A DNA stretch of 59,371 bases from an uncultured Selenomonadaceae bacterium (GTDB lineage: Bacteria; Bacillota; Negativicutes; Selenomonadales; Selenomonadaceae), in the NCBI GenBank assembly GCA_905236285.1, contig CAJOPN010000003.1, positions 1 to 59,371 of the forward strand, given 5' to 3'. Made by a program: the position numbers and the translations under genes. A model generated the notes under the pieces. It was not told the DNA's origin. It worked only from the letters and a program-made list of their open reading frames with translations, and made no database searches. Shown here piece after piece: positions 1 through 59,371 of the stretch; within the stretch, counting starts at the first letter, position 1; every line of letters starts with the position of its first letter.

Positions 1-29
1 AAATTTGATCCGCAAAAATAATTTTGGAG

Positions 30-671
30 ATGATAAAGCTGAAATTTATTAAAAAACCGATGGAAATTGAAAAAAGGTCTTTTGAAATTATCGCACCTCA
101 TTTAAAAAATTTAAATCTCAATGACGATGAAAAAAAAATTTATTCACGAATGATTCATGCCGCCGGTGATGTAGAATATGCACCGATAATTAAAATTTCA
201 TCAAATGCAATCGAAGCGGCGAAAAATGCAATTAAAAACGGCTGTAATATTTTTACTGATGTTGAAATGGTACGCACGGGAATTAACAAAAAAACTTTAA
301 AAAAATTCGGCGGAGAAGTATTTTGCAAAGTGGCTGACGATGAAATAAAAAAAATCGCCGAACATGAAGGAATTACTCGATCAATGGCGGCAATGAGAAA
401 TTTCGGTAAAAAATTAAATAATTCAATCATTGCAATCGGTAATGCTCCGACTGCTCTTTTTGAAGTTTTAAGATTAATTCGCGAAGAAAATATAAATCCG
501 GCTGTAATCGTCGGTATTCCTGTCGGATTCGTCGGAGCGGCTGATTCAAAAAAATCTCTCGTCGAACAAAATAAAATTCCTTTCATAACCGTTGAAGGTA
601 CGAAAGGAGGAAGTCCGATTGCAGTCGCCGCAATCAATGCAATTATTTACATGCTCGACAATTCACGCTGA
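30..671 (+). CDS. cbiC: Precorrin-8X / cobalt-precorrin-8 methylmutase
   Basis: ORF with CbiC/CobH motifs (MIHAAGDVEYAPIIKISSNAIEAAKNAIKNG, TDVEMVRTGI, IGNAPTALFEVLRLI, GIPVGFVGAADSK). ORF track starts at TTG 24; ATG at 30 is an alternative start. Confidence 0.93.
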   Translation: MIKLKFIKKPMEIEKRSFEIIAPHLKNLNLNDDEKKIYSRMIHAAGDVEYAPIIKISSNAIEAAKNAIKNGCNIFTDVEMVRTGINKKTLKKFGGEVFCKVADDEIKKIAEHEGITRSMAAMRNFGKKLNNSIIAIGNAPTALFEVLRLIREENINPAVIVGIPVGFVGAADSKKSLVEQNKIPFITVEGTKGGSPIAVAAINAIIYMLDNSR

Positions 672-1451
672 TTTATTTCTCTCGTAAAGTACTCTCAAGC
701 CGTTAAGCGTCAAAAAATGATCTATATTGTCAATCGTCTTTGATTCTTTTGAAATCATCGTTGCCAATCCGCCGGTAGCGATGACTTTCATTTTTTCAGA
801 ACCGTATTCAATTTTTATTCGCCTTACTATTTCATCAATCTGACCAACGTATCCGAAAATTATTCCGGCCTGCATTCCGTGAATTGTATTATGACAAATA
901 ATATTTTTCGGCGGCACAAGTTCAACTCCGGGTAATTTTGCAGTCGATTTGATTAATGCCTCGCTTGATGACATTATTCCCGGTGCAATTACTCCTCCCA
1001 TAAAGTCGCCGTTTTCATTTATTACATCAAACGTTGTCGCCGTTCCAATGTCAATTATAATTGCAGGTCCGCCGTATTGATCAAATGCTCCGACAACATT
1101 GACGATTCGATCTGCTCCTATTGCACGAGGATTTTCATAATGCAAAATTATTCCTGTCTTCATTCCGGGACCGACTATCAACGGTTTTATTTTGAAATAT
1201 CTTTCGCACATTTTCGCAAAAGGAACTACCAGAGGAGGAACGACTGACGAAATAATTATGTCGCTGATGTCTGAAATTTCAAGTCCTTGATAACGGAATA
1301 AATCGTTTATAAGCATTCCGTATTCATCACCGGTTTTTTGTCTGTCCGTCGATACTCTCCAATGCTGCTGCAAATTTTTTTCAATATAAGTTCCCATCAC
1401 AATGTTGCTGTTGCCTATGTCTATTACAAGTAACAAAATTTTTTCCTCCAA
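663..1451 (-). CDS. coaX: Type III pantothenate kinase
   Basis: LLVIDIGNSNIVMG, GADRIVNVVGAF, IIDIGTATTFDVI, GGVIAPGI, VIATGGLA motifs typical of CoaX. Confidence 0.95.
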   Translation of the reverse strand: MEEKILLLVIDIGNSNIVMGTYIEKNLQQHWRVSTDRQKTGDEYGMLINDLFRYQGLEISDISDIIISSVVPPLVVPFAKMCERYFKIKPLIVGPGMKTGIILHYENPRAIGADRIVNVVGAFDQYGGPAIIIDIGTATTFDVINENGDFMGGVIAPGIMSSSEALIKSTAKLPGVELVPPKNIICHNTIHGMQAGIIFGYVGQIDEIVRRIKIEYGSEKMKVIATGGLATMISKESKTIDNIDHFLTLNGLRVLYERNKSA

Positions 1452-1458
1452 ACTTTTT

Positions 1459-2418
1459 TTAATTGTTTAAGCTGTCAAAAATTTTTATAAAATCTTCTTT
1501 CGATTCGGCACGATTGATTTTGTCTCTGAATTCTGCTCCTCCCGTTAATCCTTTCGTGTACCATGCCGCATGTTTTCTCATTTCGCGGATTCCGATATAT
1601 TCGCCTTTGAATTTTAAAAGTAAATCCAAATGTCGTTTGAGAATTAAAATTCTTTCCTCAATCGTCGGCGGATTTATTTTTTTTCCTGTCATCAAAAAAT
1701 TTTTCAATCGTTTAAAAATCCACGGATTTCCCATCGCCGCTCGTCCTATCATAAATCCGTCGGCATCCGTTTCTTCAATTATTTTCTTCAAACTTTCTTC
1801 ATCGCGAATGTCTCCGTTTGCAATCACCGAAATTTTTACGGATTTTTTTACTTTTGCAATTTCTGTCCAATTCGCAATTCCCGAATAAAATTGTTCGCGA
1901 GTTCTTCCGTGAACGGTTATAAATTTCACTCCGCAATTTTCGGCAATTTTTGCAATCTCGACGGCGTTAATATTTTCTTCATCAAATCCGAGACGCATTT
2001 TCACACTCACAGGCAAATTTGTTGAACTGCACAGAGCTTTTAAAATTTTTTCGACGAGTTGAGGATTTTTCATTAATGCAGAGCCTTCTCCGTTTTTTAC
2101 GATTTTCGGCGCAGGACATCCCAAATTAAAATCAATCGCACTTACATTTTTTAAATTTGAAATATATTTTGCAGATTCCGAAACATAATCCGGATTACTT
2201 CCGAAAATTTGAACGGCAATCGGTAATTCTTCATCAGTAAAATTCAACATACCGAAAGTTTTTTGACTTTTGTAATGAATTCCCGTCGAACTTACCATCT
2301 CCGAAAACATTAATTCATCAAAATCACCGAGTTCACGAATTAAAATTCTGAATGCGTTGTCGGTTACTCCTGCCATAGGAGCCAAATATATTTTTTTATT
2401 CAACAAATTTTGCCTCAC
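1459..2418 (-). CDS. dusB: tRNA-dihydrouridine synthase (DusB-type)
   Basis: LAPMAGVTDNAFR, DFNLGCPAPKIVKNGEGSALMKNP, VHGRTREQFYSG, VIANGDI, MIGRAAMGNPW. Confidence 0.93.
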   Translation of the reverse strand: MRQNLLNKKIYLAPMAGVTDNAFRILIRELGDFDELMFSEMVSSTGIHYKSQKTFGMLNFTDEELPIAVQIFGSNPDYVSESAKYISNLKNVSAIDFNLGCPAPKIVKNGEGSALMKNPQLVEKILKALCSSTNLPVSVKMRLGFDEENINAVEIAKIAENCGVKFITVHGRTREQFYSGIANWTEIAKVKKSVKISVIANGDIRDEESLKKIIEETDADGFMIGRAAMGNPWIFKRLKNFLMTGKKINPPTIEERILILKRHLDLLLKFKGEYIGIREMRKHAAWYTKGLTGGAEFRDKINRAESKEDFIKIFDSLNN

Positions 2419-5095
2419 TGCCTGTTTCTTTTTTTGTGACTTCCAATCTTACCGGTATTCTGTATTTCAATGATTCGACATGTGAAATTATTCCGACCAG
2501 TCTTCCGCCTTCCTGCAATGTCATTAATGCTTGTATTGCATTTTTTAATTTTTCGTTGTCGAGCGTGCCGAATCCTTCATCAATGAATATTGTATCAAGT
2601 TTCATACCGCCGTATTTACTTTGAACCGCGTCTGCAAGTCCCATTGCCAACGCCAGCGATGCCAAAAATGATTCGCCGCCTGAAAGTGTTTCAACCGGTC
2701 TGGTTGTGCCGTGATATGCGTGATAAATTTCCAGTTCCAAACCTGCCTTCGATGATTTTTTTTGTGCCGCAATTTTATTTCTCAACTCATATGCTCCGCT
2801 GCTCATTATTTTTAATCTTTGATTAGCCGCGTCAATTACCTTTGCCAATTTTGATTGAAGTGCATACCTTGAAAATGATATTTTATTTCCTTCCGATCCT
2901 TGAATTTTTTTTCCTCCCGCGACATTTGACAGCATATTCCAAATTTTATATTCAGCCTCTGTTTTTGAACTTTGCTCTTTGATTTTTTTCAACGTTTCAA
3001 GCTGTTCTTTTTGCCGGTTCAATTTCGATTTCAATTCTGCAATTCTGTCTTTATGATTCGTCAGCATTTCATCAATTTCATCAAATTTTTTTTGCAATTC
3101 TTCTACTTTCGGTCTGACTTTATCGGCAATTTCTTTTTTTATTTTTTCGTGATCTTCTTTTTTTATTTGAAGTGTTTTTTTCGCCGCCTCAAATTGTTTG
3201 CTCAATGTATTAAAATTTGTCTCCGCTTTCGTCCAAGCCGTTTTCATTGTATTTAATTTCAATTCAAATTTTTTTATCGTCTCGTCCAATTCTTCAATTT
3301 TTAAATCGAATGTTTTTAATTCTTCTTCAATTTGATTTTTTTGTGCCTTATAAATTCCCAAAAATTCAGCCTCAGTTTTCGATGTTTTATCTTTCTTTTC
3401 TTTTGCTTTCTCAAAATCTTCTTTTGCGCCTTTGATTTTGATTTCGCCTTTCTCTATTTTTTCATTGCACCATTTTAATTTGTCTGCAGCCATTTTCGCG
3501 GCATTTAACTCTTCATTTGCCTTTTTTGTTTCGCCGACTTCTTTCATTTCTTCGAGTTGTTTTTGTTTTTCCTCAAGCTGAGTTTTTATTTTTGTAAATT
3601 CATTTTGAGTATTGTTCTTTTCGACATCAAATTTTTTTAATATTTCGTTTTCCTTTTTTATTTCGATATCTGACGGCGTTTCTATTGAAGATTGTGCAAT
3701 TTTCGGATGATGAATCGAGCCGCAGACCGGACACGGATCACCTTCGGACAAATTCGCCGCCAAATGTGCCGCACTCCCTTTTCGCCATTTTTCATTGAGT
3801 TCATCAACTTTTTTCTGTTGGTTCATATATTTTGAATTGACATTTTTAAAATTTTTTTCTGCGATAATTAATATTCTTTTAAATTGAGAAATTTTTTCAA
3901 GCAATTCATCACGAATTTTACATTCACGCAATTTTTTTTGAGCCGTGTCAAATTTCGCCGCCTCTTGAATGTAATTTTCTTTTTCGCGTTTAAGTCTTTC
4001 AAGCCAATATTCGCAATCATTGACCAATTTTTCAGCCGCTTTGAATTGTTCATCAGCCTGCTTTGATTTTTCTGCTGCCTCTGAAAGTTTTTGTTTCGTC
4101 GATTCGAGATTTTTAAAATTTTTTTGAACTTTTTGCAATAAATTTATATCCGTCTCCAATTTCAAACGTTGAGCTTCTTCACTTTTTCGCAATTCATATT
4201 CTTCATGTGCCGTTTGAAATTCTTTTGAAGTTTTGGAAAGTTCTATTTCGGCAATTTTTATTTCTGAAATTTTTCTTTCCAAATCAGTAAATTTTAAATC
4301 AAGCTGTCTGCCTTCATTTAAAATTTTATTTGCTTCATCACGCGATTTTTTTAATGTTGATTCTTCCTGAGTCAATTTTTTTAATTCATCGGTTTTATCG
4401 TCAATCAATTTCAATAATTCGTCCGAATTGCCGACATTTGCATCCGTTAAAATATTGTTGTATCTCAAGCTGAAATTTTTTAATTCATTTTCTTTTGCCC
4501 TTGAACGTTCATAAAGTTCATTCTCCAATTTTTCATAAAAATCCGTCTTAAATAAAACTTTTAAAATTTTTTCGCGTTCTTCGGAATTTGCAGTTAAAAA
4601 TTTTTGAAATCGTCCTTGCGGCAAAAATACTACTTGACGAAATTGATCGCTTTCAAATCCTATCAATTCTTCAATTTTGTTTGTGACATAAGATGTTTTC
4701 TGTTCAATCAATTTTTCATTGCCGTTGAAATCTATTTCGTAAAGTTCCGCTGTTGATTCCTGTTCTCTCGTGCCTTCACCTTTTTTTCTTGCAATTATTT
4801 GTTTCGGCTTTCTCATCACACGATATTTTTTTTGACCGAGTGCAAAAGTAAAATTCACAAAAGTTTCAACGGAACTGCTTGCCTGTTCAGATCGCAGCAT
4901 GGATTTTGAACGCTCTCCCCCGCATGAATCATCATAAAGTGCATAACAAATTGCGTCGAGAATACTTGTTTTTCCGGCTCCGGTCTCTCCGTGAATTAAA
5001 AACATTTTTTTATCTTTCAAATGCTCTTCAAAATTCAATTCAATTTTATTCACATAAGGTTCAAACGCCGCCAATTCCAATTTTATCGGTCTCAA
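2396..5095 (-). CDS. sbcC: Exonuclease subunit SbcC (SMC-like ATPase)
   Basis: N-terminal Walker A GETGAGKTSILDAI, zinc hook CPVCGS within coiled coil, C-terminal ETLSGGESFLASLALAMGLAD and FIDEGFGTLD; adjacent to sbcD. Confidence 0.95.
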   Translation of the reverse strand: MRPIKLELAAFEPYVNKIELNFEEHLKDKKMFLIHGETGAGKTSILDAICYALYDDSCGGERSKSMLRSEQASSSVETFVNFTFALGQKKYRVMRKPKQIIARKKGEGTREQESTAELYEIDFNGNEKLIEQKTSYVTNKIEELIGFESDQFRQVVFLPQGRFQKFLTANSEEREKILKVLFKTDFYEKLENELYERSRAKENELKNFSLRYNNILTDANVGNSDELLKLIDDKTDELKKLTQEESTLKKSRDEANKILNEGRQLDLKFTDLERKISEIKIAEIELSKTSKEFQTAHEEYELRKSEEAQRLKLETDINLLQKVQKNFKNLESTKQKLSEAAEKSKQADEQFKAAEKLVNDCEYWLERLKREKENYIQEAAKFDTAQKKLRECKIRDELLEKISQFKRILIIAEKNFKNVNSKYMNQQKKVDELNEKWRKGSAAHLAANLSEGDPCPVCGSIHHPKIAQSSIETPSDIEIKKENEILKKFDVEKNNTQNEFTKIKTQLEEKQKQLEEMKEVGETKKANEELNAAKMAADKLKWCNEKIEKGEIKIKGAKEDFEKAKEKKDKTSKTEAEFLGIYKAQKNQIEEELKTFDLKIEELDETIKKFELKLNTMKTAWTKAETNFNTLSKQFEAAKKTLQIKKEDHEKIKKEIADKVRPKVEELQKKFDEIDEMLTNHKDRIAELKSKLNRQKEQLETLKKIKEQSSKTEAEYKIWNMLSNVAGGKKIQGSEGNKISFSRYALQSKLAKVIDAANQRLKIMSSGAYELRNKIAAQKKSSKAGLELEIYHAYHGTTRPVETLSGGESFLASLALAMGLADAVQSKYGGMKLDTIFIDEGFGTLDNEKLKNAIQALMTLQEGGRLVGIISHVESLKYRIPVRLEVTKKETGSEAKFVE

Positions 5096-6222
5096 TTAAT
5101 CTCACCGCCTTTTATTTCGTTAAAACATTCCATAAAAGCCGATCTTTCATCTTCATTCATTCGCCGTCCCGTCATATCCTTAAAAAATGTTTCGAATAAT
5201 TCCGCATCGCTGAGATTTTCTCTTTCTCTCAATGCTTTACTTTCCGCTATTTCCTTTTCGGATATATTTTCAACTCCCAAAAGATTTTCAAATTTTTCTC
5301 TTCGCAGTACTTCACCGGCATTGTAAGGATTTTCATCTTTCAATCTCACCAAAAGATAATCATTGCTTTTAACTTGTTTTTCCAAAATATCATTCAAAAA
5401 GCCGTCGATAATTTTTACATCATGCAGCGGAGTAAGCGAAATTGAATTTATATTAATATTTCCTTCGCCGTCCATTTCAACAATGTCGATTCCTTTTTTA
5501 TGATTTTGTTCGTCGAATGAATATTTTAATAATGAACCGCTGTAACGAATTTTTTCGGCAATTTTAAATTGAGGTTTATGCAAATGTCCGAGTGCAACGT
5601 AATCAAAATTAATAAAAATTTCAGGATTAATTTCATCAATTCCGCCGACCATTTCAATTTCTGATTCCGAACGTTTTCCACCTTTAATAAACAAATGAGC
5701 GATTGCAACATTTCTTTTATTCGGTTTAATTTTTTTTCGTGAATCGTCGACAAGAATTTTTGCAGCCTCGTCGAAATCAATATAATTCTTTATATTAAAT
5801 TCTTCGCGGACTTTCGGCGGATAAAAATAAGGAATCATCGAAAAATAAATATCGCCGAAATCGTCTGACAAAATTACAGGTTCAGAATCTTGAATAATTT
5901 TTGTACGCAAAAAAAATCTGTTGCTCTCGAAAAGTTTTGAACCGAAATTTAATCTTGAACTGTTATCGTGATTGCCGGCAATGCAGAGGACAGGAATTTT
6001 CTTTTCAAGAATGATTTTCGTTAAAATTTCGTCGAATAAATCAACAGCCGCAGTCGGAGGCATTCCGCTGTCATAAATATCACCTGCTATTATAATTGCT
6101 TCAGGTTTTTGATCGTCAATCAATTTTAAAAATTCATTTAGTATATAAATTTGGTCTTCGATTAACGAATGTTCATGTAATTTTTTTCCGAGATGCCAAT
6201 CAGCAGTATGTATAAATCTCAT
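5092..6222 (-). CDS. sbcD: Exonuclease subunit SbcD (metallophosphoesterase)
   Basis: MRFIHTADWHLGK, IIAGDIYDSGMPP, IAGNHDN, ALGHLHKPQ; overlaps sbcC. Confidence 0.95.
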   Translation of the reverse strand: MRFIHTADWHLGKKLHEHSLIEDQIYILNEFLKLIDDQKPEAIIIAGDIYDSGMPPTAAVDLFDEILTKIILEKKIPVLCIAGNHDNSSRLNFGSKLFESNRFFLRTKIIQDSEPVILSDDFGDIYFSMIPYFYPPKVREEFNIKNYIDFDEAAKILVDDSRKKIKPNKRNVAIAHLFIKGGKRSESEIEMVGGIDEINPEIFINFDYVALGHLHKPQFKIAEKIRYSGSLLKYSFDEQNHKKGIDIVEMDGEGNININSISLTPLHDVKIIDGFLNDILEKQVKSNDYLLVRLKDENPYNAGEVLRREKFENLLGVENISEKEIAESKALRERENLSDAELFETFFKDMTGRRMNEDERSAFMECFNEIKGGEIN

Positions 6223-6306
6223 AAAAATCTCCCGTCAACAAAAAAATTTTCATCTCCAAAAAAATTTTTTTTTGATAAGAGACAAAAATTTTAATTAAAA
6301 AAATAT

Positions 6307-7296
6307 TCACATTTTCGTATAAGGCGTTGCAATTTTAATAAAAGTTCTTCCGCACTTGCAAGGCTCGCTCATTCGTCGAACTGCCTGTCCCGTGCGATAA
6401 CGAATTAACGGCATTGCCTGTGCAGATAAAGTTGTTATGACAAGTTCGCCCATTCTGTCATTTTCGTCCAAAATTTCTTCGCTGTCAAAATGCAAAAGTT
6501 CTGCGATAAAATTATCTTCCTGCAAATGCAAACCGTTTCTTTCCTTGCATTGATAAATTATTCCGGCAAATCCGATTTCAGGCGGCGCAAACATATTGTA
6601 AACGGTTGAATGCATTCTTTCCTGAATATGCTGCTGAAGAGGATTTTGAATATTGCTTGTATTAATGCAAAATGCTTTTGAAATCGGATAATCAATAATA
6701 TTTTTTCCTGTAGCTTGAAGTTGAATAACAAGCTGCATAATTAATTGAGGAGTGCTTATCAACGTATCAATGCTGACAATTTCAATCAGCCGCAGCCATT
6801 GACGATAATCCGTACCGAGTGGAACGACAGTTGCGCCGATCGATTCGAGAGCATAGAGAATATCAAGAAATTTACTGTTTGAAAGATCGCCTTGAATTCC
6901 GACGATTGAACCTCTCGTAACATCTGCTGCAATAAGACAGCGCGTCATCATTTCGACATCATTAAAAATATCGTCTTTGGTATATAATTTTGTAATTTCG
7001 CCGCTTGAATCAATTTCGTGACTGAATCTGAGTACGCTCGAAAGTGGAAGAGTCAAAATATCCAATGCGTCGGCTCGATGCAATGCGGCGCGATTCAAAA
7101 ACGGCAATTTTTTTAAATCGTCCAATGATTTAATGCAATCGGGATTTATTTTTCTTTTGCGAAATATCTGATTATAATATGCACTTTTTTCATAAGCCCA
7201 TTCGACAGTTTTTTTGAGACGTTCAAGCTGCAATTTTTTTAAATCTTCGCGGCTCATCGTTTCTACCTGTTCATTCGCGTACATGATCTCACTCAC
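6307..7296 (-). CDS. PaaK-like adenylate-forming protein, short form lacking the usual C-terminal domain
   Basis: METMSREDLKKLQLERLKKTVEWAYEKSAYY is a PaaK-type N terminus and GELVITTLSAQAMPLIRYRTG is conserved, but the P-loop is altered (HEIDSSGEITKLYT) and the ORF stops at 329 aa shortly after the RYRTG and CKCGRTF motifs. Confidence 0.75.
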   Translation of the reverse strand: MSEIMYANEQVETMSREDLKKLQLERLKKTVEWAYEKSAYYNQIFRKRKINPDCIKSLDDLKKLPFLNRAALHRADALDILTLPLSSVLRFSHEIDSSGEITKLYTKDDIFNDVEMMTRCLIAADVTRGSIVGIQGDLSNSKFLDILYALESIGATVVPLGTDYRQWLRLIEIVSIDTLISTPQLIMQLVIQLQATGKNIIDYPISKAFCINTSNIQNPLQQHIQERMHSTVYNMFAPPEIGFAGIIYQCKERNGLHLQEDNFIAELLHFDSEEILDENDRMGELVITTLSAQAMPLIRYRTGQAVRRMSEPCKCGRTFIKIATPYTKM

Positions 7297-7303
7297 TTTA
7301 TTT

Positions 7304-8478
7304 TTAAGAATTGTCTTTCACTAAAAAAATATCTCCCATTGAGCCAGTTTCTACTCGTAAATTTTTATACTTAAGCAAATCATTTATCGGATACAAATTT
7401 ACATTTTTTTTATCATTATGCATTTCACTAATCATAATAAAATAATCATAGCAATCATTGAGTAACGTAACCATTTTTTCAAACAGTCCGCTCTGATTCC
7501 AAGTCATAGGGTTAAATTCCATGAAGATCGGAATACTGTTATTCATAATTAAATTTTTTGCTCCAATCAAAACTTGAGGTTCAAATCCTTCAGTATCTAT
7601 CCAAATATATTTTATTTCTTTTGGATTAATATTATTTTTTGTGATGTAATCATCGAGTTTTATAATATGAATTGTCTCAGTCGGCAATCCTTCCGAATCA
7701 GGAATAATTGTATTGTGACCTGGATTTGAAGGCGTAATGTGCATTATTTGTTCACTTTCGTGATCACCAAGACCGAAATTTTCAAGAATTGAATCATCCG
7801 ACATGTTATTCAATGCCACATTCATTTTGAGAAGCATATAATTTGTTGAATCAGGTTCAAAGGCAAGTATTTTTAAATTTTTATCAAATTTGTGTTTAAA
7901 ATAAATACAAGTTGTGCCGATGTTGGCTCCCAAGTCTAGAAAATACCCCCCCCCTGATTATTTTCATTATTATAAAATCGTTTTGCAAGAAAATAAAATA
8001 TTTCCATATCATTAGCTGCAAAATTTTCTCTCAAAAGGTAAGTCAATCTCATAATCGCCAAATCTCTTGCAGTAGCTATGTAAGAAAGTCCATCCTTCGT
8101 TGTGCAGGTTATGAATTTGTTGTTACGACGTTCTATATAAAAATCAAGCTGACGATGAATCATTGTATAATTTAATTCTCGCGGCTTAAATAATGTATAA
8201 AATGCTTGAAGATTTGACATCCAGCTTGAATCATCGAGTGCATAAATTATTTTCTCAGATTGAATTTGCAAATCACTCAAAACGAGTTTGAAAGCATCAC
8301 GCATTTTTTGTTCAAAAATTAAAACATAATCCCAAGAGGAATTTACAATTATGGCTCGTTGTTGATTACTGTTTTCAGGTCTTATAACATTAACAACTTC
8401 AATTTTATCGACGTTGAGGAATTTATCAATCCAATTTTTACTGTTGCCGACGTAATCCAGTATCAAAATTTTTGTCAT
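7304..8478 (-). pseudogene. FkbM-family methyltransferase with an N-terminal extension module, split by a G9 tract; candidate phase-variable gene in the OFF frame
   Basis: ORF 7936..8478 ends ...NNQGGGIF*. ORF 7304..7933 continues in another frame as GGG-YFLDLGANIGTTCIYF (SAM-binding motif I). One extra G rejoins them as NNQGGGYFLDLGANIGTT. Confidence 0.85.
7946..7954 (-). repeat. Poly-G tract (G9 on coding strand, C9 on + strand)
   Basis: Plus strand reads aaataccccccccctgatt. Frame arithmetic: CA+nG requires n=7 or 10 for continuity; observed n=9. Confidence 0.97.
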
Positions 8479-8499
8479 ATGATCCTTCCTAATTAAAAA

Positions 8500-9288
8500 T
8501 CATTTCTGCGGTTTCTGATAGAAAAACGGTTTGTAACTTGTATATCCGATTTTTCTGAAATTTAAAATTGCTTCGGTCGCTCCGACAAAAAGTATTCCGC
8601 CGGGTTTAAGAGAATTCAGGAAATTTGTATAAAGCTGATCTTTTGCTTCTTCCGTAAAATATATTACGACATTTCTGCAAAGTATAAAATCAAAACCTTT
8701 TTCAAACGGATCTTTTAATAAATTGTGTCTTTTAAATTCGACGGCTGATTTTATATCGGAATTGACTGCATATTTTCCGTCAGATGTTTTTGTAAAATAT
8801 TTTGTCTTTCTGTCCGGTCTCATAGCTTTTATTTCATTTTCCATGTAAACGCCTTTACGTGCCTTTGCAAGAATATCAATATCAAGATCGGTTGCAAGGA
8901 TTCTGTGTCTGACATTCGGCGTTAATTCTTTCATTATTATTGAAAGAGAATAAGGTTCTGCACCTATTGAACAGCCTGCACTCCAGATATTAAGTTTCGG
9001 CGAGTTTTTCATAAGGTACGGAATAATATCTTTTTCGATCATATCAAATTTATCGGGATTTCTGAAAAATTCAGAGACGTTTATTGTCAAATATTCAATG
9101 AACTCTGCAAATTCTTCCTTGCTTTTGCAAACTTTATCGAAATATGCAACGAATGAATCCATTTCGGCACGTGTTACCAGATTGCCGATTCTGCGTTTCA
9201 TCTGCGGTTCTTTGTAAAGCTGCAAATCAATTCCCGTTTTTTGATCTAATTTTTTCTTGAACAATTCCCAATCGTTATTATCCATCAT
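8500..9288 (-). CDS. cheR: CheR-type protein-glutamate O-methyltransferase
   Basis: EYLTINVSEFFRNPDKFDMI, IWSAGCSIGAEPYSLSIIM, DFILCRNVVIYFT, GGILFVGATE. Confidence 0.93.
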   Translation of the reverse strand: MMDNNDWELFKKKLDQKTGIDLQLYKEPQMKRRIGNLVTRAEMDSFVAYFDKVCKSKEEFAEFIEYLTINVSEFFRNPDKFDMIEKDIIPYLMKNSPKLNIWSAGCSIGAEPYSLSIIMKELTPNVRHRILATDLDIDILAKARKGVYMENEIKAMRPDRKTKYFTKTSDGKYAVNSDIKSAVEFKRHNLLKDPFEKGFDFILCRNVVIYFTEEAKDQLYTNFLNSLKPGGILFVGATEAILNFRKIGYTSYKPFFYQKPQK

Positions 9289-9409
9289 AAATTTTCGACC
9301 TCCTCACATTTTTCAAAATTTTTTTAATTGTATCATTTAATTTTGAAAATTTCAACTCAATTTTTATTTTTACTCAAAAGTTGTAATTCCTGCCTATGAA
9401 AAAATTTTC

Positions 9410-9438
9410 TTGACATTAAAAAAAAAATTTAGTAAAAT
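9410..9438 (+). promoter_or_regulatory. Sigma70-type promoter for tRNA-Gln
   Basis: TTGACA (9410-9415), 17-nt spacer, TAAAAT (9433-9438), about 20 nt upstream of the tRNA. Confidence 0.75.
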
Positions 9439-9456
9439 ATTTTTCGGCAAACGCAA

Positions 9457-9532
9457 AGGGGCATCGCCAAGTTGGTAAGGCACCAGACTCTGAATCTGGC
9501 ATGCGTTGGTTCGAGTCCAGCTGCCCCTGCCA
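9457..9532 (+). tRNA. tRNA-Gln (anticodon CTG)
   Basis: Acceptor AGGGGCA pairs with TGCCCCT; anticodon stem-loop CCAGA-CTCTGAA-TCTGG; TTCGAGTC T-arm; encoded CCA; followed by a T-run. Confidence 0.93.
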
Positions 9533-9550
9533 ATTTTTTTTTGTAAATTT

Positions 9551-11050
9551 TTACCATGAACGGCGTTTTTTATCTATTCGTGCAAGTCCTATCAACATCA
9601 AAAATCCAAATATTTCCATTCTTCCGATTATCAATATTGCACAACATAAAATTTTCATTACGCCGGGCAGTTTTAAAAAATCACTCGTTTCACAAATTCC
9701 CGGCAAAGGTCCGATATTCGTCAAACATGCCGTCGTCATTGCTACCGACGTTGAAAAATTTTGTCCGCTCAACGATAAAATTACTGAAAATATAAACGAA
9801 GTCAACAAACTCAGAAAAAAGAAACTCAAAACTCTTCCGACAATTTTCATCGGTACTGATTCTCCGCTTACTTTTATACTCGTTATCATTCGCGGATGAA
9901 TTACTTTTAATGTTTCTGTTTTCGCCAATTTAAATAAAATTATTATACGAATTATTTTTAAACCACCTGTGACCGATCCCATACAACCGCCGAATGCCGC
10001 CAGAATATATAATAAAAATTTGTCATAGTCCGGTATCTTTCCCACTTCAATAAAATTTATTCCGGTCGTGCTTATATATGAAACGATATGAAACAATGCC
10101 ATTCTGAAACTTATATTACCGTCAAATTTTGTATTTTCAATAAAAATCGTAAATGTCATAAATATCATTACAAAAAATATCGTGAAATTTAAAAATTCTA
10201 CTTCCGAATTGCCGAAAAATATTTTTAAATTCGTTACGATATTTTTTTTCAATATTTTTAATGAAAAATTACTTTTCGGCGGCAAAATTGTATTGAGCAA
10301 TCGAAAATATAATAAAAAATTTCCGCACGCCATTAACATTGTAAATATCGCCGCATATTCCGAATAAATATTTCCTCGTCCCGCAAAGTAATTTCCGCCG
10401 CCTGTTGATATACATCTCATCGCCATAATTATTGAATCCCAAATATTTAATCCCGACATTTTAAATAAAATTACTGAAATTATCGTCAAAATTATATATA
10501 TTTTTAATATTTTTCGTGCCATTGTTCTCATTTGCCCGATCATCGACGAAAATATTTGTCCTTGATTCAATGATAATTCCATTCCGAAACAACCGCTTAC
10601 TTCAGGCAGTATCGTCACTAATAAACTTAAAAATACAAATGATCCCGTCCACATTTGCACCGCTTGCCAAAATTTTAATACGTATTCCGATTTCTCCGGC
10701 AAAAATGATACTCCGGCAGCTGTTAAATTTGAAATTGTCTCCAATGTTGCGTCGATTACATTTAAATTTTTCGTCGCGATAAACGGTATTTCACCTAAAA
10801 TTCCCAAGATTATCCATATTAAAAATATCGAGATAACCGATTCATTTACTTTTATTCTTTTTTTATGTTTTCGTCCGTAATAAGTAAAAATCATTCCGAT
10901 TATAAAACTTATCATCATCATTGAAAAAAATATCGTCAAAAAATTTTTTTCGTCCGTTTCAATTAAAATATATAAAATCGGAAAAATATAAGCAATTGAA
11001 ATTACGAAACATGCTCGTCCGAGTATGAAGTATATTGTTTTTTTGCTCAT
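9551..11050 (-). CDS. trkH: Trk-type potassium uptake membrane protein
   Basis: Polytopic protein with TrkH/KtrB P-loop segments (RCISTGGGNYF, YISTTGINF, GGCMGSVTGGLKIIRI); next to trkA. Confidence 0.93.
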   Translation of the reverse strand: MSKKTIYFILGRACFVISIAYIFPILYILIETDEKNFLTIFFSMMMISFIIGMIFTYYGRKHKKRIKVNESVISIFLIWIILGILGEIPFIATKNLNVIDATLETISNLTAAGVSFLPEKSEYVLKFWQAVQMWTGSFVFLSLLVTILPEVSGCFGMELSLNQGQIFSSMIGQMRTMARKILKIYIILTIISVILFKMSGLNIWDSIIMAMRCISTGGGNYFAGRGNIYSEYAAIFTMLMACGNFLLYFRLLNTILPPKSNFSLKILKKNIVTNLKIFFGNSEVEFLNFTIFFVMIFMTFTIFIENTKFDGNISFRMALFHIVSYISTTGINFIEVGKIPDYDKFLLYILAAFGGCMGSVTGGLKIIRIIILFKLAKTETLKVIHPRMITSIKVSGESVPMKIVGRVLSFFFLSLLTSFIFSVILSLSGQNFSTSVAMTTACLTNIGPLPGICETSDFLKLPGVMKILCCAILIIGRMEIFGFLMLIGLARIDKKRRSW

Positions 11051-11065
11051 AAATTTTTCTCCGAT

Positions 11066-12406
11066 TCATTTAAACCATTCCATTACTTTTTGCGCATAAT
11101 CCATCAAAATAAACAAAATTGCTCTGTCTCCCGGTAAAAGAATTGTATTGCCGTTTGGAATTGCCGCTTTTTCATCTCGAACGTACGCGCAAATCAAACA
11201 TTCTTTAGGCAAATTTATTTCCATTAATTTTTTTCCCGAAACTTTTGCTCCTTCTTGAACGATTACTTCAACTGCTTCTGCCTTCGCTCCTTCCAAAATT
11301 GAAACTGAAACTATTCCGCCGCGTCTGACGAATGCCAAAACTTCACTTGCCGATAAAAGTCTTGCTGAAATTACAATGTCAATTCCGACAGTTTCGATCA
11401 ACTCCGCGTATTCCGTCCGATAAATTCTGACGACGGTTTTTTTTGCTCCCATATGTTTGCAAAGAAGAGCCATCATCAGATTTAATTTATCGTCTTCGGT
11501 CAAACAAATTACCACGTCTGCAGAATTTACGCCTTCTTCAGTTAAAAGATCAATATTTGTTCCGTCGCCTAAAATTGCCATATTCGAGCCGCTCAAAAGC
11601 TCTGCCATTTCTTCACATCTCTGTCGATTTTTTTCAATAACTTTTACAAATACGCCGATTTTTGAAAGATTGACAGCCAAAGTTTTGCCGATTCTTCCTG
11701 CGCCGATTATCATTACTCTTTCGAGACGTTTTGACTCTTGATGAATAAAATTTTCGCTGAATTTTGAAATCTCTTCGGGAAATCCGATGAAATATGCATT
11801 GTCGTGAATTTGAAAAAAATCGTCGCCATGAGGAATTATCATTCTGTGATTTCGCAAAATCATTCCGGCTAAAACTCCCTTAGGCAATTTTAATTTTTTC
11901 AGCGGAATATTTGCAAGTTTTGAACGTTTATTTATTTTTGCCTCGAAAAGTCGAATTTTTCCGTGAGCAAAATCTTCAACATCAAGTGCGGCAGGCATCG
12001 TCAAAATTCTGTAAATTTCATTCGCCGCAATCATTTCAGGATTTAACATCAAATCAATGTCAAAAGTTTCTTTCACATAATTTTTTACTTCGCCCATGTA
12101 TTGCAAATCTCTGATTCTTGCTATCGTGTGAGTGATTCCGTGTTTTTTCGCCAGAATACAGCAAACCATATTCACTTCGTCAGTTGCCGTCACCGCAATC
12201 AAAATATCTGCGCCGTTCACGTCAGGATCGTCCATCGTTATCGGACTTGCACCGTTCGCCGTTATTGTCAGCACGTCCAAATTATTTTTCACGGCAACAA
12301 GCTGCTCTTCGTCATTGTCTATTACAACTACTTCGTGATTTTCCCGTGAAAGCAAATCGGCAATCGTATAACCCAATTTTCCCGCGCCGACTATTATTAT
12401 TCTCAT
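11066..12406 (-). CDS. trkA: Trk system potassium transporter regulatory subunit TrkA
   Basis: Two Rossmann RCK repeats: MRIIIVGAGKLGYTIADLLSRENHEVVVID and VMIIGAGRIGKTLAVNLSK, each followed by an RCK_C-like region. Confidence 0.95.
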   Translation of the reverse strand: MRIIIVGAGKLGYTIADLLSRENHEVVVIDNDEEQLVAVKNNLDVLTITANGASPITMDDPDVNGADILIAVTATDEVNMVCCILAKKHGITHTIARIRDLQYMGEVKNYVKETFDIDLMLNPEMIAANEIYRILTMPAALDVEDFAHGKIRLFEAKINKRSKLANIPLKKLKLPKGVLAGMILRNHRMIIPHGDDFFQIHDNAYFIGFPEEISKFSENFIHQESKRLERVMIIGAGRIGKTLAVNLSKIGVFVKVIEKNRQRCEEMAELLSGSNMAILGDGTNIDLLTEEGVNSADVVICLTEDDKLNLMMALLCKHMGAKKTVVRIYRTEYAELIETVGIDIVISARLLSASEVLAFVRRGGIVSVSILEGAKAEAVEVIVQEGAKVSGKKLMEINLPKECLICAYVRDEKAAIPNGNTILLPGDRAILFILMDYAQKVMEWFK

Positions 12407-12410
12407 TTAA

Positions 12411-13763
12411 TCACCTCAGATTTAAAACTTCGTCAATAAATTTTCGCGCACAATCATTTGAAATTTTAGCCGTATCATCAAATTTTTTTATCTCTTCAAG
12501 TTGACTGCGCAGCTTGGTCTCCAAAAATTTATCTTTCGTCTTAAAAAATTTCAATGCAGTTAAATCAGCATATAAAATTCTTTGAAATTGTTCAAGCTGA
12601 GGTTTACATTCATTCAAAAATTCTTTTGGAAGTTTTTTTTGTAAATTTTTCGTCGCCTTGAGCAAATTATTTAATTCATTTTGAACCTTTTTAAAATTTT
12701 TTTCGTTCGGATTTTTTAAAAATTCATCAAAATAATTTTTTAAAATCTTACCGTCAGAATTACCAATATTTGCCCAATTATTTTTTAAATGCTGACTGTG
12801 ATCCGCGAACATTTTAAAGTCTTCTGCACAACTGGGAATTAATTTTTCGATCGAATTGTTCCACGATTTTAAAGAAATGTAATTTTGAGGATCGTTTGTG
12901 TAATCAGCACCTGTTGCAAGTGAAATTTTGGATAAATTATAAAATTTCATCGGATTAAAAAAAACGGCATTAATATTTGAATTTTTGGGAAGATTATCAA
13001 TCGGACCGAGTGCCAATTTCGATTCCATATAATCATTTACGGGATAATTCCACCAAATTCCGAGATTTTTATAAATTTTATTGACTTTTGAAAAATTTTC
13101 ATCTGAAAGATCATTTAAAGCAACGCCTTTACCTGTATAAAGCACCAAAATATTTTTTGAAAGATTTTCAGAGAAATTTTTTGTATAAGATTTAATTTTG
13201 TCGTCATCGAACATATTATATTGAAAATATTCGGTTGGAACGGTGATAAGAGGCGAAATATCATCGTGAGCATTTATAAAAAATTTTTCGACGGAATTTA
13301 AAAATTGGGCCTGAGCAAATCCGTCTTTATTTTCAATGTCATCAAAAAAGATTGCAAAATCACGACAACCGAGATTATAAACTGAAGAAAGTTTTTGAAC
13401 CATAAAATTTAAATCATCATCTGAAAAATTTAAATCCAGACCGGGCGAAACCGCGAAAATAAACTTTACATTATTTTTTTTTGCTGAATCAATTAAAATT
13501 TTAATTTCATCCAATTTATCTTGAGGATAAGGCACACGCCAATTTTCGCGATGAAAAGAATCATCTTTCGGAGCATAAATATAAGCGTTGAAATTAAATT
13601 CACGGCAAAATTTGAATAAATCAACACGCTGTTCATTCGTGAAGGGAGTGCCGTAAAAGCCTTCGACTACTCCGCGAATCGGAATCGGATCGGCTGAAGT
13701 TTTTGAAATTGAAATTAATGTTGCAAAGAATAAAATTGAAATAAAAAATTTTTTTAAAAACAA
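12411..13763 (-). CDS. Secreted GH84-family beta-N-acetylglucosaminidase (O-GlcNAcase/hyaluronidase type)
   Basis: Signal peptide (LKKFFISILFFATLISISKTSA), then IRGVVEGFYGTPFTNEQRVDLFKFCREFNFNAYIYAPKDDSFHRENWRVPYP and IFFDDIEN (GH84 catalytic Asp pair). TTG start chosen from RBS GAGGTG. Confidence 0.85.
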   Translation of the reverse strand: MFLKKFFISILFFATLISISKTSADPIPIRGVVEGFYGTPFTNEQRVDLFKFCREFNFNAYIYAPKDDSFHRENWRVPYPQDKLDEIKILIDSAKKNNVKFIFAVSPGLDLNFSDDDLNFMVQKLSSVYNLGCRDFAIFFDDIENKDGFAQAQFLNSVEKFFINAHDDISPLITVPTEYFQYNMFDDDKIKSYTKNFSENLSKNILVLYTGKGVALNDLSDENFSKVNKIYKNLGIWWNYPVNDYMESKLALGPIDNLPKNSNINAVFFNPMKFYNLSKISLATGADYTNDPQNYISLKSWNNSIEKLIPSCAEDFKMFADHSQHLKNNWANIGNSDGKILKNYFDEFLKNPNEKNFKKVQNELNNLLKATKNLQKKLPKEFLNECKPQLEQFQRILYADLTALKFFKTKDKFLETKLRSQLEEIKKFDDTAKISNDCARKFIDEVLNLR

Positions 13764-13829
13764 AATAATCACCTCAAAAAAAATAGACGGTGAAAAATAA
13801 TAAACGACCGTCAAAAAATTTTTAAAAAA

Positions 13830-15071
13830 TTAATCTTCAGGCTTTGGAATCAAATCGGAAGGTTTCAAATCTTTTTTCATGGAAAATGCGGCAGTCGCAG
13901 TAAAAAGAACGTCGCTTGAAGAATTTAAAGCCGTCTCGCAGGAATCCTGCAGTACTCCGATAATAAAACCGATACCGACAACCTGCATTGCAATATCAGA
14001 ATCAATTCCGAAACTTGAACAGGCAACCGGAATTAAAAGAAGTGAACCGCCTGCAACTCCCGATGCTCCGCAGGCTCCGATAGTTGAAATTAAGCAAAGC
14101 AAAAGTGCAGTCGGAAGATCAACGCTGATATTCATAGTGTAAGCAGTAGCCAAAGACAAAACTGCAATCGTAATTGCCGCTCCGCTCATGTTGACAGTTG
14201 CTCCGAGCGGAATTGAAATTGAATAAAATTCGGGATCAAGTCCGAGACGTTTGCACAAATTCATATTGACAGGAATATTTGCAGCTGAAGAACGTGTGAA
14301 AAAAGCATATATTCCGCTTTCTTTGAGTGTCGCAAATACCAAAGGATACGGATTCATGTGAAGTTTCAAAAAAACTATCAAAGGATTCATAATCAAAGCA
14401 ACGCTGAAAAATACTCCGAGCAAAACTGCCAAAAGTCTTGCATAACCGAGAAGAGTTTCAACTCCGCTTGTTGCAATCGAATCGGCAACGAGTCCCATTA
14501 TTCCGAAAGGTGCAAGTCGAATTACCCATTGCACAACTTTTGTAACTGCTTTTGCCAAATCGGATATAATTTTGTGAGTTTCAGCGCCTGACGATTTCAA
14601 CGCCAAACCGATTATTACTGCCCATGCCAAAATTCCGATATAATTCGCAGTCGTGAGAGCATGAATCGGATTGTCAACAATATTCATTATAACATTTTGC
14701 AAAACTTCAACAATTCCCGACGGCGGAGAAATTTCAGCGTCGGACATTTGCAATTTTAAAGTTGTCGGAAATAGAAATGATGCGGCGACTGCAACGAGTG
14801 ACGCGCAGAAAGTTGCGAACATATACAAAAAAATTATCGGTTTCATTACTTTTGACGGTTCGGATTTTTGACTCAATGCGTTAATTACGAGTACAAAGAC
14901 GAGAATCGGAGCAACTGCTTTTAAAGCGTTGACGAATAATTTTCCGAAAACAGCAATCACAGGCACGACCGACGGAACGAATAACGCCAAAATTATTCCG
15001 ATTACAAGACCGATTGCAATTAATTTTATAAGTGCCGTTTCGCCATAAACTTTTGCGGCTTTACTGATCAA
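13830..15071 (-). CDS. sstT: Serine/threonine:Na+ symporter
   Basis: Dicarboxylate/amino acid:cation symporter fold; [43 protein letters not shown]. Confidence 0.92.
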
Positions 15072-15144
15072 AATTAACACCTCAATTAAAATAAAAAGCC
15101 GACATTAATTCTGCCGACTCATCACACGTTTTAAAAAAATTTTT

Positions 15145-15435
15145 TTATGCCATTGTCTCGACAGGATAAACGCTCACTTTGCGATTATAACGACCTTTGC
15201 GTTCAAATGCAACTTTGCCTGCGATTTTTGCAAACAATGTATCATCTTTGCCGATTCCGACATTGTTACCCGGATGAAAATGTGTTCCGCGCTGACGAAC
15301 AAGAATACTTCCTGCTTTAACGATTGTATTTGCCTGTTCCTTCACGCCGAGACGTTTCGATTCGCTGTCACGTCCGTTTCTCGTTGAACTGACACCTTTT
15401 TTGTGTGCGAAAAGCTGAATATCAAATTTAATCAT
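15145..15435 (-). CDS. rpmA: 50S ribosomal protein L27 with cleavable N-terminal extension
   Basis: [33 protein letters not shown]; extension ends in the IQLF/AHKKG Prp-type cleavage motif. Confidence 0.97.
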
Positions 15436-15453
15436 TTCATTCACCACCAATTT

Positions 15454-15765
15454 TTATTTTTCGATAATTTTAACTGCTTTCGGTACAAGCTTTTCAATTT
15501 CTTTAAGTCCGATCAGCATTGTTTGAAAGACTGCCTCAGTCAAATCATCAGGCGGAGTTTTCAATTTTAAAATTAATTTGCCGGAACTTGCATCGCCGTC
15601 AATTTCTCTTTTCAAGTGATCGACAATGCACATATAAGCGGCTTGCGATAAAGTCGAAACTCCTGCGCAATAAATATCTTGACCTCGTGGAGCAGTTCCG
15701 CTGTGACCGTTTATTGAAAAACCTGTAATTTTGTCGCCGTCAGAAAAAATTTCAGCTTTAATCAT
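15454..15765 (-). CDS. prp: Ribosomal-processing cysteine protease Prp
   Basis: GFSINGHSG...GQDIYCAGVSTLSQ (His/Cys dyad) between rplU and rpmA. Confidence 0.95.
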   Translation of the reverse strand: MIKAEIFSDGDKITGFSINGHSGTAPRGQDIYCAGVSTLSQAAYMCIVDHLKREIDGDASSGKLILKLKTPPDDLTEAVFQTMLIGLKEIEKLVPKAVKIIEK

Positions 15766-16076
15766 TACGCTTGAATTTTATTAATTTTAACTTTTGTAAA
15801 CGGCTGACGATGACCTATGCGGCGACGATAATTTTTCTTTGATTTGTACTTGAAGACATGAATTTTCGGACCTTTTCCGTTTTTTTCGACTGTGCCGGTA
15901 ACTTTTGCACCCTTTACGAACGGCTGACCAATTTTAACATCATCACCGTCAATGACAGTCAAAACTTCTTCAAAAGTAACGTCTTTGCCTTCCTCAACAT
16001 CAATTTTTTCAATGACGATGCTTTCTCCTTCGACGACTTTATATTGCTTGCCGCCGGTTTTAATGATTGCATACAT
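15765..16076 (-). CDS. rplU: 50S ribosomal protein L21
   Basis: [25 protein letters not shown]...[27 protein letters not shown]. Confidence 0.97.
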
Positions 16077-16095
16077 TTTTAATAACACCTCTTCG

Positions 16096-16153
16096 GATGA
16101 ACTCGCCGACTTTGGTATGATTTTTCATCAATTTATAACCTCGTCGTGCGGCG
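16096..16153 (-). promoter_or_regulatory. Putative structured rplU leader (L21-leader-like, possible pseudoknot)
   Basis: Interleaved complementary segments: 16096-16101 with 16124-16129 (GATGAA/TTCATC) and 16104-16108 with 16149-16153 (CGCCG/CGGCG), in the 5' UTR of rplU. Confidence 0.4.
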
Positions 16154-16158
16154 TTAAA

Positions 16159-16187
16159 AAAATATCATATAAAAAAAATTTTGTCAA
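16159..16187 (-). promoter_or_regulatory. Promoter for rplU-prp-rpmA
   Basis: Minus strand TTGACA, 17-nt spacer, TATTTT. Confidence 0.55.
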
Positions 16188-16194
16188 GATAATA

Positions 16195-16224
16195 TTGACA
16201 ATTACATTTGTCGGAATTTAAAAT
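16195..16224 (+). promoter_or_regulatory. Promoter for argD-nudC
   Basis: TTGACA (16195-16200), 18-nt spacer, TAAAAT (16219-16224). Confidence 0.5.
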
Positions 16225-16257
16225 ATATCGAAAAAAATTTTTTTGGAGGAATTTAAT

Positions 16258-17463
16258 TTGCATAAAGAAAAAATTTTCGACGAAGATTCAAAAAATTATT
16301 TGCCGGTGTTTAATCGTTATAAAATTGTCGTCGATCATGGCGAAGGAGTTTACACTTTCGACAACGAGGGAAAAAAATATATTGATTTTCTCGCGGGAAT
16401 TGCCGTTAACGTTCTCGGACACAATTATAAACCTCTCGTCGATGCGATTTCAAATCAAGCATCGAAAGTAATTCACATTTCAAATTTGTATTACACTCAG
16501 CCTCAAGCCGATGCCGCAATGAAATTGGTTGAATTGAGCAGATTGGACAGAGCATTTTTCTGCAATTCGGGAGCTGAAGCAAATGAAGGCGCAATAAAAA
16601 TTGCAAGGAAATTTGCTCACGGAATCGACAAAAATAAATCACAAATTATAACTGCTTGGGACAGTTTTCACGGTCGGACACTTGCAACTTTGACTGCAAC
16701 GGGTCAGCCGCATTATCATGAAGGTTTTGAACCTCTTCCGCAAGGTTTCGATTATGTTCATTACAATGACATTGACGAACTTGAAAAGATGATGAGCGAT
16801 AAAACTTGTGCAGTCATGCTTGAGACGATTCAAGGCGAAGGTGGAGTATATCCGCCGAAAAATGATTATCTCAAAAAAGTTCGTGAACTCTGCGACAAAT
16901 TCAATGCACTTTTGATTCTTGACGAAATTCAGGCAGGAATGGGACGCAGCGGAAAATTTTTTGCATATGAAAATTACGGAATCAAGCCGGATATTGTAAC
17001 TCTCGCAAAAGGACTTGCCGGAGGAGTTCCGATCGGAGCATTTATTGTTACCGAAGAAGTTGCAAAATCATTCAAGCCCGGCGATCACGGTACAACTTTC
17101 GGCGGCAATCCTCTTGCATGTGCGGCGGCAAATGTCGTTCTCGATACCGTTCCCAATGAAAAATTTTTAAATCATGTCGTCGAAGTCGGAAATTATTTTG
17201 AGGAAAAATTAAAAGAATTGCAAAAAAAATATCCGTCATTAATTTCCGAAATTCGCGGCAAAGGTTTAATTCTCGGTGTGGAACTTACGGACAAAAATAA
17301 ATTAAGCGGTGTCGAAATCGTCAATGAATGTATGAAACGCGGAGCAATCATAAATTGCACAGTCGGAAAAGTTTTAAGATTTATTCCGCCGCTGATTATT
17401 GAAAAATCTCATGTCGATGAAGTTTTAAATATTCTCGATGAAGTTTTGCAGAGGAGCATTTGA
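16258..17463 (+). CDS. argD: Acetylornithine aminotransferase (class III PLP)
   Basis: FFCNSGAEANEGAIKIARKF, ETIQGEGGVYP, LILDEIQAGMGRSGKFFAYE, TLAKGLAGGVPIGA. TTG start after GGAGGAATTTAA. Confidence 0.92.
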   Translation: MHKEKIFDEDSKNYLPVFNRYKIVVDHGEGVYTFDNEGKKYIDFLAGIAVNVLGHNYKPLVDAISNQASKVIHISNLYYTQPQADAAMKLVELSRLDRAFFCNSGAEANEGAIKIARKFAHGIDKNKSQIITAWDSFHGRTLATLTATGQPHYHEGFEPLPQGFDYVHYNDIDELEKMMSDKTCAVMLETIQGEGGVYPPKNDYLKKVRELCDKFNALLILDEIQAGMGRSGKFFAYENYGIKPDIVTLAKGLAGGVPIGAFIVTEEVAKSFKPGDHGTTFGGNPLACAAANVVLDTVPNEKFLNHVVEVGNYFEEKLKELQKKYPSLISEIRGKGLILGVELTDKNKLSGVEIVNECMKRGAIINCTVGKVLRFIPPLIIEKSHVDEVLNILDEVLQRSI

Positions 17464-18299
17464 AAATGATTCAAGATATTTCACCGCACAAATTGCATAA
17501 TGAATTTTTGACGAATATTAAACCGCGTGAAGATGATTTGATAATTTGTGTTAAGGAAAATTCATTTTTGATTGACACGCGAAAAAATGCTTTACTCTTT
17601 CCGAAACGTCAATATTTTGTCGATAGATCACTTGAAACGATTTATTTGTTTTCGATTGATGATCAAAGATTTTTTTTGCTGAATGATGAAATTTCGGAAT
17701 TGCCTACAGGTTTTGAATTTATGACGCTGAAAAATATTCGCGAAAAAATTAAAAAGCCTCTTTCAATGATGTATGCCGCTTATACTGCATGGCATCTTTC
17801 ACTTTGGTATCGCGACAATAAATTTTGCGGACGATGCGGAGGATTAAATAAACATTCCGATACCGAAAGAGCGATGATTTGTACTTTTTGCGCTCACATA
17901 GTTTATCCGCGAATAAATCCTGCGATAATCGTCGGCGTGACTAATGAAGATGAAATTCTTTTGACGAAATATACAGGCAAAGAATATCCGTTTTACGCAT
18001 TGATTGCAGGATTCGTTGAAATCGGCGAGACTCTTGAAGAATGTGTTAAGCGTGAAGTTATGGAAGAAGTCGGTTTGAAAGTAAAAAATATTCGTTACTA
18101 CAAATCGCAGTCTTGGGGAATTGCTCAAGATATTTTGTCGGGATTTTTCTGCGAAGTTGATGGCGACACGACAATTAAACTTGAACGAACAGAATTAAAA
18201 GAAGGAATTTGGGTTAAACGTAAACAGGTAATCGGACAGCCGGACGATTGGAGTTTGACCAATGAAATGATGATGGCTTTCAAATACGGCAAAATTTAA
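17460..18299 (+). CDS. nudC: NAD+ diphosphatase / Nudix hydrolase
   Basis: Zinc ribbon FCGRCGG...CTFCAHIVYPRINPAIIVG and Nudix box GFVEIGETLEECVKREVMEEVG. Confidence 0.93.
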   Translation: MKMIQDISPHKLHNEFLTNIKPREDDLIICVKENSFLIDTRKNALLFPKRQYFVDRSLETIYLFSIDDQRFFLLNDEISELPTGFEFMTLKNIREKIKKPLSMMYAAYTAWHLSLWYRDNKFCGRCGGLNKHSDTERAMICTFCAHIVYPRINPAIIVGVTNEDEILLTKYTGKEYPFYALIAGFVEIGETLEECVKREVMEEVGLKVKNIRYYKSQSWGIAQDILSGFFCEVDGDTTIKLERTELKEGIWVKRKQVIGQPDDWSLTNEMMMAFKYGKI

Positions 18300-18397
18300 A
18301 AAATTTTCTGCTCAATGTCAACAAAATATTTGCATTTTTTTTTGTATGTGATTATAATGTTTGAGTACTTTTTTAATTTAATGAGGTGATTTAATTT

Positions 18398-18736
18398 ATG
18401 GGACATCCTGCAACGACAAATCCGCTCATCATAATGATGATTAACATGACAGTAGTTTTCATCGTTTTGGTCTCGCTGATTTATGTTATTAAATTGATTC
18501 ATTTTTTTGATCCGACGGCGAAGAAGGAAGAAGAAAAATCTGAAGAAAAAATTTCAACTCCTCCGCCTGCTCCCGTTCAAACGGCTCAAGTTGTCGAGGA
18601 AGGAATTCCTCAGGAAGTTATCGCCGTGATATGTGCTGCGCTTGCAAATTACGGTTACGCCGGCTCACAAATTCATGCGATTCGTCCGATTTTAAATAAA
18701 ACTTGGGAACATTCGGGACGATATTATCACGAATAA
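18398..18736 (+). CDS. OadG-like small subunit of Na+-translocating decarboxylase
   Basis: Short single-TM protein with acidic/Pro-rich linker (KKEEEKSEEKISTPPPAP) and EEGIPQEVIAVICAALANYGY, immediately upstream of the beta subunit. Confidence 0.7.
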   Translation: MGHPATTNPLIIMMINMTVVFIVLVSLIYVIKLIHFFDPTAKKEEEKSEEKISTPPPAPVQTAQVVEEGIPQEVIAVICAALANYGYAGSQIHAIRPILNKTWEHSGRYYHE

Positions 18737-18756
18737 TTTAATGAGGAGGGAATTTT

Positions 18757-19890
18757 GTGGAATTTGTAAATGCTTTTTCCGTATCGCTGCAATCGGTTTG
18801 GTATGACAGCGGCTTTGCATCGTTCACGCTTGGAAATGGAATTATGATTGCAGTCGGTCTTTTGCTTTTGTATATGGCATTCGTAAAAGAATTTGAACCG
18901 CTTTTGCTCGGTCCTATTGCTTTCGGCTGTATCCTCGCGAATTTTCCGAATACCGGATTTTTCGGCGAAGAAATGAATGTTATGAAGGCGATCAATTACG
19001 GCATCACTTATGAAATTTTTCCGCCGTTGATCTTTTTGGGAATAGGTGCGATGACGGATTTTAGTCCGTTGCTTGCTCGTCCTTCAACTCTTTTGCTTGG
19101 AGCTGCTGCACAAATAGGCGTATTCGTTGCACTCGGTGGAGCAATGCTCGTCGGTTTTGATGTTCACGAGGCGGCGGCAATCGGAATTATCGGCGGTGCT
19201 GACGGTCCGACTTCAATTTATCTTTCAACGAAACTTGCGCCTCATCTTCTCGGAGCAATCGCAGTTGCCGCTTATTCTTATATGTCGCTTGTTCCTTTGA
19301 TTCAGCCGCCGATTATGAAAGCAATGACATCTCTTGAAGAACGTCAAATTGAAATGAAGGAACTCAGACAAGTTACAAAATTTGAACGTGTTGTATTTCC
19401 GATTGTTTCAACGATTTTCATCAGCTTGCTTCTTCCGCCGATTGCTGCATTGCTCGGCTGCTTAATGCTTGGAAATCTTTTCAGAGAATCAGGCGTGACG
19501 GATCGTCTTTCGGATACTGCTCAAAATGCTTTGATTAATATCGTTACGATTTTTCTCGGAACAGGTACAGGCATGACGATGAGCGCGGAAAGTTTTTTGA
19601 AAGCCGATACACTTTTAATAATTGCTCTCGGACTCGTCGCTTTCATGGGAGGAACTGCAGGCGGTTTGATTTTCGGCAAAATTATGTGTAAAGCTACCGG
19701 CGGTCAAATTAATCCTTTGATAGGTTCAGCAGGAGTTTCGGCTGTTCCTATGGCGGCTCGTGTCAGTCAAGTCGTCGGCATGCAGGCAAAACCCGGCAAC
19801 TTTTTATTGATGCACGCAATGGGTCCGAATGTTGCAGGTGTTATCGGAACTGCAGTTGCTGCCGGTACCATGCTCGCAATGTTGAAATAA
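18757..19890 (+). CDS. Na+-translocating decarboxylase beta subunit (OadB/MmdB/GcdB family)
   Basis: LGIGAMTDFSPLLARP, GIIGGADGPTSIYLSTKLAP, NPLIGSAGVSAVPMAARVSQVVG, HAMGPNVAGVIGTAVAAG. Confidence 0.95.
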   Translation: MEFVNAFSVSLQSVWYDSGFASFTLGNGIMIAVGLLLLYMAFVKEFEPLLLGPIAFGCILANFPNTGFFGEEMNVMKAINYGITYEIFPPLIFLGIGAMTDFSPLLARPSTLLLGAAAQIGVFVALGGAMLVGFDVHEAAAIGIIGGADGPTSIYLSTKLAPHLLGAIAVAAYSYMSLVPLIQPPIMKAMTSLEERQIEMKELRQVTKFERVVFPIVSTIFISLLLPPIAALLGCLMLGNLFRESGVTDRLSDTAQNALINIVTIFLGTGTGMTMSAESFLKADTLLIIALGLVAFMGGTAGGLIFGKIMCKATGGQINPLIGSAGVSAVPMAARVSQVVGMQAKPGNFLLMHAMGPNVAGVIGTAVAAGTMLAMLK

Positions 19891-19937
19891 AAAAAATCTC
19901 TAAATAAATTATATCGAATAAAATCACTTTCAAATTT

Positions 19938-20000
19938 CGCCTAATCTTGAATTTTTAATGTAATTTTAATCTTTCATTAATTGCATTCAAAGATTGGGCG
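19938..20000 (+). promoter_or_regulatory. Long stem-loop in the leader of the small secreted protein gene
   Basis: CGCCTAATCTTGAAT (19938-19952) pairs with ATTCAAAGATTGGGCG (19985-20000) with one bulged A and one G-U pair. Confidence 0.55.
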
Positions 20001-20041
20001 TTTATTATGTTCTCAACAAAAAAATTGAGGAAGTGATTTAA

Positions 20042-20326
20042 ATGAATGAGATAGCGAGGAAATATTTCTTGCCAATCCTTCTCGGCAGTATTATTGTCTT
20101 CGCTGTCGGTGATGAGGTTCATGCAAAATCGTTGTCGAATGAAAAAATTTCTTTCAATAATTTGGAAGACAGTTTTTGGGGAAAATTCCGCGATTCGGTT
20201 ATGAAGGACAAGGATAAGAATGATCCGAACGGCGGCGAACATTCCGAACCGTCAAGAGGCGGCGACGGAGAACACGGAGGGCAAGGCGGACGCGGTGACG
20301 GACATGGCGACGGACCTCCGAGATAA
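20042..20326 (+). CDS. Small secreted protein with Gly/Asp/His-rich C-terminal tail, unknown function
   Basis: 94 aa; signal-peptide-like N terminus; tail PNGGEHSEPSRGGDGEHGGQGGRGDGHGDGPPR; RBS GAGGAAGTG upstream; terminator downstream. Confidence 0.7.
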   Translation: MNEIARKYFLPILLGSIIVFAVGDEVHAKSLSNEKISFNNLEDSFWGKFRDSVMKDKDKNDPNGGEHSEPSRGGDGEHGGQGGRGDGHGDGPPR

Positions 20327-20344
20327 AATTAAATAAAAAAAACA

Positions 20345-20366
20345 CCGTCAACCTAAAAAATGACGG
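20345..20366. terminator. Rho-independent terminator, probably bidirectional
   Basis: CCGTCA acctaaaaaa TGACGG followed by a T-run, preceded by an A-run, between convergent genes. Confidence 0.75.
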
Positions 20367-20390
20367 CGATTTTTTTTTGCATAAAAATTT

Positions 20391-20846
20391 TTAATCGTTT
20401 TCTTCACATTTAATTTTTCTGATGATTCCGTTTACAACTTTGAACTCCATTTTATATTTGTAATCGGAACTGTAATAAGTATATTCTTTGTCGTAGCTGT
20501 CGACATCAATTTTGTCAGCCTTGCCGTATGCTTTATTGAGAGCATCTTCACTCATTCCGACAATTATTCCTTCCGAAGTTGCAAATCCGCTGTCCTCAGT
20601 TACAATTTCTTCTGCACGGCTTGCACGGTTGTTGACTTCGATATAAAAGCCTTTGTAATTCCATTTGTCGCCTACAACGCTGAGAGGTTCTCCGTAAATT
20701 TCTTTGATTTTGCTTACTCTCATTCCCGGCTGAAGATCTCCGAGTACAACTTGATCACTTCTCACGGTTGCAAATGCCATTGATGATACTGCCATCAATG
20801 CGCCGCAAATTAATGCCGTCATTTTTTTGTTTTTCAAAATAAACAT
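20391..20846 (-). CDS. Secreted protein of unknown function (possibly SmpA/OmlA-like fold)
   Basis: Signal peptide; VVLGDLQPGMRVSKIKEIYGEPLSVVGDKWNY and GIIVGMSEDALNKAYGKAD repeat-like segments. Confidence 0.6.
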   Translation of the reverse strand: MFILKNKKMTALICGALMAVSSMAFATVRSDQVVLGDLQPGMRVSKIKEIYGEPLSVVGDKWNYKGFYIEVNNRASRAEEIVTEDSGFATSEGIIVGMSEDALNKAYGKADKIDVDSYDKEYTYYSSDYKYKMEFKVVNGIIRKIKCEEND

Positions 20847-20937
20847 CTCCCAAAAAAATTTATTTATTTAATTTGAAGTTTTCGATTGAATTTGTGATAT
20901 AATGTCCGAAAAATTTTTTTAATTGGAGTGATTAAAA

Positions 20938-21174
20938 TTGTGTTTGGCATTTCCTGCAAAGATTATTGAAAAAAAAGATTTAATGGCTAAAGTTGAACTT
21001 TCAGGCGTTACTCGTGATGTAAGTTTAATGCTTTTGCCTGAGGCTCAAATCGGCGATTATGTTTTGGTTCATGCAGGTTTCGCAATGCAAATCGTTCATC
21101 AGAAAGAAGTTGATGAAATGCTTGCTTTATTCGATGAAATGGATGGTGCTCCACGTACCGTTAAAAATATTTAA
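20938..21174 (+). CDS. hypC: HypC/HupF-family hydrogenase maturation chaperone
   Basis: MCLAFPAKIIEK...GDYVLVHAGFAMQIV; GTG start. Confidence 0.9.
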   Translation: MCLAFPAKIIEKKDLMAKVELSGVTRDVSLMLLPEAQIGDYVLVHAGFAMQIVHQKEVDEMLALFDEMDGAPRTVKNI

Positions 21175-22325
21175 ATATTATTCTCCGCAATCTCAAAATT
21201 TCTTTCAGACAAATATTCAATGAGTTGGCGGTCTTTTTCTTTGTTCACATTTTCATCATATTCATCGCTGAATTCACTTACATAATATGGAACTGAATCT
21301 TCATATTCATAAGCCATTTTTTCAAAATGTTCATCAATTTTTTCGTCGGCAATTCCGAGATTTTCAGTCACGATTGATTCAAGTCTCTCAATATTCGGAA
21401 CGAGATAACTCACGCCGTTTATATAAGTCCAGCGACCCGGTACAATCCCCGTTTTAAATCCTTCGCTGCTTTCATCGGCAATTTTTAAAGTTTGAGCAAT
21501 TTCTATCATTTGACTGATTGATAAATCCGTTTTGACTGCATTTCGTGCCTCTTTCAATATTTCAGGCAACTTCATTACGACAGTCGGCGAACTCATTTTA
21601 TCGAGACATGCACGCATAAATTTTTGCTGACGGCGTACTCTTCCGGCATCTCCTTCTTCATCACGATAGCGAACATAAGTTATTGCCGTTTTTCCGTCCA
21701 TATGCTGAAGTCCCGGTTTTAAATCTATTACTAAGCCGCCGTTATCGTCCCATGGATCTTCATAAAACATTTTCTTTTCAACGTCAATATCAACTCCGCC
21801 GATTGCGTCAATCATATTTGCAAATGAATCCGTGCTGACAATTACATAATGATTAATATCAATTCCCAAAAATGATTCGACCGTGCTTTGACTGAGTGAT
21901 TCGCCGCCGTAAGCATAAGCCGCATTAATTTTGTCGTAGCCGTAACGTTTTATTTTTACTCTTGTATCACGCGGAATTGACAAAAGTGAAACAGTATCTT
22001 GATTTGAATCTACCGACGCGACCATCAAAGTATCCGATCGTCCGACATCTTCATTTCTTTCATCAACGCCCATTAACATTATATTTATTCTTTCATTATT
22101 TTTCTTAATCGGTGCGATTGCCTTTTCATTTTTGACGGATTGAACATTTTCAATTTGTTTCGCCGTGTTATTCGCAAATGGCAATTCATTAAAATTAAAT
22201 CCTGCATAAAACAAAAGAGATGATGCTGCTATTCCGGCACTAAGCAACAACATTTTTATTTTTTTATTTCTTCGTGCTATTTTCAAACGTTTTTCTGTCA
22301 TTCTCGTTCTGGGAGCACCTGTCAT
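21171..22325 (-). CDS. LytR-CpsA-Psr (LCP) family cell-envelope transferase
   Basis: NIMLMGVDERNEDVGRSDTLMVASVDSNQDTVSLLSIPRDTRV...DKINAAYAYGG...YVRYRDEEGDAGRVRRQQ. Confidence 0.92.
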   Translation of the reverse strand: MTGAPRTRMTEKRLKIARRNKKIKMLLLSAGIAASSLLFYAGFNFNELPFANNTAKQIENVQSVKNEKAIAPIKKNNERINIMLMGVDERNEDVGRSDTLMVASVDSNQDTVSLLSIPRDTRVKIKRYGYDKINAAYAYGGESLSQSTVESFLGIDINHYVIVSTDSFANMIDAIGGVDIDVEKKMFYEDPWDDNGGLVIDLKPGLQHMDGKTAITYVRYRDEEGDAGRVRRQQKFMRACLDKMSSPTVVMKLPEILKEARNAVKTDLSISQMIEIAQTLKIADESSEGFKTGIVPGRWTYINGVSYLVPNIERLESIVTENLGIADEKIDEHFEKMAYEYEDSVPYYVSEFSDEYDENVNKEKDRQLIEYLSERNFEIAENNI

Positions 22326-22438
22326 TTTAATTACCTCCGATAAATCCTTGCAAAAAAAAAATTTTCAATTCATTGCGATATAAATTACCACAAATCTATG
22401 AAAAACTTATGTAATTAAGCAGAAATTTAATTTATTTT

Positions 22439-22843
22439 TTACTTTTTAATTTTTGAATCGGCTTTAGATTGAAATTTTTCTTTTTCTACTATGTACCTTT
22501 CATGCGTTCCGCTTCCGATTTCATTCACTTCATCATATGCTTTTACCGCAAAATAAATTTTTTTCCCTTCGATTTTTGTAATTTCAGCCTCTGCACTTAT
22601 TTTTAATCCGATCGGTGTCGGTGATTTATGCGCTATATTTATTGAAATTCCGACTGAAGTTAAGTTTTCCGACAAATTTTTTTCAACGAGTTCTGCTGCC
22701 GCCTGCTCCATTAAACAAATCATCGCCGGTGTCGCCAATACTTTTAACGTTCCGCTTTTCAATTCAAGTGCCGTCGTCTCTTTCGTCGATTGCGATTCAA
22801 TTTCATTTCTTAAACCAATTTTTAATTCTTCCAAAATTTTCAC
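22439..22843 (-). CDS. Hotdog-fold thioesterase, FlK-like
   Basis: LKVLATPAMICLMEQAAAELVEKNL...TSVGISINIAHKSPTPIG...GSGTHERYIV. Confidence 0.85.
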   Translation of the reverse strand: MKILEELKIGLRNEIESQSTKETTALELKSGTLKVLATPAMICLMEQAAAELVEKNLSENLTSVGISINIAHKSPTPIGLKISAEAEITKIEGKKIYFAVKAYDEVNEIGSGTHERYIVEKEKFQSKADSKIKK

Positions 22844-22844
22844 C

Positions 22845-24071
22845 TCACAAATTATTTACAACTCCGACAAATAAATCTTCATTGCTCTGCACATCTTTTA
22901 TCACAAACAAAAATGGTCTGTCTGCATAAAAATCTTTTATCATTTCGGGAATCGGTGCTGCTCCCGTTACCATCATTCCTATTTCTGTTATCGCTGCAGC
23001 CTCTGTTCCTTTTTCATCTGTTTTTATTTTTGCTCTGTGTTTTATATCAGTTATTTTCAATGCCTTGTTATTTATTATTTTTAAAAATTCCGCATCATCG
23101 GTAAATGCTCTTCTTATTCCAATTTTTTGCAAATTTTCTTCTATTTTATTTTCCACGTCCATTTCAAATTTCGGTACTTTTACAAATACTTTGCCGTGAA
23201 ACGTCGGTGCATTTTTTATTTGTTCCAAAAAGTTTTCTTTATATTCCGTTGCTTCTTCATTCCATTCTTCTGCAATTTCCAAATCATTATTTTTTTTCGG
23301 CATTATCAAATACATTGAAACTATACTCAAGCCGTTTTCTTTTTTATACGGCAATTCGATTGATTTATATTTTTCGTCCTCGTAATATCTTATTTTGTTT
23401 CGGAATGTTTGATTCATCATCTTTACGTCAATTTTCGTCTCATTTTTATTTGTAAATTTTTCGACTGCCGTATTTTCAGCTTTAAATTGATTTTCCCAGT
23501 CTCCTTTAAAATATATTACATTTAATATATCAGTTACCGTTTCTGCCTTTATTGTTGATTTGTAATCGTTTATAAAATCATTCGTCTTTTCTTTCACAAA
23601 TTTTGTTATATATTTTTTTTCGCCTTCCAAATTGTTTTCAAAGTCTGCCGTTCTCACTTCTGATTTATATATTTTTTCTGCTGTATTTTTATATTCTTCA
23701 TTTATTCCGTTGGCTGCATATTTTTTGTTGATTGAGATTAAATTTGTTTCCTGCAATTTACGGCTCTCCGAATTGTAATTTTCAAAAATAATTTTTTGCA
23801 TTTCTTCTGTTTTTTTGTTTACGTCATCTATTGATTTTTCAGATATTAATTTTAAAATTTCTTCTTGAGTTTGTCCTTCAGCTCCGTTCGCCGTCAAACT
23901 TAACGCTGATTTTATGCTGTATGGCGAATAAAATATATTTTCGTCCTTGTTCAAAGTAGAAAAATATTCCCAATTAAAATTTTTTTCCGATTCTTCTGCC
24001 GAGCATGATGAGGTTACGATCATCATCGGCATTAATGCACTCAATAAAATTTTTTTAAACATTTTTTTCAC
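22845..24071 (-). CDS. Serpin-family protease inhibitor, putative lipoprotein
   Basis: Lipobox-like VTSSC; NIFYSPYSIKSALSLTANGAEGQTQEEI; reactive-loop hinge DEKGTEAAAITEIG; C-terminal ADRPFLFVIKD...LFVGVVNNL. Confidence 0.93.
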   Translation of the reverse strand: MKKMFKKILLSALMPMMIVTSSCSAEESEKNFNWEYFSTLNKDENIFYSPYSIKSALSLTANGAEGQTQEEILKLISEKSIDDVNKKTEEMQKIIFENYNSESRKLQETNLISINKKYAANGINEEYKNTAEKIYKSEVRTADFENNLEGEKKYITKFVKEKTNDFINDYKSTIKAETVTDILNVIYFKGDWENQFKAENTAVEKFTNKNETKIDVKMMNQTFRNKIRYYEDEKYKSIELPYKKENGLSIVSMYLIMPKKNNDLEIAEEWNEEATEYKENFLEQIKNAPTFHGKVFVKVPKFEMDVENKIEENLQKIGIRRAFTDDAEFLKIINNKALKITDIKHRAKIKTDEKGTEAAAITEIGMMVTGAAPIPEMIKDFYADRPFLFVIKDVQSNEDLFVGVVNNL

Positions 24072-24077
24072 CTTTCA

Positions 24078-24812
24078 TCAAATATTTTTGAAGTCAAAAG
24101 TAATAATTTTATTTGATTCCATAGCATTGCCGTCTTGATCGAGAGCAGGTTTAAAAATCCAATTTTTCGCCGCATTCAATGCAATATTGTCAATTATGAT
24201 TCGTTCGGACGATTTTATTACCTTCATCGCTTTTATTTTTCCGTCAATTCCGATCGTCACCAATACGCTCACATATCCTTTAAATTCCAAACCGATTTTC
24301 GGAGGATAAATTTCCTTTAAGGCAACAGGCGGCTGGCTCATTTGATGTTCAGCTGCATTTTTTTTGTCATCACTTATTTTTTCATCTTCAATATTTCTTT
24401 CGAGTTGATTTAAAACTTCGGCTTCATTTCGCGATAAAAAAGGCTGTCTTTCTTGAAGAGGTCTGTACTCATTTTTTTCCTGTTCGGTTTGCGATTGCGA
24501 TTCAATTTTTTGCTGAGGAATTTCTTCGACAAAAGAATCTTCAGCGGGAAAATCAGGAATTACAAGCGGCGGAAAATCTTCTGAAAGAAATTCTGATTTT
24601 TCATCTTCAATTTCAAACGTCTGTAAATCATCATCGGCAATCGGCAAATCTTCCGTTAAATCGACATCAACCCAATTCATTTCAATTATTTTTTCAATTT
24701 CAGGTTTCGGCATCAAATATGGAAGAATAAAAGCAAATCCGACACATGCAAACAAATGAAAAATTATCGCTGCAAAAATAGTTCGCCACCAATATGATGA
24801 ATATTTTTTCAT
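24078..24812 (-). CDS. tonB: TonB-family energy transducer
   Basis: N-terminal TM anchor, long acidic linker, C-terminal YPPKIGLEFKGYVSVLVTIGIDGKIKAMKVIKSS...NWIFKPA; downstream of exbB/exbD. Confidence 0.9.
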   Translation of the reverse strand: MKKYSSYWWRTIFAAIIFHLFACVGFAFILPYLMPKPEIEKIIEMNWVDVDLTEDLPIADDDLQTFEIEDEKSEFLSEDFPPLVIPDFPAEDSFVEEIPQQKIESQSQTEQEKNEYRPLQERQPFLSRNEAEVLNQLERNIEDEKISDDKKNAAEHQMSQPPVALKEIYPPKIGLEFKGYVSVLVTIGIDGKIKAMKVIKSSERIIIDNIALNAAKNWIFKPALDQDGNAMESNKIITFDFKNI

Positions 24813-25231
24813 TTTTCAAGCTCCGTTTTTATTTCTGTGGCGATTGATACATGACGAGTTCCCGATTTTTTTAACAAATCCAAAATTGCAACGACATTTT
24901 CATATTTTGCCGATTTGTCTCCTCTTATTACAAATACCGTTTCGGAATTTTCTTTGAGCGAATTATAAATTTTTTCCGACAGTTCTTTATTTGTTACATT
25001 ATCTTTGTCGTACAAAATATTTCCGTCAGCATTTACCGTTATCGGAATAATATTTGGTCGCGTATCTTGTTTTGCGTTTGATGATTGCGGCAAATTCACC
25101 TGCAATGTATTTATCTGAACCATGTAAATTGTACTTATCATAAAAAATACCAGAAGAAAGAGCATTATATCAATCATCGGAATTATCATTACAAGCGGCT
25201 GATTTTTTTCGCGAAATTCTCGACGACGCAT
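24809..25231 (-). CDS. exbD: Biopolymer transport protein ExbD
   Basis: PMIDIMLFLLVFFMISTIY...VFVIRGDKSAKYENVVAILDLLKKSG. Confidence 0.93.
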   Translation of the reverse strand: MRRREFREKNQPLVMIIPMIDIMLFLLVFFMISTIYMVQINTLQVNLPQSSNAKQDTRPNIIPITVNADGNILYDKDNVTNKELSEKIYNSLKENSETVFVIRGDKSAKYENVVAILDLLKKSGTRHVSIATEIKTELEK

Positions 25232-25234
25232 TTA

Positions 25235-25867
25235 TTACACCTGCCTTGTCAATGAAATTAAAACGATGTTCATTGTTTTTTCCAAAAGTGCAAGTATTTC
25301 ATCAAGTTTTTGAGCAAAATATGTATGAACGAGCAACGCGAAAATTGAAACACAAAGACCTGTCGCAGTTGCAATCAGTGCCTCGCCTATTCCGCCGGTA
25401 ATTGCCAGCGGTTGACCTGCTTGTATGCTGAATATGTTAAATGATTCTATCATTCCACTTATTGTTCCCAACAATCCAAGCAATGGTGCAAGCGTTACAA
25501 TCATTGATAAATAATTTAATCTCGCTCTCAATTTCATTGCTTCTTCATCGTGAGCATTCAATAATGCAAGTTCAATATTTTCTCTGTTCATTGCCGCATC
25601 AATTCCGGCTCGTGCAATTTTTCCGAGTGAATTATTTTCATTTTGACAATATGCAAACGTCGTTTTTATATCCTGCGATTTTAATCTTGCATTTAATCCG
25701 TTCAGAAAATCTTCGCTGTCTTTTATCGCGTAATTATAAAATCTAAATCTTTCTATTCCGATTGCCAAAACTGCTATAGAACTTATCAAAAGCAAATACA
25801 TTATCGGTCCGCCTTTTTCAAAAAGTTCAACTGCATCCAATAATTTTTCTCTCCTCTCTTTTTTCAA
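25235..25867 (-). CDS. exbB: MotA/TolQ/ExbB proton channel family protein
   Basis: LLGLLGTISGMIESFN and GIGEALIATATGLCVSIFALLVH. Confidence 0.93.
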   Translation of the reverse strand: MKKERREKLLDAVELFEKGGPIMYLLLISSIAVLAIGIERFRFYNYAIKDSEDFLNGLNARLKSQDIKTTFAYCQNENNSLGKIARAGIDAAMNRENIELALLNAHDEEAMKLRARLNYLSMIVTLAPLLGLLGTISGMIESFNIFSIQAGQPLAITGGIGEALIATATGLCVSIFALLVHTYFAQKLDEILALLEKTMNIVLISLTRQV

Positions 25868-25885
25868 ATTATATCATTTCCATTA

Positions 25886-27052
25886 TTAATTGCCTTGCAA
25901 ATATTTTATTTTCATCTTTATTATTCGTCTGACCGATTCGTTTAATCTTTCGTCCGTCAAAATTCCTTCGCGATACGCTTTCATTAATCCGTCAAATATT
26001 GCCTGTTCATGTTCGTATTCGTGACAAATCAAAACAATATCTGCTCCTGCTGTTATAGATTTGACTCCGACATCTGCAAAATCATAATATCGACTTATTG
26101 CTCCCATTTCCATATCATCAGTTATTATTATTCCTTTGAATCCGAGTTCTTCTCTCAATAAATCCTGCATTATTATTTTTGATAAACTCGCGGGATTTTC
26201 AGAATCAAACGCCGGATAATTTACGTGTGTAATCATTATAAAATAATTTTCTTCATTTCCTTCAATCACTTTCTGAAACGGATATATATCTTCATATCTC
26301 AAAGTTTCGGCATCGGCATTTACTATTACTTGATCCAAATGTGAATCGGTTTCGCCTTTCCCTATTCCCGGAAAATGTTTTAAACTGCACATTAAATTTT
26401 CTTCCGAATATCCTTCAACTGCTTTTTGTACAAATTTAAAAACTTCTTCGGCATTTGTACTGTATGATCTTTCATAAGTCGAACCAATATCCGCTACCGG
26501 TGCAAAATTTATATTAAATCCAATTTCTTTTAATTCAACCGATATTTTTTTTGCCCATTCTTTTGCTTGATTCGGATCGCCTGCCTCTCCTATTTTTTGT
26601 TGCGACGGCGGTGGATTTAAATCGTTTTTCATTCTTGCTACAAATCCTCCTTCTTCGTCAACCGCAATGAACAGCGGCAATTTACTTTTATTATTTTTTT
26701 GTATTGATTGATTGAGTTCCTTAACTTGATTTTTCGTCTCCATGTTTCTGTTAAATAAAATTATTCCGCCGAAATGATAATCATTTAACATTTGTGCAGA
26801 ATACTCGTCCAATTTCGTTCCGTGTATTCCGACCATCATCATTTGACCTATTTTTTCTTCGGGAGACATCTTTGATAATATGTCTTCCGCTTTTTCATCA
26901 AGTGTCATTTCTTTATTTGCCGATGCTTTATTTTCGTTTCCATTTTTTTCATTTTCAAACGGCATTGCTACACTTCTTATCATCAAAACTATCATGATTG
27001 CCGCAACAATTAATATCGCCAATCTGTCTTTTCTTAATTTTCTTTTTTCCAT
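25886..27052 (-). CDS. nagZ: GH3 beta-N-acetylhexosaminidase (NagZ-like), membrane-anchored
   Basis: PLFIAVDEEGGFVARM, FNINFAPVADIG, LMCSLKHFPGIGKGETDSHLD, IIITDDMEMGAI. Confidence 0.92.
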   Translation of the reverse strand: MEKRKLRKDRLAILIVAAIMIVLMIRSVAMPFENEKNGNENKASANKEMTLDEKAEDILSKMSPEEKIGQMMMVGIHGTKLDEYSAQMLNDYHFGGIILFNRNMETKNQVKELNQSIQKNNKSKLPLFIAVDEEGGFVARMKNDLNPPPSQQKIGEAGDPNQAKEWAKKISVELKEIGFNINFAPVADIGSTYERSYSTNAEEVFKFVQKAVEGYSEENLMCSLKHFPGIGKGETDSHLDQVIVNADAETLRYEDIYPFQKVIEGNEENYFIMITHVNYPAFDSENPASLSKIIMQDLLREELGFKGIIITDDMEMGAISRYYDFADVGVKSITAGADIVLICHEYEHEQAIFDGLMKAYREGILTDERLNESVRRIIKMKIKYLQGN

Positions 27053-27067
27053 TTTAATCTCTCTCTT

Positions 27068-29881
27068 TCATTGTAAAGGTGATGATTCCGAATTTAAAAA
27101 TCCTTGACCGAATTGACAGCCGATTTTTTTCAATAAATCTTCCTGAGATTTTTCTTCTATTCCTTCACATACGACGCGCATTTTTAATTTTTTTCCCATT
27201 TCCGTTATCGCAGTCAATATTTCCTCCATTCGTTTTGATTTTGTTGCTCCGTGTAATATATCACCGTTGATTTTTATTTCGTCTATCGGCAAATGTTCCA
27301 ACAGCTTGAATGATGAATAACTTCTGCCGAAATTGTCAACGGTTATTTTTATTCCGAGTTTTTGAAAGGCTCTTATCATTTTGTCAACATGTTCAAGCTG
27401 TTTTTTGTCGCTCAATAAATTTTCAAATGCTCTTTCATTAAATTCAAGTTTTACTACTCCTTTCGGCAATTTATATTTTTTGAATATACTTTTTATTTTT
27501 TCAATGTAATGTTCTTCAGTCAAATGCAAACTCGATTGATTGACGCTTATCGGTATCATCTCCGATTTTTCATCTATTCGCGACCTCTGTAATTTACAGA
27601 CTTCATCGAATATGAAATAATCCGTCGACAAAATAAATCCGTTTCGTTCAAATATCCCGATAAATTTTTCAGGCAGCAAAAATCCCAATTCCGCACTCTG
27701 CCATCTTATATATGCCTCACAACCTACCGTTTTTAAATTTTTTATTTCATATTCATTTTGATACCACGCTTGAAACTCTCCTTTTTCAAGTGCCGTATTC
27801 ATATATTTTTCTACTTCTTCTTCAAATTCCAATTTTTTTTCAAAATGTGAATCAAACATCAAAACGTCTTCCGTTGCCCATTTGCAGGCTATTTTTGCAT
27901 TGTCGATATTTTTATTTATTTCATTTCCTTTTACTCGGCTGATTCCCGCTTTCATGTTGATCCAAATTCTTGATCCGTTTGTATTTATAAATCCGAATTC
28001 GTTAAGTGAGACCTGAGCATATCGAACTATTTCGGAATTGCTTTTTGCTTTGCAGAGACAAAATAAACTTCCACTTGAATCTCCTATTGTCGTTAAAATA
28101 TTTCGATCGTCTCTTGAAATTCCTTCAGCCATATTTTTCAACTGTGCATCTCTCAATTTTTTGTCCGACATCAAATTATTGTCTTGTTTGTAAAATGACG
28201 CAAATTTTATTACATAAATATTTTCTTCACCTTCAAAATTTTTGTAAATCAATGCCGCCTGTTCTCTGAAATATGTTGCATTGTGCAAGCCGTATCTCGA
28301 ATCGCTATAAGCCATTTGTTTAATAATTTTCGATTGCTTTCTTCTCAAATATATTCTGTAAATTATTGGGGCTCCTATTATAGCCGCCGCAAAAATAAAA
28401 ATTGCAAATGAACGAATCGGATATTGATGAATGAAAAATTGTAAATTTAAATTTGTATTCGCCGCGCTTACGTCTGCATTGACTGACGTTCGGATTTTAC
28501 TTATATCTAAATGATTTACTTCTTTGTTCAAAATTCGCCACAATCTGCTGTCAGATTTATTATATACTCCCAAACTCAATTCATCTGAAAATGCACTTTC
28601 CGATGCCGTGTCCAAATTATAAGTTCCCGCCTCTTCCATTAAATACGGTACTTCACTTCTCGGAGCAAATAATATATCTGCCTTGCCGTCATTCAATAAT
28701 TTGAAACATTCTCTCAAATCTTCCGCAAAAATTCTGTGGTCTTCATCAAATCGCGGATATATAAAATTTTCGGTGTAAAGCAAATTTTTATCGCATGCCG
28801 CCGTCAATGAACCGTCCAAATTTATATTCGGTCGCGTCACCGGAACATATTCAAGCAACAAATATGATTGCGTCGGTGTCATATTCAATTCATTTGCCCA
28901 ACTGAAGTCGCAAACTGCATCTGCTATAAAATCTATTTGTCCACTTTTTATTAATTGTTCCGTTTCAGCCGGCGTTTTTGTATCAACTATTTCTATTTCT
29001 ATATCCAAATCAATCGCTATCTGTTGAATTATTCTCGGAATTACTCCGTGTAATTCTCCTTTGTCGTTTACATATGCATATGGTTTTGCTTTCACCAATA
29101 TTGCCGTTCGTAACTTTTTTTTCTCCTGCAAATATTCTTTTTCTTGTCGATTTAAAATCAAAGGCGAGCCGCTTTCTCTGAAATATTTGTCATTCAATCT
29201 GTTTCTTATATTCGGCTGATCCATCAGCATTTCGTCCATTGCAATATTCATCGCCGCAAGCAAATCTTTTCTGTCACTTCTTACAAGCAGTCTGTAACTT
29301 TGACGATCAAAAATTGATGCAACATTTTTTTCTTTATTCGGTTCAAGCATCGGTGCAATATATCCGTCAAGTTCGCGACGATTGAATGACTCTTCCATTT
29401 CAAAAAACGTCGCAAAATTTACAAGTTCATATTCAAATCCTTCATTCGCGGCTACTTTTTGCAATGACGGAGTCGGAGCATTTGCTGCACACGTTCCTAT
29501 TCTCATATGCGATTGAATTTTTCCGTCATGCGTAATTAATTCCATCGGATAACGTCCTATTACATGATCCGTTCTCGTCACGTTTTGCAATGTCCTGTAG
29601 TCTCCCGGTATTGCAGGCAATAAATCTATCGCTCCGCTTTGAATTTTTTCGCCGCATTCTCTCCATGTCGTACAAGGCACGTATTCAAATTCCCAATTCC
29701 CATACTTCGACAAAAATTCCATATATTCATAGCCGTATCCGCGAAGATGTCCATTTCGATCTTCTTCCAAAAATCCTGTTTCGGGCATATATCCGACTCG
29801 ATATTTTGTTTCGGCAAATATATTCTCATTTAACGCTGTCATCAACAAAAATATTATAATTAAAATTTTTTTCAATCTCAT
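27068..29881 (-). CDS. Membrane receptor with two periplasmic substrate-binding domains, degenerate GGDEF and degenerate EAL domain
   Basis: SBP_bac_3-like repeats (YMPETGFLEEDRNGHLRGYGYEYMEFLSKYG; KPYAYVNDKGELHGVIPRIIQQIA), TM segment, then GGDEF-like and EAL-like regions with substituted catalytic motifs (CEAYIRWQ, VDNFGRSYSS). Confidence 0.85.
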   Translation of the reverse strand: MRLKKILIIIFLLMTALNENIFAETKYRVGYMPETGFLEEDRNGHLRGYGYEYMEFLSKYGNWEFEYVPCTTWRECGEKIQSGAIDLLPAIPGDYRTLQNVTRTDHVIGRYPMELITHDGKIQSHMRIGTCAANAPTPSLQKVAANEGFEYELVNFATFFEMEESFNRRELDGYIAPMLEPNKEKNVASIFDRQSYRLLVRSDRKDLLAAMNIAMDEMLMDQPNIRNRLNDKYFRESGSPLILNRQEKEYLQEKKKLRTAILVKAKPYAYVNDKGELHGVIPRIIQQIAIDLDIEIEIVDTKTPAETEQLIKSGQIDFIADAVCDFSWANELNMTPTQSYLLLEYVPVTRPNINLDGSLTAACDKNLLYTENFIYPRFDEDHRIFAEDLRECFKLLNDGKADILFAPRSEVPYLMEEAGTYNLDTASESAFSDELSLGVYNKSDSRLWRILNKEVNHLDISKIRTSVNADVSAANTNLNLQFFIHQYPIRSFAIFIFAAAIIGAPIIYRIYLRRKQSKIIKQMAYSDSRYGLHNATYFREQAALIYKNFEGEENIYVIKFASFYKQDNNLMSDKKLRDAQLKNMAEGISRDDRNILTTIGDSSGSLFCLCKAKSNSEIVRYAQVSLNEFGFINTNGSRIWINMKAGISRVKGNEINKNIDNAKIACKWATEDVLMFDSHFEKKLEFEEEVEKYMNTALEKGEFQAWYQNEYEIKNLKTVGCEAYIRWQSAELGFLLPEKFIGIFERNGFILSTDYFIFDEVCKLQRSRIDEKSEMIPISVNQSSLHLTEEHYIEKIKSIFKKYKLPKGVVKLEFNERAFENLLSDKKQLEHVDKMIRAFQKLGIKITVDNFGRSYSSFKLLEHLPIDEIKINGDILHGATKSKRMEEILTAITEMGKKLKMRVVCEGIEEKSQEDLLKKIGCQFGQGFLNSESSPLQ

Positions 29882-30029
29882 AAAATTTCCTCACTCAAAA
29901 AAATTTTTTCATCTCAAAATATTTATTCGACTTCATTCAATTAAATCCTATGTGTATTTAGAAGGTAAATTAATCTTTGCGTCGAAATTCTTTTAAAAAT
30001 GTTTAAAATTTTTTCAAGGATTGATTTTA

Positions 30030-31325
30030 ATGGGAAATATTTATTCCTTCTGGGAAACTTGGCTGATTCCTCATGTTGAACAATTTTATCACAATAAATA
30101 TTTTACGGCAATTCGCAAAACTTTTTATGTTTTGATTCCGTTCTGGCTTACAATGTCAACTCTTGACGTTATCGACAATTTAATTTTAAATCCGAACGGT
30201 CTTATAATGAGCAGTAAAGGTTTAAATCTCGGTTATTGGATCACCGGCGGATTAAGCGGAGATGATTTTTTAAACAGCGGATTTGCAAATATTTTGTTGA
30301 CTTACAAAAAAATTGTCGACATCGGTTACAAAATAATTACGATTTTAATTGTCTCGATACTTTCAAAATATTTGGCTGAAATTTTTGATTCCGATAAATA
30401 TTTGACGATTTTTTGTTCACTTGCATCATTTTTATTTTTCAGTCAAGTATTGAATACAAATCATTCCGAAATCGGAGATTATTTTTCACGTCGCGGCTAC
30501 TTTTCCGCTTTCTTCGTCGCTTTTACTTCCTCATTTCTTTTTGCGAAATTGACAAAGGTTAAAAAATTAATAATTAAAACTCCCGAATCATTGCCACCTG
30601 AAATGGCAAATTATATTTCAAAAACATTCCCGATTCTTTTGACTTTGATGATTTTTTCTTTGATGTCTTTAATTTTAAATCTTCTCAATCAATCATTTGA
30701 ATCATTTGAAATTTTTTTGTCTCAATCCGATATTTTTCAAGAACCGATTTTTGTAATGCTCTATCAATTTATAGTTTGGATATTGTGGTGGCTCGGTATT
30801 CCCGGTTATGCCGTCACTTCCAAAATTATGGAACTCGGTTATATTCCTGCTCAACTTTCAAATCAAATCGGTGAAAGTTCAAAAATTTTTTCGACAGGAT
30901 TTTTTGAGGCGGGAGTAATTCATGTAATGGGATTGATGATTGCAATTTTGGTTTTTTCTCAACATGATCATTGGAGATCGGTAGCAAAATTTTCTATGAC
31001 GGCAATGTTTTTTAACATTCAAGAAATTTTTATATTCGGACTGCCTGTAATTTTAAATCCGATTTTTTTGGTTCCGTATATTTTGGCACCGCTTGCAAAT
31101 GTTTTTGTCGGTTACATTGCAATTTCATGGGGAATAGTTCCGATTTTTCAAGTAGATATTCCTTGGACGATGCCGTTAATTTTAAGTGCGGCTATTGGTA
31201 CTCATTCAATCATGGGTGCAATTTTACAAATCGTCTGGCTTATCATGGATATTTTTATTTATGCTCCGTTTGTGATAACTGCAAATGCCATAGAAACTTC
31301 AGCCGATAAGGCGGTGAGCCAATGA
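30030..31325 (+). CDS. PTS EIIC-like membrane protein
   Basis: Polytopic; WLIPHVEQFYHNKYFTAIRKTFYVLIPFWLTMS, IWWLGIPGY-like segment (ILWWLGIPGYAV), NIQEIFIFGLPVILNPIFLVPYILAP typical of lactose/cellobiose EIIC. No EIIA/EIIB nearby. Confidence 0.85.
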   Translation: MGNIYSFWETWLIPHVEQFYHNKYFTAIRKTFYVLIPFWLTMSTLDVIDNLILNPNGLIMSSKGLNLGYWITGGLSGDDFLNSGFANILLTYKKIVDIGYKIITILIVSILSKYLAEIFDSDKYLTIFCSLASFLFFSQVLNTNHSEIGDYFSRRGYFSAFFVAFTSSFLFAKLTKVKKLIIKTPESLPPEMANYISKTFPILLTLMIFSLMSLILNLLNQSFESFEIFLSQSDIFQEPIFVMLYQFIVWILWWLGIPGYAVTSKIMELGYIPAQLSNQIGESSKIFSTGFFEAGVIHVMGLMIAILVFSQHDHWRSVAKFSMTAMFFNIQEIFIFGLPVILNPIFLVPYILAPLANVFVGYIAISWGIVPIFQVDIPWTMPLILSAAIGTHSIMGAILQIVWLIMDIFIYAPFVITANAIETSADKAVSQ

Positions 31326-32422
31326 GTCCCGAAGAAAAACTTTCAAGACGCTTTTACATTTTAAATGCTGTCGTCGCTTTAATTCTTCTTTTTGCAATTT
31401 TTATTTCAGTCAATCAATTCGGTGCTCAGGCTTGGCAGCAGCGTCAACAAATTGCCGTTATTTTACCGGGCAAAAAAGATCAACTCGGCTGGAATAAATC
31501 TCATTATCTAGCTGCAAAAAATTCTTGTGACGATCTCGACTGCGATTTGATAATTCGTGAAAATGTTCCTTCCGATACAAATTCATGCCGTCAAATTGCC
31601 GATGAACTTTCAAAACGTGGTGTTAAAACCATTGTTTTTGTCAATGCCTGTCGTTTGAATGATTTAATTGAATTTGAAAGAATTTATCCAAAAATTAATT
31701 TTTACACCATTGAATCAATTTCGGTTCTTTACAACGGCGAAAAATTGTCCGTCACTTGCTTTGAGGCCTCTTATCTTGCAGGAATATTGGCGGGACTTCA
31801 TACGAAAACAAATAAAATCGGTTACATTGCTCCTTTTGCCGATTCGGAAATTAATCAGGGAATTAACGCCTTCACAATCGGAGTGAAAAGAGTTAATCCC
31901 GATGCAGAAATTCTTCTGAATTGGACCGGCAGTTTTGATAATCCATTGAGCGAAGAGCAGACTGTTCAAAATTTAAAAGCTGCTCATGCCGATTTTTTAA
32001 CTTATCATCAAAACGGCGAAACAATTCCGAATGTCTGCGCGAGACTCGGAATAAATTTTGTTTCATTCAACGAAGTTTATCCGAACAATCCAAAATGTTT
32101 GGCGGCAATCAAAATTAATTGGGATAAAATTTATAATAATTTAATAAAATACAAAGACATTTACGACATGAAATCAAATTATTCAGCCGGAATAAATCAC
32201 GGAATGGTAGATTTTCAAATCATCGGCGAACTTAGCAAACGCGAAAAAATTTTGATTGAAACTGCTCTTTGGGAAATAAAAAACGGTCGTTTAATTTTTT
32301 CGGGTGAAATTTTCGATCGCAACGGTAATCAAAGATGTGCCGCCAATGAATCTATAAGTTTGAAAAGTCTTCAGGAAAATATGAATTGGCTGGTCAAAGG
32401 AGTGAAAATTGTTGGAAACTGA
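31322..32422 (+). CDS. BMP/Med-family substrate-binding protein with N-terminal TM anchor
   Basis: [23 protein letters not shown]..., [27 protein letters not shown]...[21 protein letters not shown]...FLTYHQNG. Confidence 0.85.
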
Positions 32423-34997
32423 AAAATCCAAAAAAAATGTTTTTCAATTCGCGCTGAAATTGGTCAGTCGATTTTTAATTTTTTTAACGATTTTATCTTT
32501 AATCGGCTGGTTAATATTGACAAAAATGGAAAGCATGCTTGAAGCTGAAATAGAAGAATTTGCAGTAAGTCAAGCAGAAATTACGGCTCAAACGGCATCA
32601 GAAAGAATTGACGGCGAATTGATTCAACTTCACAGATACGGCAAACAACTTGAGAACGGCAATTTAAATCCCGAATCTTTAATTTCTGCCATAAATTCAT
32701 CCGAACTCGGAGTTTGGGGCGGTATCGTCGATATAAATTCAAATTTAATTGCAGGTGAAAAGTTGCCTGAAAATTTATCGATTGACATTAAGCAAGCAAT
32801 GAGCGGCGATTCTTTTGCTTTGTATTCGGATAATATCGGTCTTATTATGTTTACTCCGGTTATTTTTAACGGCAATGTTCGTTACGTCATTTACAAGGTT
32901 TATAATGATACCGTCCTGAAAGACAAATATTTTCATCTCGAAAATAAATTCAGTCAAACTATTTTTATCTGTGACACAAATTTAAATAAAATTATCGTGC
33001 CGTATTCCAATTTTTCGGAAGACGATATTTTTTACGATAAGAAAAAAAATTTGCCGCTTGGTTACGACAGAATCATTACAAAAATGAATTCAAGCAATTT
33101 GCATGGAGCAGCAATTCATTCAAATGACATAAATGAAGATTACATTGTTTTCGCATCTGAAGTTCAAGGCAATTTTGTAATCGTCGGTTATTCGGATTGG
33201 AATTATTCGGCGATTGAAGGAATTTTCAGCGTTCACAGAATTGTTGTTTGGGTTTTCTTTCTTTTAATTGTTTTGTTCAGCATTTTTGTTTTGTATTCAT
33301 TCACGGCTGAATTGAAAGTGGCAGAGAGTGATGAACTCAGAGAGGCAAAAGACGATGCTGATCGAGCGAATAAAGCGAAGTCGGAATTTTTGGCGAATAT
33401 GAGTCACGAAATCAGAACTCCTTTAAATGCCGTGCTCGGAATGGACGAAATGATTTTGCGTGAGGCTCCGATGGATTCGCCTTTGAGAACTTACGCTTGG
33501 AATATTAAAAGTGCCGGCGAAACTCTTTTGTCTCTGATTAATGACATTTTGGATTTTTCAAAAATAGAAAGCGGCAAAATGGAAATCGTCGAAACAACTT
33601 ATTATTTGTCTTCAGTACTCAATGATATTTTTAATATGATGAGATTTAAAGCTGAGCAGAAAGGATTAAATTTTAAAATAGAAGTTGATGAAAATGTGCC
33701 TGATGTTTTATTCGGCGATGAAGTCAGAATAAGACAGGTAATTGTAAATATTTTAAATAATTCAGTTAAGTACACAAATGAAGGCAGCGTAACTTTTAAA
33801 GTCGGCTGGAACAGAATGGCAGACGGCTCGGCGATGATGATTTTTTCTTCGATTGATACGGGAATCGGAATTAAAGAAGAAGATCTTCCTAAATTGTTCA
33901 GCAAATTTCAACGTCTCGATCTTCAAAAAAATCGTACGGTCGAAGGAACAGGCTTGGGCTTGTCAATTACGATTAAACTTGTTAAAATGATGAGCGGCGA
34001 TTTAAAAGTTGAGAGCGAATATGGAAAAGGTTCTACGTTTTCAATTATTTTGCCGCAGAAAGTTGAAAAATATGAACCGATAGGAGATTTCAGAGCAAGA
34101 GCTGAAGAATTTATAAAACAGCAAAAAATTTCCGAAGAATCTTTCATTGCTCCCGATGCAAATATTCTTGTCGTCGATGACAGCGATATGAATTTATTTG
34201 TTGTCGAAAATCTTTTAAAGAAAACCAAAATTCAAATTACACGTTCAATGAGCGGAAAAGATTGTCTTGAAAAAATGACTCAAAATCAATACGATATAAT
34301 TTTCCTCGATCATATGATGCCAGAGATGGACGGAATAGAAACGCTTGAACGCTCGAAAAATTTGGAGAACAGTCAAAATCTTTCAACGCCGATAATCGCA
34401 TTAACTGCAAACGCAATAAGCGGAGTCAGAGAAATGTTTTTGAGCAAAGGTTTTACAGATTACTTATCAAAACCTGTTGACGGCAAAATACTTGAAAGAA
34501 TGATTCAAAAATATTTGCCTCCCGAAAAAATTCAAATCATTGAAGATGAAGAAAATGAAAATATCGAATCGGAAGAAGAATTTATTAACGATGAAAATCA
34601 AGAAGAAATTAACGAAAATGAATCAACTGAAGAAAAAAATTTAAATATTGATGTTGATTTGGGAATGGGATATTGCGGCGGAATGGAAGAGATGTACAAG
34701 GAATTTATAAAAATGTTCTGCGACAAAAAATCGGAGACGCAAGAAAAATTGCAAAAGGCATTTGACGACGAAGATTGGCAGAATTACACAACTTTCATTC
34801 ACGCGCTGAAATCCGGATCGTTGAGCGTCGGCGGAAAAATTTTATCTGAACAAGCCAAAGCGTTGGAGATGGCGGGACATGCTTATTTGAACGAAAACGA
34901 CACTTCTCAAATTGAATATATAAAAGAAAATCATCAAAAAGCAATGAAACTTTACGACGATTTTGTAAATGAGGCAATCGAAAGAAAACTTTTTTAA
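32409..34997 (+). CDS. Hybrid sensor histidine kinase (sensor-TM-HisKA-HATPase-REC-HPt)
   Basis: [59 protein letters not shown]...[12 protein letters not shown]-terminal HPt [13 protein letters not shown]. Confidence 0.95.
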
Positions 34998-35010
34998 AGG
35001 AGAGATTTAA

Positions 35011-37325
<2,315 letters not shown>

Positions 37326-37337
37326 AAAAGAATTGAG

Positions 37338-39938
37338 ATGAAATTAATGGCAGTAACGCCGATGATGCAGCAATATACGGACGCAAAAAATCAATGTCCA
37401 GATTCGCTGCTTTTTTTTCGACTTGGTGATTTTTATGAAATGTTCGGAGACGATGCAAAAATTGCTTCGAAAGAACTGAGCTTGACATTGACTCATCGAC
37501 AGGATCAGCCGATGTGTGGAGTACCTTATCATGCGATTGACAATTACGTTCAAAAACTCGTCAAAAAAGGTTACAAAGTTTCGATAGTCGATCAAACAGG
37601 CAATCCTAAATCAAAAGGATTAACTGAGAGAGCAATAACAAAAGTAGTAACGCCGGGTACAATTTTGACTGACGACACAATTGCAAATGCCGGCAACAAT
37701 TATATAGCAATCGTACTTGAACAGATCGGCGAAGGAATAATGGCAGCGGCTGATATTTCAACGGGTGAATGTTTTTATGGATTGTATGATGGCGATGATT
37801 TTGAGCAAATGATTTTTGATGAATTGTATCGAATTGAACCGTCAGAAATATTAATCGACGGAAATTTTCAAAAAAATTTTCAAAAAAATTTTGATACGTT
37901 TATTGCGTTGAAACTTCCTGAAAGTACAATCACAAAAATTGAAGAGACAAGTTACAAAATGCCGGACATAATTGAAAAACATTTTTCTGAAAATGAAATT
38001 CCGACAAGTCCGCTTGCAGTAAAAGCAGTAACAATTTTGCTGACGTACATTCACAACACGGTAATGACGGATTTAAATCATATATCGAGATTGCGGCGAA
38101 TAGAAATAAGCGATCGAATGATATTAGGATCGACGACACTTAAAAATTTGGAATTGGTAAGAAATTTAAAAGACGGCAGCAAACGAAATACATTATTTTC
38201 GATATTGGATTTTACAAGAACGGCATCCGGAACGCGATTACTGAAAAAATTAATTGAAAGACCTTTGACAGAAATATTGGCAATAGAAAGAAGATTGGAC
38301 GCTGTCGAGGAATTATATAAAAATTATTCATTGAGAACGAAAATTCGCGAATTGTTAAAAGAAATAAGCGATCTTGAAAGATTGATGATGAAAATAGAAA
38401 TCGGCTCGGCGAATCCGATTGACTTGGTTGCGTTAAAAATTTCTCTTAAAAAAATTCCATTAATGAAAGAGGCGATGAGAGAAGTAAAAAGCGACATATT
38501 GATTGCATGTCAAAAATTAAATGATTATGATGAAGTTGTAAATTTAATAGAAAAAGCAATAAAAGAAAATCCGAATAATTTAATACGAGAAGGCGGAATA
38601 ATACGAGACGGATACAATAAAGAACTTGACGATTACAGAAGAATCGCAACGGACAGTAAATCATTATTGCAGGAAATTGAAACACGAGAAAAAGAAACGA
38701 CGGGAATAAAATATTTAAAAATCGGATATAATAAAGTTTTCGGATACTATATAGAAGTGAGACACAGCGGCAAGGATAAAATTCCCGAACATTACATAAG
38801 AAAACAAACGTTGACGGGCGCAGAAAGATATATCACGGAAGAATTAAAAAATTTTGAAACAAAAATACTCGGAGCGCAGGAAAAAATATTTGCAACAGAA
38901 TATAATTTATTTGTTGAAGTGAGAGAGGAAATAAAAAAATATTTAATACAAATACAAGATACGGCGCGACGAATTGCAATGACAGATGTATTAGCAAGTT
39001 TAGCGGAAACGGCGGCGAATTATAATTATATCAGACCTGAAATCAGAACCAATGGAGCAATCGAAATAAAAGACGGAAGGCATCCGCTGGTAGAAAGAAT
39101 TTTAAAAGAAAATTTATTTGTGCCGAACGATACAAATTTGAATCATAAAAATTGCGAATTGATGACGATAACCGGACCGAATATGGCAGGAAAATCAACA
39201 TATATGAGGCAAACGGCATTGATAACGTTGATGGCACAAATTGGAAGTTTTGTACCCGCGAAATCGGCATCAATAACACCTGTTGACAGAATTTTTACGA
39301 GAATAGGAGCAAGCGACGATTTAATAAGCGGACAATCAACGTTCATGGTAGAAATGAATGAAGTAGCACAAATATTAAAATATGCAACAGAAAATTCATT
39401 GATAATTTTGGATGAAGTCGGACGCGGAACCTCAACATTTGACGGAATGAGCATAGCGCGAGCGGTAATAGAATATATCATAAAAAAAATACACGCGAAA
39501 ACATTATTTGCGACGCATTATCACGAATTGACAGACATGGCAGATTCATTTGAAAAAATAAAAAATTATTGCGTGGCAGTCAAAGAAAGAAATGATGAAG
39601 TAATATTTTTGAGACGAATAAAAGAAGGAGGAGCAGACAAATCATACGGGATACAAGTTGCAAAACTTGCTGGACTGCCAAAATCGGTAATGAATCGCGC
39701 CGAAAAAATTTTGAAAGAATTGGAAAATAAATCGGAAGATGAAAATAAAAATTCGGAGACGGAAGAAAAAATTTTTTTAAAAAATTCAAAAGAAGAAAAA
39801 TTGCCGACATTGTTTCAATCGGAAACATTGGAAGAATTGGCGAAAATGGACGTTACGACATTCACACCGATAGAGGCAATGAATATTTTATATAAATTAA
39901 ATGCGCAGGCAAAAAAGGAATTGGGCGAAAATAATTGA
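37338..39938 (+). CDS. mutS: DNA mismatch repair protein MutS
   Basis: TPMMQQYTDAKNQCPDSLLFFRLGDFYEMFGDDA, TGPNMAGKSTYMRQTALI, LDEVGRGTSTFDGMSIA. Confidence 0.97.
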   Translation: MKLMAVTPMMQQYTDAKNQCPDSLLFFRLGDFYEMFGDDAKIASKELSLTLTHRQDQPMCGVPYHAIDNYVQKLVKKGYKVSIVDQTGNPKSKGLTERAITKVVTPGTILTDDTIANAGNNYIAIVLEQIGEGIMAAADISTGECFYGLYDGDDFEQMIFDELYRIEPSEILIDGNFQKNFQKNFDTFIALKLPESTITKIEETSYKMPDIIEKHFSENEIPTSPLAVKAVTILLTYIHNTVMTDLNHISRLRRIEISDRMILGSTTLKNLELVRNLKDGSKRNTLFSILDFTRTASGTRLLKKLIERPLTEILAIERRLDAVEELYKNYSLRTKIRELLKEISDLERLMMKIEIGSANPIDLVALKISLKKIPLMKEAMREVKSDILIACQKLNDYDEVVNLIEKAIKENPNNLIREGGIIRDGYNKELDDYRRIATDSKSLLQEIETREKETTGIKYLKIGYNKVFGYYIEVRHSGKDKIPEHYIRKQTLTGAERYITEELKNFETKILGAQEKIFATEYNLFVEVREEIKKYLIQIQDTARRIAMTDVLASLAETAANYNYIRPEIRTNGAIEIKDGRHPLVERILKENLFVPNDTNLNHKNCELMTITGPNMAGKSTYMRQTALITLMAQIGSFVPAKSASITPVDRIFTRIGASDDLISGQSTFMVEMNEVAQILKYATENSLIILDEVGRGTSTFDGMSIARAVIEYIIKKIHAKTLFATHYHELTDMADSFEKIKNYCVAVKERNDEVIFLRRIKEGGADKSYGIQVAKLAGLPKSVMNRAEKILKELENKSEDENKNSETEEKIFLKNSKEEKLPTLFQSETLEELAKMDVTTFTPIEAMNILYKLNAQAKKELGENN
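37865..37888 (+). repeat. Two perfect 12-bp in-frame tandem copies (TTTTCAAAAAAA) inside mutS
   Basis: ttttcaaaaaaa ttttcaaaaaaa ttttg; encodes FQKNFQKNF. Confidence 0.85.
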
Positions 39939-39971
39939 ATAAATAAAAAAAATTTGAAGGGAGATTTTTAA

Positions 39972-40715
39972 ATGAGTTCACCACACAATGCGGCAAATGT
40001 CGGAGAAATTGCCGAAAGAATTTTATTGCCGGGAGATCCTCTCAGAGCAAAATATATTGCGGAAAATTTTTTGGAAGGAGCAAAACTTTATACAGATATT
40101 CGCAACGTTTACGGATACACGGGAAAATATAAAGGCGTTGAAGTATCAGTACAGGCAACCGGAATGGGTATACCCTCATTTTCAATTTACGTTTACGAAT
40201 TGATTCATACCTACGGAGTAAAAAAATTGATTCGAGTCGGAAGCTGCGGCGGAATGCACAAAAATGTAAAAATTCGCGATGTATTGATTGCACAAGGAGC
40301 GACGACCGATTCATCAATAGTTCATCAAGTATTCGGCGGTGCAGTAAATTATTCATTGATTTCAGATTTTGATCTTTTGGAAAAAGCAGTCGCCAATGCA
40401 CGAAAATTAAAATTGCCCGTGAAAGTCGGAAATGTAATTTGCACGGACAGATTTTATAATGATTACGGAGATGTAAACGGAATATTCGGAGACGGAAAAC
40501 GTTCACTCAATGAAAAATTGGTTCAATACGGAATACTTGCAGTAGAAATGGAAACGGCAGCATTATATTTATTGGCGGCTGAAGGAAATGTTCAAGGTCT
40601 CGGAATTTTTACGGTAAGCGATCATCTTTTGACGCATGAGGAAGTAGAGCCTCGTGAAAGAGAAAATTCATTCAACGACATGATAAAAATAGCACTCGAA
40701 ACGGTGATTGAATAA
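39972..40715 (+). CDS. deoD: Purine-nucleoside phosphorylase
   Basis: ERILLPGDPLRAKYIAENFLE, IRVGSCGGMH, VEMETAALYLLAAE, VSDHLLTHEE. Confidence 0.95.
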   Translation: MSSPHNAANVGEIAERILLPGDPLRAKYIAENFLEGAKLYTDIRNVYGYTGKYKGVEVSVQATGMGIPSFSIYVYELIHTYGVKKLIRVGSCGGMHKNVKIRDVLIAQGATTDSSIVHQVFGGAVNYSLISDFDLLEKAVANARKLKLPVKVGNVICTDRFYNDYGDVNGIFGDGKRSLNEKLVQYGILAVEMETAALYLLAAEGNVQGLGIFTVSDHLLTHEEVEPRERENSFNDMIKIALETVIE

Positions 40716-42116
40716 ATGTATAAACCAAAAATCATAATGATAGGTGAAGTCAAAAATAAAAAAAAATATGAAGTCATCGAAAAAACGGAAGTAAAAAAAA
40801 TAGAAAAAATAATCGGTAAAAAAAATTTCGATTACATAGTATTTGAAAAAGATTCGGAATATATGAAATGTCGAGACGAATTAACAAAAAAAATGGAAGG
40901 CAGTCAAATAACGACATTGAATTTTTTGGAGAATAATTCTTTAAAAAATTTTTATTCATACCGCAATCAATATTTGTTGTATGAGATAATATCAAGAAAA
41001 AATATAAATTCATTGCTGGATTATGATTTGTATTTTGCAAACGGACAAATGTATTTGAAACCTTTTTCGCTGTCTCAAACGACAATAGACGGAATAGGAG
41101 CTAAAACAAATTATCCGATGATTGATGAATTTTACGAAAAAATATTTGATTCAGTCAAAAAGTGCGAGCTAAATCATTATGAGGCAATTTTGTTGACGGC
41201 AGAGCGAAAAATTGAAGAATTGAAAGAAATAATTTCATCAACGGAACATATGACGAATGAATATATAATTTTCAATCGTGAGACAGATGAAACGGTAAAA
41301 AAATTATTGCATGAAAAAAAATTTACCAATGCACAAGCAGTAAAATGTATCAACGGCACATATTATTTATTGAATAATCGCAGACAGGAAAATATTTCAG
41401 TATATGTAGTGACGCATAAAAAATTTGAAATGAATCTGCCGCAAGGTTATCAAATAATTCATGCCGGTCGAGAACTTAACAACGATTTGGGATATAACGG
41501 CGACAATTCGGGAGAAAATATTTCAAAATTAAATCCGTATCTTAATGAATTGACGGCGATGTATTGGATATGGAAGAATACAAAAAATGATTATGTCGGA
41601 ACGGCACATTACAGAAGATATTTTTCAGATCGAAACAGTTATCAATTTTCAGCGGAAAGTATTTTGAAAGTTCAACAAGCATACGAATACTTAAAAAAAT
41701 ATGATGTGCTGATTGGCCGTGAAGGAGTAAGCAGCAATACTCAAAGAACATTAATAATGGCGGAAGATTCGGACGGCAATGAAGAAATCGCAATTAAAGC
41801 AATAACAATCATAAAAAAAATGATTGAAAAATATCAATCAAAATATTTGGATGCGTTTGACAAGATAATGAACAGTCAAGGATTTTTTTACTGCAACATG
41901 CTGATAACGAGAAAATATGTTTATGATGAATTATGTCAATGGCTGTTTTCATTTATACTGCCTGCGACTGAAGAATTTTTAAAAGAAGTAAGTGTTGATG
42001 AATTGACGACGAAACAAAAAAGAATTTTGGGATTTTGTGCAGAACGAATGATGTCGGTGTGGCTGTTGAAACAAAATTTAAGACTTTTTGATTTTCCTAT
42101 AATGGTCAACAATTAA
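40716..42116 (+). CDS. DUF4422 (glycosyltransferase-like) protein with a ~220-aa uncharacterised N-terminal extension
   Basis: C-terminal half ISVYVVTHKKFEMNLPQGYQIIHAG...NPYLNELTAMYWIWKNTKNDYVGTAHYRRYF is DUF4422-like; N-terminal half not recognised. Confidence 0.8.
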   Translation: MYKPKIIMIGEVKNKKKYEVIEKTEVKKIEKIIGKKNFDYIVFEKDSEYMKCRDELTKKMEGSQITTLNFLENNSLKNFYSYRNQYLLYEIISRKNINSLLDYDLYFANGQMYLKPFSLSQTTIDGIGAKTNYPMIDEFYEKIFDSVKKCELNHYEAILLTAERKIEELKEIISSTEHMTNEYIIFNRETDETVKKLLHEKKFTNAQAVKCINGTYYLLNNRRQENISVYVVTHKKFEMNLPQGYQIIHAGRELNNDLGYNGDNSGENISKLNPYLNELTAMYWIWKNTKNDYVGTAHYRRYFSDRNSYQFSAESILKVQQAYEYLKKYDVLIGREGVSSNTQRTLIMAEDSDGNEEIAIKAITIIKKMIEKYQSKYLDAFDKIMNSQGFFYCNMLITRKYVYDELCQWLFSFILPATEEFLKEVSVDELTTKQKRILGFCAERMMSVWLLKQNLRLFDFPIMVNN

Positions 42117-42142
42117 AAGAATTGAGTTTCGCGAGGAGCTCA

Positions 42143-43168
42143 TTATTTTTTTTGTTGTTGAGAACGAATTAAATTATTTCTGTAAACATTCATCGAATTG
42201 AAAATATATGACATAAATGCCGAATCGTCTTTTGATTGAGAGAAAAACTTTTTTAAAATATCATCGAGAGCATGAGGAGGAACTTGATTATAAATTCCGC
42301 GCATGTACCAATCAAGACCTTCTTGAATAAAACGATCTATTACGGCGTATCTTAAATCGGGACGTTTCAATAAAATTTCGACGGAATTCATAAATTTATC
42401 CAGGAATTTTACGCCTTCAATCATATCTTTGAGCCATTTATTCATATGTTTATCTAAAATAATTTGTTTTGAACGTGATTGAGATGCATCTTGAAATCGA
42501 TAAATATTGACGATATTGGGAACGCGAACATAATTTTCGGCCAGACAAAGGCATTGAAAACAAAACATAATATCATCACGAGCAGGCATTGTTTGAGGAA
42601 AGTATATATTATTTTCAATTAAAAAATCTCTGCGGCAGAATTTAGTCCAAGGATAACCCCAATAAGCACCTTTACAAAAATTTAAAACTCTTTCGAGAAT
42701 ATTTTTCGTTTCAAATGAAGGTTTATCGACAGGTTTAACTTTTTCGGGAGATTCAATTTTTAAATCGCTCTCGGAATTTTTCATTAAATAATACTTTTCG
42801 GCATGAACAACATCAGCTTGCATATTTTTGGCGACGGAATAAAATTCTTCAAGCGCAGTTTTAGTAAATAAATCGTCGTTGTCAATATTTGCGATATATT
42901 CACCGCGAGAAAAATTTATTGCAATATTGCGAGGCAGAGCCGGACCTCCCGAATTTTTTTTTAATTTTATCAAATGAAACCTTCCGTTAAATTTTGATGA
43001 AAATTTTTCGACAATATTAACAGACTTGTCTGTTGAGCAATCATCAACTGCTATAACTTCAAAATCTTGAAACGTTTGGTTTAAAATACTTTCGAGACAT
43101 TTAGAAATATATTTTTCAGCATTATAAATCGGAATTATTACTGAAATTGCAGGCAACAATAAAATCAC
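42143..43168 (-). CDS. Family 2 glycosyltransferase
   Basis: ISVIIPIYNAEKYISKCLESILNQTFQDFEVIAVDDCSTDKS; DNDD. Confidence 0.92.
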   Translation of the reverse strand: MILLLPAISVIIPIYNAEKYISKCLESILNQTFQDFEVIAVDDCSTDKSVNIVEKFSSKFNGRFHLIKLKKNSGGPALPRNIAINFSRGEYIANIDNDDLFTKTALEEFYSVAKNMQADVVHAEKYYLMKNSESDLKIESPEKVKPVDKPSFETKNILERVLNFCKGAYWGYPWTKFCRRDFLIENNIYFPQTMPARDDIMFCFQCLCLAENYVRVPNIVNIYRFQDASQSRSKQIILDKHMNKWLKDMIEGVKFLDKFMNSVEILLKRPDLRYAVIDRFIQEGLDWYMRGIYNQVPPHALDDILKKFFSQSKDDSAFMSYIFNSMNVYRNNLIRSQQQKK

Positions 43169-44250
43169 TTCCCGAATTTTTTCTTTTTGTTTTGCAACGA
43201 TAAAATTTGCTGCTGAAGCCGGTTGATTTGATTTTGTAATTGAAGATTAGTCAAATAATAATGATTCATCGCCGCAAAAGAATAAATATTCAAATCTTTA
43301 ACATCTTCAAAATCCGGCGGCAATTCTTCGCGTAAAATTAAATCTGAAATTTGAAAAGGGAGCTTTGTATAATAAATTGCTCCCCATTCAATATTTATTT
43401 TTATGACGAAATTTATTACCATATGAATGAATTGATTTTGTTCCGAAAAAAATTTTATTTCTTTCATAAAATTTCCCATTAAAGTTGAAGCATTTATAAT
43501 ATTTTTGACATACTGGCGAAAACTGTCCTGCATTGATAACGGCTTATGCAAAAAAGAATTTTTTCTTACGCGATAAATATTTAAGACATTGGGAATGCGA
43601 ACGTATTTTTTTGCAAGACACAGACAATAAAAGCTGAATATCATATCGTCAATAACTTTTACATTTGGAAATTCAAGATTATTTTCCATAATAAAATCGC
43701 GGCGAAATAATTTGTTCCATACATGCCACGAAAATCTTTTTTTGCAATACAAATTCATTCGCTCAGCTAAATCTTCTGTTTCAACCGTTACTTTTTTTAC
43801 AAATCCACCTTCTTCAAATGTATTTATCTTGAACTTGGTATTTTGATTAATCTCTTCGGAATCATCAAAAGGTTCAAGCCATTTTTCCATATGCAAAACA
43901 TCTGCTGCCGTTTCTTCAGCCGTATTATAAAGAATCTCCAGCGCATTATTTAAAATCAAGTCATCATTATCCAAAGGCAAAATATATTTTCCGCGTGCAA
44001 TTTTCATTCCTATATTTCGTGGAATTGCCGCACCACCCGAATTTTTTTTGCATTTTATTATTTTTAAACGTTCATTAAATTTCGGCATCATATTTTCAAC
44101 TTTTTTAATTGAATTATCGGTTGAGCAGTCATCGACAATAATTACTTCATAATCGTCAAATGTTTGATTCAAAATACTTTCCAGGCATTGCTCAATATAT
44201 TTTTCGGCGTTATACATTGGAATGACAACTGAAATTGCAGGTATTTTCAT
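43165..44250 (-). CDS. Family 2 glycosyltransferase, paralogue of the adjacent gene
   Basis: ISVVIPMYNAEKYIEQCLESILNQTFDDYEVIIVDDCSTDNS; start at internal ATG preceded by GGAG. Confidence 0.92.
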   Translation of the reverse strand: MKIPAISVVIPMYNAEKYIEQCLESILNQTFDDYEVIIVDDCSTDNSIKKVENMMPKFNERLKIIKCKKNSGGAAIPRNIGMKIARGKYILPLDNDDLILNNALEILYNTAEETAADVLHMEKWLEPFDDSEEINQNTKFKINTFEEGGFVKKVTVETEDLAERMNLYCKKRFSWHVWNKLFRRDFIMENNLEFPNVKVIDDMIFSFYCLCLAKKYVRIPNVLNIYRVRKNSFLHKPLSMQDSFRQYVKNIINASTLMGNFMKEIKFFSEQNQFIHMVINFVIKINIEWGAIYYTKLPFQISDLILREELPPDFEDVKDLNIYSFAAMNHYYLTNLQLQNQINRLQQQILSLQNKKKKFGK

Positions 44251-44264
44251 AAATTTTTCTCCGT

Positions 44265-44999
44265 TCATTTGAAAATAATTTTCGAGTAATGTCCCTTTCG
44301 TTCTTCAACAGGCGGAAGTTTCATATAATCGCCGTAAATCTCCGTTAAAATTTTGTCGGCATTGTTCGGTCCGTAAAATTCTGTATCTTCAAATTTATAT
44401 TTTTTCAATGGCAATATATCTTCAATGTAATGTCTTTTACATTTATACGGATTTATTACGGCATAAATTAATTTGTCGCCGTCTTCTTTTATAAAATTTT
44501 GCGGATCAATTTGAAAATTTTTGATTCTACTTTCATATTCTTCAGTAGTAATTAAATTCTTTTTTAAACGACGATTTAAATAATTCAAATTTTCTTCTTC
44601 AATATATGCAGATAATTTATTTGCAGATATTTTTTTTAATTTATATAAATCTAAATTGATTCCCTTGTGTCGATAAAAATTATCTTGAGCAAAAGCCGCA
44701 TTAAAAACTTCCGTCTTCAAATCTTTTAATCGCGCCCATGCATGAAAAAATTTTGGTTCTGTCTTTTCATCTTCAACAAATAAATCATCAGGCAATTCTT
44801 CTCTCAAATAATTTATTGCCTCTTGATAAGAATCTTCAAAGAGATTTAAATCAAAATCGTCGTCCCATTCAATAAAACCTTTATGTCGAACTGCGCCTAA
44901 CAATGTGCCGTAAGCTATCATATAAGGAATATTTTTTTCTTCCAAAATTTTCGCTGCGGATTTTGCCATGTATAATAATCTCTCTTGTATTTTTTGCAC
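44265..44999 (-). CDS. LicD-family phosphotransferase
   Basis: IPYMIAYGTLLGAVRHKGFIEWDDDFDLNLFEDSYQEA. Confidence 0.92.
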   Translation of the reverse strand: MQKIQERLLYMAKSAAKILEEKNIPYMIAYGTLLGAVRHKGFIEWDDDFDLNLFEDSYQEAINYLREELPDDLFVEDEKTEPKFFHAWARLKDLKTEVFNAAFAQDNFYRHKGINLDLYKLKKISANKLSAYIEEENLNYLNRRLKKNLITTEEYESRIKNFQIDPQNFIKEDGDKLIYAVINPYKCKRHYIEDILPLKKYKFEDTEFYGPNNADKILTEIYGDYMKLPPVEERKGHYSKIIFK

Positions 45000-46289
45000 T
45001 CAATCACCTTCTTTATAATTTAAAAGACTTTCAATCATATCAACATCAAAAACCGAAATATTTAAATGCGATTTGACTTCAAGCCGTTCTGCAAATGAAT
45101 CATCAATAAAAATTGCTTTTTGAGATTTTATAAATTCCGATTTTTTTTGTTCTAAATTTAAAACATTTATCGTATCAAAAAGTTCGGAAGATATTTTATA
45201 TTTTTTTAATGTATCGAAAACATTTTCTCTGTGACGAGTCAAAAGATGAATTTTTTTATTTTCATTTACTGATTGATATAAAAATCGAATCAACGTTAAA
45301 TTAACCTTATCGCGAATGATTAAGGTATCATCAAGATCAATATAAATATCATCGTAATTTAAATTAAAATATTTATATCGGCTGATAAAAGCACGTTCAA
45401 CCAAAATTTTCTTGTCATTTAACATCAATTTGACTGATTGTTCATTAAAAGTGAAAATTGTGAGGAGAGGAAAATTCACGCCTAAATTTCTGGTTAAACC
45501 CATTGTTCCCGAAATACGAGCCGAAACTTCAAGTAATTTCAAATTGCCTTCATAATCTTCTTTTAATTGAAAATACCATGCGCCGACAAATTTTAATTTC
45601 TTGTTTAGCGTATCGGCAATTTTTTTTATTTGAGGATTTAAATCAAAAATACGAGATCGAACGCTGATTCCGTTTCTTATTCTCTCACGAGTACGCGGTA
45701 CTGTTAAAAGAAGATTACCTTTAAAGTCCGTGAAACAATCAACCGTGAACTCATTACCGGCTAAATATTCACAAATAATATTTTGCGGGTTATCAGAAAT
45801 ATTTTGAAACAAATCTTCTTGAGAATTAATTTTCAAAGCACCTTGCGAACCTTGACCGATTTCAGGCTTGACAAAGACAGGATATTTATCGACTTCGCCA
45901 ATACTTTCAAAAATTTTCGGAATAAAATTTTCACCTTCAAAAAAATTATAAGTTTTTTTCTTTGAACGACAAATTTCTATTGTCTCCAAAGGTGAACTTA
46001 AAATTTTCGCCGATAAATTATTTTCATTTCGAGACAAAAATAATTGAACGTCATCGTAAGCAGGATAAATATAATCAATAGCATTTTCTTCAAGAATTTT
46101 GTTGAAATCTGAAAGAAAATTTCTATCGGTAATGAACGGAACATTTTTTATATAATTCTCAAAAAGCATTTCGGCATGACAATCAACACTCGTTGCGCCG
46201 AACAAAGATACAAATTTGGAATATTTTAAAGCATGAAAAATTTCAAAAGAAATTTCGGTTCCCGCCGGAAAAATTAAAATTTTAAGCAT
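45000..46289 (-). CDS. ATP-grasp protein fused to a C-terminal HAD-like domain
   Basis: N-terminal PylC/CarB-like ATP-grasp (FVKPEIGQGSQGALKI, ICEYLAGNEFTVDCFTD, LLEVSARISGTMG); C-terminal YIDLDDTLIIRDKVN and IFIDDSFAERLE. Confidence 0.82.
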   Translation of the reverse strand: MLKILIFPAGTEISFEIFHALKYSKFVSLFGATSVDCHAEMLFENYIKNVPFITDRNFLSDFNKILEENAIDYIYPAYDDVQLFLSRNENNLSAKILSSPLETIEICRSKKKTYNFFEGENFIPKIFESIGEVDKYPVFVKPEIGQGSQGALKINSQEDLFQNISDNPQNIICEYLAGNEFTVDCFTDFKGNLLLTVPRTRERIRNGISVRSRIFDLNPQIKKIADTLNKKLKFVGAWYFQLKEDYEGNLKLLEVSARISGTMGLTRNLGVNFPLLTIFTFNEQSVKLMLNDKKILVERAFISRYKYFNLNYDDIYIDLDDTLIIRDKVNLTLIRFLYQSVNENKKIHLLTRHRENVFDTLKKYKISSELFDTINVLNLEQKKSEFIKSQKAIFIDDSFAERLEVKSHLNISVFDVDMIESLLNYKEGD

Positions 46290-47407
46290 TACTTTTTTAA
46301 CTCCAAAATAATTTTACAAATTCGATCGACATCATTCAAATCAAGTTCGGAATAAATAGGAAGTGTCAAAACTCTATTGCTCACATATAACGCAGTCGGT
46401 GTTTGTGATACATCAAATATTCCGTGAAAACATTCAAACGAATTTGTCAAAGGATAAAAATATTTCCGCACATATATTTCATTTTTAGCCAATCGATCAA
46501 AAATTTCATTTCGTGACGCACCAAAAACTTTTTCATCAAATACGACAGGGAAATAAGCATAATTCGATTGAATTTCATCGGGAATTTTATTTAATTTCAA
46601 ACCTTCAATATCAGATAAATTTTCTATGTAACGATCATAAGCGATTTTTCGTTTTGCAATTTCTTCATCAATATGTTTCAAATTGCAAAGTCCCATAACT
46701 GCACAAAACTCATTTAATTTTGCATTTGCTCCGACATCTTCTACACTTTCCGGTCCATTGATTCCGAAATTTTTGAGATTATAAAGTTTTTTACCAATTT
46801 TTTCATTACGAAAACAAGCCGCACCGCCTTCGATTGTATGAAAAACTTTTGTTGCATGAAAACTGAAAATAGAAATGTCACCAAAATTTGCAGTACTGAT
46901 TCCTTTGTAACGAACTCCGAAAGTATGAGCCGCATCATAAATTATTTTCAACTCATATTTTTTTGCAAGACGATCAATTTCTTCGACATTGCATACATTC
47001 CCGTAAACATGAACAGGCATTATTGCACAAGTTTTGTCGGTTATCAATTTTTCGATTTTTGAAACGTCTATCGTATAATTTTCAAAATTTATATCACAAA
47101 ATACGGGAATCAAACCATTTCTGATTATTGCGTGAGTAGTTGATGCAAAAGTAAACGGCGTTGTAATTACTTCATTTCTGCCGTTTTGAAAATTCATCGC
47201 TTGAAGTGAAAGTTCCAATGCCATATGTCCGTTTGTAAATAATTCGATATTTTCGGTTACAAGATATTTTTTTAATTCTGCTTGAAATTCTTTGTGATAT
47301 TTGCCCATATTCGTCAGCCGTCTGCTTTGCCAAATATCTTCTATTAAATCGACATATTCATTTAATGGCGGCATTGATGATTGAGTTACCAAAATTTTTT
47401 CGGACAA
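46289..47407 (-). CDS. DegT/DnrJ/EryC1/StrS aminotransferase
   Basis: ITTPFTFASTTHAIIRNGLIPVFCDIN, IYDAAHTFGVRYKG, FSFHATKVFHTIEGGA. Confidence 0.92.
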   Translation of the reverse strand: MSEKILVTQSSMPPLNEYVDLIEDIWQSRRLTNMGKYHKEFQAELKKYLVTENIELFTNGHMALELSLQAMNFQNGRNEVITTPFTFASTTHAIIRNGLIPVFCDINFENYTIDVSKIEKLITDKTCAIMPVHVYGNVCNVEEIDRLAKKYELKIIYDAAHTFGVRYKGISTANFGDISIFSFHATKVFHTIEGGAACFRNEKIGKKLYNLKNFGINGPESVEDVGANAKLNEFCAVMGLCNLKHIDEEIAKRKIAYDRYIENLSDIEGLKLNKIPDEIQSNYAYFPVVFDEKVFGASRNEIFDRLAKNEIYVRKYFYPLTNSFECFHGIFDVSQTPTALYVSNRVLTLPIYSELDLNDVDRICKIILELKK

Positions 47408-47409
47408 TT

Positions 47410-48369
47410 TTACTTCGCCTCTTTTGATTTTTGATAATTTGACAACTTGCCGGCAAATTTAAAAATAATTTTCTCTTGAGATTTAACCAATTCACTTTCC
47501 ATATCGGAATAAATTTTTAAAAGTTTATTGTCAACTTGTAAACAATTTTCTTTTTTTAAAACTTGAAAGTAATCGAAAATTTTTCTTGATATTGTACTTT
47601 GATATTTATCATTTGTATAATCATTCAATTCAATTTGCATTTTTATCATTTTCAAAACATGACTTGCAAGATATTCTTTGTTGCCGCTTCGCCTCGAAGT
47701 CCAAGATCCGGCATGTCCTTGACGATAGCAGCACATTACGTCAGGTAAATAATGAACCGTTCCGGTAAGTGCCGATAAAATTTGTAAAGGATAATCTCCA
47801 ATATCGGCAGTTACTCTCCATTTCGGCCATTGGACTGCAATATCTCTTTTAACTACCATTGATGCAGTAGGAATTATTATTCCGCCTCCGCCTCCTTTGT
47901 CAATTATAAATTCTACCCTCAAATTAACTTCTTTATCCCAATACCTCGTTTGTTGAACAATTTTTTCATTTGTGATTATATTCGCAGGATGAATTGTCAA
48001 ATTGCAATCAGGATTATTTTCCATGTAATTCACTTGTTTTTGTAATTTTTGTTTATCAATCCAAAAATCATCACCTTCACAAAGAGCAACATATTTTCCC
48101 TTAGCATTTGGCAATAAAATATCTTTCGTAATTCTTACATTTCTGCTGTATTGATTTTCTTTTTGATAGATTGGTTTTATTATTTCAGGATATTTTTTTT
48201 CATATTCTTTTATTATTTCGGCTGTATTATCTGTTGACGCATCATCATGTACTATTACTTCAAAAGGAAAATTTGTTTCTTGATTAACAAAACCTTTTAA
48301 TGCATCTTCTATATATTTTTCATGGTTGTAAGCCGCACACAGTACAGAAACCAAAGGCAAATTATTCAT
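47410..48369 (-). CDS. Family 2 glycosyltransferase
   Basis: MNNLPLVSVLCAAYNHEKYIEDALKGFVNQETNFPFEVIVHDDASTDNT; start moved to the internal ATG to avoid overlap with the next gene. Confidence 0.92.
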   Translation of the reverse strand: MNNLPLVSVLCAAYNHEKYIEDALKGFVNQETNFPFEVIVHDDASTDNTAEIIKEYEKKYPEIIKPIYQKENQYSRNVRITKDILLPNAKGKYVALCEGDDFWIDKQKLQKQVNYMENNPDCNLTIHPANIITNEKIVQQTRYWDKEVNLRVEFIIDKGGGGGIIIPTASMVVKRDIAVQWPKWRVTADIGDYPLQILSALTGTVHYLPDVMCCYRQGHAGSWTSRRSGNKEYLASHVLKMIKMQIELNDYTNDKYQSTISRKIFDYFQVLKKENCLQVDNKLLKIYSDMESELVKSQEKIIFKFAGKLSNYQKSKEAK

Positions 48370-48374
48370 TTTTT

Positions 48375-49718
48375 TTATCCTCTCATGAAAAGATTTATTA
48401 AAAATGCAATGCTCACCAGCCACATTACAGGATGAATTTCCTTAATTTTTCCGCCGATACTTTTCATAAATACGAAACTCACAAATCCGAAAGCAAAACC
48501 GTTTGCAATTGAAGAAGTCATAGGCATCATAATAATTGTAAGAAATGCAGGAAGTGCGTCGGTGAAATCATCAAAATTGACATTTTTAATACTGCTCATC
48601 ATCATTGTGCCGACAAGAATCAAAGCAGGCGAAGTTGCGAAAGCCGGAACCAATCCGATAAGGGGAGCAAAAAGCAAAGAAATTACAAACATAATTGAAA
48701 CGATAACGGCAGTTAAACCGGTCTTTCCTCCTGCGGCAATTCCTGCTGCACTTTCAATATAAGAAGTAACGGTTGACGTTCCGAAAACTGCGCTTGCAAT
48801 CGTTCCTACTGCGTCAGTCGTCAATGCTCTGTCAAGATTTTCAATGTGTCCGTCTTTATCAACAAGATTTGCCTTTTGCGTCAAACCTATCAATGTACCC
48901 ATGTTATCAAAAAGTTCAACGACCGTAAAAGTAAAAATTATTGAAACTATTCCGTAATCCCATGCGCCGATTATATCCAATTTTCCAAAAGTCGCCTCAA
49001 GACTCGGCAATGACGTACTTAAAATATCTCCAATTCCCGAAGGTGACGGAGAAAGTCCCAAAAACATTGAGACGATTGTTGTTGCGATGATTCCTATTAA
49101 AATTGCACCTTGAATATTAAGAGCGACGAGAGCACCTGTAAGTAATAAACTGAAGAGAGATAAAAGAGTTGTCGGTTCACCGATATGTCCCAAAGTTATA
49201 AAAGTTGCCGGATCTGAAATTATAATTCCCGTTCCTTTGAGTCCGATGAATGAAATAAATAATCCGATTCCTACTCCTATTGAATATTTTAAATTTTGCG
49301 GTACACAATTTATAATTGCTTGACGAATTCCTCCGATAGTCAGAATCAAAAATAAAATTCCAGAGAAAAAAACTGCGCCGAGTGCAACAGTCCAATGAAG
49401 TCCCAAAACTCCGCAGACATAATAAGCAAAAAAAGCATTTAAGCCCATACCGGGGGCAAGTGCAACGGGATAATTTGCAAAAATTCCCATCACGAGCGAG
49501 GCAAGTGCGGCAATCCAAATTGTCGAGGCAATCGCTGCTTCTTTCGGCACTCCCGCATCAGCCAAAATGTTCGGATTGACAAACATGATATAAGAAAGTG
49601 CAATAAAAGTTGTAATTCCTGCGATAAGTTCCGTGCGAATCGTCGAGCCTTTTTCATTTATTTTAAAAAAATTTTCCAATGCATTCAAACGAAAACACCT
49701 CTGATTATAAATTTTCAA
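48375..49718 (-). CDS. NCS2-family purine permease (guanine/hypoxanthine/adenine type)
   Basis: TELIAGITTFIALSYIMFVNPNILADAG, PVALAPGMGLNAFFAY, GTSTVTSYIESAAGIAAGGKTGLTA. Confidence 0.93.
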   Translation of the reverse strand: MKIYNQRCFRLNALENFFKINEKGSTIRTELIAGITTFIALSYIMFVNPNILADAGVPKEAAIASTIWIAALASLVMGIFANYPVALAPGMGLNAFFAYYVCGVLGLHWTVALGAVFFSGILFLILTIGGIRQAIINCVPQNLKYSIGVGIGLFISFIGLKGTGIIISDPATFITLGHIGEPTTLLSLFSLLLTGALVALNIQGAILIGIIATTIVSMFLGLSPSPSGIGDILSTSLPSLEATFGKLDIIGAWDYGIVSIIFTFTVVELFDNMGTLIGLTQKANLVDKDGHIENLDRALTTDAVGTIASAVFGTSTVTSYIESAAGIAAGGKTGLTAVIVSIMFVISLLFAPLIGLVPAFATSPALILVGTMMMSSIKNVNFDDFTDALPAFLTIIMMPMTSSIANGFAFGFVSFVFMKSIGGKIKEIHPVMWLVSIAFLINLFMRG

Positions 49719-51325
49719 TTTGTTTCTTCAAAAGGTACTGCATTTAAAATTAAATTCGGATTGTTTTCACGAATCCAGCCGAGCGCCCATTCATTTTCGA
49801 CGAGCAAAACCGATTGATCGTTTCTGTCGGTTACGAACATTCCGCGATCTGCTCCGCGAAGTGATGACGGCGTAACTTTTTTTCCGTCTTCAAATTTCAG
49901 CCAGCGTGCCACTTCAAACGGCTGCATCGTCAATAAAACATCGACTCCGTATTCCGATTTTAAACGATATTGCAAAACTTCAAATTGTAAAGTTCCGACT
50001 GTTCCGACTATATACGATTCAGTTCCTGCACCGACTTGATTAAATAATTGAATCGCTCCTTCCTGCGTGAGTTGTTCTATTCCTTTTGAAAATTGTTTTC
50101 GTTTCATTGTATCTTTGGCTTGAACGCGAGCAAATTTTTCAGGAGGAAATATCGGAAAATCTTCAAATTTAAATTTATGTGATGAATCTGTCAATGTATC
50201 GCCGATTCCGAAAATTCCCGAATCGAATAATCCGACTATATCGCCCGGATATGCCTCTTCAATAATTTGTCTGTCCTGTGCCAAAAATTGTTGAGGCTGT
50301 GAGAGTTTTATCAATTTGTCTTCCTGCGCATGCCAGACATTCATATTGCGTTCAAATTTTCCGGAGCATATTCTTATAAATGCCAATCTGTCGCGATGTG
50401 CAGGATTCATATTCGCTTGAATTTTAAAAACAAATGCCGAAAATTTTTCATCGTCGGGTTCAATTATTCCATCCGTTGACATTCTCGGTGCAGGTGCAGG
50501 TGCCATTTTTAAAAATTCTTCCAAAAAATTTTGTACTCCGAAATTTGTCATTGCACTTCCGAAAAATGTCGGCGTTAAATCTCCTGCATCTATTTTTGCT
50601 TTATCGAAATGTTCTCCTGCCTCATCAAGCAACATTAAATCATCTTGCAAGGCATTAAAATTTTCTTGACCGATTCTTTTTATCATTTCATCAGAATCTT
50701 TTTCAAATATTTCAGATGCTCTTTCTTTTTGTCCGTGTGATGTATCCTCCGCGAACAATTCAACACATTCTTTTTGTCGATCATATACGCCCAAATATTT
50801 GCCGTCAATTCCTATCGGGAAATTCATCGGATAAGTCGGAATTCCCAATACTTTTTCAATTTCGTCCATCAAATCGAGCGGTGCTTTGCCGTAGCGATCC
50901 AATTTGTTCACAAATGTAAAAATTGGGATTCTTCTTTCGCGACAGACTTTGAAAAGTTTTTTCGTTTGAGCTTCAACGCCTTTTGCTGCGTCTATTATCA
51001 TTACTGCACTGTCTACTGCCATAAGCGTGCGGTATGTATCTTCAGAAAAATCTTGATGTCCCGGCGTATCCAGTATATTTATTTTAAATCCGTTGTAATC
51101 AAATTGCAAAACCGAACTCGTTACCGAAATTCCGCGTTGTTTTTCTATTTCCATCCAATCTGAAACGGCATGCCTTTGAGTTTTTCTTGACTTTATCGAG
51201 CCGGCAAGATGAATTGCTCCGCCGTAAAGCAATAATTTTTCGGTAAGCGTCGTTTTTCCTGCGTCCGGATGCGAAATTATTGCAAATGTTCTGCGTTTAT
51301 TTATTTCTTCCAAAATTGTTGACAA
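49715..51325 (-). CDS. prfC: Peptide chain release factor 3
   Basis: FAIISHPDAGKTTLTEKLLLYGGAIHLAGSIK, DWMEIEKQRGISVTSSVLQF, LDTPGHQDFSEDTYRTL. Confidence 0.96.
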   Translation of the reverse strand: MSTILEEINKRRTFAIISHPDAGKTTLTEKLLLYGGAIHLAGSIKSRKTQRHAVSDWMEIEKQRGISVTSSVLQFDYNGFKINILDTPGHQDFSEDTYRTLMAVDSAVMIIDAAKGVEAQTKKLFKVCRERRIPIFTFVNKLDRYGKAPLDLMDEIEKVLGIPTYPMNFPIGIDGKYLGVYDRQKECVELFAEDTSHGQKERASEIFEKDSDEMIKRIGQENFNALQDDLMLLDEAGEHFDKAKIDAGDLTPTFFGSAMTNFGVQNFLEEFLKMAPAPAPRMSTDGIIEPDDEKFSAFVFKIQANMNPAHRDRLAFIRICSGKFERNMNVWHAQEDKLIKLSQPQQFLAQDRQIIEEAYPGDIVGLFDSGIFGIGDTLTDSSHKFKFEDFPIFPPEKFARVQAKDTMKRKQFSKGIEQLTQEGAIQLFNQVGAGTESYIVGTVGTLQFEVLQYRLKSEYGVDVLLTMQPFEVARWLKFEDGKKVTPSSLRGADRGMFVTDRNDQSVLLVENEWALGWIRENNPNLILNAVPFEETN

Positions 51326-51400
51326 ATAAATTTCCTCCTCATATTTTGGATTATGCCGCAGAAATTATATAACAAAGATTATAAAACGTCCAGAATTTTT

Positions 51401-53062
51401 TTATTTACATACTCCGCAACGTTTGCAATTTTCAAAGCATTTTAATGTTTTCTCCATTTTTTCAGCTTTTTTATATTCTTCATACAAATATTTTTTTGAA
51501 AATCCCATATCCAAAAAATCCCAAGCAAATTTTTCATCTTTGTCGCGTTCTCTGTATAAATATTCTTTTTCATCGACATCTAAAATTTTCATTGCTTGTT
51601 TAAATTTTTTTATCCCTCCCATTTCGTGCGATTTTAATAAAATTTCTCCGATTTTTTCGTCGCCGCGTGATAAAATTCCTTGAATTTCAGTTTCTCGTGT
51701 CGATTCGGCTATTATTTCTATGTTTTTTTCTTTTAATTCTTTTCGGATTTTTTTTAAACTTTCGTCCAAATATTTTTTTTCTGCCATTTTCGACCATTGA
51801 AACGGAGTAAAAGGTTTTGGAATGAAAGGATTTATACTTAGTGTCAATTTTCCGTTTGATTTTTTTATTTCCATATATTTTTTTATTCGTTTGGCAAGTT
51901 CAATTATCGCGTCAACATCTTCAAATGTTTCAAAAGGCAGTCCGATCATAAAATAAAGTTTAAAATTTTTAATTCCCGCCGAAATTCCCAATTCCAAAGT
52001 TTTAAAAATATGTTCTTCTTCAATTCCTTTGTTAATTACTGCCCGCATTTTTGAACTTCCGGCTTCAGGAGCAATCGTCAACGTTTTCAAGCCGCTTTCT
52101 GCCAATAATTTTACCAATTCTTCAGTCACGGAATCTGCTCGAAATGATGCAACCGACATCGGCAAATTATTTTCGCGAATTATTTTACAAATTTCATTTA
52201 TTTGAGGATAATCCGAGATTGCTGCTCCCATTAATCCGATTTTCTTATTAAATTTTTTGGCAGACAAAATTTCTTCACGCAAAATTTCCAATGAGCGATT
52301 GCGAGGATTTCTGAAACAATATCCTGCCATGCAAAAACGACAGTGACGACCGCAGCCTCTGGCAGTCTCAATTAAATACATGTTAAATTCGGCATCATCG
52401 GTAACAATAATTGTATGAGCCGGAAATTCATCAAGATTTTTTAAAAATTGTCTGCGAACGATTTTTTTAAATTTTGGAACGAAAACGCCTTCAACTTCAG
52501 ATAATTTTTTTAAAATTTCAATTCGTGATAAATTTTGGGATTTTGCGAGATAAAAAGTATCGAAAAAATTCGGCAAAACAACTTCAGCTTCACCGATTAT
52601 GAAAGCGTCAACGAAATCTTGCAAAGGAACGGGATTAAAAGTTGCACAAGGACCGCCGGCAATTATAATCGGATCAAAATCATTCCTTTCCGATGACTTT
52701 AATTTAATTTTACCGATTTGAAGAATTTTTAAAAAATTAAAATAATCCGGCTCGAAAGAAAGAGAAAAACCTATAAGAGGAAATTTGAAAAGCGGCGTTT
52801 GAGATTCCGTACTCAAAATTGGAGAATCCGATTTTTCAAGCATTTGAAGAAATTTAAAATCAGGCAAAAAAAATCTCTCACAGGAAGTATCGGAGCGAGA
52901 ATTGAGTAAGTCATAAATAATGTGAATGCCGAGATTGCTCATGCCGACGTGATAAAGATTCGGATAAACCAGAGCAAATTTTTGACGACCTGCTCCATTG
53001 TGAATTACATAACCTTTTTCATTTTTAAGGCGATTTTTTAAAAAATTTGTAAAAGTATTCAT
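51401..53062 (-). CDS. B12-binding-type radical SAM protein (TIGR03960-like)
   Basis: FALVYPNLYHVGMSNLGIHIIYDLLN, IETARGCGRHCRFCMAGYCFRNPRNRS, C-terminal Cys cluster CFENCKRCGVCK. Confidence 0.85.
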   Translation of the reverse strand: MNTFTNFLKNRLKNEKGYVIHNGAGRQKFALVYPNLYHVGMSNLGIHIIYDLLNSRSDTSCERFFLPDFKFLQMLEKSDSPILSTESQTPLFKFPLIGFSLSFEPDYFNFLKILQIGKIKLKSSERNDFDPIIIAGGPCATFNPVPLQDFVDAFIIGEAEVVLPNFFDTFYLAKSQNLSRIEILKKLSEVEGVFVPKFKKIVRRQFLKNLDEFPAHTIIVTDDAEFNMYLIETARGCGRHCRFCMAGYCFRNPRNRSLEILREEILSAKKFNKKIGLMGAAISDYPQINEICKIIRENNLPMSVASFRADSVTEELVKLLAESGLKTLTIAPEAGSSKMRAVINKGIEEEHIFKTLELGISAGIKNFKLYFMIGLPFETFEDVDAIIELAKRIKKYMEIKKSNGKLTLSINPFIPKPFTPFQWSKMAEKKYLDESLKKIRKELKEKNIEIIAESTRETEIQGILSRGDEKIGEILLKSHEMGGIKKFKQAMKILDVDEKEYLYRERDKDEKFAWDFLDMGFSKKYLYEEYKKAEKMEKTLKCFENCKRCGVCK

Positions 53063-53120
53063 AATTTGAAAGTATAACACAGACTTGACGAAAATCAAAA
53101 AAATATGTTAGACTAAATAA

Positions 53121-54938
53121 ATGGAAGAGAAAGAATTTTTGCAAAAAGCGGCGATTGCATCGATAAGTTATTTTGTATCGATGATTGCATTTTATTTGGA
53201 CATAGGTCAAAATATGGGAAATTATTGGCTTAATGCAATAATTCCGATGATATTTTGTTTGATTTTAATTCAATATTCGACGAAAAAATATATCTTCACG
53301 AAATTTATGATTCCAAATTTATTGAGCGGACTTTTGTGGAGTAGTGCATTTCCGATTTTATACGTTTGGACTTATGAAAAAGCATGGTTTATGTCGCTGA
53401 CTTATTACGATTTTGTAATAGGAACGTCGATTTTTTTATTTTTGACAAGTTTGGAAGTAATTTTGAATTGGAAAATATCGAAAAAGAAAAGTTCAGCGAT
53501 AATGGCGGCATTAAATTTTATATTTATTTTGATTCCATTCATAGAATACGCATATTATTTTATGACTTGGCATTGTCTTTCACCGGCATCACTTATGGCG
53601 TTATACTTGACGAATTGGAAAGAAAGCATAGATTTTTTGCGCGGAAATGTCGGCGATATAAATTTAATAATAATTTTTGTCGTGACGGGATTTTTATTAA
53701 AAAAATCGTATGAAATTCACAAAAAATTTGCCGAAGAAATAAAAAAATTGCCTAAAAAAAATTATGAAAAAATATCTGCAATAATCGTTGTAGTTTGTTC
53801 GAGCCTGGCATTAATTTATTATCCGCCGCAAAGCTCAATAGCAACGTTGTGGAAAAATGTTACGGACTATGTTGAAAAAATGCAAGAATATAATGTCGGA
53901 CATGCAGAAAGATATGAAAATTTACAAATAGACGAAAAAAATACATTGGCGGCAAAAACGACGGGAACAGTAATAATTGTAATCGGAGAGAGTGCATCTC
54001 GAAGTTATATGAAGGCATTTAACGAAAAATTTGAATTTGAAGACACACCGATATTGAGCGCGAAAAAAATTGAAGGATTTGAAAAAAACGGCTTTATAAT
54101 TTACGAAAATATTTATTCATCGTGGTCTCAAACAGTTCCTTCATTACAAAGAGCATTGACGGAACAAAGTCAATATAACGAAAAAGAATTTGAAAAATCT
54201 GTGTCGATAATAGATGTTGCCAAAAAATCGGGATACAAAACGTATTGGTTCAGCAATCAAGGACGATATGGAGAATATGACAGCGCAATAACATTGGTAG
54301 CAAAGACTGCAGAAATTTCAGAGTGGACGGACGATGCTTACGATTTTTCAGACAAATATGATTCTGCGCTTCTTAAATATTTGGAAAAAGTTGACGGAAG
54401 AGAAAATAATTTTATAGTTCTTCATTTAATGGGAAGTCACATTTATTATAATAATCGCTATCCGAAAGAATTTAAAAAATGGACGACGAAAGACGGAACG
54501 GGAATGGCGACGGCTGCTCCTTCATATGCAAATTCAATTTTATATACTGATTATATTTTGAATGAAATTTATGAATATGCGAAAAAAAATTTAAATTTGG
54601 AGGCGATGATATATTTTTCGGATCACGGCGAAAATTTAAATATTTCACATAATCCTGATGTATTCAGTTTTGATATGGTTAGAATTCCGATGTTTGTATA
54701 TTTATCTGAAGAATATCGCGAAAAATTGCCTGAGAGAACGGAAAATTTGCGAAGGAATGAGAAAAAATATTTTACAAACGACATGCTGTATGATACAATT
54801 TGCGGAATAATAAATGCGCCGTCAAATAAGTATGAGGTACGACAAGATTTTTCGTCTGAGGGATATAATTTTAATCGTGAAAATTTAACGACGATGCTCG
54901 GACAACATTCATTGAAGGAAGATGTCGAGCAAAATTAA
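53121..54938 (+). CDS. EptA-like phosphoethanolamine transferase / sulfatase-family membrane protein
   Basis: N-terminal TM helices; VIIVIGESASRSYM, SQTVPSLQRALTEQSQ, FIVLHLMGSHIYYNNRYP, YFSDHGENL. Confidence 0.88.
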   Translation: MEEKEFLQKAAIASISYFVSMIAFYLDIGQNMGNYWLNAIIPMIFCLILIQYSTKKYIFTKFMIPNLLSGLLWSSAFPILYVWTYEKAWFMSLTYYDFVIGTSIFLFLTSLEVILNWKISKKKSSAIMAALNFIFILIPFIEYAYYFMTWHCLSPASLMALYLTNWKESIDFLRGNVGDINLIIIFVVTGFLLKKSYEIHKKFAEEIKKLPKKNYEKISAIIVVVCSSLALIYYPPQSSIATLWKNVTDYVEKMQEYNVGHAERYENLQIDEKNTLAAKTTGTVIIVIGESASRSYMKAFNEKFEFEDTPILSAKKIEGFEKNGFIIYENIYSSWSQTVPSLQRALTEQSQYNEKEFEKSVSIIDVAKKSGYKTYWFSNQGRYGEYDSAITLVAKTAEISEWTDDAYDFSDKYDSALLKYLEKVDGRENNFIVLHLMGSHIYYNNRYPKEFKKWTTKDGTGMATAAPSYANSILYTDYILNEIYEYAKKNLNLEAMIYFSDHGENLNISHNPDVFSFDMVRIPMFVYLSEEYREKLPERTENLRRNEKKYFTNDMLYDTICGIINAPSNKYEVRQDFSSEGYNFNRENLTTMLGQHSLKEDVEQN

Positions 54939-54956
54939 GGGAGGCGACTTATTTTT

Positions 54957-56043
54957 ATGAAATATTCATTGTGCGATGATTTTTTAAATTCCAAAAAAAT
55001 AATTTATCCGTTGGCAAAATATTTATCGCCGTATTTGAAAGGAAAAACAAATTTTACACCTTGGGCAGTAGAAATACATCCTACAGCAAAATGCAATCAT
55101 CAATGTATTCATTGTTCATATAAAGAAAGAAATTCAAATCGTGTCGAAATGCCGACGGAAGTTTTTCAAAAATTAATAAATTCTTTAATAGAAATGAAAA
55201 TCAGAGGCGTTTATTTTTCGGGAGGCGGCGAACCTTGCACTTATCCGGAACTTCCTTCAGCGATAAAAAAATTGAATGAAAACGGGATCGAAGTTGCATT
55301 GGTTACGAACGGGACATTGTTTGAAAAAAATGGTTTAAATGAGATTGCAAATCATATAAATTATATTGCTGTATCAGTTCCCAGTTGTACAAAAAATATT
55401 TATGAAAAAATAACAGGTCGCGACTTAATGGAAAAAATAATTTCTTTGCCCAAAAATATAAAAAGCAAATGGAAAAATGAATCGCCGATAATCGGAGCAA
55501 GAGTTGTAATAACAAATTTAATTGCGGAAGAAGTTCCACATATTTTGAATACTCTCAGCAAAGAAGTAGGGGGGGGGGTATGATTATGTTTTGTTCAAAA
55601 TCGTTCGTGATTATGAAGATCGCGGACTCGGTTTATCTGAAGAAATGGTCATAAAATTAAAAAATGAAATAAAAATTTTAAGCGACGAAGGAAAAATAAA
55701 TCATCGTTTTACAAATCTTGATAAAATTTTTTCTTATCGCAAGCCTTATAATCCTGAAGGCAAATGTCATATAAATCGAATGGGATTATTGGCAGTCGTT
55801 ACGCCTGAAGGTGATGTTTATCCCAACATTGCAGAAATTGGAAATGACGAATTTTGTGCAGGAAATTTAAGTAATTTGCCTTTTGAAAAAATTTGGAACG
55901 GCGAAAGACATTTGCAAGTCAAAAATAAATCCGATGAACAATGGCAAGAAGGAAAATGTAAAAATTGTCGTGCTGTTTCATATAATCTCAGAATAAATGA
56001 TATTTTATTGGAAATTCCGATTGAGGAAGATCCTTTCTTGTAA
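54957..56043 (+). pseudogene. Radical SAM/SPASM protein split by a G10 tract; candidate phase-variable gene in the OFF frame
   Basis: ORF 54957..55583 carries CNHQCIHC and FSGGGEP and ends KEVGGGV*. The next frame from the tract reads GGG-YDYVLFKIVRDYEDRGLGLSEE...SPASM-like Cys region to 56043. G9 or G12 gives one continuous ORF. Confidence 0.87.
55569..55578 (+). repeat. Poly-G tract (G10)
   Basis: aagaagtaggggggggggtatgattatg; GTA + nG + TAT needs n divisible by 3 for continuity; observed n=10. Confidence 0.97.
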
Positions 56044-56099
56044 ATTTTTTATGTCATCACTTTCTGCAAATTTTTTTCTTTCGGAAAGTGGTGATTATT

Positions 56100-57104
56100 T
56101 TGCATTACAAAAAAATATTGGTTACAGGCGCAGACGGATTTATCGGTTCGCATTTAACCGAGACTTTAATTCGTGAAGGCAATAATGTAAAGGCATTCGT
56201 TCAATATAATTCTTTCAACTCATGGGGCTGGCTCGATTGTACGGATACCGAAATAAAAAAATCTCTGGAGGTATTTTCGGGAGACATTCGCGATTCGCAC
56301 GGAGTCAAAACAGCGATGAAAGACTGCGATTGCGTAATAAATTTGGCGGCATTGATTGCAATTCCTTATTCTTATCATTCGCCGGATACTTATATTGATA
56401 CAAATGTCAAAGGTGCATTGAATGTTGTGCAGGCGGCACGAGATCTAGATATTTCAAAAATTGTCCAGACCTCAACTTCTGAAGTTTATGGAACGGCGCA
56501 ATTCGTACCGATAACCGAAAAACATCCTCTGCATGCTCAATCACCGTATGCAGCAAGCAAAATCGGAGCCGATCAAATTGCAATGTCGTTTTATAATTCA
56601 TTTGGATTGCCGGTTGCAATAATAAGACCTTTCAACACGTACGGACCGAGACAATCGGCAAGAGCAGTAATTCCGACGATTATAACGCAAATCTTAAACG
56701 GAAACAAAAAAATAAAATTGGGAGCAATTTCACCTACTAGAGATTTTAATTACATCAAAGATACCGTTCAAGGCTTTATATCCGTTGCAAATTCGGAAAA
56801 ATCAATCGGCGAAGTTATAAATATCGGAAGTAATTTTGAAATTTCAATAGGCGAAACTGCGAAACTCATTGCCGAAATTTTAAATGTCGAAATTGAAATT
56901 GAAACTGATGAAATAAGATTGAGACCTGAAAAAAGTGAAGTCAACAGGCTTTGGGCAGACAATTCAAAAGCAAAAAATTTATTGAATTGGCAGCCGAAAT
57001 TTTCAGGAAAAGACGGAATGCGGAGAGGTTTAAAAGAAACGATCGAATGGTTTTCAAATAACGAAAATATTAAAAAGTACAAGGCAGATGTGTATAATTT
57101 ATGA
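56100..57104 (+). CDS. legB: LegB-like NAD-dependent 4,6-dehydratase (extended SDR)
   Basis: KKILVTGADGFIGSHLTETLI, TSTSEVYGTAQFVPITEKHPLHAQSPYAASKIGAD, IRPFNTYGPRQSARAVIPTII. TTG start preferred over the ORF-track start at 56088. Confidence 0.85.
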   Translation: MHYKKILVTGADGFIGSHLTETLIREGNNVKAFVQYNSFNSWGWLDCTDTEIKKSLEVFSGDIRDSHGVKTAMKDCDCVINLAALIAIPYSYHSPDTYIDTNVKGALNVVQAARDLDISKIVQTSTSEVYGTAQFVPITEKHPLHAQSPYAASKIGADQIAMSFYNSFGLPVAIIRPFNTYGPRQSARAVIPTIITQILNGNKKIKLGAISPTRDFNYIKDTVQGFISVANSEKSIGEVINIGSNFEISIGETAKLIAEILNVEIEIETDEIRLRPEKSEVNRLWADNSKAKNLLNWQPKFSGKDGMRRGLKETIEWFSNNENIKKYKADVYNL

Positions 57105-58288
57105 CTAATGAAGAAAAATTTTTTATTGAAAATATCAGAAAAAAATTAAAACAGGCTTTGAATGCAGAAAATTTTATTCCATTGCATGAACCGAATTTCA
57201 GCGGCAATGAAAATAAATATGTCAGCGAATGTGTAAATACCGGATGGGTATCTTCAGTCGGAAAATTTGTTGATTCATTTGAAAAAAATTTGGCTGAATA
57301 TACCGGAGTAAAAAGAGCAGTAGCAGTCGTCAACGGAACTTCGGCACTTCATATAAGTTTAATTTCAGTCGGAGTTAAGGCGAATGATGAAATATTAATT
57401 CCGGCTCTTACATTCATAGCAACAGCAAATGCAGTAACTTATTGTAATGCGATTCCTCATTTCGTTGATAGTGCAGATGATACATTGGGAATTGATCCGA
57501 TTAAATTGGAATCTTATTTAAGAGAAATATCCGAAATACGAAACGGATTTTGTTACAATAAGTTAACCGATCGCCGAATTTCTGCAGTCGTTCCAATGCA
57601 CACTTTCGGTCATCCCGTTGATATGGAAAAATTAATTGAAGTCGCTGAAAAATATAATCTGGTTATCGTCGAGGATTGTGCAGAATCAATCGGATCATTT
57701 TATAAAAATATCCACACGGGAAATTTCGGAAAAGTGGCGGCAATAAGTTTTAACGGAAACAAAACAATTACGACAGGAGGAGGCGGTGCAGTTCTTACGA
57801 ATGATGAAGAATTGGGAAAATTTATAAAACATATCACGACTCAGGCAAAAATACCTCATCGTTGGGAATTTTCTCACGATTATATCGGTTACAATTATCG
57901 AATGCCGAATATTAATGCCGCTTTGGGTTGTGCACAGCTGGAACAATTAAATAGTTTCATTGAGAAGAAAAGAAAACTTGCGGTGAAATATAAAAATTTA
58001 TTCCAAACGATTGAAGGAATTAAATTTTTTGAAGAACCGAAATTTGCCAAAAGTAATTATTGGCTCAATGCAATTATTTTAGAAAAGAAATATCAACATT
58101 TGAGAGATGAATTACTTTCAGAATTGAACGACAACAATATAATGTCACGTCCGATTTGGAATTTGATGTATAAAATGAAAATGTATGAAAATTGTCCGCG
58201 AATGAATTGTGAGACGGCTGAAGAAATAAATCGGAGACTAATAAACATTCCGAGTAGTGCAAAATTGGCAGAGGATTTTAAAAAATGA
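57101..58288 (+). CDS. legC: LegC-like DegT-family aminotransferase
   Basis: FIPLHEPNFSGNENKYVSECVNTGWVSSVGKFVDSFE, VVNGTSALHISLISVGV, ISFNGNKTITTGGGGAV; follows legB. Confidence 0.87.
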   Translation: MTNEEKFFIENIRKKLKQALNAENFIPLHEPNFSGNENKYVSECVNTGWVSSVGKFVDSFEKNLAEYTGVKRAVAVVNGTSALHISLISVGVKANDEILIPALTFIATANAVTYCNAIPHFVDSADDTLGIDPIKLESYLREISEIRNGFCYNKLTDRRISAVVPMHTFGHPVDMEKLIEVAEKYNLVIVEDCAESIGSFYKNIHTGNFGKVAAISFNGNKTITTGGGGAVLTNDEELGKFIKHITTQAKIPHRWEFSHDYIGYNYRMPNINAALGCAQLEQLNSFIEKKRKLAVKYKNLFQTIEGIKFFEEPKFAKSNYWLNAIILEKKYQHLRDELLSELNDNNIMSRPIWNLMYKMKMYENCPRMNCETAEEINRRLINIPSSAKLAEDFKK

Positions 58289-59370
58289 AAATTGAGGAAT
58301 TAAATAAATATCTTGGAAATATTCAAATGACGATAGTCGAGGCAATGCAGAGAATCGATAAAAACAATGCAGGAATTTTATACATTGCCGATGAGCAAAG
58401 AAAATTAATCGGAAGTTTAACGGACGGAGATATAAGAAGATGGATAATCAAAACAGGCGAATTGACTGGAAAAATTGAACAAGCAATGTTTTGCAATCCA
58501 AAATTTTTATTTGAAGAAAATTATAATTACGAAACCGAAAAAAATTTTTTTTCATCAAATACTCTGCAGTCTGTTCCGATAGTCGACAAAAATAAAAAAA
58601 TCATCAATATTATATTCAGAAATAAAAATGCAATAAACGTTCTCAACAAAAATAATATCTCACTTTCAAAGATTCCGATTATAATAATGGCAGGCGGAAA
58701 AGGCACCAGATTATATCCTTATACAAAAATTATTCCTAAACCTTTGATTCCGATCGGTGATGTTCCGATTATCGAAAGAATTTTAAATCGTTTCAGAAAA
58801 TATGGAGCAGAAAAATTTTTTATAACCCTCAATCATAAAAAAGAAATGATAAAATCATATCTCAATGAACTTAATGTCAATTATGAAATTAATTACGTTG
58901 AAGAAAATGAGCCGCTCGGAACGGCAGGAAGCATAAGACTGATTGATGAAAAATTTGATACTCCGATCATTGTGACAAATTGTGATATATTGATTGAAAC
59001 AAATTACGAAGATATTTTTTTGCATCATAAAAAATTTAAAAATGCTTTGACGATTGTATCCTCATTAAAAAATACAACGATTCCTTACGGCGTGATTCAT
59101 TCTCGTGAAGAAGGAATAGTATCATCGATGGAAGAAAAACCGATAATTTCATATCTGATAAATACGGGAATGTACATAATAAATGCGGAGCATATTGAAA
59201 AAATTCCGAAAGATGAAGTTTTCAATATGACAGATTTGATTGACAGACTGATTAAAGAAAATTATAAAGTCGGAATATATCCAATTAGTGAAGATTCATT
59301 TTTGGATATGGGAGAATTTGAAGAAATGAAACGAATGGAAGAAAAAATTTACAGCAATGTGATTCGCTGA
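58285..59370 (+). CDS. Nucleotidyltransferase with N-terminal CBS pair (PtmE-like sugar-1-P guanylyltransferase)
   Basis: CBS-like N terminus (GILYIADEQRKLIGSLTDGDIRRWI) followed by IIMAGGKGTRLYPYTKIIPKPLIPIGDVPIIERIL; follows legB-legC. Confidence 0.82.
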   Translation: MKIEELNKYLGNIQMTIVEAMQRIDKNNAGILYIADEQRKLIGSLTDGDIRRWIIKTGELTGKIEQAMFCNPKFLFEENYNYETEKNFFSSNTLQSVPIVDKNKKIINIIFRNKNAINVLNKNNISLSKIPIIIMAGGKGTRLYPYTKIIPKPLIPIGDVPIIERILNRFRKYGAEKFFITLNHKKEMIKSYLNELNVNYEINYVEENEPLGTAGSIRLIDEKFDTPIIVTNCDILIETNYEDIFLHHKKFKNALTIVSSLKNTTIPYGVIHSREEGIVSSMEEKPIISYLINTGMYIINAEHIEKIPKDEVFNMTDLIDRLIKENYKVGIYPISEDSFLDMGEFEEMKRMEEKIYSNVIR

Positions 59371-59371
59371 A

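Follow-up and report, generated by a model that had tools for sequence, protein, structure and literature searches.

The best-known cases of phase variation of nonulosonic-acid genes by changes in poly-G tracts come from Campylobacter, Helicobacter and Neisseria. In C. jejuni such variation is established for the nonulosonic-acid genes of flagellin, among which the tract gene Cj1295 is needed for one modified form of pseudaminic acid (PMC3068675). Radical SAM enzymes have also appeared among candidate switches: Table 1 of PhasomeIt places two in the core phasome of C. fetus, CFT03427_1545 with G(9-10) and CFT03427_1558 with G(9), both as sequence-based predictions (PMC6321876). A first-pass annotation of the DNA described here, which knew of no established example of phase variation of a radical SAM enzyme, had put the point too strongly in light of these two predicted cases. 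Here we analyse a stretch of 59,371 nucleotides (the window) that makes up the entire contig 3 of a metagenome-assembled genome (MAG) from an uncultured member of the Selenomonadaceae (2.07 Mb, 199 contigs, 81% complete), and in which a radical SAM/SPASM gene is interrupted by a tract of ten Gs next to genes of legionaminic-acid type. In our judgement this gene is very probably a translational contingency locus and belongs to a set of about 49 putative slippage switches that the genome contains. A literature search of one collection returned no paper joining phase variation, homopolymeric tract and Selenomonas, and a search on legionaminic acid together with radical SAM gave no match.

Results

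The features of the window to which we refer are:

7304..8478, minus strand: FkbM methyltransferase-type gene split by G9 (7946-7954), OFF as assembled, joined frame of about 390 aa
53121..54938, plus strand: sulfatase-fold, phosphoethanolamine-transferase-like membrane protein, 605 aa (PF00884, 132.8 bits; nearest NCBIfam models CptA/EptA, with scores under their cut-offs)
54957..55583, plus strand: radical SAM half as assembled, 208 aa, with CNHQCIHC, ending in GGGV and a stop (PF04055, 64.8 bits)
55569..55578, plus strand: G10 tract, putative slippage switch, one of 49 G9-G12 tracts in the genome
55579..56043, plus strand: SPASM half, read in the -1 frame over 154 codons and a stop (PF13186, 32.1 bits; pN/pS 0.32 against the Selenomonas ruminantium ortholog)
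56088..57104, plus strand: LegB-type NAD-dependent 4,6-dehydratase (TIGR04180, 535 bits, cut-off 475)
57101..58288, plus strand: LegC-type aminotransferase (TIGR04181, 553 bits, cut-off 420)
58285..59370, plus strand: CBS plus nucleotidyltransferase protein, PtmE-like by layout (PF00483, PF00571)

Reading the tract bears out the first-pass proposal that a G10 run at 55569-55578 interrupts a radical SAM/SPASM gene, this length being a single assembled consensus from a MAG. The open reading frame at 54957-55583 contains CNHQCIHC and closes on KEV-GGG-V and a stop after 208 aa, as had been described. When the tract is cut by one G, the frame instead reads KEV-GGG-YDYVLFKIVRDYEDRGLGLSEE and runs on past GKCKNC until it stops at 56041-56043, and the full enzyme is restored by G9 (361 aa) or G12 (362 aa), again as proposed; G8 or G11 leads to a stop after about 230 aa. 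The -1 frame 3' of G10 stays open for 154 codons, an opening that none of 5000 shuffles of these bases reproduced, and the window holds two runs of at least nine G or C where about 0.013 would be expected by chance. As in a contingency gene, a long homopolymer lies within the coding sequence and changes of single units toggle the frame.

The two halves correspond to separate domains in a Pfam search, with Radical_SAM found in the first half alone and SPASM, above its cut-off of 21.5 bits, in the second half alone. Both the CxxxCxxC motif (C46/C50/C53) and a GGE-type motif, SGGGEP, fall inside the Radical_SAM domain, as befits a radical SAM enzyme. The tract sits between the two domains, directly before a segment that aligns with 'FRQISVEPV' of CteB, and because the 208-aa product is without this stretch, it has probably lost the end of the radical SAM core fold besides SPASM. 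The earlier description of the OFF product is therefore right about the missing SPASM half, but the catalytic half that is made is probably incomplete as well. The seven-cysteine SPASM set that would hold two auxiliary clusters is not present in the window protein: only C270, C334 and C337 stand at expected places and are kept in the S. ruminantium ortholog, and the 'GDVYPN' stretch has no usual SPASM cysteine, with Asn290 where CteB 'GDxYPC' has its own, so the enzyme has at most a Twitch-like set. CteB (5wgg), which aligns with the profile over residues 36-347, and BtrN (4m7s), which aligns with the C-terminal part, are the nearest solved relatives by sequence; the substrate of CteB is a peptide and that of BtrN an aminocyclitol. 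No NCBIfam model scored at or above its cut-off for the window protein, and a structure of the S. ruminantium ortholog predicted without an alignment had a mean pLDDT of 35.5, too low to be of use.

What the enzyme might do is suggested by its neighbours. The gene starts 18 bp 3' of the phosphoethanolamine-transferase-like gene, and its ON stop is followed after 44 bp by the start of LegB, then by LegC and the CBS-nucleotidyltransferase gene at which the contig ends. The operon of S. ruminantium Z108 that carries the ortholog (G247; NZ_FOQK01000004.1, L011/L039) is ordered FkbM-like, radical SAM, LegC, NeuD, NeuC/LegG, NeuB/LegI and CBS-nucleotidyltransferase. Both genes belong to leg operons, the one with LegB and LegC 3' of it in the window, the other with LegC, NeuD, NeuC and NeuB around it, and an accessory step on a legionaminic-type sugar or its glycan is probably the likeliest role. 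Elsewhere in the genome (L072, G000:C190) we noticed a NeuB-NeuC pair in which the NeuC-type epimerase gene has an in-frame G9 tract, which means that a core nonulosonic-acid gene may also switch. The same arrangement admits a reading in terms of operon polarity, whereby some 500 bases between the early stop and legB would go untranslated and expression of the leg genes would fall, so that the target is the whole sugar and not a single modification. Tight gene order, the tract in the NeuC-type gene on another contig, and promoter- and terminator-like matches that are no more frequent in the region than in shuffles would all suit polarity, but legB has its own start close behind the ON stop, and the tract falls within the coding sequence of an enzyme that is conserved. 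We consider polarity possible though rather unlikely; it is compatible with a switch in the enzyme itself, and both can hold together.

Three radical SAM genes in the genome have tracts: that of the window and one each on C84 and C149. The C149 gene (L066:1953-2962) has a C10 tract that, like that of the window gene, parts Radical_SAM from SPASM, and is OFF as assembled. The C84 gene (G000:C84:10579-11709, L053) is in frame with G10, and with its orthologs (L196-L202, L219, L082) makes nine copies in eight species, all with the tract at the same codon. Tract lengths in these copies run from 7 to 11, with G10 in the window's own genome (G000), G9 and G10 in the two copies of G026, G9 in G005, G207 and G032, G8 in G203, G11 in G219 and G7 in G029; five of the nine, that of G000 included, are ON and four are OFF. 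A further ortholog, in G196, is tract-free. Comparing tract lengths in related genomes, an approach that the first-pass annotation had suggested, shows between-species variation at this sister gene, which we judge a better study subject than the window gene, whose ortholog has no tract. It is also possible that ribosomal or transcriptional slippage on G10 yields some full-length enzyme from the OFF allele, making the tract a leaky rheostat, since long homopolymers can cause such slippage, but tract length varies widely at the sister gene, which is in keeping with switching at the DNA level, and we think a rheostat unlikely. Tract position is kept in another gene (L051) across three species at 52-56% amino acid identity, and other homologous genes have tracts at differing places, which points to repeated tract gain. 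Homologs whose tracts lie elsewhere differ by replacements and by insertions that vary in size, which weakens the case for insertion of a poly-G element of fixed length.

The window tract belongs to a large set. The genome has 49 runs of G9-G12 (29 G10, 16 G9, 3 G11 and 1 G12), where about 0.46 runs of at least nine would be expected, and no G6 or G7 runs were found in the 214 kb of genome examined. Forty-one of the 49 are flanked on both sides by long coding frames, and the coding strand has G in 34 of these and C in seven; 14 of the 41 are in frame (ON) and 27 out of frame (OFF), matching expectation for random lengths, with the calls for the other tract genes hinging on the choice of the longest flanking frames. 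The tract genes, annotated from one half apiece, are mostly of surface-glycan type: glycosyltransferase families 2, 4, 9, 10 and 11, FkbM and other methyltransferases, and LuxC, AMP-binding, epimerase, aminotransferase, DegT, PIG-L, DUF4422 and DUF1919 types. As expected of contingency genes, the tracts are far in excess of chance and, judged by inspection, concentrated in genes for surface structures. One of them is the FkbM-type gene at 7304..8478, of which a homolog in G029 (46% identity across the full length) has its tract at a different position. All 66 genomes of the genus that were examined contain G runs of at least nine, from 3 to 88 per genome, and the other genera of the family mostly have 0 to 10 per genome, with exceptions that include g36 and g45. 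Loss of mismatch repair is rejected given the presence of MutS1 (37356-39902 in the window) and MutL, whose genes look intact, and in this the genome contrasts with Campylobacter and Helicobacter.

An error of assembly or sequencing, with a real length of G9 and a gene that never switches off, has to be weighed here, because homopolymers are error-prone, the assembled length is a consensus and many of the tracts are close to the ends of the MAG's contigs. However, the tract is real regardless of its exact length, tract lengths in the genome spread from G9 to G12 with a third in frame, and the sister radical SAM gene likewise has ON and OFF orthologs in genomes that were assembled separately, so we regard such an error as very unlikely.

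Relatives show further forms of the phenomenon. G003 (2.4 Mb, 100% complete) has 88 G runs of at least nine, mostly of 11-13 in the 20 stretches read, and many of its tracts split genes near the middle, adjacent similar genes included. Several relatives (L139, L157, L179, L180, L224, L226) have poly-G between TTGACA-like and TATAAT-like elements, as in G004 (L139), where a G9 lies inside the 17-bp spacer of TTGACA-17-TATAAT; this arrangement suggests phase variation of promoter spacers in relatives.

Whether the window gene is still under selection was judged against the Z108 ortholog, which is the same enzyme in a nonulosonic-acid operon, beside LegC, and is intact at 69% identity; unlike the window gene it has no G tract, and it is three residues shorter at the site where the window protein has GGG. 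The 203 codons 5' of the tract give an amino acid identity of 0.704 and a pN/pS of 0.29; for the 154 codons 3' of it the values are 0.669 and 0.32. Coding constraint therefore persists 3' of the tract, and since a long-fixed OFF gene would have lost it there, the gene is not decaying; the equal pN/pS on both sides rules out pseudogene decay. The first-pass annotation had named accumulated stops in the downstream half of relatives as the mark of a true pseudogene, and with the ortholog intact and both halves constrained that reading fails. Even a recently inactivated, non-switching gene, although in line with the OFF state as assembled and with a search of the genus's 65 other genomes that found no ortholog, is highly improbable given the equal purifying selection in both halves, the lack of any further stop or frameshift, and a lesion of exactly the kind that a reversible locus would have. 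The viral contigs searched contained no ortholog either, and close matches among the genome contigs searched came only from S. ruminantium. That the only close ortholog found carries no tract counts against slippage switching at the window gene, and the intact-looking MutS1 and MutL weigh the same way.

The bases next to the tracts are not random. In the window's genome, an A precedes 47 of the 49 tracts and TA follows 45 of them, as compared with 12% and 4% for runs of G3-G5, and the 49 tracts occupy all three codon phases and both strands (G000: window, L042-L076). The flanks in G003 (L224-L243) are mostly YTC before and CAR after, and those in G029 (L155-L174) AAC before and TAG after. Across G000, G003, G029 and G198, the flanks form a species-specific consensus that is independent of frame and strand, and runs of 6-8 G are nearly absent.

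Discussion

Slippage phase variation at the window gene is strongly supported by indirect evidence from sequence, namely the constraint across the tract, the set of 49 tracts in genes of surface-glycan type, and the ON and OFF forms of the C84 gene. The first-pass proposal that the gene is phase-variable gains from all three, with a single assembled length known at the window tract itself. In living cells, replication slippage in the G tract would add or remove one G. Alleles with G9 or G12 would be ON and give the full radical SAM/SPASM enzyme with an insert of Gly3 or Gly4, and alleles with G8, G10 (as assembled) or G11 would be OFF and give truncated, presumably inactive proteins that lack SPASM. 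The ON enzyme would probably modify a legionaminic-type nonulosonic acid, or the glycan that carries it, in an accessory step, and through switching the cells would come to differ in their surface or flagellar glycans.

The scale of the tracts across the genus, together with their conserved flanking bases, has no explanation from the known type of switch. We speculate that a sequence-specific process in the genus seeds or maintains runs of 9-13 G at preferred short sites, as the flank consensus (AANTA-G-TATT in G000, YTC-G-CAR in G003, AAC-G-TAG in G029) is independent of gene, strand and frame and runs of 6-8 G are nearly lacking, but we would give this idea only a small chance of being correct.

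If the window gene does switch, poly-G phase variation of nonulosonic-acid genes extends to a genus of the Selenomonadaceae, and radical SAM chemistry joins the switchable glycan toolkit of this lineage. The tracts also offer a set of switches open to experiment in bacteria that have kept both MutS and MutL. The poly-G phasome of Campylobacter is similar in having tracts of 9-10 G in many surface-modifying genes, among them two radical SAM enzymes of MoaA/NifB/PqqE/SkfB type (PMC6321876). Those bacteria are Campylobacterota, whereas the window gene is from the Selenomonadaceae (Negativicutes), and the likeness is one of enzyme class and tract. Cj1295 resembles the window gene in being a gene with a homopolymeric tract in a nonulosonic-acid flagellin locus, but it encodes a different protein, with a role established through mutants and mass spectrometry (PMC3068675), whereas the role of the window gene is a prediction from sequence. 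Set beside Cj1295 and the C. fetus radical SAM genes, the window gene is best seen as a known type of switch in a new lineage and not as the first radical SAM case.
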